Below, piece by piece: positions 1-47,640 of a stretch of DNA of 47,640 nt (within the stretch, counting starts at the first letter, position 1; the number at the start of each line of letters is the position of its first letter). The position numbers were made by a program, and so were the translations under genes. Location of the stretch: NCBI GenBank assembly GCA_026414995.1, contig JAOAHY010000007.1, positions 1 to 47,640 of the forward strand, written 5' to 3'. Source of the DNA: Caldisericia bacterium (lineage in GTDB: Bacteria; Caldisericota; Caldisericia; B22-G15). The notes below the pieces were generated by a model, which did not search any database, was not told where the DNA came from, and saw nothing but the letters and a program-made list of their open reading frames with translations.

Positions 1-869
1 AAGAAAATAAATTAAATGAGAAAGATTTAAAAGAAAATGAAGAATTGACTTTAAATAAATTAGAAAAAGAGAAAGTTTTAATTAAAAAATCAAAAAATCT
101 ATTAAATTTTAAATATTCAATCTCTTTTCCTTTAAAACATGATAAAGAATTAATTGGTTTTATCTCTTTTCTATCAAATAAAACAAAATCAATAAATAGA
201 CAAAATTTACTTTTTCTTAAAGAGATTTCAAATGACCTAAATCTTGGAATCTCAAAGTTTTTGGACAAGGAGATGGTTATGAAAAAAACAAAAGAACAAG
301 AAAAAACAATAGATCTTATGCTAAAAGCATTTTCAAAAATAATTACAATGAAAGAGCCATATACTGGAGATCATTCATCAAGAGTTTCAATTATAACTTA
401 TTTGATAGGAAAGGAGTTAAATTTAAATAAAGAAAGTTTAAAAGCATTAAAATATGCATCATTTTTACATGACCTTGGAAAACTTTTTGTTCCCTCTGAA
501 ATTCTAAATAAATATGGAAAATTAAGCGAAAGAGAATTTAGTTTGATAAAAGAACATGTCTTAAAAAGTTATGAAATAGTAAAAGATATAAATCTCCCAG
601 AACCAACAGAAAAAATAATTCTTCAGCATCATGAGAGATTAGATGGTTCTGGTTATCCTTATGGACTGAAAAATGATGAAATAATTCTTGAAGCAAAAAT
701 ATTAGCAGTTGCAGATGTGATAGATGCGATGCTTTCAAATAGACCATATAGACCTCCTCTTGAAAAAGAAAAAGTTATAGAGGAACTTACAATAAATAAA
801 GGAATTCTTTATGATGAAAAAGTAGTTGATATTGCTTTAAAAATAATTAATAAGATAAAATATAATTAG
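1..869 (+). CDS. GAF-like / HD-GYP cyclic-di-GMP phosphodiesterase, 5' end cut by window
   Basis: The reading frame (codons beginning at base 3) is open to the window edge, so this is the C-terminal part of a longer protein. A TTG at 45 could be read as a start, but the Glu/Lys-rich coiled coil before it is in frame. Seen: an N-terminal portion resembling the end of a GAF domain (ISFPLKHDKELIGFISF), then a linker and an HD-GYP domain with HDLGK near 468 and the signature HHERLDGSGYPYGL near 630-670, where HD and GYP are both intact. HD-GYP enzymes hydrolyse c-di-GMP at a two- or three-iron site. The GAF-like part probably senses a ligand. The window also encodes a GGDEF diguanylate cyclase at 17552-19156, so both sides of c-di-GMP turnover are present. 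The target process is unknown. Confidence 0.88.
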   Translation, partial: ENKLNEKDLKENEELTLNKLEKEKVLIKKSKNLLNFKYSISFPLKHDKELIGFISFLSNKTKSINRQNLLFLKEISNDLNLGISKFLDKEMVMKKTKEQEKTIDLMLKAFSKIITMKEPYTGDHSSRVSIITYLIGKELNLNKESLKALKYASFLHDLGKLFVPSEILNKYGKLSEREFSLIKEHVLKSYEIVKDINLPEPTEKIILQHHERLDGSGYPYGLKNDEIILEAKILAVADVIDAMLSNRPYRPPLEKEKVIEELTINKGILYDEKVVDIALKIINKIKYN

Positions 870-889
870 AAAATTAGGTATTTATAACT

Positions 890-1804
890 ATGGCAAAATC
901 TAAAAAGGAAGAACCCGAAGTAAAAGAAGAAGAGTTAAAAAAAGAAAAAGATGAAGAAAAAAAGGTTTTAAAAGAGAGTATCTACACTGGCAGTAAAGCA
1001 TTGGAAACTGCTCCTAAAATTTATGGTGTATCAACTGGAGTTGAAGGTCTTGATAATCTCTTTTTTACAGTTGAAAGCGAAGATGGAAAAATAGTTAAAA
1101 AAAGTTTAAATGGAATTCCAGCCTATTCTGTATTTAATATAACTGGTGTTTCAGACACAGGAAAATCTCTGATGGTTGAACAGTTTGCTGTTGAACAAGC
1201 AAAAAGAGGAAATTCAGTTTGTTTTATTACTGTGGAATCTCCGGCTAATTTTGTTATTGTGTCAATGAAACACAGAGCAGAAGCCCTTGGATATGATTTT
1301 TCAAAATTTGAAAATAATATTATATTAATTGATGCAGCATCTCATTCAGTTTTAAGAGAGAATATACCAGATTTACTATCAACTCTTGCATATGTTATAA
1401 AGACTTATAAAGTAAAATTTACAATTATTGATTCAGTAACAGGTCTTTATGAAAATAAAGAAATGATGGCAAGAGCAGTTGTAAGAATTTTATTTAATTT
1501 TATGAAAAAATGGTATCAAACAGCACTATTTGTATCACAAAAAAGAAGTGGACATGAAGAGTTTACAGCAGAAGCAGCAGGTGGCTATGCAGTTGGTCAT
1601 ATTGTTGATGGAACGATGGTTTTTGCAAAAGAAATGATAGATTCTGGAATAAAAGCAAAGTTATATAAAAAAGAGTTAGGAGATATTGTAAGATTATTTA
1701 GAATTGATGGTTGTAGAATGTGTGGGCATGATACTAAAACACATTTGATGGAAATAACAGATTTAGGTTTAATTAGAATTCTTGAACCATTATCATCAAA
1801 ATAA
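890..1804 (+). CDS. KaiC-like RecA-fold ATPase (archaeal/thermophile type)
   Basis: A 304-aa single-domain KaiC/RadA-like ATPase. Residues 1-30 are a charged Lys/Glu tail. Walker A is GVSDTGKS at 86-93 and Walker B is KFTIID at 176-181. A C-terminal CRMCGHD..TH cluster (Cys275, Cys278, His280, His285) may bind zinc. Circadian KaiC has two such domains; single-domain versions in archaea and thermophilic bacteria are thought to be signalling ATPases. From memory it resembles the TIGR03878 (AF_0795) family, whose members usually lie next to a small HTH regulator; a protein like that partner is encoded at 7372-8019. It starts 20 bases after the HD-GYP gene. No strong Shine-Dalgarno is visible, only AGGT 11 bases before the ATG. 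It ends one base before the convergent gene at 1806. Confidence 0.82.
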   Translation: MAKSKKEEPEVKEEELKKEKDEEKKVLKESIYTGSKALETAPKIYGVSTGVEGLDNLFFTVESEDGKIVKKSLNGIPAYSVFNITGVSDTGKSLMVEQFAVEQAKRGNSVCFITVESPANFVIVSMKHRAEALGYDFSKFENNIILIDAASHSVLRENIPDLLSTLAYVIKTYKVKFTIIDSVTGLYENKEMMARAVVRILFNFMKKWYQTALFVSQKRSGHEEFTAEAAGGYAVGHIVDGTMVFAKEMIDSGIKAKLYKKELGDIVRLFRIDGCRMCGHDTKTHLMEITDLGLIRILEPLSSK

Positions 1805-1805
1805 A

Positions 1806-3527
1806 TTAAGGTGAAATCTTTACAATAAACTGAATTCTACTTTCACTTGAATATGGTTTTCCTATAAAGTTATCGAATTTTTTTGTAAGTTCAATTTGTT
1901 TATTTAAACTTTCTTTTTGTTTTTCTAATTCATCATTGACTTTCTTTATTCCATCTTTAATATTATTTATTCCATCAGAACTATATTGAAGTCCATAAAA
2001 ATCAACACCTTTAATTTTTCCTCCTTTGATTAAAATTTCAAGAGATTTTATTAATTCATTCATACTATTATTAATACTATTTCCTAAATAGTTTATTCCT
2101 TCTTTAAATTTTGTTAAACCTGAATTTAATAAATTAGATAGACTATTTAGTCCTAATATAGATTTACCATCAACTTCTCCTCCATTTATGACTAAATTTA
2201 ATGTATCTTTTATTTTTATATTAGAATCAATAAGAGCATTAACACCTAAAAGTGCTATTTTTAAATTTTCTAAAGAATTTATGATTAATTCATTTCCATC
2301 ATATAATTTTTTAATATTTTCCTTAAGATCTTTTAAAGAAATTATATTTTTACCATCACCTAAATTTCCACCATTCAATAGAAAATTAATTAAAAGGTTT
2401 TCAAACTCAAGGTTTTCAATTAATTTTAATTTTAAATCATCTTTTATATTAATAGCTATGTTTTTATTTAATTCATTTATGCTTTTAATTTTATTAATAA
2501 CTTCAATGTATCCATCTATCAAAAGTTGAAGCGAGAGAAGATTTTTATTAATCTCTCTCATATTACTTAAAATTAAATCAACACCTTGGGGAAGATTTTT
2601 AAGTGAATTTAATTTTTCAACATCAATTCCTTTAGATATTTGAAGCAAGATGTTAGAATTAATATTTATTCCCTGAGAAATAAGCATTAATTCTGAAATT
2701 CCCTTTTCAATTTCATTAAAATTAAAATTTCCTGCTTTTGTTAAGTTATTTTTAATCTCTTCAACATAAATTTTTTGAAATTCAATTAATTTTGCTAACC
2801 CATCTAAACCTTGTAGAAATTTTTTTAAAAAAGAGAAGTCAGGAAATTCGAAAGAAATTAAACCTGGAGAGATTGAAATTAATAGTTCTGGTAGCTCTAT
2901 TTTATCACTTGTAAATTCAAAATAAACTTCATTAACAGGATTTAAAATTGCCATTAAACTTATTTGATATTTTTTTCCTAAAATTTGAGGCTTTGTATTA
3001 TTGCTTAAATTTATTTCTTTTATTTTTGATGAATCAAGAGATGTTGTCATAACGAATAAAAGTGGAACAATCTCATTGTTTAATTTTGCTTTACTTTCAC
3101 CCTTTATAACAACTTTTACATTACCACTCTTTCCTTTAATTTCTTCGGGATTTGACTCTTTACCATTAAAATAATATTTTAAAGTGAGAGAAAATGGAAG
3201 TTTGCCATTGTAATTACCTCTATAGTATGTATCTTGAATTTCTTCGCTTTTACCTTTAATTATCACACTATTCTCTTTAACTTCAATTTCACCTTCTCCA
3301 AAAACCTTTTTAATATCTGAAAGATTTTGGTATGGATCTATTACTTCATAATTACCAGTTCCTTTTACCCTAATCCAATCAATAAGAATTGCATTTTTTA
3401 TTTCACCATATGGATTACATAAAACATAAATATTTTCATTATCATAAACTTTTATTTGTGAATTAATAGAAAAAATAGGGATAAATAACAAAGCAAAACA
3501 TAAAATTATTAATATTATCTTTTTCAT
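1806..3527 (-). CDS. Secreted repeat / coiled-coil protein of an MMPL exporter operon
   Basis: A 573-aa protein with a clear signal peptide (positively charged MKK, then a hydrophobic stretch to about residue 21) and no later membrane span, so it is probably extracytoplasmic. The N-terminal third is beta-rich. The rest is helical with Asn/Leu/Gly-rich repeats: three related segments contain LLNGGNLGDG, VINGGEVDGKSILGL and LIKGGKIKGVDFYGL, separated by roughly 70-90 residues. This recalls the xxxLxxG heptad proteins (YhgE/Pip type) that accompany MMPL transporters, but the match is by pattern only. GGAGG lies 8 bases before the ATG, directly after the end of the frameshifted MMPL gene, so it is the last gene of the tetR-MMPL operon. 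A role as periplasmic or surface partner of the exporter is inference. Confidence 0.7.
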   Translation of the reverse strand: MKKIILIILCFALLFIPIFSINSQIKVYDNENIYVLCNPYGEIKNAILIDWIRVKGTGNYEVIDPYQNLSDIKKVFGEGEIEVKENSVIIKGKSEEIQDTYYRGNYNGKLPFSLTLKYYFNGKESNPEEIKGKSGNVKVVIKGESKAKLNNEIVPLLFVMTTSLDSSKIKEINLSNNTKPQILGKKYQISLMAILNPVNEVYFEFTSDKIELPELLISISPGLISFEFPDFSFLKKFLQGLDGLAKLIEFQKIYVEEIKNNLTKAGNFNFNEIEKGISELMLISQGININSNILLQISKGIDVEKLNSLKNLPQGVDLILSNMREINKNLLSLQLLIDGYIEVINKIKSINELNKNIAINIKDDLKLKLIENLEFENLLINFLLNGGNLGDGKNIISLKDLKENIKKLYDGNELIINSLENLKIALLGVNALIDSNIKIKDTLNLVINGGEVDGKSILGLNSLSNLLNSGLTKFKEGINYLGNSINNSMNELIKSLEILIKGGKIKGVDFYGLQYSSDGINNIKDGIKKVNDELEKQKESLNKQIELTKKFDNFIGKPYSSESRIQFIVKISP

Positions 3528-3530
3528 AAC

Positions 3531-3758
3531 TTATACCTCCTTTTTAAAAATTTTTTTAATTGATAATTTTTGAATAAATGTATCTAAACTCTTTGAAATT
3601 GATGGAAGAAAAATAAGTGAGAATATTAACGATAAAAATGCTCCTCTTCCTAAACTTCCCATTGTATAATTGATAAGAGGAATTTTTGATAAAATGGCTG
3701 CAGGAAGGGTCATTAGTATCATTGTTCCAGACTTGTAATAATTGAATTTGAACTCCAT
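3531..3758 (-). pseudogene. Displaced C-terminal end of the MMPL/RND exporter (after frameshift)
   Basis: This 75-codon frame encodes GTMILMTLPAAILS followed by a glycine-rich loop, a hydrophobic span ending in LIFLPSIS and a basic tail. These are the last two membrane helices expected after the second DYSVLVYSRYEEERR motif of the upstream frame. The upstream frame runs through SNSIITS at about 3735 and then meets a TGA at 3719. Adding one base (or removing two) around 3728-3736 joins the frames as IITS-x-GTMILM. The ATG at 3758 is probably not a real start; the useful coding part is about 3531-3733. The joined protein would be about 685 aa. The frameshift could be a true mutation, programmed slippage or a sequencing error. 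Confidence 0.75.
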
Positions 3759-5587
3759 TTAACACTTTCTGAAACTGCATCTTTAGGTATCAAACCTTTT
3801 CTTCTTTCTTCTTCATATCTTGAATAAACTAAAACTGAATAATCAATTGTTGCACCAAGCTGAATTGTATTTAACATTGTTGGTATAAAGAATGGTGATG
3901 ATAATCCTATAAAACAATAATATGCAATATTTGTCCAAATCGCACTTTTTACAGTCAGTATTAAAATTGGTGGTACAATGAAAGATAAAAATCCTAAGAA
4001 AATTAAAATTATTATAAAAATAAATGAAAGTTTTGTTGTTTTTGATTGATCATCTATTGCAATCATTTTGAGATCATTTAACAAAAGTGATTCACCTGTT
4101 AAATATATTTCACCGCTTATATTTTCATTTATTAATTTTTCAATATTTTTTCTTAAAATTCCTCCTTGTGGTTCATTTATTTTATATTTTGAATAAATTA
4201 TTGCTATTTCATAATTATCAGATATAAATTTATTAAACATTTCTTCAGGAATGAATTCATATGGAATAGTAGGATCCATAATAGTTGAATAGTGAAAAAC
4301 CTCTTCTATACCATCTAAATTTTTTAATTTTTGAATAAGATTTAGAAAATTTTCATTATTTTTATATGTAATAAGATAAAGAGTTTCTTTTTCACCAAAA
4401 ATTTCATTAACTTTATTTAAAGTTTTCATTGATTGTAAATTATCAGGATAAAAATTTTTAAGGTCATAAACAAGATTTACTTTGTTTGAACCAAAATAAG
4501 AAACAATAAAAATTATCACAAATATAAATGTAATGATAAAAGAGTATCTACTTAAAAATTTACCTAGTCTTTCAAAAGTTAATATTAAAGTTTTATGTTC
4601 TATTCCTGTTGCTAATTTATCAAAAATTACTAAAATTGATGGGAGAAATAAAAGAGTTGATAACATAGAAATAGTTACTCCTCTAACTAAAATCCAACCT
4701 GCTTGGTTAAATATTGTTAATCTTCCAAATGTAAGTGCATAAAAACCTGCTATTGTTGTTAATCCACTTAATAAAACTGGTTTAAAGGTTCTTAAAAGAG
4801 CTTCTTCCATTGCTTTCTCTTTTTCTATTTTCTTTCTCTCCTCAATGTATCTATGGTATAGAAACAAAGAATAATCAAGAGTTACTGCGAGTTGAAGAAT
4901 AGAAACAATAGTGAATGATAGAAAATATACTTCTGTTTTTAAAAAAGCTGTAATTCCAATATTAATTAAAACACCTGCAAGCATCGAAAAAAGTATGAAA
5001 AATGGACCTAAAATTGTTGGAAAGGTAAAAATAAGAAAGATAAAAACAAGAATAACGCCTATTAAAAAATATTTTTCAGTTGTTCCTTTAAAACTCTCCT
5101 TTAGTTCCTCTGAAATAACTTCACTCCCTGTAATTAAAGCGTTCTCTGGTAAAATTTTCTTTAAATTATTAATTTGAGATGAATAATTATCTGATGATTT
5201 AAGTATTATTTCAATTCTAAAATATCCATCTTTAAACCAAGATTTTGATTCATCTCCCCAAAATTCTTGGGGTAAAGAAGTATCAATGTAATCTTTTATT
5301 GTATTTATCGATTCAATAAATGGAAGAGATTTTAATTCAAAAATAAATTTCTCAAACTCTTCTATTTTATCTGTTTTGAGAAGAATAGTGATATTTGCTC
5401 CTCTTGAAAGTTCTTTATTTAAAATTTCCATCCCTTTAATTGAATTTATGTCTTTGGGAAGTAATTTAAAAATATCATATGTTATCTTTACATTTCTGAA
5501 ATAAAAAAGAGAAATAGTTATCAAAACAAGAAATAAAATGAAGATTGGTAATCTATTTTTAACAATAAATCTAAAAATAGCTCTCAT
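3719..5587 (-). CDS. MMPL / RND-family membrane exporter (main frame; truncated by frameshift)
   Basis: 622 aa in this frame. It has the RND/MMPL layout twice: one helix (about 13-30), a large extracytoplasmic loop, a five-helix bundle with LAVTLDYSLFLYHRYIEERKK (sterol-sensing-like, Asp-Tyr), then helix 7, a second loop and a second bundle with LGATIDYSVLVYSRYEEERRKG. The last two helices are in another frame (3531-3758), so as read the protein lacks its C-terminus. Members export lipids, hydrophobic drugs or cell-envelope components using the proton gradient. Start: GGAGG then five bases then ATG; the tetR stop overlaps this site, so translation is coupled. It lies between a TetR regulator and a secreted partner-like protein. 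Substrate unknown. Confidence 0.85.
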   Translation of the reverse strand: MRAIFRFIVKNRLPIFILFLVLITISLFYFRNVKITYDIFKLLPKDINSIKGMEILNKELSRGANITILLKTDKIEEFEKFIFELKSLPFIESINTIKDYIDTSLPQEFWGDESKSWFKDGYFRIEIILKSSDNYSSQINNLKKILPENALITGSEVISEELKESFKGTTEKYFLIGVILVFIFLIFTFPTILGPFFILFSMLAGVLINIGITAFLKTEVYFLSFTIVSILQLAVTLDYSLFLYHRYIEERKKIEKEKAMEEALLRTFKPVLLSGLTTIAGFYALTFGRLTIFNQAGWILVRGVTISMLSTLLFLPSILVIFDKLATGIEHKTLILTFERLGKFLSRYSFIITFIFVIIFIVSYFGSNKVNLVYDLKNFYPDNLQSMKTLNKVNEIFGEKETLYLITYKNNENFLNLIQKLKNLDGIEEVFHYSTIMDPTIPYEFIPEEMFNKFISDNYEIAIIYSKYKINEPQGGILRKNIEKLINENISGEIYLTGESLLLNDLKMIAIDDQSKTTKLSFIFIIILIFLGFLSFIVPPILILTVKSAIWTNIAYYCFIGLSSPFFIPTMLNTIQLGATIDYSVLVYSRYEEERRKGLIPKDAVSESVKWSSNSIITSLEQ

Positions 5588-5588
5588 A

Positions 5589-6131
5589 TCAACCTCCTAT
5601 AATTCTTAATATTTTTTTACTCAACTCCTCTACACTGATTTCCTCATTCTCAAATAAAATCTTTCCCCATAAGGAAAGTGTTACTCCCCAGAGGATAAGA
5701 ACATCTATTTCATCAACATCATTTTTAAATAAATTTAAAAATTTTCTTATCTTATTTTTTAACTCATTTAAAAGTGAATCTCTTAAATTCTCTCTAACCT
5801 TTTTAGGTGAAAATCCAACATCTCTTAAGATTGTTAAAATATAAGAAGAGTATTCATTAGCAAGAGAGATATTAAAATTAAAAAAATCAATAAGATAATT
5901 TATTGGTTCTTTTTTTTCTTTTTCAATAAGTTTATAAAATCTATTCTCAACATTATTTAACAGTTCTTTTAAAATTATTTCTAAAAGTTCCTCTTTAGAT
6001 TTAAAATATGTATAAAAACTACCTTTTGAAATAAGTGCATTTTTAGTAATTTCATCTACACTAGTTTCATTAAAACCTTTTTCTAAAAATAGTTTTAATG
6101 CTTCTTCAACAATCTTATCCTTTTTTCTCAT
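5589..6131 (-). CDS. TetR/AcrR-family transcriptional regulator
   Basis: 180 aa. The N-terminal TetR HTH is clear: MRKKDKIVEEALKLFLEKGF, then TSVDEITKNALISKGSFYTYF at about 23-43, the classical TetR recognition region. The C-terminal ligand domain is divergent, as usual, so the inducer cannot be read. It is the first gene of the operon with the MMPL exporter and the secreted repeat protein; its TGA sits in the SD/start region of the exporter. A nearly perfect palindrome lies just upstream of its ATG, overlapping the likely transcription start, so autorepression of the whole operon is the simplest model. No Shine-Dalgarno separates the palindrome from the ATG. Confidence 0.9.
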   Translation of the reverse strand: MRKKDKIVEEALKLFLEKGFNETSVDEITKNALISKGSFYTYFKSKEELLEIILKELLNNVENRFYKLIEKEKKEPINYLIDFFNFNISLANEYSSYILTILRDVGFSPKKVRENLRDSLLNELKNKIRKFLNLFKNDVDEIDVLILWGVTLSLWGKILFENEEISVEELSKKILRIIGG

Positions 6132-6133
6132 AA

Positions 6134-6186
6134 TTGACTGACTAGTTAGTCAAATTTTATTATATTATTTTTTAGAAAAAAATCAA
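6134..6186 (-). promoter_or_regulatory. tetR-exporter operon promoter with palindromic operator
   Basis: On the minus strand, TTGATT (6186-6181), a 16-base spacer and TATAAT (6164-6159) form a good sigma-70-type promoter. Immediately downstream is TTGACTGACTAGTTAGTCAA (6134-6153 as read on plus), a 20-base palindrome with nine of ten pairs matching. It covers the predicted start site and stops two bases before the tetR ATG. TetR-family repressors typically bind such 16-20 base palindromes. Confidence 0.72.
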
Positions 6187-6193
6187 CTTATTT

Positions 6194-7279
6194 TTACTCA
6201 AGAGGTGACTCTAACTCTCTTGTCTCTATTTTTAATTTTGGTAATTTATCAATTAAACCATGATTTGTTAATGAATTAACCAAAAGAGAAACATATGGAG
6301 CTCCATTTTCTATTTCATACAAATTTCTAACAATATAATCAATTGAATCTTGAGGTGTTAATTTTATGTCTTCAACAATTTTATCCTTAAATGTAAAAAC
6401 TTGAGTAAATTCACCAACTCGTTTTAATTTCATCAAAAGTTTTTCAAAAATATCTTTATCAATATTATTTAAAGAATTCAAAAATTGATTTATTGCATCT
6501 ATTAAATTATCTTTTTCGCTTTGAGTCCAACTTATAAGATCAAGTCCAACTTCAAGTTTCGTTAATCTTGTTAAAAAATCAAAAATCAATTCCCCCTTAA
6601 CTACATCTCCATGTTGAGGAGCAATAACCTCTGGTAAAGGATTTAATAATCCAATTCTATCAATTGTAAGAAGGAGTGCTTTTTTAGATGGCATATATAT
6701 TTGATGAAAAATTGAAATTCCCTCAAAAGAATCTTTTGTGGCATAAATTCCATTATTCTTTTTTGTATTTGTTCCTGCAAGAAAATCGCCACTAAATAGA
6801 ACTCTACTTTCAAAATCATAAGCCATCATAGCCCCTCTAAAATGACAAAAATATGCTGGAACAAATTGAATAATGTGGCCTGTTCTTGAAATTTTAACTA
6901 CATCTCTTTTGAACATTTCTACTCCTTTAAAATTTCTTTCAGATATTCCATACATTGAAACAAGACGAAAAGTATCAATCGAGCCTAAAATTAATGCATT
7001 AGGGTTTGCAGTAAGAAGTGCCTTTAAATTAGAAGAAACATCAGGATCTTGATGACTTAAAAATATTAAATTTACATTTTGAACACCACCAATTAAATCT
7101 TTTAAAATTTTGAAAAGAGATTCATAATCGAGTGGAGTACCAGGATCAAAAATCATATTTACTCTTTCTTTTTTATTATTACTAATAAACCTCTTTAAAT
7201 AAATATTTCTATGTAACTCTTTTTCTGGAGATCTTATCAAATAAAATTCCTTCCCAATTTCTTCAACTATATAATCCAT
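6194..7279 (-). CDS. ODP/flavodiiron-type metallo-beta-lactamase di-iron protein
   Basis: 361 aa from the ATG at 7279, preceded by GGAGGT and a four-base gap; a TTG 12 bases further up overlaps that SD and is rejected. The metallo-beta-lactamase core has the flavodiiron-type ligand set: His76-x-Asp78-x-Asp80 (SHQDPD), His146, Asp165 (FSGDF) and His223 (PQHGD). In flavodiiron proteins this domain reduces O2 or NO. Here there is no C-terminal flavodoxin; residues from about 240 form a helical domain I do not recognise. This matches the idea of an oxygen-binding di-iron protein (ODP) that senses or scavenges O2 without FMN, which suits an anaerobe with an oxygen-sensitive hydrogenase. A single gene on the minus strand, divergent from the regulator at 7372. 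Confidence 0.78.
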   Translation of the reverse strand: MDYIVEEIGKEFYLIRSPEKELHRNIYLKRFISNNKKERVNMIFDPGTPLDYESLFKILKDLIGGVQNVNLIFLSHQDPDVSSNLKALLTANPNALILGSIDTFRLVSMYGISERNFKGVEMFKRDVVKISRTGHIIQFVPAYFCHFRGAMMAYDFESRVLFSGDFLAGTNTKKNNGIYATKDSFEGISIFHQIYMPSKKALLLTIDRIGLLNPLPEVIAPQHGDVVKGELIFDFLTRLTKLEVGLDLISWTQSEKDNLIDAINQFLNSLNNIDKDIFEKLLMKLKRVGEFTQVFTFKDKIVEDIKLTPQDSIDYIVRNLYEIENGAPYVSLLVNSLTNHGLIDKLPKLKIETRELESPLE

Positions 7280-7342
7280 AATTACCTCCAAAAATTTTAA
7301 AAATATAATTAATACAAAATGACTAATTTTTATATAAAATAT

Positions 7343-7348
7343 TATAAT
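7343..7348 (+). promoter_or_regulatory. Likely -10 box for the 7372 regulator / reverse gyrase operon
   Basis: TATAAT lies 23 bases before the ATG at 7372, followed by an AGGAGG Shine-Dalgarno (7356-7361). The -35 is weak (ATGACT at 7319-7324, spacing 18). It would drive the regulator and probably reverse gyrase. Confidence 0.5.
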
Positions 7349-7371
7349 AAATTTATAGGAGGTTTAACAAA

Positions 7372-8019
7372 ATGGTTATAGAAGTAAAAGAACCTGAAAG
7401 TGAAAAAGAAGATGTTGAGCAATTTGCAGGAAGAGTGTTTTTTAAATGCATAGACCTTCTCGGGGGTCTAAATAAACTTGCACTTTTTAGAACATTAACT
7501 TGGCTTCCTTCTCTTGCAAGAGCATCATTTGCAATTGTTTTAAGAGAAGAATATCTTAAAACAGAGGATGAAATTGCAAAATATGTTGGTTTAACTAGAA
7601 ATAGCGTTAGAAATATTTTAAGAGCAAAATTAAATCTTCAACCAGAAAATCTTGAAAAATTTCTTGAACAAGAAAAAGAGAGCGCAAAAGAATTAAAAAT
7701 TCATGTAGCAGGAAGTATTGCAAAACTTGCTTATAAACTTGTAAAAGAAGGTGAAGAATCTCAAATTTTACTTGAATTTTCAAGAAAAATTTCTCAAGAA
7801 ACTATATATGAATTTGATATACCTTGGGCATATCTTGTTTTAAAAAATACAAAAGGACTAAAATATCCAATAAATTTTAAAAATGATTTAATAGAGAGAA
7901 TAGGTGATATAAAATTACCAAATGGAGTTGAAATAAAAGAAATTCTTTCAAAATTAAAATATCCAATAAAGAATCCGAGTGAACTTTTACATGAGATAAA
8001 AGAAACTATAACTTCATAA
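7372..8019 (+). CDS. HTH regulator resembling the KaiC-partner 'near_KaiC' family
   Basis: 215 aa, soluble, with a strong AGGAGG ribosome-binding site. The centre contains a helix-turn-helix: KTEDEIAKYVGLTRNSVRNILRA at about 63-85. The N-terminal part (FFKCIDLLGGLNKLALFRTLTWLPSLARASFAIVL) and the C-terminal part are helical and without recognised enzyme motifs. From memory it resembles the TIGR03879 'probable regulatory domain' proteins that recur beside a KaiC-like ATPase; the candidate partner here is at 890-1804, about 5.6 kb away rather than adjacent. It ends directly against the reverse gyrase gene, so it may be cotranscribed with, or control, that gene. Assignment to the family is tentative; the HTH is clear. 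Confidence 0.65.
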   Translation: MVIEVKEPESEKEDVEQFAGRVFFKCIDLLGGLNKLALFRTLTWLPSLARASFAIVLREEYLKTEDEIAKYVGLTRNSVRNILRAKLNLQPENLEKFLEQEKESAKELKIHVAGSIAKLAYKLVKEGEESQILLEFSRKISQETIYEFDIPWAYLVLKNTKGLKYPINFKNDLIERIGDIKLPNGVEIKEILSKLKYPIKNPSELLHEIKETITS

Positions 8020-8025
8020 TTGAAA

Positions 8026-11000
8026 ATGGAAGAAAAAATTTCAATTATTTACAAGGGTGGTTGCCCTAATTGTGGAAATAATATATCTTCAGAAAGACTA
8101 ATTTTAGGTCTTCCTTGTGATAATTGTCTTAAAGAAGAAATTCAAAAAGAAATTATATGTGAGTATATTAATGAGGGAAAATTAAAAGATTTTTGTGAAT
8201 TAAAAAGAAATTTAAAAGAGTTTAAAGAAATTTTTAAGTCTTCAATTAATTTTGAACCTTGGTCTCTTCAAGAAACTTGGGCAACAAGATTTTTTATGAA
8301 TAGTTCATTTGCATTAATTGCTCCAACTGGAATTGGTAAGACAACATTTGGCCTAGTATTATCAAAATATATTTTTGAAAAAAATATGGGTAAAGTTTAT
8401 CTTATATTTCCAACAAATTTACTTGTAAATCAAGCGAAAGAAAAACTTATAAGTTTTGGAGTTCCAGAAGATAATATTATTGCATATTCATCGAAATATT
8501 ATAAAACAAAAAAACAAGAAGATTCAATTAAAAAGAAAATTAAAAGTAGCGATTTTAAAATTTTAATTACAACAACGAATTTTTTATATAAAAATATTAA
8601 TATAATACCAAAAGGAGAATATAGTTTAATTTTTATCGACGATGTTGATTCAATTTTAAAGAGAGCAAAAAACATTGATAAAATAATTTATCTTTTTGGG
8701 TTTCAAAAAAATGACCTAGATAAAGTTTTTCAGTATATTTCTTTAAAGAAAACTTTTTTAAAAAGTGGTTTTGAAGGAAAAGAAGAGATAATTAATAAAT
8801 ATAATAAACTCAAAGAAGAGATTGAGAATATAAAAAAGAAAAGAAAGGGTGTTTTAATTGTCTCTTCTGCAACCTCTAATCCAAAATCATCAAGAGTTCA
8901 ACTTTTTAAAGAGCTTTTTGATTTTGAAATAGGAAAAAAAGATATAGGGCTGAGAAATATAGTTGATGTTTATGAAAAAGGAGACAACATAGATTTATAT
9001 TCGTTGAGTTTAGAAAGAATAAAAGAATTTGGAAATGGAGGTCTTGTATTTATTTCAGGAGATAAAACAAAAGATGAGTTATATAAGTATATAGAATATT
9101 TAAACAAAAATGGAATAAAAGCTATATCATATGAAGATTTAGATAAAAAGATAAATGCTTTTAAAAGAGGAAGGATAAAGGTAGTAGTAGGATTTTCAAG
9201 TTTTAAAAACCCTCTTACAAGAGGGTTAGATTTTCCAGAAGTAATAAGATATGCCCTTTTTGTTGGTGTACCAAAAATAAAAATTTATCTAAAATTTGAA
9301 AATTTCAAAGGTATTTATTACTTTTTACTTTCACTATTTCCAATAATTTCTAAAAATAAAATAATTTCAGATGAAGATAGTGAAAAATTATATAAAAATT
9401 TAAAATTTCTTGAGTCTTTTTTATATGTTGATGAAAATAAAATTTCGAAAATAAAAATATTTAAAATTGAAAAAATTATTGATGAAATAAAAGAATTGAT
9501 TTTTAAAGAGAATAATTTAAAAAAGTTAGAAGAATTAAAAGATATTGAAATTAAAAGAGAAGATGACATAATAACAATTTTTATACCGGATATAATTGGT
9601 TATATTCAAGCATCAGGTAGAACTTCAAGGTTATTCCCGGGTGGATTAACAAAAGGCTTATCTTACATTTTAGTAGATGATGATATTCTTTTTGAATCTT
9701 TGAAGAAAAAATTAAATTGGATAATTGAAGATATTGAATTTAAAAAAAGTGAAGAAATTAATTTAAAAGAGATTTTAAATGAAATTGATAAAGATAGAGA
9801 AAAGATTAAGAAAATAAAAAAGGGGGAGAAAATACAAGAAAAAATTGATTTCAAAACTTCCCTTATCGTTGTAGAATCTCCTAATAAAGCAAGAACAATT
9901 GCTTATTTCTTTGGAAAACCTCTTAGAAGAAAAATTGGAGATATAGATGCTTATGAAATCTCAATTGAAAATAAATTTTTAATAATAGTTGCAACAAAAG
10001 GGCATATTTTTGATTTAAATAAAGAAGAGGGAATTTTTGGAGTTATTAAAAAAAATGGAGAATTTATTCCAATTTTTGAACCAATAGATGAAGATAGAGT
10101 TAAAATAATTGAATCTATAAGAAAATTGGGAATTGAAGTAAATGAAATTTATCTTGCAACAGACCCTGATACCGAGGGTGAAAAAATTAGTTTTGATCTA
10201 TTTTTAACATTAAATCCTATTAATCCAAATTCAAAAAGAATTGAATTTCATGAAGTCACAAAAAAAGCATTTATAAATTCTATTAATAATATGAGAGAGA
10301 TAAATTATGATCTTGTTAAATCTCAACTTTTAAGAAGAATTTCAGATCGATGGATTGGTTTTACAATATCTCAATACATTCAAAAAAGATTAAATAATTT
10401 AAATTTATCTGCTGGTAGAGTTCAGACACCTGTTTTAGAATGGATAGTTAATAGATTTTTCGAAAGAGAGAAAAAATTATTTGTTGTTAGTTTGGAGTTA
10501 GAGGGCGAAAAAATTGAGTTTGAATTTGAAGATAAAAATTTTGGTCAGTGGTTTTTTGTAAATGTTAAGAGAATTAAAATAGTAAAAGAGGGAGAAGAAG
10601 TTGAAACAACTTATGTAAGACCTTTAACAACTGATACTCTACTATCTATTTCTTCAAATAAATTAAAATATTCTCCTCAAAAAACAATGGATTTGGCACA
10701 AGATCTTTTTGAAGCAGGTCTTATAACTTATCATAGAACTGATAGTACAAGAGTTTCAGATGCTGGTTTAAGAGTTGCTATAGATTATATAAAAGAAAAT
10801 TTTGGTGAAGAGTATATAAAATTAAGAACCTTCGAGAAAGAGGGTGGAGCACATGAATGTATAAGACCAACAAGAAGCATAGATTCTGAAGAGTTGAAAT
10901 CTTTCATTTTATACTCAAATATTCAAGGTATAACAGATGAACATATAAAATTATATGACTTAATATTTAGAGAGTTTATTGCATCTCAAATGAGAGAGAC

Positions 11001-11514
11001 AAAAGTTAAGAAAGTTATTATAAAATATATTCCAATATGTGATTCAAAAGAAATGCCAGATCTTGGAAAAAGAGAAAAAAGAGTTTTTGAAATTTTAGAG
11101 AATGGATATAACCTTATTTTGCCAATAAAACTTGAAGGTTTTATAGAAGGAGATTTAAAGTTTAAAAATAAAAATTACTATTATAAACCAAAATATCCAC
11201 CATATACTTATGCAACAATTATTCAAGAAATGAAAGAAAAAGGAATTGGAAGACCATCAACTTATGCTATAACAATAGATAAACTTTTAAAAAGAGGTTA
11301 CCTTTATGAAAAAGGTGGTTATTTATATCCAACACAACTTGGTATTGAAGTTATAAATCTTATAAAAAAGAGAAAAGATATGTACTCTTTTGTTAAAGAG
11401 AGTTTTACAAAAGAACTTGAGGAAGTTATGGATAAAATAGAAAATAAAGAGAGTGATTATAAGTTTGAATTGAATAAACTTTATGAGAATTTAAAAAAAG
11501 AAAATTTATTATGA
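8026..11514 (+). CDS. rgy: Reverse gyrase (helicase-topoisomerase IA fusion)
   Basis: 1162 aa, the usual size. It introduces positive supercoils into DNA with ATP and is the hallmark of hyperthermophiles and many thermophiles. Domains in order: N-terminal zinc finger (Cys13, Cys16, Cys31, Cys34); helicase-like half with Walker A PTGIGKTT near 100-107, DDVD near 205-208, VSSAT near 279-283 and motif VI SGRTSRLFPGG near 530-540; Toprim domain from LIVVESPNKARTIA (about 613) with DPDTEGE near 713-719; GRVQTPVLEW near 797-806; catalytic Tyr902 in ITYHRTDSTRVS. The second zinc finger often found at the start of the topoisomerase half is missing (no Cys between 611 and 700). A TTG at 8020 directly after the upstream stop is an alternative start; neither has a good SD. 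The next gene overlaps its stop by four bases. Confidence 0.97.
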   Translation: MEEKISIIYKGGCPNCGNNISSERLILGLPCDNCLKEEIQKEIICEYINEGKLKDFCELKRNLKEFKEIFKSSINFEPWSLQETWATRFFMNSSFALIAPTGIGKTTFGLVLSKYIFEKNMGKVYLIFPTNLLVNQAKEKLISFGVPEDNIIAYSSKYYKTKKQEDSIKKKIKSSDFKILITTTNFLYKNINIIPKGEYSLIFIDDVDSILKRAKNIDKIIYLFGFQKNDLDKVFQYISLKKTFLKSGFEGKEEIINKYNKLKEEIENIKKKRKGVLIVSSATSNPKSSRVQLFKELFDFEIGKKDIGLRNIVDVYEKGDNIDLYSLSLERIKEFGNGGLVFISGDKTKDELYKYIEYLNKNGIKAISYEDLDKKINAFKRGRIKVVVGFSSFKNPLTRGLDFPEVIRYALFVGVPKIKIYLKFENFKGIYYFLLSLFPIISKNKIISDEDSEKLYKNLKFLESFLYVDENKISKIKIFKIEKIIDEIKELIFKENNLKKLEELKDIEIKREDDIITIFIPDIIGYIQASGRTSRLFPGGLTKGLSYILVDDDILFESLKKKLNWIIEDIEFKKSEEINLKEILNEIDKDREKIKKIKKGEKIQEKIDFKTSLIVVESPNKARTIAYFFGKPLRRKIGDIDAYEISIENKFLIIVATKGHIFDLNKEEGIFGVIKKNGEFIPIFEPIDEDRVKIIESIRKLGIEVNEIYLATDPDTEGEKISFDLFLTLNPINPNSKRIEFHEVTKKAFINSINNMREINYDLVKSQLLRRISDRWIGFTISQYIQKRLNNLNLSAGRVQTPVLEWIVNRFFEREKKLFVVSLELEGEKIEFEFEDKNFGQWFFVNVKRIKIVKEGEEVETTYVRPLTTDTLLSISSNKLKYSPQKTMDLAQDLFEAGLITYHRTDSTRVSDAGLRVAIDYIKENFGEEYIKLRTFEKEGGAHECIRPTRSIDSEELKSFILYSNIQGITDEHIKLYDLIFREFIASQMRETKVKKVIIKYIPICDSKEMPDLGKREKRVFEILENGYNLILPIKLEGFIEGDLKFKNKNYYYKPKYPPYTYATIIQEMKEKGIGRPSTYAITIDKLLKRGYLYEKGGYLYPTQLGIEVINLIKKRKDMYSFVKESFTKELEEVMDKIENKESDYKFELNKLYENLKKENLL

Positions 11515-12548
11515 GAAATTTTAAGAAAAATCTTATTATTGCACTAATTTTAAGTTTAGGTGTAATTATTTTTATATTTATAATTTCCTTTTTTAAAGAA
11601 GGTGGGGAAATTTTTAAGGTCAAATTAGACTTTAGATTTATTTTAATATCTTCATTAATATTAATTTCGATATGGATTTTTGAGGTTTTAAGGTTAAAAA
11701 TAATATTTAATTTTCAAAATATTAAACTTTCATTTTTTTATTTATTATATACTCATCTTGTTTCATATTTCTTTTCAACAATAACTCCAATGGGAATTGG
11801 AGGATTTGCTGCAAAAGTATATTTAATTTCAAAAAAAAGAAATTTCGAGATAGGAAATATAGTGAGTATTTTTACATTTTTATATCTTTTCAATATGTTT
11901 ATTTATCTTGTTTTCTCATTTATACTGCTTTTTTTTATTAAAAATTTTTCATTAAATTTTAAATTTGGCACAAGACTCATTTTTTTCTTTGTAATATTTA
12001 TTTTTCTTTTATCTTTTTTAATTTTTTTAATAATAATAAAACCAGAATTATTTAGAAGGTTAAGTCATAAAATATTAAATCTTTTTAAAAAATTAAATAT
12101 GGAAAAGAGAAAAAGAATAGAAAAAATAATAGATGAAAATTATTTTAGATTTATTGAAGGTATGAGAAGTATAAGATATCTTAAATTCAAATTAATTCCT
12201 ATTGCCATTTTAACATTTTTATCATTTATTTTTTTAAATTCACTTTCATTTTTTTTAATTAATTCTTTAAAAGTTAAAATTTCTTTTTATAACTCATTTC
12301 TTTTACAATTTATTTATCACTTTTTTGCTGGCTGGTCTATAACTCCTGGAGGAAGTGGGATAAGCGAAGCGCTTTATTCAGCTTTGTTTGTGACTCAAAT
12401 TGGTTTATCAAAAATTTTACCTCTTACTATACTTTTCAAATTATTCACATTTTATATCTATATTTTAATAGGTGGCATATTAACATTTAGGGAATTAAAA
12501 TCTTTTCTTGAAATTAATAAAATTTATGAGGAAAGAAGAAATTATTGA
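11511..12548 (+). CDS. YbhN / LPG-synthase-TM family integral membrane protein
   Basis: 345 aa, about eight membrane helices, start ATG overlapping the reverse gyrase stop (ATGA). The family signature is visible in the last third: HFFAGWSITPGGSGISEALYSALF, preceded by LKVKISFYNSFLLQFIYH; an N-terminal THLVSYFFSTITPMGIGGFAAKVYL is the matching first half. UPF0104/YbhN proteins share the flippase-like membrane domain of MprF and have been linked to lipid modification or transport; no soluble aminoacyl-transferase domain is present here, so an MprF function is not supported. Its place between reverse gyrase and endonuclease V looks like simple operon packing. Confidence 0.78.
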   Translation: MRNFKKNLIIALILSLGVIIFIFIISFFKEGGEIFKVKLDFRFILISSLILISIWIFEVLRLKIIFNFQNIKLSFFYLLYTHLVSYFFSTITPMGIGGFAAKVYLISKKRNFEIGNIVSIFTFLYLFNMFIYLVFSFILLFFIKNFSLNFKFGTRLIFFFVIFIFLLSFLIFLIIIKPELFRRLSHKILNLFKKLNMEKRKRIEKIIDENYFRFIEGMRSIRYLKFKLIPIAILTFLSFIFLNSLSFFLINSLKVKISFYNSFLLQFIYHFFAGWSITPGGSGISEALYSALFVTQIGLSKILPLTILFKLFTFYIYILIGGILTFRELKSFLEINKIYEERRNY

Positions 12549-13194
12549 AAAATTTTTAATTGAAGAAGAAAAATTAAAGAAAAAGTTGAAAATTAAAAAA
12601 ATTGAAAAATTACCTCAAATAATTGTTTTTCTTGATTCATCATATTTTGATGACAAAATAATTTCTTCCTTTTTATTTTATGATTTTATAAATAAAAAAA
12701 CTATTAAGAAAAAATATTTAATTAATAAAGTTAATTTTCCATATATTCCTACTTTTCTATCATTAAGGGAGGGAAAGTTTTATATAAATGGGTTAAAGAA
12801 TGAAAAATTTGATATGATTGTAGTTGATGGTCAAGGCATTACCCATCCAAGGGGAATAGGTATAGCAACATATTTAGGCATTAAATTAAATAAACCATCA
12901 ATTGGAATTGCAAAAAATCTTCTTTATGGAAATTATGATAAATTGGGAAACAAAAAGGGAGATATAAGTTTTATAAAAGATAAAAATAATTTTACTCTTG
13001 GATTTGCATTAAGAACAAGAGAGAATACAAAACCAATTTTTGTGTCAATTGGAAATTTAATAGATATTGAGGATGTTTTATTTATTTTAAAAAATCTTGA
13101 AACAAAAACAAGAATTCCTGAACCATTAAGAGAAGTTGATTTATATTCTAAAGAGATAAGGAGAAAACTCATTGAAAATATTCATAACAGGTGA
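12526..13194 (+). CDS. nfi: Endonuclease V (deoxyinosine-specific repair nuclease)
   Basis: 222 aa from the ATG at 12526, which overlaps the upstream gene; a TTG at 12508 is a possible earlier start. Endonuclease V nicks DNA one base 3' of hypoxanthine, the product of adenine deamination, which is faster at high temperature. Seen: FLDSSY (Asp37), Glu82 in SLREGK, the strongly conserved VDGQGITHPRGIGIATYLG (Asp101, His107), a basic K-rich stretch, and the C-terminal KTRIPEPLREVDLYS block. The RNase H-like catalytic acids appear complete. The N-terminus is shortened relative to some homologues. Being in the reverse gyrase operon, it fits a thermal DNA-damage role. Confidence 0.93.
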   Translation: MRKEEIIEKFLIEEEKLKKKLKIKKIEKLPQIIVFLDSSYFDDKIISSFLFYDFINKKTIKKKYLINKVNFPYIPTFLSLREGKFYINGLKNEKFDMIVVDGQGITHPRGIGIATYLGIKLNKPSIGIAKNLLYGNYDKLGNKKGDISFIKDKNNFTLGFALRTRENTKPIFVSIGNLIDIEDVLFILKNLETKTRIPEPLREVDLYSKEIRRKLIENIHNR

Positions 13195-13666
13195 AAGTGG
13201 AGTAGGAAAAACAACTCTAATTGAAGAAATCTCAAATGAATTAATTAAAAATGGAATAAAAATATCTGGATTTATAACAAAAGAAGACAGAAGAGAAGGA
13301 AAAAGAATAGGTTTTAAAATAGTTGAAATTTTATCAAAAAAAGAATATCTTTTTGCATCAAAATTAATAGAAAGCAAAATCAAATTTGGAACCTATTTTC
13401 TTCATATTGAAAATTTAGAGAAAATATTAAGTGATTCATTAAAAAAGTCTTTTGATTTTTTAATAATTGATGAAATAGGCAAAATGGAGTTTTATTCAAA
13501 TTATTTTAAAGAAACTATTTTTGAGTTAATGAAAAGTAATAAAAATATCATAGCTGTTCTTCATAGGAATTTTGTTGATATTTTCAAAATTTATGGGAAA
13601 ATTTTTATATTAACAAGAGATAATAAAATTTCAGTTAAAAAAGATATTTTGAAAATAATTATTTAA
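13172..13666 (+). CDS. THEP1-type nucleoside-triphosphatase
   Basis: 164 aa, TTG start with TAAGGAG eight bases upstream, overlapping the end of nfi by 23 bases. Walker A GESGVGKT at 7-14; GFITKEDRREGKRIGFKIVEI in the middle; Walker B LIIDEIGKMEF. These are the marks of the THEP1 family, first described from thermophiles, which hydrolyses NTPs and has an unclear cell role (proposed nucleic-acid or nucleotide-pool function). Length is close to the family norm. C-terminus lacks an added domain. Part of the reverse gyrase operon. Confidence 0.88.
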   Translation: MKIFITGESGVGKTTLIEEISNELIKNGIKISGFITKEDRREGKRIGFKIVEILSKKEYLFASKLIESKIKFGTYFLHIENLEKILSDSLKKSFDFLIIDEIGKMEFYSNYFKETIFELMKSNKNIIAVLHRNFVDIFKIYGKIFILTRDNKISVKKDILKIII

Positions 13667-13679
13667 ATTGGAGGATTTA

Positions 13680-14666
13680 ATGAAAAAAGAGAATGGAGAA
13701 GAAAAAATTAGTTGGGAAATTAATATACCCCTACTAAACAATAAAATTCTTATTAAACAAACTATAATAGTATTTGTTATAACTTATATAATCGTCTCTA
13801 TTTTAATGTCATTTATTTTTATACTTCAAGGTGATTATAAAGCAGCACTCAATCTTCTTTTAATTTTCTTAATTGTTTGTTTTGGATTGTTTCTTTTATC
13901 TCTTATTGTTATGTTAATTATTTTTGGAAACAGAATGAAATTAAAATTCACAATAGATAAAACTGGTGTTCTTTATGAAATGATTGATACAAGAGGAAAA
14001 AAGTTGACAACCCTTGCTATAATTTTAGGGTTATTATCAAGGAGGTCTAGTTCAACAGGAGCGGGATTAATAGCAAAATCACAAGAAAGAGTTTTTATTA
14101 ATTTTAAAAATGTTTATAAAATAGACACAAGAGATAAAGACAAAACAATTTTACTCAAAAATGAATGGAGAACTCTTCTTGCAATATATTGCAACGATGA
14201 AAATTATGATAAAGTAAAAAATTATTTAAAAGATATTATAGATGCAAAAGAAGAGAAGGAAAAGAAAAAAGTTATCAAAAATCCCCTTCCTAAATATATT
14301 TTTCTTTCTATTATTACAATTATAATGTCTATTCCTATTTTTACTCTTCAATATCCATTTGAAATAAATTTATTCATCCCAATATTAATTTTATTCTTTA
14401 CACTTGCGGGTATTTGGTTATTAAGATTACTAAACTTTGTTACAATTATTGCATCTATTTATGTAATAATTTATGTCATCTTTAAGATCTTTGAACAAAA
14501 AGAATCAACTCTATTTGGGGGAAAATATTATGTTTATGAAATATTAAGTTCAGAAGATATAATTTCACTAATTTTTCTTAGTATCTCTCTTTTATATTTT
14601 ATCTATTTCTCAATTTATTCAATAAAAGGAAATTTTAATTCAATGCTTGAAAGAGATATGGTTTAA
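13680..14666 (+). CDS. Integral membrane protein of unknown function
   Basis: 328 aa from the ATG at 13680, which has GGAGG six bases upstream; the longer reading from TTG 13668 would place the SD inside the gene. Two helices near 25-75, then a soluble stretch of about 130 residues (VLYEMIDTRGKK, a Ser/Gly-rich SRRSSSTGAG loop, and VFINFKNVYKIDTRDKDKTILLKNEW) that resembles a bacterial PH-like domain, then four helices. A flexible Lys/Glu-rich linker precedes the second membrane half. I do not recognise a named family. Fourteen bases after THEP1, so likely in the same operon. Confidence 0.7.
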   Translation: MKKENGEEKISWEINIPLLNNKILIKQTIIVFVITYIIVSILMSFIFILQGDYKAALNLLLIFLIVCFGLFLLSLIVMLIIFGNRMKLKFTIDKTGVLYEMIDTRGKKLTTLAIILGLLSRRSSSTGAGLIAKSQERVFINFKNVYKIDTRDKDKTILLKNEWRTLLAIYCNDENYDKVKNYLKDIIDAKEEKEKKKVIKNPLPKYIFLSIITIIMSIPIFTLQYPFEINLFIPILILFFTLAGIWLLRLLNFVTIIASIYVIIYVIFKIFEQKESTLFGGKYYVYEILSSEDIISLIFLSISLLYFIYFSIYSIKGNFNSMLERDMV

Positions 14667-14686
14667 TATAATTAGTGAGGTGTTTT

Positions 14687-15265
14687 ATGGAAGATATTTT
14701 AAATATTATAGTATCAAGAAGAAGCGTAAGAAATTATAAAAAAGATAAAATAAAAGAAGATGATATTTTAAAAATTTTAGAAGCAGGAAGATGGGCTCCA
14801 TCAGCAAGTAACAACCAACCATGGAGATTTATAGTAATTAATGATGAAAATCAAATTAAAAAAATAGGAGATGTAGCAAAAATCTTAACTATAAATAATT
14901 TCGTTTCTAACTCACCATTAATTATAGTGATTTACACTGAAAAAAAACATAGATGGGTTGACATTGATTGTGGAATGTGTGCTCAAAATATGATGCTTGA
15001 AGCACACTCTCTTGGAATCGGAAGTTGCTTTATTGGTGCATTCAGAGAGAAAAAATTAAAAGAAATTTTAAATTTACCAGAAGATTTTTATATAGTTGGT
15101 TTAATAACTTTTGGTTATCCTGAAGGAGATGTAAAGAAAAAAGAAAGAATTGACCTAAATGAACTTGTAAAATATAATTATTATAAAAAAGAAAATACTA
15201 AACCAAAATTTAATTTTAAGCATTTGTTCTTATCAATAATTGGAAAATTTTTCAAGAGTAAATAG
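14687..15265 (+). CDS. Nitroreductase-family FMN oxidoreductase
   Basis: 192 aa from the ATG at 14687, preceded by GTGAGGTG; the in-frame GTG at 14675 is inside that SD. FMN-binding features: SRRSVRNY near residues 10-17, GRWAPSASNNQPWRF near 36-50, IGSCFIGAF in the second half and GLITFGYPEGD near the C-terminus. Family members reduce nitro compounds, flavins or quinones with NAD(P)H, or act in specialised ways; no substrate can be read. The C-terminal 30 residues are a Lys-rich hydrophobic extension. Its end overlaps the start of sfsA by 26 bases. Confidence 0.88.
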   Translation: MEDILNIIVSRRSVRNYKKDKIKEDDILKILEAGRWAPSASNNQPWRFIVINDENQIKKIGDVAKILTINNFVSNSPLIIVIYTEKKHRWVDIDCGMCAQNMMLEAHSLGIGSCFIGAFREKKLKEILNLPEDFYIVGLITFGYPEGDVKKKERIDLNELVKYNYYKKENTKPKFNFKHLFLSIIGKFFKSK

Positions 15266-15968
15266 AATTTTTTATCTTCCATTTGACAATGAAGCAATTT
15301 TTATTGAAAGAAAAAATAAATTTCTTGGATTAATTGAATTTGAAGGAAAATATTTAGAAGCACATATACATGATCCTGGAAGATTAGAAAAAATTTTATA
15401 TAAAGGAAACAAAATATTGTTTCAAAAAATAGAAAAATTTAATAGAAAAACTAATTTTGAAATAATTTTTGGAAAATATAATGATAATTTTGTTCTTATT
15501 AATTCAAAATATCATAATAAAATAGCAGAAAAAATATTATTAAATGGATATATTGATGAAATTAAAGATGTTAAATTTATAAAAAGGGAAAAGAAAATAA
15601 ATAAAAATAAAATTGATTTTTTAGTAATTGATAAAAAGGGGGAAGAGTTTTTTATTGAAGTTAAAGGATGTACTCTTGAAGAGAATAATATTGCTTTATT
15701 TCCAGATGCACCAACAAAAAGAGGATCAAAACATCTAAAAGTGTTGTGTGATCTATTAGATAAGAACAAAAAATGTTTTTTGATAATTCTTGTTTTTATT
15801 AAAGAAGCTCAATATTTTTCACCTAATAAATATATTGATGAAAATTTTTATAATAATTTTATAAATTGTTTTAGAAAAGGTCTTATAGTTTATCCATTCA
15901 AACTTGAATATAACATTTATGACAATTATATATATTTAACACAAAAATTATCTTTAAATATTTTTTAA
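15240..15968 (+). CDS. sfsA: SfsA family nuclease-like protein
   Basis: 242 aa, TTG start inside the end of the nitroreductase gene; no later Met or GTG is available before the conserved N-terminus. Family blocks: LPFDNEAIFIERKNKFLGL, AHIHDPGRLEKIL near 38-50 (the family has HxxNxGR here), FFIEVKGCTLEENNIALFPDAPTKRGSKHL near 138-167. The Glu-x-Lys of FIEVKG is the PD-(D/E)xK-like nuclease core. SfsA was first named for sugar-fermentation stimulation in E. coli; the biochemical role is unsettled, with nucleic-acid binding proposed. Probably the last gene of the reverse gyrase run: an AT-only hairpin and a new promoter follow. Confidence 0.9.
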   Translation: MENFSRVNRIFYLPFDNEAIFIERKNKFLGLIEFEGKYLEAHIHDPGRLEKILYKGNKILFQKIEKFNRKTNFEIIFGKYNDNFVLINSKYHNKIAEKILLNGYIDEIKDVKFIKREKKINKNKIDFLVIDKKGEEFFIEVKGCTLEENNIALFPDAPTKRGSKHLKVLCDLLDKNKKCFLIILVFIKEAQYFSPNKYIDENFYNNFINCFRKGLIVYPFKLEYNIYDNYIYLTQKLSLNIF

Positions 15969-15974
15969 ACCAAT

Positions 15975-16005
15975 TTTAATTTTATTTATAAAAAATTAAA
16001 TTTTT
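15975..16005 (+). terminator. Weak AT-only hairpin after sfsA, possible terminator
   Basis: TTTAATTTT (15975-15983) and AAAATTAAA (15992-16000) form a nine-pair stem with an eight-base loop, followed by TTTTT. The stem has no G-C pair, so it would be weak, especially at high temperature. Confidence 0.3.
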
Positions 16006-16028
16006 AATAAATAATTTTTATATATCTC

Positions 16029-16060
16029 TTGACAAAATTAAATAATATGATAATATTATT
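16029..16060 (+). promoter_or_regulatory. Promoter of the small-protein / DUF2089 / DUF4097 operon
   Basis: TTGACA (16029-16034), 16 bases, TAATAT (16051-16056). A perfect inverted repeat AATAATAT / ATATTATT (16041-16048 and 16053-16060) overlaps the -10 and could be an operator, although its AT-only content makes chance likely. Next gene: ATG at 16097 with AAAGGAGGTG. Confidence 0.6.
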
Positions 16061-16096
16061 AAAAGATTTATTAATTTTATTAAAGGAGGTGTTAAT

Positions 16097-16249
16097 ATGA
16101 AAGTTTTAAGTATTAAACAAGAAGATTTTATTAAATTTAAAGAGAAAAAAATTAAAAGAGATTTTAATTTTAATAAAAAAAGATTAAATAATGTTATAAT
16201 AGAAATAGGAAAAAGTTCAATTTTATCACCATTAAATTATTTAAAATAA
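16097..16249 (+). CDS. 50-aa lysine-rich small protein
   Basis: ATG at 16097 with a very strong AAAGGAGGTG ribosome-binding site seven bases upstream, below a TTGACA promoter. The 50 residues begin MKVLSIKQEDFIKFKEKK, are rich in Lys, Asn, Ile and Phe, and end SPLNYLK. There is no signal peptide, membrane span or Cys. It is followed 12 bases later by the DUF2089 gene, whose own SD overlaps its end, so the three genes 16097-17555 look like one transcript. Function unknown. The RBS and promoter are the main evidence that it is translated. Confidence 0.55.
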   Translation: MKVLSIKQEDFIKFKEKKIKRDFNFNKKRLNNVIIEIGKSSILSPLNYLK

Positions 16250-16261
16250 ATGGAGGTTAAA

Positions 16262-16651
16262 ATGAAAAGATTACCATCAAAGTGTCCTTCATGTGGTTCA
16301 ATTTTAAATATAACAGAATTAACATGTGAAAAATGTGAAACTATTGTTAAAGGTAAATTTCAGTTGAATAGATTTCTAATGCTTTCTCAACAGGAAGAAG
16401 AGTTTTTACTTGTTTTTTTAATTTCAAGGGGGAATTTAAAAGAGGTTCAAGAAAGATTAAATATTTCATACCCTACTGCTAAAGGAAGATTAGAGGATGT
16501 TATTAAATCTCTTGGATTAAGTGAAGAGGAGAAAAAAGAAGGGAAAGAGGAGAAAATAGAAAAAATTGAAGAGATATTAAAAAAAGTTGAAAAAGGTGAG
16601 ATAACAGGTGAAGATGCCCTTAAAATGATCGAGGAGGAAGAATATGAGTGA
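16262..16651 (+). CDS. DUF2089 zinc-ribbon HTH regulator
   Basis: 129 aa from the ATG at 16262, with TGGAGGT four bases upstream (the ATG at 16250 lies within the SD region). An N-terminal zinc ribbon uses Cys8, Cys11, Cys22 and Cys25. Then comes FLMLSQQEEEFLLVFLISRGNLKEVQERLNISYPTAKGRLEDVI, the conserved DUF2089 helix-turn-helix. The C-terminal part is Glu/Lys-rich with GEITGEDALKMI. DUF2089 genes often precede DUF4097 or similar anti-sigma/shield proteins, and that order holds here: the next gene overlaps by eight bases. Probably an envelope-stress type regulator, by context. Confidence 0.88.
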   Translation: MKRLPSKCPSCGSILNITELTCEKCETIVKGKFQLNRFLMLSQQEEEFLLVFLISRGNLKEVQERLNISYPTAKGRLEDVIKSLGLSEEEKKEGKEEKIEKIEEILKKVEKGEITGEDALKMIEEEEYE

Positions 16652-17555
16652 TAAAGAGGAATTAATTAAAAGGATAGAAGAATTGTTTAATCAAGGAAAG
16701 ATAAGTGAAATTGTAAAAAATAAACTGATTGAAAAGGTTAAAGAGAGCACCAAAGAGGAAAAGATTGGAAAAATATTTAATAATATAATTTTAGAATCTA
16801 TTTCTGAAGATATAGAAATAATAGGAAAAGAAAATTTGAATGAAATTGTTTTTGAATATGGAAAAGAAGGTTTTGAAATTGAAGAAAGAGAGGGAACACT
16901 TTATATAAGGTCAAAATTGAAAAACATAGGAGTAAGTATAAACATCTTTGGATTTTCAACAAGAGAGACTTTGAGTGAAAAAATTAGGATTTTTGTACCA
17001 ACAAAAACAAATGCTTTAGTGAATACAGTGTCAGGTAATGTTGAAATAGAAAATATAAATGGAAATATTAAGATTAAATGTGTTAGTGGTGATATTGAAA
17101 TTAAAAATATAGATGGAGATATTGATTTATATTCAATTAGTGGTGATATTATTATTGAGAGTATAAATGGAAATTTTAAGTTAAATTCTAAATCTGGTGA
17201 TATAAATGCTAAAAATATAAATAAAAGTGGATTTATTAAGACTTATTCAGGTGATATAGATATAAATAAAGGTCATTTAGAAAAATTTATTTTATCAACT
17301 TTTAGTGGTGATGTTTCTATTTATAATTTAACACTTGAAGATTCTGTTGAAATTAAAACAATATCAGGAGATATCAATTTAACTACTTCTACAAAAGATA
17401 TTAATGTTTTCATTGAAACAAAAACAGGAGAAGGATCGATTATATATGAAGGCAAAATAACAAAGTTAACAAGAGGAGAAATAGGTTTTGGCTCAAAAGA
17501 TAAAAAAATAAATATAAAAACTTTAAGTGGAAATTATAAAATTGAGGTTATTTAA
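16644..17555 (+). CDS. DUF4097 beta-helix protein
   Basis: 303 aa. Residues 1-45 are helical and charged (EELIKRIEELFNQGKISEIVKNKL), like the N-terminal SHOCT-like segments seen with this family. From about 120 there is a run of roughly 20-residue rungs with the pattern SG(D/N)(I/V)xIxxINGxI (VNTVSGNVEIENINGNIKI, KCVSGDIEIKNIDGDIDL, YSISGDIIIESINGNFKL, and so on), a right-handed beta-helix typical of DUF4097. No signal peptide or membrane span is seen, so it is either cytoplasmic or delivered by a partner. Translationally overlaps the DUF2089 regulator. Ends four bases into the convergent diguanylate cyclase gene. Confidence 0.85.
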   Translation: MSDKEELIKRIEELFNQGKISEIVKNKLIEKVKESTKEEKIGKIFNNIILESISEDIEIIGKENLNEIVFEYGKEGFEIEEREGTLYIRSKLKNIGVSINIFGFSTRETLSEKIRIFVPTKTNALVNTVSGNVEIENINGNIKIKCVSGDIEIKNIDGDIDLYSISGDIIIESINGNFKLNSKSGDINAKNINKSGFIKTYSGDIDINKGHLEKFILSTFSGDVSIYNLTLEDSVEIKTISGDINLTTSTKDINVFIETKTGEGSIIYEGKITKLTRGEIGFGSKDKKINIKTLSGNYKIEVI

Positions 17556-19156
17556 GTTGCTCTCTTTAATTTTTTAGAATAATAGAGAGATTGATCAACT
17601 TCTTTTAAAATATCCTCATGTATAATTTCTGAATTAATCTGTTTTCCTTTATTTATATTTTTATTATAATAATCAGCAAAATTTATTGCTCCATATGAAA
17701 TTCCTATATCAAAAGTTTCAATAAATTTTGTAAATTCTTTTTTAAAACCTTCGTTTATTCTTCCAACAACAATTTCTGCTGTTGGTGGAGGAGTGTTTGG
17801 AAGGATAATTAAAAACTCATCTCCACCATATCTAAACACAAAATCAATCTTTCTAACGCACTTTTTTAACAATTCACTAAATTTTATTAAAAAATTATCT
17901 CCTTCAATGTGGCCATAATAGTCATTTATTAATTTAAATTTATCTAAATCAATCATTATAATTTGAAAATTTTCGTTTCTTCTTAAAAATACTTCAATAT
18001 TATAAATAATTATTTCTTTTAATTTTCTTCTATTGTATAAATTGGTTAATGGATCAGTTATGGATAAATTTTCTAATTTTAAATTTAACTCTTTTATCTC
18101 TCTAATCAATTCATCTTTTTCGTACATTGTTGAAATTATTTTTGAAAATGTCTCAAGATTTCTTACATCTCTTTCTTTAAATTTATATGGTTTTTTTGAA
18201 TCAACATTAAGTACTGCAACAACTTTATCTTTAAATAAAATAGGTACACCAATATAAGACCTTAAGTGAGTAACTTTAACCCAATATGGAACTTTCCAAA
18301 CATCATCAAATTTTAAAAGTTTTTTTGTTTCTTTTATCTCCTCTAAATTTTGTGGTTTTTGATTTTTAAATAATTCTTCTATTCGAAGTATCAAATTATC
18401 ATCAATTTTATCCCAAGCAATAAATTTATATCCACCATTTCTTAGTTCAATAATTGATGCTGTATCACCCTCAACAAGTTCTCTTGCAATTTTTAAAATA
18501 TTTTTTAAAAATGCCTCTCTATCGCCTAAATAGGAAGTTAAAAGAAGCGCTCCATCTCTTAACAAATCTTCTACTTTCTTCTGTTTATTTAAATTTAATA
18601 TTATTGTATTGGCAAAAAGAGAAAAAATAATTATATACAAACCTAATAAGATAGTTCTTTGAAAAACTAGTGGGAATGTAATGTTTATATTTTCAGTTGA
18701 ATAATATTGCAAAGTCTTAAAGATTTTGAAATATTGACCATATATTAATAAATAATAAAAAGCAATAGAAATAATACCTATAATAAAAGGAATATTAGGA
18801 ATTCTGTAAACAGAAACAGAAACTATTATTATAAAGTATATTACAAAAAGAGAGCTCATTATTCCACCAGTATAAAATATTACAAGAGTGATAAGAAAAA
18901 TTTCGATTATTGATAAAAGTATCAAGCTTAAGAAAATTTTATCTTGTTTTATTTTTTTAAAAATTAAATGAAAAAAAATTAAAATAAATAAATAAATTAA
19001 AGAGATATAAAAAAATGGCAATAAAGGATATTTTGTAAATTGAAGTAAACTATATAATAAATATAAAAAAATACCCATAAATGGCATTATGATTTTAAAC
19101 TTTATAAGTTCATTTTCAGTTTCAATTAACTCATTTTTTGATAAAACTGTTTTCAT
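17552..19156 (-). CDS. Membrane-bound GAF-GGDEF diguanylate cyclase
   Basis: 534 aa. About six membrane helices (residues 25-190), a GAF domain (about 200-345: LLTSYLGDREAFLKNILKIARELVEGDTASIIEL ... SYIGVPILFKDKVVAVLNVDS), then a GGDEF domain with LTDPLTNLYNRRKL, MIDLDKFKLINDYYGH and an intact RYGGDEF active site. RKID sits exactly five residues before GGDEF, the product-inhibition I-site (RxxD). It should make c-di-GMP from two GTP and be feedback-inhibited. Start: no Shine-Dalgarno; TATAAT lies 11 bases before the ATG, so the mRNA is nearly leaderless. Divergent from the S58 peptidase gene with a shared promoter region. Confidence 0.93.
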   Translation of the reverse strand: MKTVLSKNELIETENELIKFKIIMPFMGIFLYLLYSLLQFTKYPLLPFFYISLIYLFILIFFHLIFKKIKQDKIFLSLILLSIIEIFLITLVIFYTGGIMSSLFVIYFIIIVSVSVYRIPNIPFIIGIISIAFYYLLIYGQYFKIFKTLQYYSTENINITFPLVFQRTILLGLYIIIFSLFANTIILNLNKQKKVEDLLRDGALLLTSYLGDREAFLKNILKIARELVEGDTASIIELRNGGYKFIAWDKIDDNLILRIEELFKNQKPQNLEEIKETKKLLKFDDVWKVPYWVKVTHLRSYIGVPILFKDKVVAVLNVDSKKPYKFKERDVRNLETFSKIISTMYEKDELIREIKELNLKLENLSITDPLTNLYNRRKLKEIIIYNIEVFLRRNENFQIIMIDLDKFKLINDYYGHIEGDNFLIKFSELLKKCVRKIDFVFRYGGDEFLIILPNTPPPTAEIVVGRINEGFKKEFTKFIETFDIGISYGAINFADYYNKNINKGKQINSEIIHEDILKEVDQSLYYSKKLKRAT

Positions 19157-19166
19157 TATTTTATTA

Positions 19167-19196
19167 AATTATATAATTAAAATAAAAAAATTCAAA
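19167..19196. promoter_or_regulatory. Shared, palindromic -10 region between divergent genes
   Basis: The palindrome AATTATATAATT (19167-19178) holds a TATAAT on each strand: minus 19173-19168 for the diguanylate cyclase (with TTTGAA at 19196-19191, spacing 17) and plus 19172-19177 for the peptidase (-35 not convincing). The whole intergenic space is 51 bases, so the two promoters must overlap. Confidence 0.45.
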
Positions 19197-19207
19197 AGGA
19201 GAAATTT

Positions 19208-20173
19208 ATGAAAGGAGTATATTTTGGACATTATGAAGATTTTGTAGGAATAACTGGTGTTTCTGTTATTATTTTTCCAGAAGGTGCTATAGGTAGTTGT
19301 GATGTAAGAGGTTCTGCTCCTGGAACAAGAGAAACTGACCTTCTTGAACCTACTAAAATGGTAGATAAAATTCATGCAATTTGTCTTTCTGGGGGAAGTG
19401 CTTTTGGACTTGCTGCTTCATCTGGAGTTATGAAATATTTAAAAGAGAAAAATATTGGTTTTGATACACCTTTTGGAAAAGTTCCAATTGTTCCTTCTGC
19501 AATAATATATGATCTAGGAATTGGAAAATCTGATATATTTCCAGATGAGGAGATGGGGTATAAGGCATGTCTTAATTTATCAGAGGAACCGCATGAAGGG
19601 TCTATTGGTGCAGGAACTGGAGCAACTGTTGGAAAAATTTTAGGAATGGCTAAATCTACAAAAAGTGGAGTTGGGTTTTATTCTGAAAAAATTCATGGTG
19701 TAGAAATTGCGGCTTTTTCAGTAGTTAATGCCTTTGGAGATGTTTATGAAAATGGAAAAATAATTGCTGGTGCAAGAAAATTATTTGGTAAAGGTTATTT
19801 AAATACAGAAGAATATCTTAAAACTTTTGTTGGATTTCTTACAATGAATAAAATAGAAAATACAACACTTGTTGTTGTTTTAACTGATGCGAAGTTAAAG
19901 AAATGGGAGGCTAAAAAAATTAGTGAAATGGCTCATGATGGAGTTGCAAGAGCAATAAAACCTGTTCATACAATGATTGATGGAGATATTGTTTTTACTG
20001 TAAGCACATGCAAAGGGAAAGAAATTGACCTCACAACTCTAGGAACTTATGCAGCAAAGGTAACAGAAAAATCTATTATAAGAGCTATAAAAGTTTCAAA
20101 ATCTCTTGGTGGAATTCCTTCATTTGAAGATTTAAAAGATTTTATCCAAGAAGATAATCAAGAATCATCATGA
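19208..20173 (+). CDS. P1 (S58/DmpA) family self-processing aminopeptidase
   Basis: 321 aa with AAAAGGAG before the ATG. Family features: VGITGVSVIIFPEGAIGSCDVRGSAPGTRETDLL at the N-terminus, ICLSGGSAFGLAASSGVMKYL, and EGSIGAGTGATVGK near 138-151, then the C-terminal ALTDAK/HDGVARAI-like block (VVVLTDAKLKKWEAKKISEMAHDGVARAI). Enzymes of this N-terminal-nucleophile-like fold cleave themselves and then remove N-terminal D- or beta-amino acids from peptides. The exact nucleophile is not fixed from sequence alone; a Thr or Ser in the middle of the chain is expected. Cytoplasmic. Its last 32 bases overlap the convergent ZIP gene. Confidence 0.88.
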   Translation: MKGVYFGHYEDFVGITGVSVIIFPEGAIGSCDVRGSAPGTRETDLLEPTKMVDKIHAICLSGGSAFGLAASSGVMKYLKEKNIGFDTPFGKVPIVPSAIIYDLGIGKSDIFPDEEMGYKACLNLSEEPHEGSIGAGTGATVGKILGMAKSTKSGVGFYSEKIHGVEIAAFSVVNAFGDVYENGKIIAGARKLFGKGYLNTEEYLKTFVGFLTMNKIENTTLVVVLTDAKLKKWEAKKISEMAHDGVARAIKPVHTMIDGDIVFTVSTCKGKEIDLTTLGTYAAKVTEKSIIRAIKVSKSLGGIPSFEDLKDFIQEDNQESS

Positions 20174-20882
20174 CAAGAAAGCCAACAATTATTGAAAAAG
20201 TTGCTTCTTTTTCATACCCCCTTCTATGACTTTCTGGAATTATCTCATCTGATATTACATAAAGCATTGCGCCACCTGCAAAAGAAAGTGCAAAGGGTAA
20301 GATTTTTATAAAAATTTTTACAAGAATAAAACCTAAAAAAGCCATAATTGGTTCAAATATTCCAGTCAAAAAAGAAATCAAAAGTGCCTTACTTTTTGAA
20401 TAACCCTCTCCAAAAAGAGGAAGAGCAACTGCAAGACCTTCTGGCATATTTTGAAGTCCAATTGCTGTTGCAATAATAATTCCTGTTTTGAAATCGTTTG
20501 AACCAAAGCCAACACCAACAGCAAGACCTTCAGGTAAATTATGTAAAGTAATTGCATAAATAAAAAGCCATATCTTTTTCAACCTTGAACTTGGCCCTTC
20601 TTCACCTTTTATAAAATGAGTGTGTGGTGTAATTTTATCAAGAAAAGAAAGGAAAATTGAACCAGTAATAACACCTATAACTGTAATAAAAACACCTCCT
20701 CTTTCAAGAGAAGGTAAAAGCAAACTAAAAAATGTTGCAGCAAGCATAACACCTGCTGCAAAACCTAAAAGTGCATCAATATATTTAAATTGAATATCTT
20801 TTTTCACAAATAAAATTGGTAATGATCCAAGACCTGTTAAAAGTCCAGGAATTATTAATCCTAAAAAAACTATCCAATTCAT
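20142..20882 (-). CDS. ZIP-family divalent metal transporter
   Basis: 246 aa, about eight membrane helices. The two ZIP metal-site motifs are intact: HNLPEGLAVGVGFG in helix 4 and GLQNMPEGLAVALPL in helix 5, with a HTHF-containing loop (TPHTHFIKGEEG) between helices 3 and 4. The C-terminal half has SDEIIPESHRRGYE, as in ZupT/GufA-type proteins. It imports Zn, and possibly Fe or other divalent metals. It lies eight bases after feoB on the same strand and is probably cotranscribed with it under the DtxR-like regulator. The 3' end overlaps the convergent peptidase gene. Confidence 0.92.
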   Translation of the reverse strand: MNWIVFLGLIIPGLLTGLGSLPILFVKKDIQFKYIDALLGFAAGVMLAATFFSLLLPSLERGGVFITVIGVITGSIFLSFLDKITPHTHFIKGEEGPSSRLKKIWLFIYAITLHNLPEGLAVGVGFGSNDFKTGIIIATAIGLQNMPEGLAVALPLFGEGYSKSKALLISFLTGIFEPIMAFLGFILVKIFIKILPFALSFAGGAMLYVISDEIIPESHRRGYEKEATFSIIVGFLVMMILDYLLG

Positions 20883-20890
20883 ATTTAATA

Positions 20891-22816
20891 TTATATCAAG
20901 TTAGATAAAATAAAATTTAATAATCCACCAATTAGAATTGCAAATATAATTTGGAAAATTGTTATCAAAAGGGAAAACAATAAACCTATTTCTTTTTTCA
21001 AACTTGCAAATGTTGCTATACATGGAAAATAAAATAGTGTAATTATAGAATATATTATTATTTGTTTAAAATTCATAATTGATAAAATATCTTCTGTTCC
21101 AAAAAGAGAAAAAAGCATTAAAAGAGTTAATTCTTTTCTTAAAATTCCAAATATTAGTGGAACTGCTGTTAATGAAGGTAAACCTAAAAATTTATTAAAA
21201 AATGGAGAGACTATTATAACAAAAGAATCTAGATAATTAGACAAACTAAGAATTTGCATAATAAAACTTCCTAAAATTATTATAGGAAAGGCAAAATAAA
21301 TAAAATCTCTTATTCTAAACCAAGATTGTCTAAATATAATTTTCATTGATGGTTTTCTTAAAGGTGGCATCTCCATTATAAGACCATAACTTTTACCAGG
21401 TACAATAATTGATAATATTTTTCCTATTAAAAAAATAACTATTATGTCAATTAAATAAATTATTAAAACATATTTAAATCCTAAAAAAATTCCAACAAGA
21501 CCAAGTATTACAATTGTTCTAGCGCTACAAGGAACAAGAGTTGCTAGAGTTGCAGTTATAAATTTTTGTTTTTTTGTTTCAAGAATCCTTGAACCAAGAA
21601 CTGCTGGAACATTACATCCAAAACCAAGTATTAAAGGAAAAAAGGCTTTTCCATGAAGACCGATAAGATGCATAAATGTATCTGTTAAAAAAGCAACTCT
21701 TGCTAAATATCCTGAATCTTCAAGAAAAGATAAAAGAATATAAAAAGGTATAAGATATGGTAAAGCAATAGACAATCCCCCAATTACTCCATCAAATATT
21801 CCATCAATTAAAAGTTTTTTTGTTAATGAAGAAATTTTTAAACTTAAAATAGCTTCTTTTATTTTTTCAAAAATAGAATCAAGTAATCCACCAAAAATTC
21901 TTCCAAAACCAAAAATTAAGTAAAAAATTAAAAATAGAAAGGTAATTAAAAAGATGTATCCTAAAATTGGATGTAAAAAAATTTTATCTAAATAGAATGA
22001 TAATGGAAATTTTCTTTCTCTTTTATGCAAAACCTCTTTTGTAATTTTATTACAGATATTATATTTTTCTTGAGTTAAAATAAGAGATATCTCTTCTCCA
22101 TGAATATCTTCAAGTTCATTAACAAATTTATTCACAATTTCAAGAATTCTTGAATCTTTAAATTTATTAATAATTTCCTCATCTTTTTCTAATAACTTTA
22201 TTGCAACCCATCTTTTGGGATATAGAAAATCTTTGGGTAAAATTTCCATCAATTTTTTTATTCTTTCTTCAACCTCTTTTCCATAACTAATTTCAATTGG
22301 TTTGACTTTAATATTCTTTTCATATATCTCAATGCATTTTTCAATTAATCTATCAATACCTTTATTTTCTACTGCAACTGTTGGAATAACAGGAACTCCT
22401 AAAATCTCTTCCAATTTTTTTATATCTATTGAAAAGCCACTTTCTTCAAGTAAATCAATTTGGTTTAATGAAATTAATAAATTAACATTTAACTCAATAA
22501 GTTGAAGAGTAAAAAATAAATTTCTTTCAAGATGAACTGCATCAACAACATTTATAACTATATCTGGTTTTTCCTCTAATATAAAATTTCTTGTTATTAA
22601 CTCTTCTTCAGAATATGCAGAGAATGAATATATTCCTGGTAAATCTATTACTCTTATTTTATAGCCCTTATAAATTAGATATCCCTCTTTTCTTTCAATA
22701 GTTTTACCAGGCCAATTACCTATTATTTGATGTGATCCAGTTAATTCATTAAAAATTACGCTTTTTCCTACATTAGCATTTCCAGCAAGAGCAATTGTTA
22801 GTTCTTTTTCACCCAT
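20891..22816 (-). CDS. feoB: Ferrous iron transporter FeoB
   Basis: 641 aa. N-terminal G-domain: GNANVGKS (G1, 11-18), IGNWPGKTIERKEG (G2), DLPGIYSFS (G3), NQID (G4); then a GDI-like helical segment, and a membrane part with two Gate domains and FeoB_C (helices from about 280 to the end). SARTIVILGLVG and GFGCNVPAVLGSR are the conserved Gate/Cys motifs. It moves Fe2+ into the cell, driven or gated by GTP. Translation overlaps the upstream DtxR-FeoA gene by 19 bases. No free-standing feoA was found here; the regulator carries the FeoA-like domain. Iron would serve the hydrogenase and Fe-S proteins encoded divergently. Confidence 0.96.
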   Translation of the reverse strand: MGEKELTIALAGNANVGKSVIFNELTGSHQIIGNWPGKTIERKEGYLIYKGYKIRVIDLPGIYSFSAYSEEELITRNFILEEKPDIVINVVDAVHLERNLFFTLQLIELNVNLLISLNQIDLLEESGFSIDIKKLEEILGVPVIPTVAVENKGIDRLIEKCIEIYEKNIKVKPIEISYGKEVEERIKKLMEILPKDFLYPKRWVAIKLLEKDEEIINKFKDSRILEIVNKFVNELEDIHGEEISLILTQEKYNICNKITKEVLHKRERKFPLSFYLDKIFLHPILGYIFLITFLFLIFYLIFGFGRIFGGLLDSIFEKIKEAILSLKISSLTKKLLIDGIFDGVIGGLSIALPYLIPFYILLSFLEDSGYLARVAFLTDTFMHLIGLHGKAFFPLILGFGCNVPAVLGSRILETKKQKFITATLATLVPCSARTIVILGLVGIFLGFKYVLIIYLIDIIVIFLIGKILSIIVPGKSYGLIMEMPPLRKPSMKIIFRQSWFRIRDFIYFAFPIIILGSFIMQILSLSNYLDSFVIIVSPFFNKFLGLPSLTAVPLIFGILRKELTLLMLFSLFGTEDILSIMNFKQIIIYSIITLFYFPCIATFASLKKEIGLLFSLLITIFQIIFAILIGGLLNFILSNLI

Positions 22817-23340
22817 ATTCTATTTACAACTCCTTTTCCAAGAGCAAGGTTATAACCTCTTACAGATATTTCAATTGGACCAAATAGTGCTTTTCTTATA
22901 ACTTTTATTTTTGTATGAGGAGTAAGACCTAAATCACACAATCTTTGAATAAACCCTTTTCCACCTCTTATTATTATAACTTCAACCTCTTCTCCTTCTT
23001 TTATTAAAGACAGTGGTATTAAATTTTTGTATTCATCTTCTTTAACATAGTGTTCTAATTCACATGCTTTTTCATGAGCGAAACCTTCAGGAACACCAAT
23101 ATTTTTTAAAAAATCTTCAACAAATTCATGTTTATTTTTTATACTTTCACCTTCAATTGAGCCCTCTTTAGTTAATAATATAAAACCATCTTTTAAAATA
23201 ATCTTTTTTTCTAAAATTAAAGAATTAATAATATCTTCAATATTTAATGAACTAAATTCTTTTTTTAGTTCAGCTAAAGAAATCTTTTCTTCTTTTTTTC
23301 TAAATAAAAATTCTAAAATCTCTTCTTTAATCTCTTCCAT
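22798..23340 (-). CDS. DtxR-like metal regulator with C-terminal FeoA domain
   Basis: 180 aa. N-terminal winged helix (about 1-60: IKEEILEFLFRKKEEKISLAELKKEF...LTKEG), a DtxR-type dimerisation/metal-binding part (HEFVEDFLKNIGVPEGFAHEKACELEHYV, with His, Glu, Cys ligands), then an SH3-like FeoA domain (about 105-178: IIRGGKGFIQRLCDLGLTPHTKIKVIRKALFGPIEISVRGYNLALGKGVVNRIWV). DtxR repressors bind DNA with Fe2+ or Mn2+. It is the first gene of the feoB-ZIP operon, so it probably both senses iron and supplies the FeoA function. It lacks the longer linker of some DtxR proteins. Divergent from hypF. Confidence 0.86.
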   Translation of the reverse strand: MEEIKEEILEFLFRKKEEKISLAELKKEFSSLNIEDIINSLILEKKIILKDGFILLTKEGSIEGESIKNKHEFVEDFLKNIGVPEGFAHEKACELEHYVKEDEYKNLIPLSLIKEGEEVEVIIIRGGKGFIQRLCDLGLTPHTKIKVIRKALFGPIEISVRGYNLALGKGVVNRIWVKKN

Positions 23341-23397
23341 AAATTCTATTCTTGAAAAATTTTTTCAATAATATTATAACATATTAAAAATTTAGTG

Positions 23398-23403
23398 TAT
23401 AAT
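23398..23403 (+). promoter_or_regulatory. -10 box of the hyp operon, near-leaderless hypF
   Basis: TATAAT ends 12 bases before the hypF ATG at 23416, preceded by GTG. No Shine-Dalgarno is seen between them (AACTTATTAAG). A start site near 23410 would leave a leader of about six bases. Confidence 0.5.
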
Positions 23404-23415
23404 TAACTTATTAAG

Positions 23416-25659
23416 ATGAAAACTTATTTTTTTAAGATATATGGAAGAGTACAAGGAGTAGGGTTTAGACCTTTTATTTATAAACTTGCAAAAGAATTTG
23501 GATTAAATGGATATGTTGCAAATACATCTAGTTGTGTTGAAATAGTTTTGCAAGGTGAGAATATAAAAATAAAAAATTTTATTGAAAAGGTTAAAAAAGA
23601 TCCACCTCCTCTTTCAAAAATTGAAAAAATAGAAGAGAATCTAATAGAATTAGAAGAGTTTAAAGATTTTTTTATAAAAGAGAGTAAAGAAGATAAAGGT
23701 TTTAATTTTATTTCTCCTGATATTGCAATATGTGAAGATTGTCTTAAAGAACTTTTTAATCCAAATGATAGAAGATACATGTACCCATTTATTAATTGTA
23801 CAAATTGTGGCCCGAGATATACAATAATTGAAGATTTACCATATGATAGAGAAAAAACAACAATGAAAATTTTTAAAATGTGCGTTGATTGCGAAAAAGA
23901 GTATAAAGATCCTAATACAAGAAGATTCCATGCACAACCTAATGCTTGTTTTAATTGTGGACCTCATATTTGGATTGAGAATATAGAAGAAAAAAAGATT
24001 ATAAAAGAAAATATTTTTAAAGAAATTTCAAATATATTAAATAGTGGGGAATTAATTTTAATTAAAGGGGTTGGAGGTTTTCATATTGCTTGTGATGCAA
24101 CTAACGATTTAGCAGTAAAAAAATTAAGAGAAAAAAAGAAAAGACCAATAAAACCATTTGCATTAATGATGAAAGATATTGAGACAATTAAAAAATATTG
24201 TTTTGTTTCATATTTTGAAGAAGAGATTTTAAAATCTAAAGAAAGACCAATAATTTTGTTAAAAATTAAAGATCTTTTAGATATTTCGCCTAATGTTGCA
24301 CCGCAAAATAATTATCTTGGATTAATGCTTCCTTATGCTCCTTATCACTATTTACTTTTTGAAGAGTTCAACAAACCTCTTATAATGACAAGTGGTAATT
24401 TATCAGATGAACCAATTGTAAAAGATAATGATGAAGCAAAAGAAAAACTTAAAATCATTTCAAAGTTTTTTGTTTTTCATAATAGAGAAATAGAAAGAAG
24501 AATTGATGATAGTGTTATTTTTGTTGAAAGAGGAGAATTTCAATTTATTAGGAGAGCAAGAGGTTATGCACCAGACCCAATAAAGGTTAATATTAATTTG
24601 AAACCCACTCTTTCTCTTGGAGGAGAATTAAAAAATACATTCTCTCTTGGATATAAAAATTATGTTTTTATGAGTCCTCATATTGGTGATTTAAAAGATA
24701 AAGAAACTCTTGAAATATACGAAGAAACAATTTTTGAATTTATTAAACTTTTTAAAATTAATCCAGAAATTTTAGTTTGTGATCTTCACCCACAGTATCT
24801 TTCAACAGAATTTGGAGAGAAATTCAAAAATATTCTTGAAATAAAATATATCCAACATCATAAAGCACATGCATTAAGTTTGATTCTTGATAGAGAGATC
24901 AATGAAAAGACAATTATATTTTCTTTTGATGGAACAGGATATGGTGAAGATGGAAAAATTTGGGGTGGAGAAGTTTTTGTAGGAGATATTAATGAAATTA
25001 AGAGAGTTGCACATTTCAAATATTTTCCAATTACAAAAAGTGATTATTCAATTGAAAATCCAAAAAGAATTCTTTTTGTATACCTTTCTAAATTTTTGAA
25101 TGAGTATTCAGAAAAATTTTTATATAAATATAGTGAATTTGAAGTTGAATTGATTAAAAAAATGATAGAGAAAAATGAAAATCTTATAGAAACATCATCT
25201 TTAGGAAGAATTTTTGATATGGTTTCAAGTTTACTTGATATAAAAGATAAGGTTAGTTATGAAGGAGAGGCAGCAATTTCTCTTGAAATGTTATCATCAA
25301 AAAGTGAAACAAAAGATTTTTATAGTTATCAATTAATTGATGGAAATGAAATTGAAGTTGACTTTTTAAAAGTTATTCAAGGAATTATAGAAGATAAAGA
25401 AAGGTATACAAAAGATTACATAGGAAAAAAATTTCATAATACAATTGCAAAAATTATTTTTGATATCTCAAATATTTTTAAAGAAAAAGAACACATTAAT
25501 AATATTGGATTTAGTGGTGGCGTATTTCAAAACCGCCTTTTGATAAACTTAATATATGAGTTATTTGAAAAAAGTGATTTTAAACTATATTTTCATAGAA
25601 GAGTTCCAACAAATGATGGAGGAATATCATTAGGACAAATTATTTTAGGAAAGGAGTAA
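23416..25659 (+). CDS. hypF: Carbamoyltransferase HypF ([NiFe]-hydrogenase CN ligand synthesis)
   Basis: 747 aa, full length. Domains: acylphosphatase (1-90, RVQGVGFRPFIYKLA), two zinc fingers (CEDC...CTNCGPRYTI, CVDC...CFNCGPH, about 108-180), YrdC-like domain (about 195-370, LREKKKRPIKPFALM), Kae1-like carbamoyltransferase (about 385-740, IQHHKAHALSLI, DGTGYGEDGKIWGGE, GFSGGVFQNRLL). HypF makes carbamoyl-AMP from carbamoyl phosphate and passes the group to the C-terminal Cys of HypE. First gene of the hyp run; hypC follows after nine bases. It likely has little or no 5' leader. Confidence 0.97.
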   Translation: MKTYFFKIYGRVQGVGFRPFIYKLAKEFGLNGYVANTSSCVEIVLQGENIKIKNFIEKVKKDPPPLSKIEKIEENLIELEEFKDFFIKESKEDKGFNFISPDIAICEDCLKELFNPNDRRYMYPFINCTNCGPRYTIIEDLPYDREKTTMKIFKMCVDCEKEYKDPNTRRFHAQPNACFNCGPHIWIENIEEKKIIKENIFKEISNILNSGELILIKGVGGFHIACDATNDLAVKKLREKKKRPIKPFALMMKDIETIKKYCFVSYFEEEILKSKERPIILLKIKDLLDISPNVAPQNNYLGLMLPYAPYHYLLFEEFNKPLIMTSGNLSDEPIVKDNDEAKEKLKIISKFFVFHNREIERRIDDSVIFVERGEFQFIRRARGYAPDPIKVNINLKPTLSLGGELKNTFSLGYKNYVFMSPHIGDLKDKETLEIYEETIFEFIKLFKINPEILVCDLHPQYLSTEFGEKFKNILEIKYIQHHKAHALSLILDREINEKTIIFSFDGTGYGEDGKIWGGEVFVGDINEIKRVAHFKYFPITKSDYSIENPKRILFVYLSKFLNEYSEKFLYKYSEFEVELIKKMIEKNENLIETSSLGRIFDMVSSLLDIKDKVSYEGEAAISLEMLSSKSETKDFYSYQLIDGNEIEVDFLKVIQGIIEDKERYTKDYIGKKFHNTIAKIIFDISNIFKEKEHINNIGFSGGVFQNRLLINLIYELFEKSDFKLYFHRRVPTNDGGISLGQIILGKE

Positions 25660-25668
25660 ATTTTAAGA

Positions 25669-25893
25669 ATGTGTCTTGGAGTTCCTTTAAAGGTAATAAA
25701 AATTCTAAATCAAGATAAAGCAATTGTCTCAATGGGTGAATCATTTCTTGAAATAAATACGGTTTTTACACCAGAGATAAAAGAAGGAGATTATGTTATA
25801 GTACACGCTGGTTTTTCAATTTCAATACTTTCAAATGAAGATACAGAAGAGATAAATTCTCTTTTAAATGAATTAAAAAATGGAAAAGAATAA
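25669..25893 (+). CDS. hypC: Hydrogenase maturation chaperone HypC
   Basis: 74 aa. It starts MCLGVPLKV, the family signature in which Cys2 binds the Fe(CN)2CO unit; the initiator Met is expected to be removed. A GGAAAGGAG site lies upstream. The rest is an OB-like beta barrel (IVSMGESFLEINTVFTPEIKEGDYVIVHAGFSISIL), typical length. It works with HypD. hypD starts inside its last 14 bases. Confidence 0.97.
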   Translation: MCLGVPLKVIKILNQDKAIVSMGESFLEINTVFTPEIKEGDYVIVHAGFSISILSNEDTEEINSLLNELKNGKE

Positions 25894-26950
25894 AAAAGAA
25901 ATTATCTTAAAAATCTCAAATTTAATTAAAAAAATCTCAAAAAAGGAAATTAATATAATGGAATTTTGCGGAACACATACTCATGAAATTATGAAAAATG
26001 GCTTAAAACAACTCTTGCCAGAAAATATTAATCTTCTCTCAGGACCAGGATGTCCTGTATGTGTTACATCTCAAGAAGATATTGATTATATAATAAAAGT
26101 TTCTCTTGAAGAAAATTTTCAAATTATTACTTTTGGAGATCTTGTAAATGTTAAGGGCAGTGAAATGAGTTTAAATGATTTAAGAATTATGGGAAGAGAA
26201 GTTCATATTGTTTATAATCCTTTTGAAGCTATTAATATTTCAATGGAAAATAAAGAAAAAAATTATATTTTGATTGGTATTGGTTTTGAAACAACTGCTC
26301 CAAATTTAGGATATACAATCATAAAATCTAAAGAATTAGGAATAAAAAATTTATTTTATTATTCTTTAAATAAATTAACTCCACCAGCAATGAAAGCTAT
26401 ATTAAAAATGGGAGAGGTTAAATTGAATGGAATAATTGGACCAGGTCATGTTTCAACAATTATTGGTAAAAAAGGTTGGATGGATGTTTTTCAAGAATAC
26501 AAAATTCCTTTTGTTATTTCTGGTTTTGAACCAATTGATATTATTTATGGAATATATCTTCTTGTTAATATGATTGAAAAGGGTGATGCAGATGTTTTAA
26601 ATGCTTATAAAAGAAGTGTAAAAGAAGAGGGAAATAAAACCGCAAAAGAAATTTTAAATAAAGTTTTTAAAGTAGAAAATGCAAATTGGAGAGGCTTAGG
26701 TATTCTTGAAAAAAGTGGTTTGTATCTAAAAGATGAATTTGAAAATTTTGAAATAAGAAATTACTTTAAATATGAGATTAAAAGTAAAAAAGTTTTAGGT
26801 TGCAGGTGTGATGAAGTTATTAGAGGAGTCATAAAACCAAATGAATGTTCATTATTTAAAAAGGTATGTAATCCACAAAATCCAGTAGGACCATGTATGG
26901 TTTCAAGTGAAGGTGCGTGTTCTGCATATTTTTTATATGGAGATAACTAA
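25880..26950 (+). CDS. hypD: Hydrogenase maturation Fe-S protein HypD
   Basis: 356 aa, normal length. MEFCGTHTHEI with the family Cys, the LSGPGCPVCVTSQEDID block (Cys-x-x-Cys), IGIGFETTAPN, GPGHVSTIIG, SGFEPIDII, and the C-terminal 4Fe-4S motif GCRCDEVIRGVIKPNECSLF..C..P.GPCMVSSEGACSAY are all present. HypD, in complex with HypC, builds the Fe(CN)2CO group of the active site. ATG start overlaps hypC (translational coupling). Confidence 0.97.
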   Translation: MEKNKKEIILKISNLIKKISKKEINIMEFCGTHTHEIMKNGLKQLLPENINLLSGPGCPVCVTSQEDIDYIIKVSLEENFQIITFGDLVNVKGSEMSLNDLRIMGREVHIVYNPFEAINISMENKEKNYILIGIGFETTAPNLGYTIIKSKELGIKNLFYYSLNKLTPPAMKAILKMGEVKLNGIIGPGHVSTIIGKKGWMDVFQEYKIPFVISGFEPIDIIYGIYLLVNMIEKGDADVLNAYKRSVKEEGNKTAKEILNKVFKVENANWRGLGILEKSGLYLKDEFENFEIRNYFKYEIKSKKVLGCRCDEVIRGVIKPNECSLFKKVCNPQNPVGPCMVSSEGACSAYFLYGDN

Positions 26951-26953
26951 ACT

Positions 26954-27952
26954 ATGAGTGAAAAAATCTCTATTTTTCATGGAAGTGGTGGAGAGGGTAC
27001 AAAAAAATTGATTGATAAAATTTTAAAGGAACTAAACAATGAAATTCTTTCAGAATTATTAGATTCAGCAATTTTAAATTTAAAAGACAAATTAGCATTT
27101 ACAACAGACTCTTATGTTATTTCACCTCCATTTTTCAAAGGAGGAGATATTGGAAAACTTGCTATATTCGGAACTGTAAATGATTTATCAGTTGTTGGAG
27201 CAGAACCCCTATTTTTTAGTTTAAGTTTTATAATTGAAGAAGGTTTTGAATTAGAAGAGTTTGAAAAAATTATTAAATCAATAAAAGAAGCAAGCGAGAT
27301 AACTAAAGTTAAAATTGTTACTGGTGATACAAAGGTAGTTGAAAAAGGTAAGGGGGATAAAATTTTTATTAATACTTCAGGAATTGGAATTATAAAAAAC
27401 AAAAGAGATTTAAAGGAAAGAAAAATAGAAAAAGGAGATCTTATATTAATAAATGGTGGAATTGGAGAACATGGGCTTGCAATTATGCTTGAAAGGCTTG
27501 GTGTTAAAACAGGAGATGAAGTTAAATCTGATCTAGCACCACTAAATTCTTTAGTATTACCTTTACTTGATAATTTTACAGAAATAAAATTTATGAGAGA
27601 CCCAACTAGAGGAGGAGTTGCGACAGTTTTAAATGAAATAACTAAAAAATATAAATTTGATATTGAAATTTGGGAAGATTCTTTGCCAATAAAAAATTGG
27701 GTAAAGGAAGCATCAAATATCCTTGGTATTGATCCTCTTTATTCAGCAAATGAAGGAAAAGTTATTATGGTTGTTGATAAAAATAAAGGTGAAGAAATTC
27801 TTAAATTTATAAAAAAACATCCTCTTGGAAAAGAAGCAAATATAATAGGTGAGATTAAGGAAGAAGGAGAAAGGGTTTATCTTAAAACAGAAATTGGAAC
27901 AAAAAGAATTTTAGATACATTAAAGAGAGATTTACTCCCAAGAATCTGTTAA
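26954..27952 (+). CDS. hypE: Hydrogenase maturation protein HypE
   Basis: 332 aa, AIR-synthase-like fold. IFHGSGGEGTKKLIDK near the N-terminus, TDSYVISPPFFKGGDIGKLAIFGTVNDLSVVGAEP, MRDPTRGGVATVLNEI, and the C-terminal LLPRIC with Cys332 as the last residue, the acceptor of the carbamoyl group that is dehydrated to thiocyanate by ATP. All catalytic blocks intact. Three bases after hypD. The next gene (hypA) has its own promoter. Confidence 0.97.
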   Translation: MSEKISIFHGSGGEGTKKLIDKILKELNNEILSELLDSAILNLKDKLAFTTDSYVISPPFFKGGDIGKLAIFGTVNDLSVVGAEPLFFSLSFIIEEGFELEEFEKIIKSIKEASEITKVKIVTGDTKVVEKGKGDKIFINTSGIGIIKNKRDLKERKIEKGDLILINGGIGEHGLAIMLERLGVKTGDEVKSDLAPLNSLVLPLLDNFTEIKFMRDPTRGGVATVLNEITKKYKFDIEIWEDSLPIKNWVKEASNILGIDPLYSANEGKVIMVVDKNKGEEILKFIKKHPLGKEANIIGEIKEEGERVYLKTEIGTKRILDTLKRDLLPRIC

Positions 27953-27967
27953 ATAATAAACAATATA

Positions 27968-27996
27968 TTGATTTTTTCTTTTAAAATAAGTATAAT
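27968..27996 (+). promoter_or_regulatory. Promoter of hypA and the hydrogenase structural genes
   Basis: TTGATT (27968-27973), 17 bases, TATAAT (27991-27996): one of the best promoter matches in the window. It lies in the 58-base gap after hypE. The ATG of hypA is 14 bases after the -10, with no Shine-Dalgarno between, so the leader would be about seven bases. Confidence 0.65.
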
Positions 27997-28010
27997 TTTA
28001 AATATATATT

Positions 28011-28409
28011 ATGCATGAATGGGCCTTAGCAGAAGCAGTTGTTGAATCATCTTTAAGATTATCAAAAGAAAAAAATATTGAAAAAGTGAATGAAATTTAC
28101 ATTAAAGTTGGTGAACTTCAAAATATTGATATTGAAGTATTTGATTATGCATTTAAAGAGTTGATTAAAGATACACTTCTAAAGAATTCAAAAATAATTT
28201 ATGAAACTCAAGAGGCTATTTTAAAATGTAACAATTGCAGAAATGAATGGAAATTTATGGAAAGCTTTAAAAACTTAAGCGAAGATGAAAAAGAAGCAAT
28301 ACACTTTATACCAGAAACACTTCATATTTACATAAAATGTCCGAAATGTGGAAGCATTGATTTTGAAATTATAAATGGAAGAGGAGTTTTTTTAGAGGAT
28401 ATAAAGTGA
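28011..28409 (+). CDS. hypA: Nickel metallochaperone HypA (archaeal-style)
   Basis: 132 aa, longer than the usual bacterial HypA (about 113-118). It starts MHEWALAEAVV: His2 and Glu3 are the nickel ligands, and the MHEWAL form is what I recall from Thermococcales. The zinc site is Cys-x-x-Cys twice (KCNNC and KCPKCGS), with a longer insertion between them (ESFKNLSEDEKEAIHFIPETLHIYI) as in archaeal versions. HypA delivers nickel to the large subunit. It overlaps the next gene (a MinD-type ATPase) by four bases, the same HypA/ATPase pairing seen in those archaea. Confidence 0.93.
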   Translation: MHEWALAEAVVESSLRLSKEKNIEKVNEIYIKVGELQNIDIEVFDYAFKELIKDTLLKNSKIIYETQEAILKCNNCRNEWKFMESFKNLSEDEKEAIHFIPETLHIYIKCPKCGSIDFEIINGRGVFLEDIK

Positions 28410-29146
28410 GTATCGATCCTAGAGTCTCATATATAGAAAAAAAATTAGATAGAATAAAAAGAATTTGGGCTGTATCTAGTGGAAAAGGTGGTGTTGGTAA
28501 AAGTACAATTGCATCAATTCTTTCTCTAATTTTAAAAGAAAAAGGGTTTAAAGTTGGTTTGCTTGACCTTGATATATATGGTCCATCAACTCATGTTGTT
28601 TTAGGAGTAAAAAATTTTGAATTAATTGAAGAAAATGGAGTTCTTCCTCAAGATATAAATGGTTTAAAATATATATCAATCTTATCATTTACAAGGAATA
28701 AACCTTTATCTTTAAGAGGAAATGAACTAACTGATATTTTTCTCGAACTTTTTACAATTACAAATTGGGGAGAATTAGACTTTTTAATAATTGATATGCC
28801 ACCAGGCATTGGAGATACAACTCTTGATTTATTAAAATTTATTAAAAAATGTGAATATTTAATAATTTCAAACAGCTCAAGAATTTCCTTTGAAACAGTT
28901 ATTAAACTTTTTGAAATATTAAAACTTTCAAATGCAAAAATTTTAGGTTTAATTGAGAACATGAAATTTTCTTCAGACGAATTCATATTAAAGGAGTGCG
29001 AAAAAAGAAATATAAATTATATCGGTAGTATAAATTTTTATTTTGATTTAGATTATTTATACGGTAATATTAATGCTATAATTAATTCTGATTTATCTTT
29101 GTTTTTATATAAGATTTTAGAAAGGATTTTAGATCAAAACTTTTAA
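28406..29146 (+). CDS. MinD/Mrp-type ATPase in the place of HypB
   Basis: 246 aa, GTG start overlapping the hypA stop (GTGA), with AGAGGAT upstream. Deviant Walker A KGGVGKST at 27-34 (SSGKGGVGKS), LLDLDIYGPS, and IDMPPGIGDTT (switch II) are the Mrp/MinD signature. The GTPase HypB, with its own G motifs and His-rich tail, is not encoded here. In Thermococcus kodakarensis, an ATPase of this fold (HypB-AT) binds HypA and drives nickel uptake (known from structural work). Position and coupling suggest the same role. The CxxC that Fe-S-carrier Mrp proteins have near the C-terminus is absent (ENMKFSSDEF...), so Fe-S carriage is unlikely. Confidence 0.85.
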   Translation: MSIDPRVSYIEKKLDRIKRIWAVSSGKGGVGKSTIASILSLILKEKGFKVGLLDLDIYGPSTHVVLGVKNFELIEENGVLPQDINGLKYISILSFTRNKPLSLRGNELTDIFLELFTITNWGELDFLIIDMPPGIGDTTLDLLKFIKKCEYLIISNSSRISFETVIKLFEILKLSNAKILGLIENMKFSSDEFILKECEKRNINYIGSINFYFDLDYLYGNINAIINSDLSLFLYKILERILDQNF

Positions 29147-29161
29147 AGAGAGAGGGTGATT

Positions 29162-30838
29162 ATGGAGAAGATTAAGATTAAAATTAATGGAAACGAGATT
29201 GAAGTAGATCAAGGAAAAACTATCCTTCAAGTTGCTAAAGAGTTAAATTTACATATTCCAACATTATGTTATCTTGAACCACTTTCACCACAAGGTGCAT
29301 GCAGATTATGCATAGTTGAAGATAGAGGTAAACTTGTTGCATCCTGTAATACTCCTATTGCTCCTAATATGGATATAAAACTTGATACTCCAGATGTTAT
29401 TAGTTCAAGAAAATTATTGCTTCAACTACTTTTTACTGAAAGAAACCACTATTGTATGTATTGTGAGGTATCGGGAAACTGTGAACTACAAAACATGGGT
29501 TATGAATTTGGTTTAGATCACTTTGAATTTCCAACTTATGAAAAAAGATTTGAAGTTGATAATTCACATGACTACATAATTATGGATCCAAATAGATGTA
29601 TTTTGTGTAGAAGATGTGTTAAAGCATGCTCTGAACTCGCTGGACATTTTGTATTAGGTGAAATGAATAGAGGAATTGAAACTTTAATTATTGCTGACAT
29701 GAATCTACCTCTTGGAGAATCAAGTTGTACCTCATGCGGATTATGTACTCAAGTTTGTCCAACCGGAGCATTAATTGATAAAAGAAGTGTTTATCTTGGA
29801 AAAGATGTACAAACAGATATTATTTACTCAAATTGTAATGAATGTGCAGTTGGATGTGGTACAAAAATTTATAAAAAGAAAAATTCAAATTTTATAGTAA
29901 AAATTTATGGAGATATGAATTCAGAGATTAATGGTGGAGTTTTATGTAAAATTGGAAGATACTCTGCCTTGTTTGAAGAGAAACCAAGAGTTATTTCTTC
30001 AAAATTTAAAGAAGAAGCAAACTTTAAAAAATTAGATAGAGAAAGACTAATTAAACTTATTTCTGAGAAAATTAATGAACTTATTGTTTATATTGATGGA
30101 ACTCTTTTTAATGAAGAGATTGAATTAATAAAAAATGTTTTTAAAGATAAAGTTTACTCTCTATATACAAATGAACCTCAAATTCCATCAAGTATAACAC
30201 TAAAAGATTTAAATAATGAAAAAGAATTTATTGTTATAGGTGTTGATTTAAACAGAGAATATGGAGTTGTTGGTTCTTTTGTTAAAAGAAAAGTTTTAGG
30301 AGGAGAAGGAAAACTTGCTGTTTTTGATTCAGATTTTAACTCTCTTGCACAAATTTCTCACTATACATTTAATATAAATCAACTTAAAGAGGGACTTGAG
30401 GAATTAAAAGATTTTAAATCTCCAGTTGTAATTTATAAAGAAATCCCAAAAGAGGCAGCTGAGATTCTTAAGAGTAAAGACAATTACAAATTCTTATGGC
30501 TTCCTCCAGAAACAAATTCTATTGGTTTAAATAAATTTGGTATTAAAAATGAAATTAAAAATTCAAAGGTAGTTATATTCTTTGGAGAAAATATTGATGG
30601 TCTCAAGAATTTTAATAAAGATACTTATATTATTGCATTTACTCCATATGAAACAGAAGAACTTTTAAAAAGAGCTGATGTTATTGTTGGAATATCTAAT
30701 GGGTTTGAAAGAGAGGGTACTTTTTATAATATTGATGGTAAAGTTGTTAAAAAAGAAAAAGTTTTAAATCCAAAATTTGAAACTCTTGACCTTAAAAATT
30801 TTTTAAATGAATTTAATAGAGTATCATCAATTAAATGA
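29162..30838 (+). CDS. NuoG/HoxU-like multi-cluster Fe-S subunit of the hydrogenase
   Basis: 558 aa from the ATG at 29162 (SD GAGGGTG); the GTG two codons up is less likely. Clusters in order: 2Fe-2S (Cys36, 47, 50, 62); His-Cys3 (His96, Cys98, 101, 107); two 4Fe-4S ferredoxin motifs (Cys146, 149, 152, 156 and Cys189, 192, 195, 199); a molybdopterin-type Fe4S4 domain (Cys225, 228, 232 and 262). The rest, about 290 residues, is a NuoG-like domain much shorter than a molybdenum enzyme, and no Mo site is expected. It would carry electrons between the hydrogenase small subunit and an acceptor. HoxU proteins usually end after the ferredoxin part, so this is longer. No NuoE/NuoF gene is nearby. Confidence 0.9.
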   Translation: MEKIKIKINGNEIEVDQGKTILQVAKELNLHIPTLCYLEPLSPQGACRLCIVEDRGKLVASCNTPIAPNMDIKLDTPDVISSRKLLLQLLFTERNHYCMYCEVSGNCELQNMGYEFGLDHFEFPTYEKRFEVDNSHDYIIMDPNRCILCRRCVKACSELAGHFVLGEMNRGIETLIIADMNLPLGESSCTSCGLCTQVCPTGALIDKRSVYLGKDVQTDIIYSNCNECAVGCGTKIYKKKNSNFIVKIYGDMNSEINGGVLCKIGRYSALFEEKPRVISSKFKEEANFKKLDRERLIKLISEKINELIVYIDGTLFNEEIELIKNVFKDKVYSLYTNEPQIPSSITLKDLNNEKEFIVIGVDLNREYGVVGSFVKRKVLGGEGKLAVFDSDFNSLAQISHYTFNINQLKEGLEELKDFKSPVVIYKEIPKEAAEILKSKDNYKFLWLPPETNSIGLNKFGIKNEIKNSKVVIFFGENIDGLKNFNKDTYIIAFTPYETEELLKRADVIVGISNGFEREGTFYNIDGKVVKKEKVLNPKFETLDLKNFLNEFNRVSSIK

Positions 30839-30847
30839 GGTGAAAGG

Positions 30848-31390
30848 ATGAAAAAAATAAAAGTTGCATCAATTTGGTGTGAAGGTTGCTCTGGTTGTCA
30901 TATGTCTTTTCTTGATATGGATGAAAGATTAGTAGAATTGATAAATAAAGGTTTAGAGATAAATGCAACTCCAATAACAGACCTTAAAGTTCCAGACGAT
31001 GATACAGATATAGGAATAATTGAAGGTGCAGTTGCAACAGACCATCATGAAGAAGAAGTCAAAATGATGAGAGAAAAATGTAAATTTATAGTTGCGATTG
31101 GTGATTGTGCAGTTTTTGGTGGAATTGTTACTATGAGAAATTATTTCTCTGTCGATGAATTATTAAAAAGAGGATATATAGAAACAGAAACTACTGTTGA
31201 TGGAAAAATTCCAACATCACCTGAACTTGGAAAACACCTTCCAAAAGTAAAGGCAGTAAATGAAGTTATTAAAGTTGATTATTATATTCCAGGTTGTCCT
31301 CCATCTGCAGATTCAATTTATCATGTATTAAAAGAAATTTTAGAAGGTAAAACACCTGTTTTAACAGGTGAACTCTTAAAATATGAGTAA
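30848..31390 (+). CDS. hoxY: [NiFe]-hydrogenase small subunit (HoxY-like)
   Basis: 180 aa, typical of cytoplasmic group 3 enzymes and lacking a Tat signal. Cys11 and Cys14 (WCEGCSGCH), Cys87 (IGDCAVFGG) and Cys150 (PGCPPSAD) bind the single proximal 4Fe-4S cluster; medial and distal clusters are missing, as in HoxY. Passes electrons to the NuoG/HoxU-like subunit encoded just upstream. A GAGGTG SD precedes the ATG. A palindrome in its last codons is listed separately. hoxH follows after 11 bases. Confidence 0.94.
   Translation: MKKIKVASIWCEGCSGCHMSFLDMDERLVELINKGLEINATPITDLKVPDDDTDIGIIEGAVATDHHEEEVKMMREKCKFIVAIGDCAVFGGIVTMRNYFSVDELLKRGYIETETTVDGKIPTSPELGKHLPKVKAVNEVIKVDYYIPGCPPSADSIYHVLKEILEGKTPVLTGELLKYE
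31353..31370 (+). repeat. 18-base palindrome near the end of hoxY
   Basis: CACCTGTT TT AACAGGTG, eight pairs around a two-base centre, 18 bases before the hoxY stop codon and 33 bases before the hoxH ATG. It lies inside coding sequence (TPVLTGEL), so it may simply reflect codon choice. Confidence 0.5.
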
Positions 31391-31401
31391 TGAGGTGAAA
31401 G

Positions 31402-32826
31402 ATGAATAAAAAAATAACAATAAATCCTGTTACAAGAATTGAAGGACATGCAAGAGTAACAATATTTTTAGATGATGATGGAAAAGTAGATGAAGCATAT
31501 CTTCATATAGATCAGTTTAGAGGTTTTGAAAAGTTTTCTGAAGGGCGTTACTTTGCTGAAATGCCAATTATTACCCCAAGAATTTGTGGAATTTGTCCTG
31601 TAAGTCACCACCTTGCAGCAGCTAAAGCAACAGATGAAATTTTAGGAGTTGAAATTCCAAAATCTGCAAAACTTCTAAGAGAATTAATTCATATGGGTCA
31701 AGTTATTCAATCACATTCAATGCACTTTTTTGAACTTGCAGGTCCAGATCTAATTTTAGGTTGGGATGCTGATCCAAGAATAAGAAATGTTGTTGGATTA
31801 ATACAAACAAACCCAGAACTTGCTCTTAAAGCAGTAAAACTAAGAAAATTTGGGCAAAGGATAATTGAACTTGTTGCTGGAAGAAGAATTCATCCTACAT
31901 TTGCAATTCCAGGAGGGGTAAATCAAGCACTTTCTGAAGAAGCAAGAAATGAAATTCTTTCAGGAATAGATGAAATGATATCTTACATTCAAGAAGGAAT
32001 AAAAATTGCACTCGATTTTATTGAGAAAAATAAAGAATTATGTGATAAATTTGCTTCATTTCAAAGTGGTTATATGGGACTTGTTAAAAATGATGGTTCT
32101 CTTGAACTTTATGATGGAAAGATAAGGTTTATGGATAAAAATGGAAAAGTTGTTAATGAGTTTGAAGATAAAGATTACATAAAATACATTGGAGAAAAGG
32201 TTGAAGATTGGAGTTATCTTAAATTTCCATACTATAAACCATTTGGATATCCTGATGGAGTTTATAGAGTTGGGCCACTTGCAAGATTAAATGCATCAGA
32301 TAAAATTTCAACACCTCTTGCTAATGAAGAGTTTAAGAAATTTAAGGAAATGGGTAATGGAAAACCAATTGAAGGTTCAATTTATTATCATTATGCAAGA
32401 CTAATTGAAACAATTTATGCATTAGAGAGAGCAAAAGAAATTCTTGAGGATCCAGAGGTTGTGTCAAAAGATACATTTATTCCAGGAAAACCAACAAATA
32501 AAGAAGGTATTGGAGTAATAGAAGCACCTCGTGGAACTTTAATTCACCACTATTGGGTCAATGAAAAAGGTACAATTGAAAAAGCAAATCTAATTGTTGC
32601 AACAGGGCACAACAATTGGGCAATGAGCAAAGCAGTTGAACTTGTTGCAAAAGGTTTTGTTGATGGAAAAAATCTTAAAGAAGGTATGTTAAATAGAGTA
32701 GAAGGCGCGATAAGATGTTATGATCCATGTCTTTCATGTTCGACCCATGCAATAGGGAAGATGCCAATTGTTATTGAACTATATGATAAAAAGGGAAACT
32801 TAATTAATTTTGTCAAAAGAGACTAA
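31402..32826 (+). CDS. hoxH: [NiFe]-hydrogenase large subunit (HoxH-like)
   Basis: 474 aa. L1 motif RICGICPVSHH (Cys62, Cys65) and L2 motif DPCLSCSTH (Cys443, Cys446, His449) supply the four Cys ligands of the NiFe centre. Residues 450-474 (AIGKMPIV...) are the C-terminal tail cut off after nickel insertion by the protease encoded next. The N-terminus NPVTRIEGHARVTIF is classical. L1 and L2 are complete, so it should be active. Group 3 (bidirectional, cytoplasmic) is suggested by the short small subunit and the NuoG-like partner. The reaction is H2 to 2H+ + 2e-, in either direction. SD GAGGTG before the ATG. Confidence 0.96.
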   Translation: MNKKITINPVTRIEGHARVTIFLDDDGKVDEAYLHIDQFRGFEKFSEGRYFAEMPIITPRICGICPVSHHLAAAKATDEILGVEIPKSAKLLRELIHMGQVIQSHSMHFFELAGPDLILGWDADPRIRNVVGLIQTNPELALKAVKLRKFGQRIIELVAGRRIHPTFAIPGGVNQALSEEARNEILSGIDEMISYIQEGIKIALDFIEKNKELCDKFASFQSGYMGLVKNDGSLELYDGKIRFMDKNGKVVNEFEDKDYIKYIGEKVEDWSYLKFPYYKPFGYPDGVYRVGPLARLNASDKISTPLANEEFKKFKEMGNGKPIEGSIYYHYARLIETIYALERAKEILEDPEVVSKDTFIPGKPTNKEGIGVIEAPRGTLIHHYWVNEKGTIEKANLIVATGHNNWAMSKAVELVAKGFVDGKNLKEGMLNRVEGAIRCYDPCLSCSTHAIGKMPIVIELYDKKGNLINFVKRD

Positions 32827-33223
32827 AAAGGTAATTTTAGTTGGTTTTGGTAATGAATATAGAAGAGATGATGGATTAGGCATAAAGCTCCTGGACCTTA
32901 TAGAAGATGAGAAAGTTAAGAAGATTAAGGTTCAGGAGCTTTCTTATTCTTTGATTGATGATATAAAAGATTATGATATTGTAATTTTTATTGATGCAAG
33001 TATTGAGGGGAAGGATGTAAATTTAAAAAAAATTGAAAAAACTCAAAAATTTTCACCTTTAACACATCACTTACCACCAGAAGAACTATTAATATGGGCA
33101 GAATTTATTAATAAAAAACATTATGATTTTTATTTGCTTTCAATAAGGGGTTATGATTTCGATTTTGGAGAAGAGATATCAGAAGAGGGAAAGAAAAATT
33201 TAGAAAAAAGTTTAGGTTTTTAA
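32810..33223 (+). CDS. Hydrogenase maturation protease (HycI/HoxW-type)
   Basis: 137 aa, TTG start inside the end of hoxH (17-base overlap). GFGNEYRRDDGLGIKL is the family nucleotide-fold signature, with Glu (GNE) and Asp (IFIDAS) as the nickel-sensing residues; LTHHLPPEELL matches the third conserved block with its His. It removes the C-terminal tail of the large subunit after nickel is inserted. The gene carries a striking inverted repeat (32884-32942) near its start. Last gene of the hydrogenase run. Confidence 0.93.
   Translation: MSKETKKVILVGFGNEYRRDDGLGIKLLDLIEDEKVKKIKVQELSYSLIDDIKDYDIVIFIDASIEGKDVNLKKIEKTQKFSPLTHHLPPEELLIWAEFINKKHYDFYLLSIRGYDFDFGEEISEEGKKNLEKSLGF
32884..32942 (+). repeat. 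Long inverted repeat (17-bp stem) inside the protease gene
   Basis: AAAGCTCCTGGACCTTA (32884-32900) and TAAGGTTCAGGAGCTTT (32926-32942) pair over all 17 positions in RNA, with one G-U wobble; the loop is 25 bases. The stem is GC-richer than anything around it in this AT-rich sequence. It lies about 75 bases after the start codon. Both arms are coding, within the protease. Confidence 0.85.
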
Positions 33224-33260
33224 AAAAATTTTTAGAAACTCTTTAAAAATTGTCTTTTGT

Positions 33261-33266
33261 TATAAT
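33261..33266 (+). promoter_or_regulatory. -10 box seven bases before an ATG (leaderless small ORF)
   Basis: TATAAT ends six bases before the ATG at 33273, in a 49-base gap after the protease gene. A start at or next to the A of ATG would be leaderless. The -35 is not convincing. Confidence 0.45.
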
Positions 33267-33272
33267 TAATTT

Positions 33273-33464
33273 ATGTTAAAAGAAAAATTTAATGAATTTA
33301 TAAAATTAATATTTGGAAAATCAAAAAATTATTATAAAGATAAATTTTTCAAAAATTTTCTTGATAATTTAATAGAAAAATTAAAAACAAATAAAACTAA
33401 AAAATTAAAAATTAATTGTATCCATAAAGATTTTATAAGAGAAAATTTAAGGAATCCATACTAA
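33273..33464 (+). CDS. Hypothetical 63-aa lysine-rich small protein
   Basis: 63 codons, MLKEKFNEFIKLIFGKSKNYYKD onwards, very rich in Lys, Asn and Phe, with one Cys and no signal peptide or recognised motif. A TATAAT box lies six bases upstream and there is no Shine-Dalgarno. The composition is what random AT-rich sequence would give, so it may not be a gene. If real, it is followed one base later by another small ORF (33466-33603). Function unknown. Confidence 0.3.
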   Translation: MLKEKFNEFIKLIFGKSKNYYKDKFFKNFLDNLIEKLKTNKTKKLKINCIHKDFIRENLRNPY

Positions 33465-33465
33465 T

Positions 33466-33603
33466 ATGCTTAAAAAAATTTCAAAGAACTATATAAATAA
33501 ATCTCAAAAAATATTAATGAATTTTAAAATTCTATCTAATGAAGAATACCTTTTTGATCTAATAAGGTGGACTTATGAGATTGTTGACCCAAAAAAACTT
33601 TAG
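33466..33603 (+). CDS. Hypothetical 45-aa small protein
   Basis: ATG one base after the preceding small ORF's stop; 45 codons, MLKKISKNYINKSQKILM, ending RWTYEIVDPKKL. AAGGA lies about ten bases upstream. The composition is less skewed than its neighbour, with a WTYEIVDP end that looks like protein. It could be the remains of a longer gene together with 33273-33464, since the two are adjacent in different frames. Not recognised. The xfp promoter overlaps its stop. Confidence 0.3.
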   Translation: MLKKISKNYINKSQKILMNFKILSNEEYLFDLIRWTYEIVDPKKL

Positions 33604-33627
33604 AATATCCATTTTTTATTGTATAAA
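33599..33627 (+). promoter_or_regulatory. Possible promoter of xfp
   Basis: TTTAGA (33599-33604), 17 bases, TATAAA (33622-33627), then GGAGG and ATG at 33664. The -35 is a weak match. Confidence 0.4.
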
Positions 33628-33663
33628 TTGATTAAAATTTATTGAGTAATTTTGGAGGATGTG

Positions 33664-36024
33664 ATGATTGACAAATTAAATGATTATTTTAAGGCATGTT
33701 GTTATATTGCATGTGGGATGATTTATCTTCAAGATAATCCTCTTCTTAGAGAACCGTTAAAAAAAGAACATATTAAAAATAGACTACTTGGACATTGGGG
33801 AGCAAGTCCTGGTTTAAGTTTTGTTTATGTTCATTCAAATAGAGTTATTAACAAATATGATATTAATGCTATTTTTATTGCTGGTCCAGGTCATGGTGCC
33901 CCAGGTGTAATTGCACCAGTTTATCTTGAAGGAACTCTGAGTGAAATTTACTCAGAATTTAGTCAGGATGAAATTGGATTAAAAAATTTATTTAAAGCGT
34001 TTTCTTTTCCTGGAGGTTTTGGAAGTCACTGTACTCCAGAACTTCCTGGTTCAATTCAAGAAGGTGGAGAACTTGGATATTCTTTATCTCATGCCTATGG
34101 AGCAGTTTTTGACAATAAAGATTTAATTGCAATAACTGTAATAGGCGATGGAGAAGCAGAAACAGGACCACTCTCTACATCTTGGCACTCAAACAAATTT
34201 TTAAACCCAATTACAGATGGAATGGTTCTTCCAGTTTTACTATTGAATGGTTATAAAATAAACAATCCAACAGTTTTATCAAGAATTGAAAATGAAGAAC
34301 TTTTATCACTTTTCAAAGGTTATGGATATGAACCTATTTTGGTAGAAGGGGATGATGGTCTTGAAGTTCATGAAAAAATGGTTAAAGCATTTGATTATTC
34401 AATTGAAAAAATATTTTCAATTTGGGATTTAACAAGAAAGAGTGGTACACCAAAAAGATATCTTTATCCAATGATAATCTTAAGAACACCAAAAGGTTGG
34501 ACTGCTCCAAAAAAATACAAAGATCATTTCATTGAAGGTTATTGGAGAGCACATCAAGTTCCATTTTCAGATGTAAAAGAAAACCCTGAAAGCCTAAAAG
34601 CTCTTGAAGAATGGCTTTTAAGTTATGAACCAAATAAACTTTTTGATGAAAATGGCTCATTAAGAAAAGATTTAAAAGAGCTTTCTCCAAAAGGAAGTAA
34701 AAGAATGAGTTCAAATCCTGTAACAAATTGTGGATTAATAAGAAAAAGTTTAATTCTTCCAGATGTAGAAAATTTTAAAGTTGAAATAAACCAAAGAATT
34801 AAAGATAGTTTTGAAAATACAAAACCCCTTGGTAATTTTTTGAAAGAAGTAATTAAATTAAATAGAAATAATTTTAGAGTTTTTGGACCAGATGAAACAA
34901 AATCAAATAGATTAGATGCAACATTTGAATATGGAAAAGCTTGGATGGCGAAAATATTGCCAGAAGATTCAGATGAAGGATATCTTTCTCCATATGGAAG
35001 AGTTATGGAATATCTTTCTGAACATACAATTGAAGGTTGGCTTGAAGGGTATCTACTAACAGGAAGACATGGTTTTTTAAATACTTATGAAGGTTTTTCT
35101 CAAATTATTTCTTCAATGGTAAATCAGTTTGGAAAGTGGATTGATATTTCAACTGATGTTTCATGGAGAGCTCCAATTTCTTCATTAAATCTTCTTTTAA
35201 CATCTGTTGTATGGAGACAAGATCACAATGGTTTTACCCATCAAGATCCAGGATTTATAAATTCAATTGTGGATAAATGGCCTAATGTAGTAAGAGTATA
35301 TTTTCCTCCTGATGCAAATACTCTTCTTTGGGTAGTTTGGCACGCTCTTCAAACAACTGATAGAATTAATATAATTGTTATTGATAAACAAAAACATCCT
35401 CAATATCTTACAATTGATGAGGCAAAAAAGCATGCAACAAAAGGAATTGGAATATGGGATTTTATCTCAACATATCCAAATGAAGAGCCAGATGTTGTAA
35501 TTGCAAGTTGTGGTGATATTCCAACAAAAGAAGCAATTTTTGCAGTAAATATTTTAAAAGAAAATTTCAAAGATTTAAAAATAAGATTTATAAATGTTTT
35601 AAATCTTTTTACATTAACTCAGAATACAGAGCATCCAGACGGATTAACTGACAAAGAATTTGACTTATATTTTACAAAAGATAAACCAATTATTTTTAAC
35701 TTTCATGGTTATCCTTGGCTGATTCATAGATTAACTTATAGAAGAACAAATCATAAAAATCTTCATGTTAGAGGATATAGAGAAAATAGAAAAATTGGTA
35801 TTGACTCATCATATCTTGTATCGTTTTTAAAAGGAAGAGGTGGAATTACAACTCCACTTCAACTTGCAATTTTAAATCAAATAGATAGGTTTAGTATAGC
35901 AATTGATGTAATTGAAAGAGTTGAAAAATTAAGTGAAAAAGGTGCAAATTTAAAAGATAAACTAAAAGATATGCAGATTGAAGCTCTTGATTATGCTTAT
36001 AAAAATGGAATAGATAAAGAGTAA
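33664..36024 (+). CDS. xfp: Phosphoketolase (xylulose-5-P / fructose-6-P)
   Basis: 786 aa from the ATG at 33664, with GGAGG five bases up; the TTG at 33652 contains the SD and is rejected. TPP-dependent phosphoketolase, XFP family, usual length. Seen: HWGASPGLSF near the N-terminus, GPGHGAPG, FSFPGGFGSHCTPELPGSIQEGGELGYSLSHAYGA, VIGDGEAETGPLSTSWHSNKF (TPP-Mg site), LLTGRHGFLNTYEGFS, WRQDHNGFTHQDPGF and RGRGGITTPLQL. It splits xylulose-5-P (or fructose-6-P) with phosphate into acetyl-P plus glyceraldehyde-3-P (or erythrose-4-P). It suggests sugar breakdown to acetate, with acetyl-P giving ATP. It follows the hydrogenase genes but appears to have its own promoter. Confidence 0.96.
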   Translation: MIDKLNDYFKACCYIACGMIYLQDNPLLREPLKKEHIKNRLLGHWGASPGLSFVYVHSNRVINKYDINAIFIAGPGHGAPGVIAPVYLEGTLSEIYSEFSQDEIGLKNLFKAFSFPGGFGSHCTPELPGSIQEGGELGYSLSHAYGAVFDNKDLIAITVIGDGEAETGPLSTSWHSNKFLNPITDGMVLPVLLLNGYKINNPTVLSRIENEELLSLFKGYGYEPILVEGDDGLEVHEKMVKAFDYSIEKIFSIWDLTRKSGTPKRYLYPMIILRTPKGWTAPKKYKDHFIEGYWRAHQVPFSDVKENPESLKALEEWLLSYEPNKLFDENGSLRKDLKELSPKGSKRMSSNPVTNCGLIRKSLILPDVENFKVEINQRIKDSFENTKPLGNFLKEVIKLNRNNFRVFGPDETKSNRLDATFEYGKAWMAKILPEDSDEGYLSPYGRVMEYLSEHTIEGWLEGYLLTGRHGFLNTYEGFSQIISSMVNQFGKWIDISTDVSWRAPISSLNLLLTSVVWRQDHNGFTHQDPGFINSIVDKWPNVVRVYFPPDANTLLWVVWHALQTTDRINIIVIDKQKHPQYLTIDEAKKHATKGIGIWDFISTYPNEEPDVVIASCGDIPTKEAIFAVNILKENFKDLKIRFINVLNLFTLTQNTEHPDGLTDKEFDLYFTKDKPIIFNFHGYPWLIHRLTYRRTNHKNLHVRGYRENRKIGIDSSYLVSFLKGRGGITTPLQLAILNQIDRFSIAIDVIERVEKLSEKGANLKDKLKDMQIEALDYAYKNGIDKE

Positions 36025-36040
36025 AAATTTAAAAAAATAA

Positions 36041-36046
36041 TATAAA
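36041..36046 (+). promoter_or_regulatory. -10-like box just before the deacetylase ATG
   Basis: TATAAA ends nine bases before the ATG at 36056, with no Shine-Dalgarno between. Fits the leaderless pattern seen elsewhere in the window. No clear -35. Confidence 0.35.
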
Positions 36047-36055
36047 ATAAAAATA

Positions 36056-36979
36056 ATGTTTAATAAATTATTTATATTTATATTAATTTTATTTTTTGTT
36101 TTTAATTTTGTTTTTTTAAAAGTTGAAGGTAAAGAAAAAGATAATTCTGTTTTAAATTTTGAGAAAAGTTTATATGAAATTGGAAGACTTTTATCAATTG
36201 AAAAAATAAGTAATGGAGGAAGAGATAAAATATTAAAAATTAAAAATTCTATATTATCAAATGGAAAAGAGAAACTTTTAATATTTATGTATCACGGTTT
36301 TTATGATGATCAAAATGATTTAAAAACAAAATATTTTATATCTAAATCAGAATTTGAGGAACACTTAAAAATATTAAGAGAATTTAATTTTAAACCTGTA
36401 AATATGATAGATATTTATTACTTTATAAAATTTAAGAAAAAAATTCCTGAAAGAGCAGTTTATCTTACTTTTGATGATGGATTTAAAAACTTTATGAAAG
36501 TTTATGAGTTGATTAAAAAATATGAATTTAAAGGTGGCATATCTATAATTACTGGATTTGTTAATGACAGATGGACTCTTGATTTAGATGAGATTTCTAA
36601 ATTAAAAGAAGAAGGATATATCGATATAATATCGCACTCACATAAAATACATAACTTATTTAAGAAACTTGTTAAAAATAAAGATTATGAAACTATTAAA
36701 AATGACATTAAAAAATCTAAGGAGTTTTTAAATTTATATAATTTAGATACCTTTGCATTTGCTTACCCTTTATCAATTGGTTCTAACGATTTAAATATTC
36801 ATAAAATTTTGTCAGAGTTAGGATTTAAAATGGCTTTTGATGGGTTTAATGGATATTTTGTAAAAAATGGAATAAATTTATTTAATATTCCAAGAATAGA
36901 AGTTTCAACAAGAAATGGTTTAAATAAAAAAGAAAATTTTAGAAATCTAATTTTTAACATTGTTAATAACTCAAATTAA
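36056..36979 (+). CDS. Secreted polysaccharide deacetylase (NodB-like)
   Basis: 307 aa. Signal peptide: short basic start, hydrophobic stretch to about residue 24, then VEGKEK. NodB catalytic blocks: MYHGFYDD near 80, YLTFDDGFKNFM (TFDDG; Asp pair) near 137-148, SHSHKIH (His-x-x-x-His metal ligands), and FAYPLSIGSND (family FAYPxG). Removes N- or O-acetyl groups from cell-wall polysaccharide or exopolysaccharide outside the membrane. Ends convergent with, and overlapping by four bases, the wecC-like gene of the surface polysaccharide operon, so a role in modifying that polymer is plausible. Confidence 0.88.
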   Translation: MFNKLFIFILILFFVFNFVFLKVEGKEKDNSVLNFEKSLYEIGRLLSIEKISNGGRDKILKIKNSILSNGKEKLLIFMYHGFYDDQNDLKTKYFISKSEFEEHLKILREFNFKPVNMIDIYYFIKFKKKIPERAVYLTFDDGFKNFMKVYELIKKYEFKGGISIITGFVNDRWTLDLDEISKLKEEGYIDIISHSHKIHNLFKKLVKNKDYETIKNDIKKSKEFLNLYNLDTFAFAYPLSIGSNDLNIHKILSELGFKMAFDGFNGYFVKNGINLFNIPRIEVSTRNGLNKKENFRNLIFNIVNNSN

Positions 36980-38271
36980 AAAATTATTGAATCAAAGTTC
37001 TCTTTTAATTCTTTTTTATTTAATAAACCTTTAATATCAACTATTAAAGCATCCTTTTTAACTAAATTTTTTATATCTTCAACTTTTAAATTTTCATAAC
37101 TTTTTTGAATAATACTTATAACAATTACATCAGAATCTTTTAATGTTGAAAAAAGATCTTCTTTTCTCTCCTCCAAATGAATAGAAACTTCATTATCAAA
37201 AACGCAAACTTCTTTAAAATATTTTTTTGAAATATTTAGAAATTTTAAAGATGGGCTTTCTCTCGTATCTTTTGAATAATCTTTCATAGCTAAACCAAGA
37301 AGAGCAAGTTTTGCACTCTTTGGATCTTTTCCTTTTTTCTTTAATCTTTCAAGAATTATTTTTAAGACTCTCTTAGGCATGTCATCATTTATTTTTCTTC
37401 CAAGTTCAAACAGCGATAAATCAATTTTGTTTATCATTACACTTTCTTTAAGATAATAATATGCATAAGGAAGACAATGACCTCCTACACCAAGACCAGG
37501 AGAAAGAAGATTTTTAACCCTTTTATGGGTTTTTGCTGCTTCAATAACTTCATGAGGAATAAGACCAATATTTAAAAATATATTTGCTAATGAATTTACC
37601 ATTGCGATGTTTAAATCTCTTTGAAGGTTTTCAATTATTTTTGATGCCTCAGCAACTTCAACTTTACTTACAATATGATAATCACCATTAAAGTTTGTTT
37701 TAAAAAAGTTAAGTGTTTTCTCTATGCTTTTTTCTCCAATACCTCCAATCAATGTTGTCATGTTTACCAATTCTTCAAATGCTTTACCCTCAGCCATTCT
37801 TTCTGGTACATATGAAAGATAAAAATCCTTATCTATTTTAAAACCAGTGTATCCTTCAAGCATTGGTAGAACTAACTTTCTTGTTGTTCCAATAGGAACT
37901 GTGCTTCTTAAAATAATTAGAGTGTCTTTCTTTAAGTTTTTTCCAATATTTTCAATTCCTTTTATTAAAAAGTCATAATTTATCTCTTTGTTTCTCTTCA
38001 AAGGTAGTGGAATTGTTATCATGATAACTTCTGAGTTCAAAACTGCTTCTTTGTAATTAGTTGTTGGAATAAAATTTCCTTTACTTATCTCATCTACTAT
38101 TATTTCATCAATGCTTTTATCATTATAATATTCAAAAAGTCCACTGTTTCCATTTTTAATATCTTCAATTCTTTTCTTATTTATATCAACCCCATAAACT
38201 TTAAGGCCTTTCATGCTTAAAATAAGAGATAATGGTAAACCTACTGCACCAAGCCCAAAAACTGATATCAT
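36976..38271 (-). CDS. wecC: UDP-sugar (ManNAc-type) 6-dehydrogenase
   Basis: 431 aa. N-terminal Rossmann fold MISVFGLGAVGLPLS (GxGxxG), VDINKKRIEDIKNG, RSTVPIGTTRKLVLP, central dimer part, and the catalytic Cys in GLGVGGHCLPY (about 265). The C-terminal Rossmann-like domain has LGLAMKDYSKDTRESPS. Oxidises the C6 alcohol of a UDP-sugar to a uronic acid with NAD+. The GGHCLP form fits UDP-ManNAc or UDP-GlcNAc dehydrogenases (WecC/WbpA) more than UDP-glucose dehydrogenase; this choice is not certain. Last gene of the seven-gene minus-strand operon, sharing one base with the glycosyltransferase before it. Confidence 0.87.
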   Translation of the reverse strand: MISVFGLGAVGLPLSLILSMKGLKVYGVDINKKRIEDIKNGNSGLFEYYNDKSIDEIIVDEISKGNFIPTTNYKEAVLNSEVIMITIPLPLKRNKEINYDFLIKGIENIGKNLKKDTLIILRSTVPIGTTRKLVLPMLEGYTGFKIDKDFYLSYVPERMAEGKAFEELVNMTTLIGGIGEKSIEKTLNFFKTNFNGDYHIVSKVEVAEASKIIENLQRDLNIAMVNSLANIFLNIGLIPHEVIEAAKTHKRVKNLLSPGLGVGGHCLPYAYYYLKESVMINKIDLSLFELGRKINDDMPKRVLKIILERLKKKGKDPKSAKLALLGLAMKDYSKDTRESPSLKFLNISKKYFKEVCVFDNEVSIHLEERKEDLFSTLKDSDVIVISIIQKSYENLKVEDIKNLVKKDALIVDIKGLLNKKELKENFDSIIF

Positions 38272-39557
38272 TATAGAACTCCTCCATCTTTTAGAGATTC
38301 AATAAATTTTTCTGATATATTTTCCATTGAAAATTTATTAATTTCATCATTATTATATTTTATCTGAACCCCATTTAGATAATCATTATATATTTTTTTT
38401 AAAGTTCTCTTTATATTTTCAATATTATCTGGTTCAACTATATCTATTACTCCACATTTTAATAAAATTTCTTTACATTCCCCATCTGGAACAAGAGCAA
38501 TGATTCTTTTTCCACTTCCAAGATATTCAAATGTTTTTTGTGGAACAGTATCTTCTCCACCTCTTCCTAAAAATAGAAATAAAAGTTTTGATCCTAATAG
38601 ATATTTCATTGCTTCTTTATGTGGTAAGAATCCTGAGATATTAACAAATTCAACTAAATTCATTTCATCAACAATTTTTTTTGTATTTTCCTCAAAAGGA
38701 GACAAAATATAAATTTTTGCTTCTTTTCTAAAATTCTCATCCTCTTCTATAAGTTCCTTAAATGCTTTAAAAAAGAATACTGGTGTTTGAAGAGAATAAA
38801 AACTACCTATATAAGAAATTGAGAAACAAGAAAACTCTTTAGATTCAACTTCAAAATCTTTTTTGTCAAAACCTCCATAAACAACTTTTATCTTTTTTTC
38901 ATCTAAAAATTTAAATTCTTTAAGCAAAACTTTTTTAAAAGATTCTGTAACCACAATTATTAAATCGGTTTCTTTAAGACATTTTTCCTCTATTTTTCTA
39001 TTTTTAATCTTTGAAGATGGTGGATATTCAACAAATGGATTTTCACTCCAAAGGTCTCTTAAATCCATAACCCATTTAATATTTAATTTTCTTTTTAAAT
39101 ATAGACCAATAAGATGAGTTGAATGAGGAGGCCCTGAAGTTATAACAACATCAATTTTTTGTTTTTCAACCAGATTTTTTGCAACTCTTTTGGAATCTTT
39201 TACCCATCTTATTTTATCATCTGGAATAAATAACCTTAATCTTATTTTTGTCAATAAAGAACTTTTTAAAACTCTATATCTTTCTAAAATATCTGTCTCG
39301 TTACTCCCTTTTTCTCTTTTTAAAAATCTATATATAAATTTAGGAATAAAAATTCTTGGGTCTTTAAATTTTACTCTTATAACTTTAGTATCTTCTGGTA
39401 TTCTTGATGTGTCATCTCTATATTTGTAAGTTGGATAATCGCTTGTTAAAAGATATTTTTCATACCCTTTTATATATTTTATTAATTTTATAACTCTTTC
39501 ACCTCCGCCACTACCAATTGGAGGAGAGAAAAATGAAACAAAAAGAATTTTTTTCAT
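38271..39557 (-). CDS. GT4-like glycosyltransferase
   Basis: 428 aa, GT-B fold. The N-terminus MKKILFVSFFSPPIGSGGGERVIKLI has the glycine loop; the centre (VDVVITSGPPHSTHLIGLYLKRKL, WVMDLRDLW) and the donor part (VVYGGFD, ISGFLPHKEAMKYL, VPQKTFEYLGSGKRIIALVPDGECKEIL) are those of GT4-type enzymes that use nucleotide-sugars. It would add a sugar to the lipid-linked repeat unit of a surface polysaccharide. ATG overlaps the next gene upstream by four bases. Donor and acceptor cannot be read. Confidence 0.85.
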   Translation of the reverse strand: MKKILFVSFFSPPIGSGGGERVIKLIKYIKGYEKYLLTSDYPTYKYRDDTSRIPEDTKVIRVKFKDPRIFIPKFIYRFLKREKGSNETDILERYRVLKSSLLTKIRLRLFIPDDKIRWVKDSKRVAKNLVEKQKIDVVITSGPPHSTHLIGLYLKRKLNIKWVMDLRDLWSENPFVEYPPSSKIKNRKIEEKCLKETDLIIVVTESFKKVLLKEFKFLDEKKIKVVYGGFDKKDFEVESKEFSCFSISYIGSFYSLQTPVFFFKAFKELIEEDENFRKEAKIYILSPFEENTKKIVDEMNLVEFVNISGFLPHKEAMKYLLGSKLLFLFLGRGGEDTVPQKTFEYLGSGKRIIALVPDGECKEILLKCGVIDIVEPDNIENIKRTLKKIYNDYLNGVQIKYNNDEINKFSMENISEKFIESLKDGGVL

Positions 39558-40624
39558 AAAATAACCTCTTTATAAATCTTTTTTGTTTCTTCAACCATTT
39601 TTTCTTTTGTGAATTTTTCCAAAACTTTTTTTCTATTTCTCTCACCAAATTCTTTTCTTTTATTTTCATCTAAAAAATAAATTATCTTTTCAGCAAAGAT
39701 TTCTTTGTTTAACTCATTAATAATAAATCCATTTACTCCATTATCAACTATATCTCTTACTCCTAAAGAATCATAAACAACAACAGGAAGAGATGAACTC
39801 ATTGCTTCAATTATTGCAATAGAAAACCCCTCTTTAATTGAAGGAAGAACAAAAACATCAAATATTCCATAAATTCTTCTAACATCTTTTCTAAAACCTA
39901 ATAGAATGACTTTTTCTTTTAAAGAAAGTTCATCTATTCTTTTTTCAATCTCACCTCTTAATGAACCATCGCCAACTATTAATAACTTTGCATTTTTTAA
40001 TTCTTTTTCAATAAGAGAAAAGGTATCAATTAAAAAAATCGGATTTTTTACCCTTTCAAGTCTCATTACAGAGCCAATTACAAAATCAGTTTCTTTCAAA
40101 CCAAAATCTTCTCTTTTATAAAACTCATTATATATTTCTATTCCGAGGTGAACAACTCTTACATCCCTCTTATATCCTCTTTTTAATATATACTCTTTTA
40201 AAGAAGTAGAAGGAACAATAATCATTTCAGGAATTTTTAAAGTAAAATTATCTATTTTTTCAAAAATCACTCCTTTTAATTTTGAACTATAATCTTCATA
40301 CATAAAACTTGTGTAAGATGTGATAGATTTTATTTTTAATTTTTTTGAAATTATTCTTCCATAAAAATTTCCTCTAAAACCATAAGTGTGAATCAAATCT
40401 AATTTTTCATTAATTATTGATTTTTCAATATCTTTAAAATTGAATAAACCTTTGAATAAATATTGTTTAAAATTTGATTCTTTTATTTCTTTATAAAGTA
40501 GTCCTTCATAAAAATTAAAAAATACAAAATCAAATTCACTTTTTAACTCTTTTGCTAAAGTCATAACTTGATATCTTGACCCACCCTTTTCCCCTCCACT
40601 TATAAAAACACCAATTTTTTTCAT
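39554..40624 (-). CDS. GT4 family glycosyltransferase
   Basis: 356 aa. GGEKGGSRYQVMTLAKEL loop at the N-terminus, donor-site motif EGFSIAIIEAMSSSLPVVVYDSLGVRDIV (E-x7-E) near 253-280, and VIGSVMRLERVKNPIFLIDTF before it, all typical of GT4. Retaining transferase acting on nucleotide-sugars in the cytoplasm. Together with its neighbour it builds the repeat unit for the Wzy-like polymerase encoded next. Overlaps both neighbours by four bases. Confidence 0.9.
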   Translation of the reverse strand: MKKIGVFISGGEKGGSRYQVMTLAKELKSEFDFVFFNFYEGLLYKEIKESNFKQYLFKGLFNFKDIEKSIINEKLDLIHTYGFRGNFYGRIISKKLKIKSITSYTSFMYEDYSSKLKGVIFEKIDNFTLKIPEMIIVPSTSLKEYILKRGYKRDVRVVHLGIEIYNEFYKREDFGLKETDFVIGSVMRLERVKNPIFLIDTFSLIEKELKNAKLLIVGDGSLRGEIEKRIDELSLKEKVILLGFRKDVRRIYGIFDVFVLPSIKEGFSIAIIEAMSSSLPVVVYDSLGVRDIVDNGVNGFIINELNKEIFAEKIIYFLDENKRKEFGERNRKKVLEKFTKEKMVEETKKIYKEVIL

Positions 40625-41916
40625 TCTTTTCTAATTGAATATAAAATTGCAACAATACTCCACATTGTTACACTCAATGTTGGAATCTCCCACAAATTTT
40701 CTGTCAGATTATTTAAGAAAAATGCAACTAAACCCAAAAATATTCCTAAAGATATCATCTTTTCTTTATCAGATTTTACATTAATCAAATTTGATATACC
40801 TTTTCTTAAAATTGAAAAAATAAGATATAAAAATGAGATAAAACCAATTATTCCTGTTTCAACTAAAGTTTTTAAATAATAGTTATCAACATAAAGCCCT
40901 TCAAACATACCTAATCTACTTGCAACTGCACCACCAAAACCCCCAGGACCTACGCCAAAAATTGGTTTTAAAGAAAAAATTGAAATTGCAAGATTCCACC
41001 TAAAAAGTCTTCCATATGTCTTTGCTTTTTCAAGGTAAATTGGTGATAATAGATTTAAAAATCTTACTCTTATTTGAGGAATAGAAAAAGCAATTAGAAT
41101 AAGAATTAGTAAAACAAGAAAATATCTTTTATCCTTATATAAAAGAGTAAATATTAAAAAAGAAAAGGCAATTGAAATTTGTGCTGCTCTTGTTAAAGTA
41201 AAAAGAAGTGCGAATAAAGATACTCCAAGAACAAAAAGATAATATAATTTTTTGATTTTTTTCTTTTCAGTTAAAAATATGGTAAAAATTAAAGGAATTA
41301 AAAGTATTAGATAACCAGCAAAAGCATTTGGAGATCCAAAAATTGAAAATGCTCTTGTTGAAATTGTTGTTTCAAGGTCTTTATCTATCCATGATGAAGG
41401 AATTGATACTTTTGCGATATATTGATATATACCATAAAGAGATAAAATTAAAACTGAAATAGTTGAGAGATTTATAAAATTTTCAATATCTTTTTTATCT
41501 TCAATAAAATTTAAAACAATTAAAAAGAAGAGAAACATTTCTAAATAACTTCTTATTCCATCAAATGCAATTCTTGTATCAATTTTTGTAAAGTAAGAAG
41601 AAATTAGTAATGATAAAAGAAAAATAAGAACAGGATAAATTAATTCCCCTAATTTTATTTTTTTAGTTTTTACTCTGAATAGTAAAATAAGAATTAAAAT
41701 CAATATAAAACCTTCATCCCATATTGATGAAACGCTTGGAAATGAATTTCTTATAAAAAAATCAATTATAGGATAAAGAGGTATAAGGTAAAAAGTAAAT
41801 TTATATGGAAAATAATAAAAAAGAAGGGGAATTGAAAAAATAAAACTAAACTGAGGTTTAATCAAAAGAGATAATGCTATCAAAAATGAAAAAAAGAGAG
41901 CGCCTAACTCAATCAT
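40621..41916 (-). CDS. O-antigen ligase / polymerase-like membrane protein
   Basis: About 431 aa from the ATG at 41916 (GGGTGG upstream); a GTG three codons up gives 434. Roughly twelve membrane helices. The Wzy_C/O-antigen-ligase pattern is seen: large hydrophilic loop with FSIFGSPNAFAGYLILL, LFTLTRAAQISIAF, and IFGVGPGGFGGAVASRLG. These proteins polymerise or transfer lipid-linked polysaccharide. In a cell that also has LytR-CpsA-Psr, it may polymerise a wall polymer that LCP then attaches. Its start overlaps the small membrane protein gene. Confidence 0.82.
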   Translation of the reverse strand: MIELGALFFSFLIALSLLIKPQFSFIFSIPLLFYYFPYKFTFYLIPLYPIIDFFIRNSFPSVSSIWDEGFILILILILLFRVKTKKIKLGELIYPVLIFLLSLLISSYFTKIDTRIAFDGIRSYLEMFLFFLIVLNFIEDKKDIENFINLSTISVLILSLYGIYQYIAKVSIPSSWIDKDLETTISTRAFSIFGSPNAFAGYLILLIPLIFTIFLTEKKKIKKLYYLFVLGVSLFALLFTLTRAAQISIAFSFLIFTLLYKDKRYFLVLLILILIAFSIPQIRVRFLNLLSPIYLEKAKTYGRLFRWNLAISIFSLKPIFGVGPGGFGGAVASRLGMFEGLYVDNYYLKTLVETGIIGFISFLYLIFSILRKGISNLINVKSDKEKMISLGIFLGLVAFFLNNLTENLWEIPTLSVTMWSIVAILYSIRKE

Positions 41917-42319
41917 TTTTTCCACCCAATAGTTTATAGAGGAATGAATCTTTTATTAAATCTTCTTTTATAAAGAGAAATAAAAAAATAAAGTATAAAA
42001 GAGTAAAAATTAAAATTTTTATTGATAAAGAACCGATTTTTAAAATATAAGGAATTGATATAATTATGAAGAAGATTAATAAAGTTTTATAGTTTCCTTC
42101 ATACTTAATTTTAAAAAATTTTACATTAAAACAAATCTCCTCATCTTCTTTTTTGAAAACCTTAAAAATAAAACTATCATAATATAAATTTCTTATCAAA
42201 TTGAAAATTTTTGAAATAAAACTTTCATAATATAATTCGCTTAAAAATAAAAGTGCCTTATTAATAAAACTTTCATTTATTAAATTTTTTATAAATTCTT
42301 TAATCTTTAAGGTATTCAT
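41909..42319 (-). CDS. Small membrane protein with internal SFI repeats
   Basis: 136 aa from the ATG at 42319 (a TTG lies one codon up). N-terminal half: three repeats of about 21 residues, each with SFI(N/S/F)K followed by a helix and LYY(E/D) between them (NESFINKALLFLSELYY, ESFISKIFNLIRNLYYD, SFIFKVFKK). C-terminal half: one or two membrane helices (about 78-96 and 99-117). Not a family I recognise. It overlaps the LCP gene by 20 bases and the Wzy-like gene by eight, so it is translated with the operon and may be a partner of the polymerase. Repeats look like amphipathic helices lying on the membrane. Confidence 0.6.
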   Translation of the reverse strand: MNTLKIKEFIKNLINESFINKALLFLSELYYESFISKIFNLIRNLYYDSFIFKVFKKEDEEICFNVKFFKIKYEGNYKTLLIFFIIISIPYILKIGSLSIKILIFTLLYFIFLFLFIKEDLIKDSFLYKLLGGKND

Positions 42320-43199
42320 CAATTATATTTTGAATTTTATCATAATCGAGAATATAATATGAAAGACCATTTTTCCAAGAGTTCACTCCTGGAAGTGTCA
42401 TTGATATCATGTCATCTTCATGAATATTTTTCATTATTAATCCTAATTTTATTATTTGTGTTGGTTCAAGATTTGTCTTTACCCAATTTTTAAGTTCAAG
42501 AAGTGCTTTTTGAAGCTTTAAAGTATTTGAAATTTCAAGTGCCTGTTGAATTACTGCCTTAATAAATTTTTGCTGTCTTTCCATTCTTCCAATATCCCCT
42601 GTCTCATCCATCCTGAATCTAACATATTCAAGTGCTTTCTCTCCGTTAAGGTGTTGTAATCCCTTTTTAAGATGAATTTTTACATCTCCAAGATAAGATT
42701 CATAATTCATATCTTTTTCTACATCAATAGTAATTCCTCCGATCAAATCAATCATTTTTACAAATCCTTCAAAATTAACTTCAACATAATAAGGAACTTC
42801 AATTTGTAAAATTGATTCAACAGTTTTAATAAGAAGAGGTACTCCTCCATATGAATGAGCATGGGCTAATTTTTCATCACCCTCATAACCTGGCAAAGTA
42901 ACTAATGAATCTCTTGGAAGAGATATAAGAACCAATTTTTTATTCACAGGATCAATAGAAAGGAGAAGATTTGTATCTGATCTTGACATTTCATCTTCAT
43001 ATCTTTGGTCAATTCCAACAAGAAGAATATTTATTTTTTTGTTCCAATCAATTTCTTTAGGAGGAAGATTATTTTCATTGTTTTCACTATTTTTTGGATT
43101 AATTGAAGATAAAATGTAGTAAGTATAACCTATAAATGATACAACAAGTACAACTAATACTATTAACACTATTGTTAATATCTTTTTAACTTTTTTCAT
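42300..43199 (-). CDS. LytR-CpsA-Psr (LCP) wall-polymer ligase
   Basis: 299 aa, one N-terminal helix (MKKVKKILTIVLIVLVVLVV), then an extracytoplasmic LCP domain. Blocks: NILLVGIDQR, SRSDTNLLLSIDPVNKKLVLISLPRDS (polyprenyl-phosphate-binding Arg/Asp), AHAHSYGGVPLLIKTVESILQIEVPYYVEVNFEGFVKMIDLIGGI, LNGEKALEYVRFRMD, DIGRMERQQKFI. LCP proteins transfer lipid-linked glycopolymers to peptidoglycan or protein. Second gene of the operon, after murJ, with a 14-base overlap. Typical length. Confidence 0.93.
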   Translation of the reverse strand: MKKVKKILTIVLIVLVVLVVSFIGYTYYILSSINPKNSENNENNLPPKEIDWNKKINILLVGIDQRYEDEMSRSDTNLLLSIDPVNKKLVLISLPRDSLVTLPGYEGDEKLAHAHSYGGVPLLIKTVESILQIEVPYYVEVNFEGFVKMIDLIGGITIDVEKDMNYESYLGDVKIHLKKGLQHLNGEKALEYVRFRMDETGDIGRMERQQKFIKAVIQQALEISNTLKLQKALLELKNWVKTNLEPTQIIKLGLIMKNIHEDDMISMTLPGVNSWKNGLSYYILDYDKIQNIIDEYLKD

Positions 43200-44745
43200 C
43201 TATTCCACCTCTTATTCTTTCAAGTTCAAGTTTCAAATTTTTGTAATCTCTTAAATATAATACAGTAAAATATATAAATAATGTTACAACTATTACAATT
43301 CCAACTTGAACAAGTTGTCCATATTTTGAAACAGTGAAACCATTTCTGTCTAAATAGTTTGAGATTAAAAAAGACACTAAAGTTGCAATTAAAGAATAAA
43401 TTGAAATTTTTGAAAAATCTATTATAAAACTTTTTAAACTCAAAGTTTTTAATTTTTTAAATAAAATTCCATAAAGTAGAATAAATTGAATAACACTTGC
43501 TATAGATGCACCAAGAGGAATGCCAGAAAGTCCTATTATTCTTGAGTTTAAAAAATAAAGTGAAATTTGTATCACTATTGTTATTATGCTTATTATAACT
43601 GGAGTTATTGTATCTTTAAAAGAATAATAAACTCTAACAAGAAGAGAGGTCATGCCCCAAAAAGGAAGGCCTATTGAATAAAAAATCAGGAGATTAGAAA
43701 CTATTCTTGTTGCATTTTCTGTAAACATTCCTTGTTCAAAAAGAAGTCTTATTATAGGATACGAAAATAAAATTAAACCAACAGCAGATGGTATCATAAG
43801 GTAAAGAATAAATTTTATACCAAATTGAATTGTTTTTGATAATCTTTCAATCTCTTTTCTCGAAACAAGTTGTGATAATGTTGGAAAAATAATTAATGAA
43901 ACAACAAATGCAAAAATTCCAAGCGGAAGTTGTGATACTTTAAAAGCATAATCGAGAGAAGAAATTGCTCCTTCTCCAAAAAAAGAACCAATAGATTTCT
44001 CAAAAATTGGAGTAATATATCCAAAAGTAGAGTTTATTAAAATTGGAACTGCTAAAATTCCTATTTTTTTAACATATGGATTTTTTAAGTTAAATAAAAA
44101 TTTATATTTCCAACCCTTTTTAATTGCAAAAGGAACTTGAATTAAAAGTTGAAGAATTGCTCCAACCATAGATCCATATATAATTGCATAAGGACCATAA
44201 AATTTTGTAAAAAATATAAGAGAAAAAACTATTGAGATGTTATATAAAACTCCCCCTAAACCAGGAATAATAAATGATTCATATGTGTTATGAAGACCTC
44301 CAAAAAGAAAAGCCCATGCAAGAATAAGCATTTGAGGAATTAGGTATATAAACATTGAATTTGCAAGATTTTTCATTTCATTGCTTGAATGTGGTGCCAT
44401 TATATTAATAAAATTTTTTGAAAAAACAAAAAATATAAAAGATAAAATTATAAAAATAACACCTATAACATTAAATAAAATATTAAAAGTTTCCCACATA
44501 TCTTTTTCTTTTTTCTCAACTAAAAAATCTGTGAAAACTGGAATAAAAATTGCTGATAATAGACCTGCAACAAGAAGGTGTGAAATTGTTAAAGGAATAT
44601 ATGTTGATATTTTAATTGCATCAGATTGAAATGTTGCTCCAAAAAAATAAGCAATAACTTGTTCTCTTATAAAGCCTAATATCCTTGTAATTAGAGTGAT
44701 AAGAATCATTATGAAACTTATTGATATTAACCTTCTGCCTCTCAA
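43186..44745 (-). CDS. murJ: Lipid II flippase MurJ (MviN)
   Basis: 519 aa, about fourteen membrane helices. N-terminus RLISISFIMILITLITRILGFIREQVIAYFFGAT is the MurJ signature; central ALSTLDYAFKVSQLPLGIFAFVVSLIIFPTLSQ-like block is also typical. Flips lipid II, the peptidoglycan precursor, across the membrane, so the cell makes peptidoglycan. Start is TTG at 44745 with GGAGG ten bases upstream; no better start lies in frame. It heads an operon in which all seven genes overlap or touch. The promoter was not identified with confidence in the 131-base gap before it. Confidence 0.94.
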   Translation of the reverse strand: MRGRRLISISFIMILITLITRILGFIREQVIAYFFGATFQSDAIKISTYIPLTISHLLVAGLLSAIFIPVFTDFLVEKKEKDMWETFNILFNVIGVIFIILSFIFFVFSKNFINIMAPHSSNEMKNLANSMFIYLIPQMLILAWAFLFGGLHNTYESFIIPGLGGVLYNISIVFSLIFFTKFYGPYAIIYGSMVGAILQLLIQVPFAIKKGWKYKFLFNLKNPYVKKIGILAVPILINSTFGYITPIFEKSIGSFFGEGAISSLDYAFKVSQLPLGIFAFVVSLIIFPTLSQLVSRKEIERLSKTIQFGIKFILYLMIPSAVGLILFSYPIIRLLFEQGMFTENATRIVSNLLIFYSIGLPFWGMTSLLVRVYYSFKDTITPVIISIITIVIQISLYFLNSRIIGLSGIPLGASIASVIQFILLYGILFKKLKTLSLKSFIIDFSKISIYSLIATLVSFLISNYLDRNGFTVSKYGQLVQVGIVIVVTLFIYFTVLYLRDYKNLKLELERIRGGIDEKS

Positions 44746-44839
44746 TTGTGAAATTCCTCCAAAAGTTTGTTTAAATCAAAATAAATTAAATCTTTTTCTC
44801 TTTTCACCACTCATAAAATTTTATTCAATTTCCTCCCCT
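44746..44839. other. Intergenic region between murJ and the R-M gene
   Basis: Divergent gap. It holds the SD of murJ (GGAGG on the minus strand near 44760) and the R-M promoter at its right end. I see no RNA gene or hairpin. Confidence 0.5.
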
Positions 44840-44868
44840 TTGTCAAATAAATTTAATTATGGTATAAA
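44840..44868 (+). promoter_or_regulatory. Promoter of the restriction-modification gene (leaderless)
   Basis: TTGTCA (44840-44845), 17 bases, TATAAA (44863-44868). The ATG at 44877 is eight bases further on, with no Shine-Dalgarno, so transcription would start on or within two bases of the ATG. Confidence 0.62.
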
Positions 44869-44876
44869 ATAAATTA

Positions 44877-47640
44877 ATGAAAACAGGGGAAATTGAAAAA
44901 AAGATTTTTGATTATTTAAAAGAATTTCCTTATAAAATGGGATCAGATTGTTTAACTCAGTTTTTCACATCCATTTTAAATTTTAATTATACAAAAGAGG
45001 AAATTCCTAAAAACATTCTAAGAGAAGAAATAAAGAATAGAGTTAAAAATATTAATATTATTTCAAGTAAAAATGATTTTAATATTTTCTTTATTGAAGT
45101 TGAAAAATTAAATAATGCGATTGAAAGAGAAGTAATTGAAAAACTTTTTTCTTATGGTTATCCATTTGGGTTGTTTATCTTTTCAGATGAAAAAAAACCA
45201 AGAACACTACATTTTGTAAATGTAAAATATGAAGAAGAAAAAGAAGTAAAAAAGAAAATATTAAGAAGAATGGTAATAGGTGAAGGTGAAGGATTAAGAA
45301 CATATTCTGAAAGATTGGCAATTGTTGAGATAAAAGATGATACTATTCCAGGACTAGAAATTCAAAGACTTTTTGATGAAGCATTCAATGTTGAAAAAGT
45401 AACAGAAGAATTCTTTGAAAAATATAAAGAAATTCTTGAAGAAATCTCTATTTATTTAGGAAAATTTGGAATATCAGAAGATAATAGCAGATTTTTTGGA
45501 ATTCAATTATTAAATAGAATGATGTTTATCTATTTTATACAGAAAAAAGGTTGGTTATATTGGAAAATTGAAGATAAAGAAATAGATAAACCAGACAAAA
45601 AATATCTTTATAATTTTTATTTAAAATATAAAAATAATTGGAAAACAAAAGAGAGTAATTTTTATAGAGATTATCTATCAAATTTATTTTTCTATGCATT
45701 TAATCATAATTATGTTTATAAAAACACAAAATTACCAGATGAAGTAAAAATTTCATTTTCAATAATGCCTTATTTAAATGGTGGTTTATTTTCAAAAAAT
45801 AAATTTGATGAAATTGGTGAAATATTGATAAAAGATGAAATATTTGATGATATTTTTAATAATCTTCTCGAAAGATTCAATTTCACAATAAGAGAAGATT
45901 TGCCTTTTGATATTGATGTTGCAGTTGACCCTGAAATGCTTGGAAAAGTATATGAATCACTTGTCCATGGTGAAGAAATAAATGAAAGAAGAAAAGCAGG
46001 AATTTTTTATACTCCAAGAGTTGAAATTGATTATATGATTAAAATGTCTTTAGTTGAAAATTTAAACAGAAATCTCAATATTGATAAAAATAAACTAATA
46101 AAATTTATTTTTTCTGATGATAAATATTATGAACTAACAGAAAAAGAAAAGTATGAAATCAAAAATTATCTTGATAATATAAAAATTCTTGACCCAGCAG
46201 TTGGTTCTGGTTCATTTCTTGTTAGGGCAATGAATATTTTAGTTGAATTATTCATAAAGTTAGGTTATGAAACCAACTTATTCAATTTAAGAAAAAATAT
46301 TATGAAAAATTCTTTATATGGCGTTGATGTAATGGAATGGGCAGTAAGAGTTGCTGAATTGAGACTTTGGTTGAATTTACTTATTGATATTGATAAAGAT
46401 GAAATAGATATATATACGAATCCACTTTTACCAAATTTATCTTTTAACATAAGACAAGGTGATTCTCTTGTTCAAGAAATACTTGGTAAGAGTATATCTT
46501 TAAGAAATATAGATCTTCCAAAAATAAAAAATTTAACACAAGAAATTGCAAAAGAAAAAAGAAGATTTTTTGATGGAGAATCTGATAGAAAAGATATTAT
46601 TAAAAAATTAGAATATGATCTTATAAAGACGATTTATGATGAAAAAAAGAATAAATTAATAAAAGATAGAAATAATTTGGTAAATGAAAAAAATAAAAGT
46701 TGGGATCAATATAATTCAAAATTAAGTTATGTTGAAGAAAATGCTTTTGAAAAAAAGAAATTTGAAGAAGAAATTGAAAATATTAATAATTCAATTGAAA
46801 AAATAAATCTTGAAATTGAAAATCTTAACAAAGAATTTAGAGATTTATTAGAAAAAGAAAACAAAGAATTTTTCTTATGGGATATAGATTTTTCTGATGT
46901 TTTTGTTGAAAAAGGAGGTTTTGATATTATAATTGGAAATCCTCCTTATGTAAGACAAGAATTAATAGGACCTCCATTAGAAAAAAATCCAACAAGAGAG
47001 CAAAAAGATAACTATAAGAAAAAACTTCAAGAAATGGTGGAAAAATTATGGAAAATAAAAGTTGGTGGGAGATGTGATCTTTATGTTTATTTTTATTTTC
47101 TTTCACTCTCTCTTTTAAATAAAAATGGAACATTTTGCTTTATTAATTCAAATTCTTGGTTAGATGTTGATTTTGGAAAATATCTTCAAGAATTTTTGCT
47201 CAAAAATTTTGAAATGAAAAGAATAATAGATAATCAGGTCAAAAGAAGTTTTAAAGAAGCAGATATTAACACTGTTATAGTATTAATTAATAATACAAAT
47301 AAAATTAATTTAGATAATAAAGTTAAATTTATAATGTATAAAAAACCTTTTGAAGATGTAATATCAATAGACAATGAAATCTTTATAGAAGAGGTGAATG
47401 AATTAAAGAAAAACAGCAATTTAAGAGTTTTTCCAAAAACTCAAAAAGAACTTCTCCTTGAAGGCATTGAAGGTGATGAGCCAAAAGAAATTAAATTAAT
47501 TAGTGGAAAATATGAAGGTGGAAAATGGGGAGGTATTTACCTTAGAGCACCAGATATTTATTTCACTATCCTTGAAAAGGGGCTAAAATGTCAAAAATTA
47601 GCAAAATTGAAAAATTTTTGTATATTTTATGGTTATGTAC
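44877..47640 (+). CDS. Eco57I-like type IIG restriction-modification enzyme, 3' end cut by window
   Basis: The frame is open from the ATG at 44877 to the window edge (921 codons). Adenine-specific DNA methyltransferase motifs: DPAVGSGSF at 439-447 (SAM binding) and NPPY at 688-691 (catalytic), with MLGKVYESLV, RRKAGIFYTPR and YGVDVMEWAVRVAELRLWL around them. YLNGGLF near 300 is a block I associate with this COG1002-type group. The first 160 residues hold FFIEVEK (73-77), which could be the E-x-K of a PD-(D/E)xK nuclease; not proven. A coiled coil (about 540-660) divides the methylase core. The end (from about 850) is the start of the target-recognition region. Probably one polypeptide that both cuts and methylates; BREX-type PglX is the alternative. 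No partner gene is visible. Confidence 0.86.
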   Translation, partial: MKTGEIEKKIFDYLKEFPYKMGSDCLTQFFTSILNFNYTKEEIPKNILREEIKNRVKNINIISSKNDFNIFFIEVEKLNNAIEREVIEKLFSYGYPFGLFIFSDEKKPRTLHFVNVKYEEEKEVKKKILRRMVIGEGEGLRTYSERLAIVEIKDDTIPGLEIQRLFDEAFNVEKVTEEFFEKYKEILEEISIYLGKFGISEDNSRFFGIQLLNRMMFIYFIQKKGWLYWKIEDKEIDKPDKKYLYNFYLKYKNNWKTKESNFYRDYLSNLFFYAFNHNYVYKNTKLPDEVKISFSIMPYLNGGLFSKNKFDEIGEILIKDEIFDDIFNNLLERFNFTIREDLPFDIDVAVDPEMLGKVYESLVHGEEINERRKAGIFYTPRVEIDYMIKMSLVENLNRNLNIDKNKLIKFIFSDDKYYELTEKEKYEIKNYLDNIKILDPAVGSGSFLVRAMNILVELFIKLGYETNLFNLRKNIMKNSLYGVDVMEWAVRVAELRLWLNLLIDIDKDEIDIYTNPLLPNLSFNIRQGDSLVQEILGKSISLRNIDLPKIKNLTQEIAKEKRRFFDGESDRKDIIKKLEYDLIKTIYDEKKNKLIKDRNNLVNEKNKSWDQYNSKLSYVEENAFEKKKFEEEIENINNSIEKINLEIENLNKEFRDLLEKENKEFFLWDIDFSDVFVEKGGFDIIIGNPPYVRQELIGPPLEKNPTREQKDNYKKKLQEMVEKLWKIKVGGRCDLYVYFYFLSLSLLNKNGTFCFINSNSWLDVDFGKYLQEFLLKNFEMKRIIDNQVKRSFKEADINTVIVLINNTNKINLDNKVKFIMYKKPFEDVISIDNEIFIEEVNELKKNSNLRVFPKTQKELLLEGIEGDEPKEIKLISGKYEGGKWGGIYLRAPDIYFTILEKGLKCQKLAKLKNFCIFYGYV

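Follow-up and report, generated by a model that had tools for sequence, protein, structure and literature searches.

An ATPase-type HypB and its long-type HypA partner in the hydrogenase operon of a Caldisericia bacterium, and their distribution among bacteria and archaea

The window analysed here, a 47,640-nucleotide stretch of a Caldisericia bacterium genome (assembly GCA_026414995.1, contig JAOAHY010000007.1), carries the hydrogenase maturation genes hypF, hypC, hypD, hypE and hypA without the GTPase HypB, and downstream of hypA encodes a MinD/Mrp-like ATPase. We have found that this ATPase is a bacterial ortholog of the ATPase-type HypB (HypB-AT, or mmHypB) of the archaeon Thermococcus kodakarensis, and that the HypA beside it is the long-type partner of HypB-AT. 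By analogy with the archaeal proteins, this ATP-driven pair probably loads nickel into the hydrogenase, replacing the GTP-driven HypB. The pair belongs to a known family, of which it is a bacterial representative, and does not amount to a new kind of system; the value of the finding lies in how widely, among uncultured bacteria and archaea, and how exclusively the ATP type replaces the GTP type. The reviews consulted describe HypB-AT only for T. kodakarensis; its presence in about 12 bacterial phyla among the best 80 of 365 loci, with a matched HypA type and near-exclusion of the GTPase HypB, points to a general alternative for nickel insertion. Bacterial members, including that of the named strain Pelotomaculum propionicicum MGP, make the ATP cycle approachable outside the hyperthermophilic archaea, and bear on the choice between ATP and GTP for one and the same step.

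Operon context and identity of the ATPase

The hyp and hydrogenase genes at 23416-33223 of the window form one tight operon on the + strand, with intergenic distances of -17 to 11 bases except for 58 bases before hypA. The operon starts with hypF (23416..25659), which encodes the carbamoyltransferase of CN ligand synthesis (NCBIfam TIGR00143, 802.6 bits, cut-off 466), followed by hypC (25669..25893), a 74-aa ORF between hypF and hypD that starts with MCLGVP and for which tblastn finds counterparts in the same position of related operons, hypD (25880..26950; TIGR00075, 428 bits, cut-off 192.8) and hypE (26954..27952; TIGR02124, 422.5 bits, cut-off 251.6), the product of which ends in PRIC. The gene order F-C-D-E-A without HypB given in the initial annotation was thus recovered, as was the four-base overlap (GTGA) between hypA (28011..28409) and the gene of the KGGVGKST ATPase (28406..29146), which has a GTG start and encodes 246 aa. 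Further downstream are genes for a HydA/NuoG/HoxU-like iron-sulfur subunit of hydrogenase (29156..30838; best PDB match 7t2r_A, 2.4e-70, residues 3-306), the [NiFe] hydrogenase small subunit (30848..31390; PF01058, with partners in related operons), the large subunit (31402..32826; PF00374; 7t2r_D, 1e-185) and a hydrogenase maturation endopeptidase (32810..33223; TIGR00072, 56.7 bits, cut-off 47.45). The nearest PDB entry for the hydrogenase subunits (29156-32826) is 7t2r, a NiFe hydrogenase whose subunits run from A to L. As read from its translation, the large subunit contains the nickel-site motifs RICGIC and, near its C-terminus, DPCLSCSTH, followed by a C-terminal tail, and the endopeptidase gene adjoins it; this subunit is the probable nickel acceptor of the HypA-HypB-AT pair. 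No HydB/NuoF-type flavoprotein partner was found in the genome: a candidate from the PF01512 (Complex1_51K) search, the sole protein of this family there, was rejected because it resembles RnfC. By eye, the operon is flanked by a divergent minus-strand pair encoding a FeoB-like transporter and an N-terminally extended FeoA-like protein (20891-23340), and is followed by a phosphoketolase-like ORF of 790 aa (33652-36024).

When the PDB was searched with the ATPase sequence, the best matches were 3vx3 and 5aun, both HypB-AT, at 8e-65, and the next was Mrp at 1.7e-29; with a profile built from 37 orthologs the values were 7.6e-100 for HypB-AT versus 1.7e-44. An AlphaFold2 model of the ATPase (pLDDT 90) led to the same protein, since its first 12 PDB matches were all T. 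kodakarensis ATPase-type HypB (TM 0.83-0.91), including the HypAB-Ni complex, with Cfd1, ApbC and Mrp coming only after those; the TM score was about 0.91 against 5auo, 5aun and 3vx3, and about 0.8 against Mrp. In a tree, 73 HypB-AT sequences were split from 10 Mrp sequences with 100/100 support, and the window ATPase falls on the HypB-AT side. The proposal that the ATPase is a Thermococcales-like HypB-AT is borne out by PDB, fold and tree evidence alike, and the grouping with Mrp that would have refuted it did not appear. The MinD-type catalytic motifs are intact, namely the deviant Walker A SGKGGVGKS, the Walker A' DLD and the switch DMPPG.

The T. kodakarensis HypB-AT (PDB 3vx3, 5aun-5auq) was reportedly described by Sasaki et al. 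in 2013 and Watanabe et al. in 2015. The window protein shares with it 45% identity, a fold at TM of about 0.9, the Walker A and switch motifs and an N-terminal DPR motif, and in both organisms the HypB-AT gene adjoins hypA in a genome without the GTPase HypB. On the other hand, the archaeal protein contains a 5-residue insert that is missing from the window protein, whose host is a bacterium and whose gene lies within a full hypFCDE-A-B-hydrogenase operon. The GTPase HypB (TIGR00073) occupies the same slot downstream of hypA and has the same presumed role, but it is a G3E GTPase accompanied by a short HypA (~115 aa, no IHFIPE linker), whereas HypB-AT is a MinD/Mrp ATPase; the window ATPase gives no match to TIGR00073. 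It also scores below the cut-offs of the MinD cell-division models TIGR01968 (34.2 of 212.9 bits) and TIGR01969 (45.3 of 201.75 bits), and among the models searched with it, no Pfam or NCBIfam model carries the HypB-AT name; therefore annotation pipelines probably miss HypB-AT or label it Mrp. When viral contigs were scanned with the HypB-AT alignment, only Mrp/MinD-like proteins turned up; leaving out the weakest, short matches, these are at most about 40% identical over the ATPase core.

The GTPase HypB does not appear elsewhere in the genome either. The TIGR00073 search, which finds HypB at E of about 1e-70 in nine relatives from the phylum, found none in the window, nor anywhere in the 1.27-Mb assembly, the completeness of which is rated at 100%, and above the cut-off of the G3E-type model PF02492 this genome holds only MeaB and Era. 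The whole-genome check suggested in the initial annotation therefore came out in favour of a replaced HypB.

The Mrp/ApbC/NBP35 iron-sulfur carriers share the ATPase fold and the deviant Walker A with HypB-AT, and it is conceivable, although very unlikely, that the window ATPase is a housekeeping or operon-dedicated carrier of the Mrp/ApbC/Ind1 type that loads clusters into the NuoG-like and small hydrogenase subunits. Among the Pfam models, the NUBPL iron-transfer family PF10609 fits it best, and the next gene, 9 bases away, encodes an iron-sulfur subunit. Against this, besides the tree, stand the scores of the Mrp models, which are far under the cut-offs (148 bits where 450 are required, and 109 where 348 are), and the diagnostic residues that set HypB-AT apart from the carriers, such as His63, Asp141 and Ser158 in the window numbering. 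Furthermore, HypB-AT lacks the N-terminal extension and the conserved cysteines of the carriers: no cysteine is conserved in the family, 27 of the 73 members are free of cysteine, and CxxC occurs in one. The partner conserved across phyla is hypA and not the iron-sulfur subunits, and the genome has a housekeeping Mrp of its own, a separate 346-aa protein at 1276-2316 on the minus strand of another contig (G000:C13; L021); a MinD-like protein is likewise encoded separately (G000:C10). The initial annotation had taken the missing CxxC as an argument against a housekeeping Mrp. The motif is indeed absent from the window ATPase, but the argument does not discriminate, because the genome's own Mrp also lacks the CPxC that several phylum relatives keep.

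CooC is likewise a nickel ATPase of the MinD fold, and a CooC-like protein would insert nickel into CO dehydrogenase instead of hydrogenase. We regard this assignment as extremely improbable: CooC needs a CxC metal motif, whereas HypB-AT has no conserved cysteines, the nearest solved proteins are HypB-AT, the operon contains a hydrogenase, and hypD is present in 40 of 45 long-HypA genomes.

Long-type HypA and the predicted nickel cycle

The HypA of the window is the long-type partner of HypB-AT. As noted in the initial annotation, it is long and starts with MHEWAL (MHEWALAEAVV); its 132 aa score 182.2 bits against NF003008 (cut-off 125) and fall below the cut-off of the ordinary model TIGR00100. 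In the PDB it matches only the HypA of T. kodakarensis (3a43, 5.2e-34), which also belongs to NF003008 and to which it is 41% identical over 132 aligned residues. Apart from the bacterial host of the window protein, the two are alike in His2, His98, the four zinc cysteines and the IHFIPE linker. The nickel ligands are the Met1 amine, His2 and His98, and the zinc cysteines are at positions 73, 76, 110 and 113; His2, His98 and all four cysteines are kept by every one of the 82 long HypA sequences aligned, a count to which the scan peptides (MHEWALA and the IHFI stretch) contribute by partly pre-selecting the residues within them, although either pattern alone sufficed. The short HypA of the relatives with the GTPase type lacks the His98 linker.

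For T. kodakarensis, the review PMC7055735 states that HypA raises the activity of the HypB ATPase threefold and that an A2B2 complex of HypA and HypB assembles with ATP; in this complex His98 of HypA, together with its N-terminal amine and His2, binds nickel in a square-planar site with nanomolar affinity. From the orthology and fold, the conserved ligands, the operon, the absence of the GTPase and the phylogenetic co-occurrence, we are highly confident that the window pair is the nickel-insertion module of [NiFe]-hydrogenase maturation, with HypB-AT replacing the GTPase HypB. The cycle probably runs as in T. kodakarensis, the HypA-HypB-AT complex, its ATP cycle and the delivery of nickel being carried over from the archaeal work. 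In such a cycle, ATP-bound HypB-AT dimers would bind two HypA, the binding would bring His98 of HypA beside the Met1-His2 site and so create the nanomolar square-planar nickel site, and ATP hydrolysis would release the nickel-loaded HypA. HypA would then pass the nickel on to the large subunit, which is encoded a little further downstream and would already carry Fe(CN)2CO, after which the endopeptidase of the operon would cut off the C-terminal tail of this subunit.

Distribution within and beyond the phylum

In 54 genomes of the phylum, HypB-AT was found in five: the window's genus contributes all of its four members, and the fifth genome belongs to another family (UBA4770). Each of the five has a long HypA and lacks the GTPase HypB. 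In nine genomes from other families, a short HypA of ~115 aa is encoded together with the GTPase HypB, the gene of which mostly lies directly downstream. The two HypB types occur together in none of these 14 genomes, so the swap of HypB type within the phylum is clean. The hypD gene is present in 13 of the 14. It was not found in G003, whose contig starts inside hypE, so that the expected place of hypD lies off the contig end. Besides the 14, only two genomes of the phylum carry hypD, and both are without HypA or HypB above cut-off.

When 84,980 species genomes were scanned with the long-HypA alignment, 365 relatives were obtained, the best 80 of which were analysed. By the titles of their database records, 33 of these 80 loci are bacterial, from about 12 phyla and including Pelotomaculum propionicicum MGP, and 47 are archaeal, shares that are not unbiased because the scan orders its hits by similarity to the window protein. 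The pair is thus not specifically archaeal, contrary to the initial annotation. HypB-AT lies near the long hypA in 73 of the best 80 loci, in 61 of them at a distance of about 20 bases or less, and the GTPase HypB lies near it in none of the 80; in two more long-HypA genomes HypB-AT is at a contig start. Since the same pair recurs in the same order in these 73 loci, the adjacency of hypA and the ATPase gene is not a matter of chance. A gene set of hypA, HypB-AT, hydA, the small and large subunits and the protease also recurs, joined in the fuller loci by hypF or hypFCDE, and in members of the window's clade the pair shares one operon with hypFCDE and the hydrogenase.

Outside the phylum, the GTPase HypB exceeds the cut-off in only one of 34 long-HypA genomes, although incomplete MAGs could fake some of these absences. 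The sole exception, the L134 genome of an uncultured delta proteobacterium, has HypA and HypB-AT as well as a GTPase HypB (6.8e-81), and may hold two systems or be a mixed MAG. Neither HypB type was detected in three long-HypA genomes (L071, L080 and L118), which may use the long HypA alone or with another partner, or may be incomplete assemblies; the record of L118 is at chromosome level, and some of its bases downstream of hypA are masked.

Origin of the bacterial pair

The window HypB-AT falls in a clade of eight bacterial sequences from Caldisericota, Dictyoglomaceae and a WOR-3 MAG (100/99), and a tree of HypA plus HypB-AT recovers the same eight-member clade apart from all archaea (100/100). 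Bacteria form at least two clusters in the trees, with archaea mixed into one of them and ANME inside a bacterial cluster, and a single bacterial clade is rejected on HypB-AT (p-AU 0.017). The initial annotation had considered the pair probably transferred, a claim for which the topology tests do not decide: placement of the window clade with Thermococcales/DHVE2 (p-AU 0.60) and with other bacteria and ANME (p-AU 0.25) are both allowed. The deep branches and about 12 bacterial phyla among the best 80 of 365 loci, together with the separation of the window's clade from the archaea, are consistent with the pair being an ancient trait of bacteria and archaea and not an archaeal pair moved into bacteria. 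We consider such an origin rather unlikely, given the patchy occurrence in 5 of 54 phylum genomes, the rejected monophyly of the bacterial sequences and the ANME archaea within a bacterial cluster; orthology and function would be unchanged by it.

We lean slightly towards a broader view, in which ATP-type nickel insertion is a second widespread system found in many bacterial and archaeal phyla, exchanged operon-wide, and nearly exclusive with the GTP type because the HypA and HypB types cannot be mixed. A transfer of the operon is plausible, and the HypD phylogeny suggests that in any transfer the whole hyp-hydrogenase operon moved and not the pair alone. An insertion of the pair alone into a resident GTPase-type hyp operon is unlikely, because the window HypD clusters in an eight-member clade of HypB-AT bacteria (100/100) apart from the GTPase-type members of its own phylum; from this clade and the recurring gene set from hypA to the protease, the whole operon appears to travel together.
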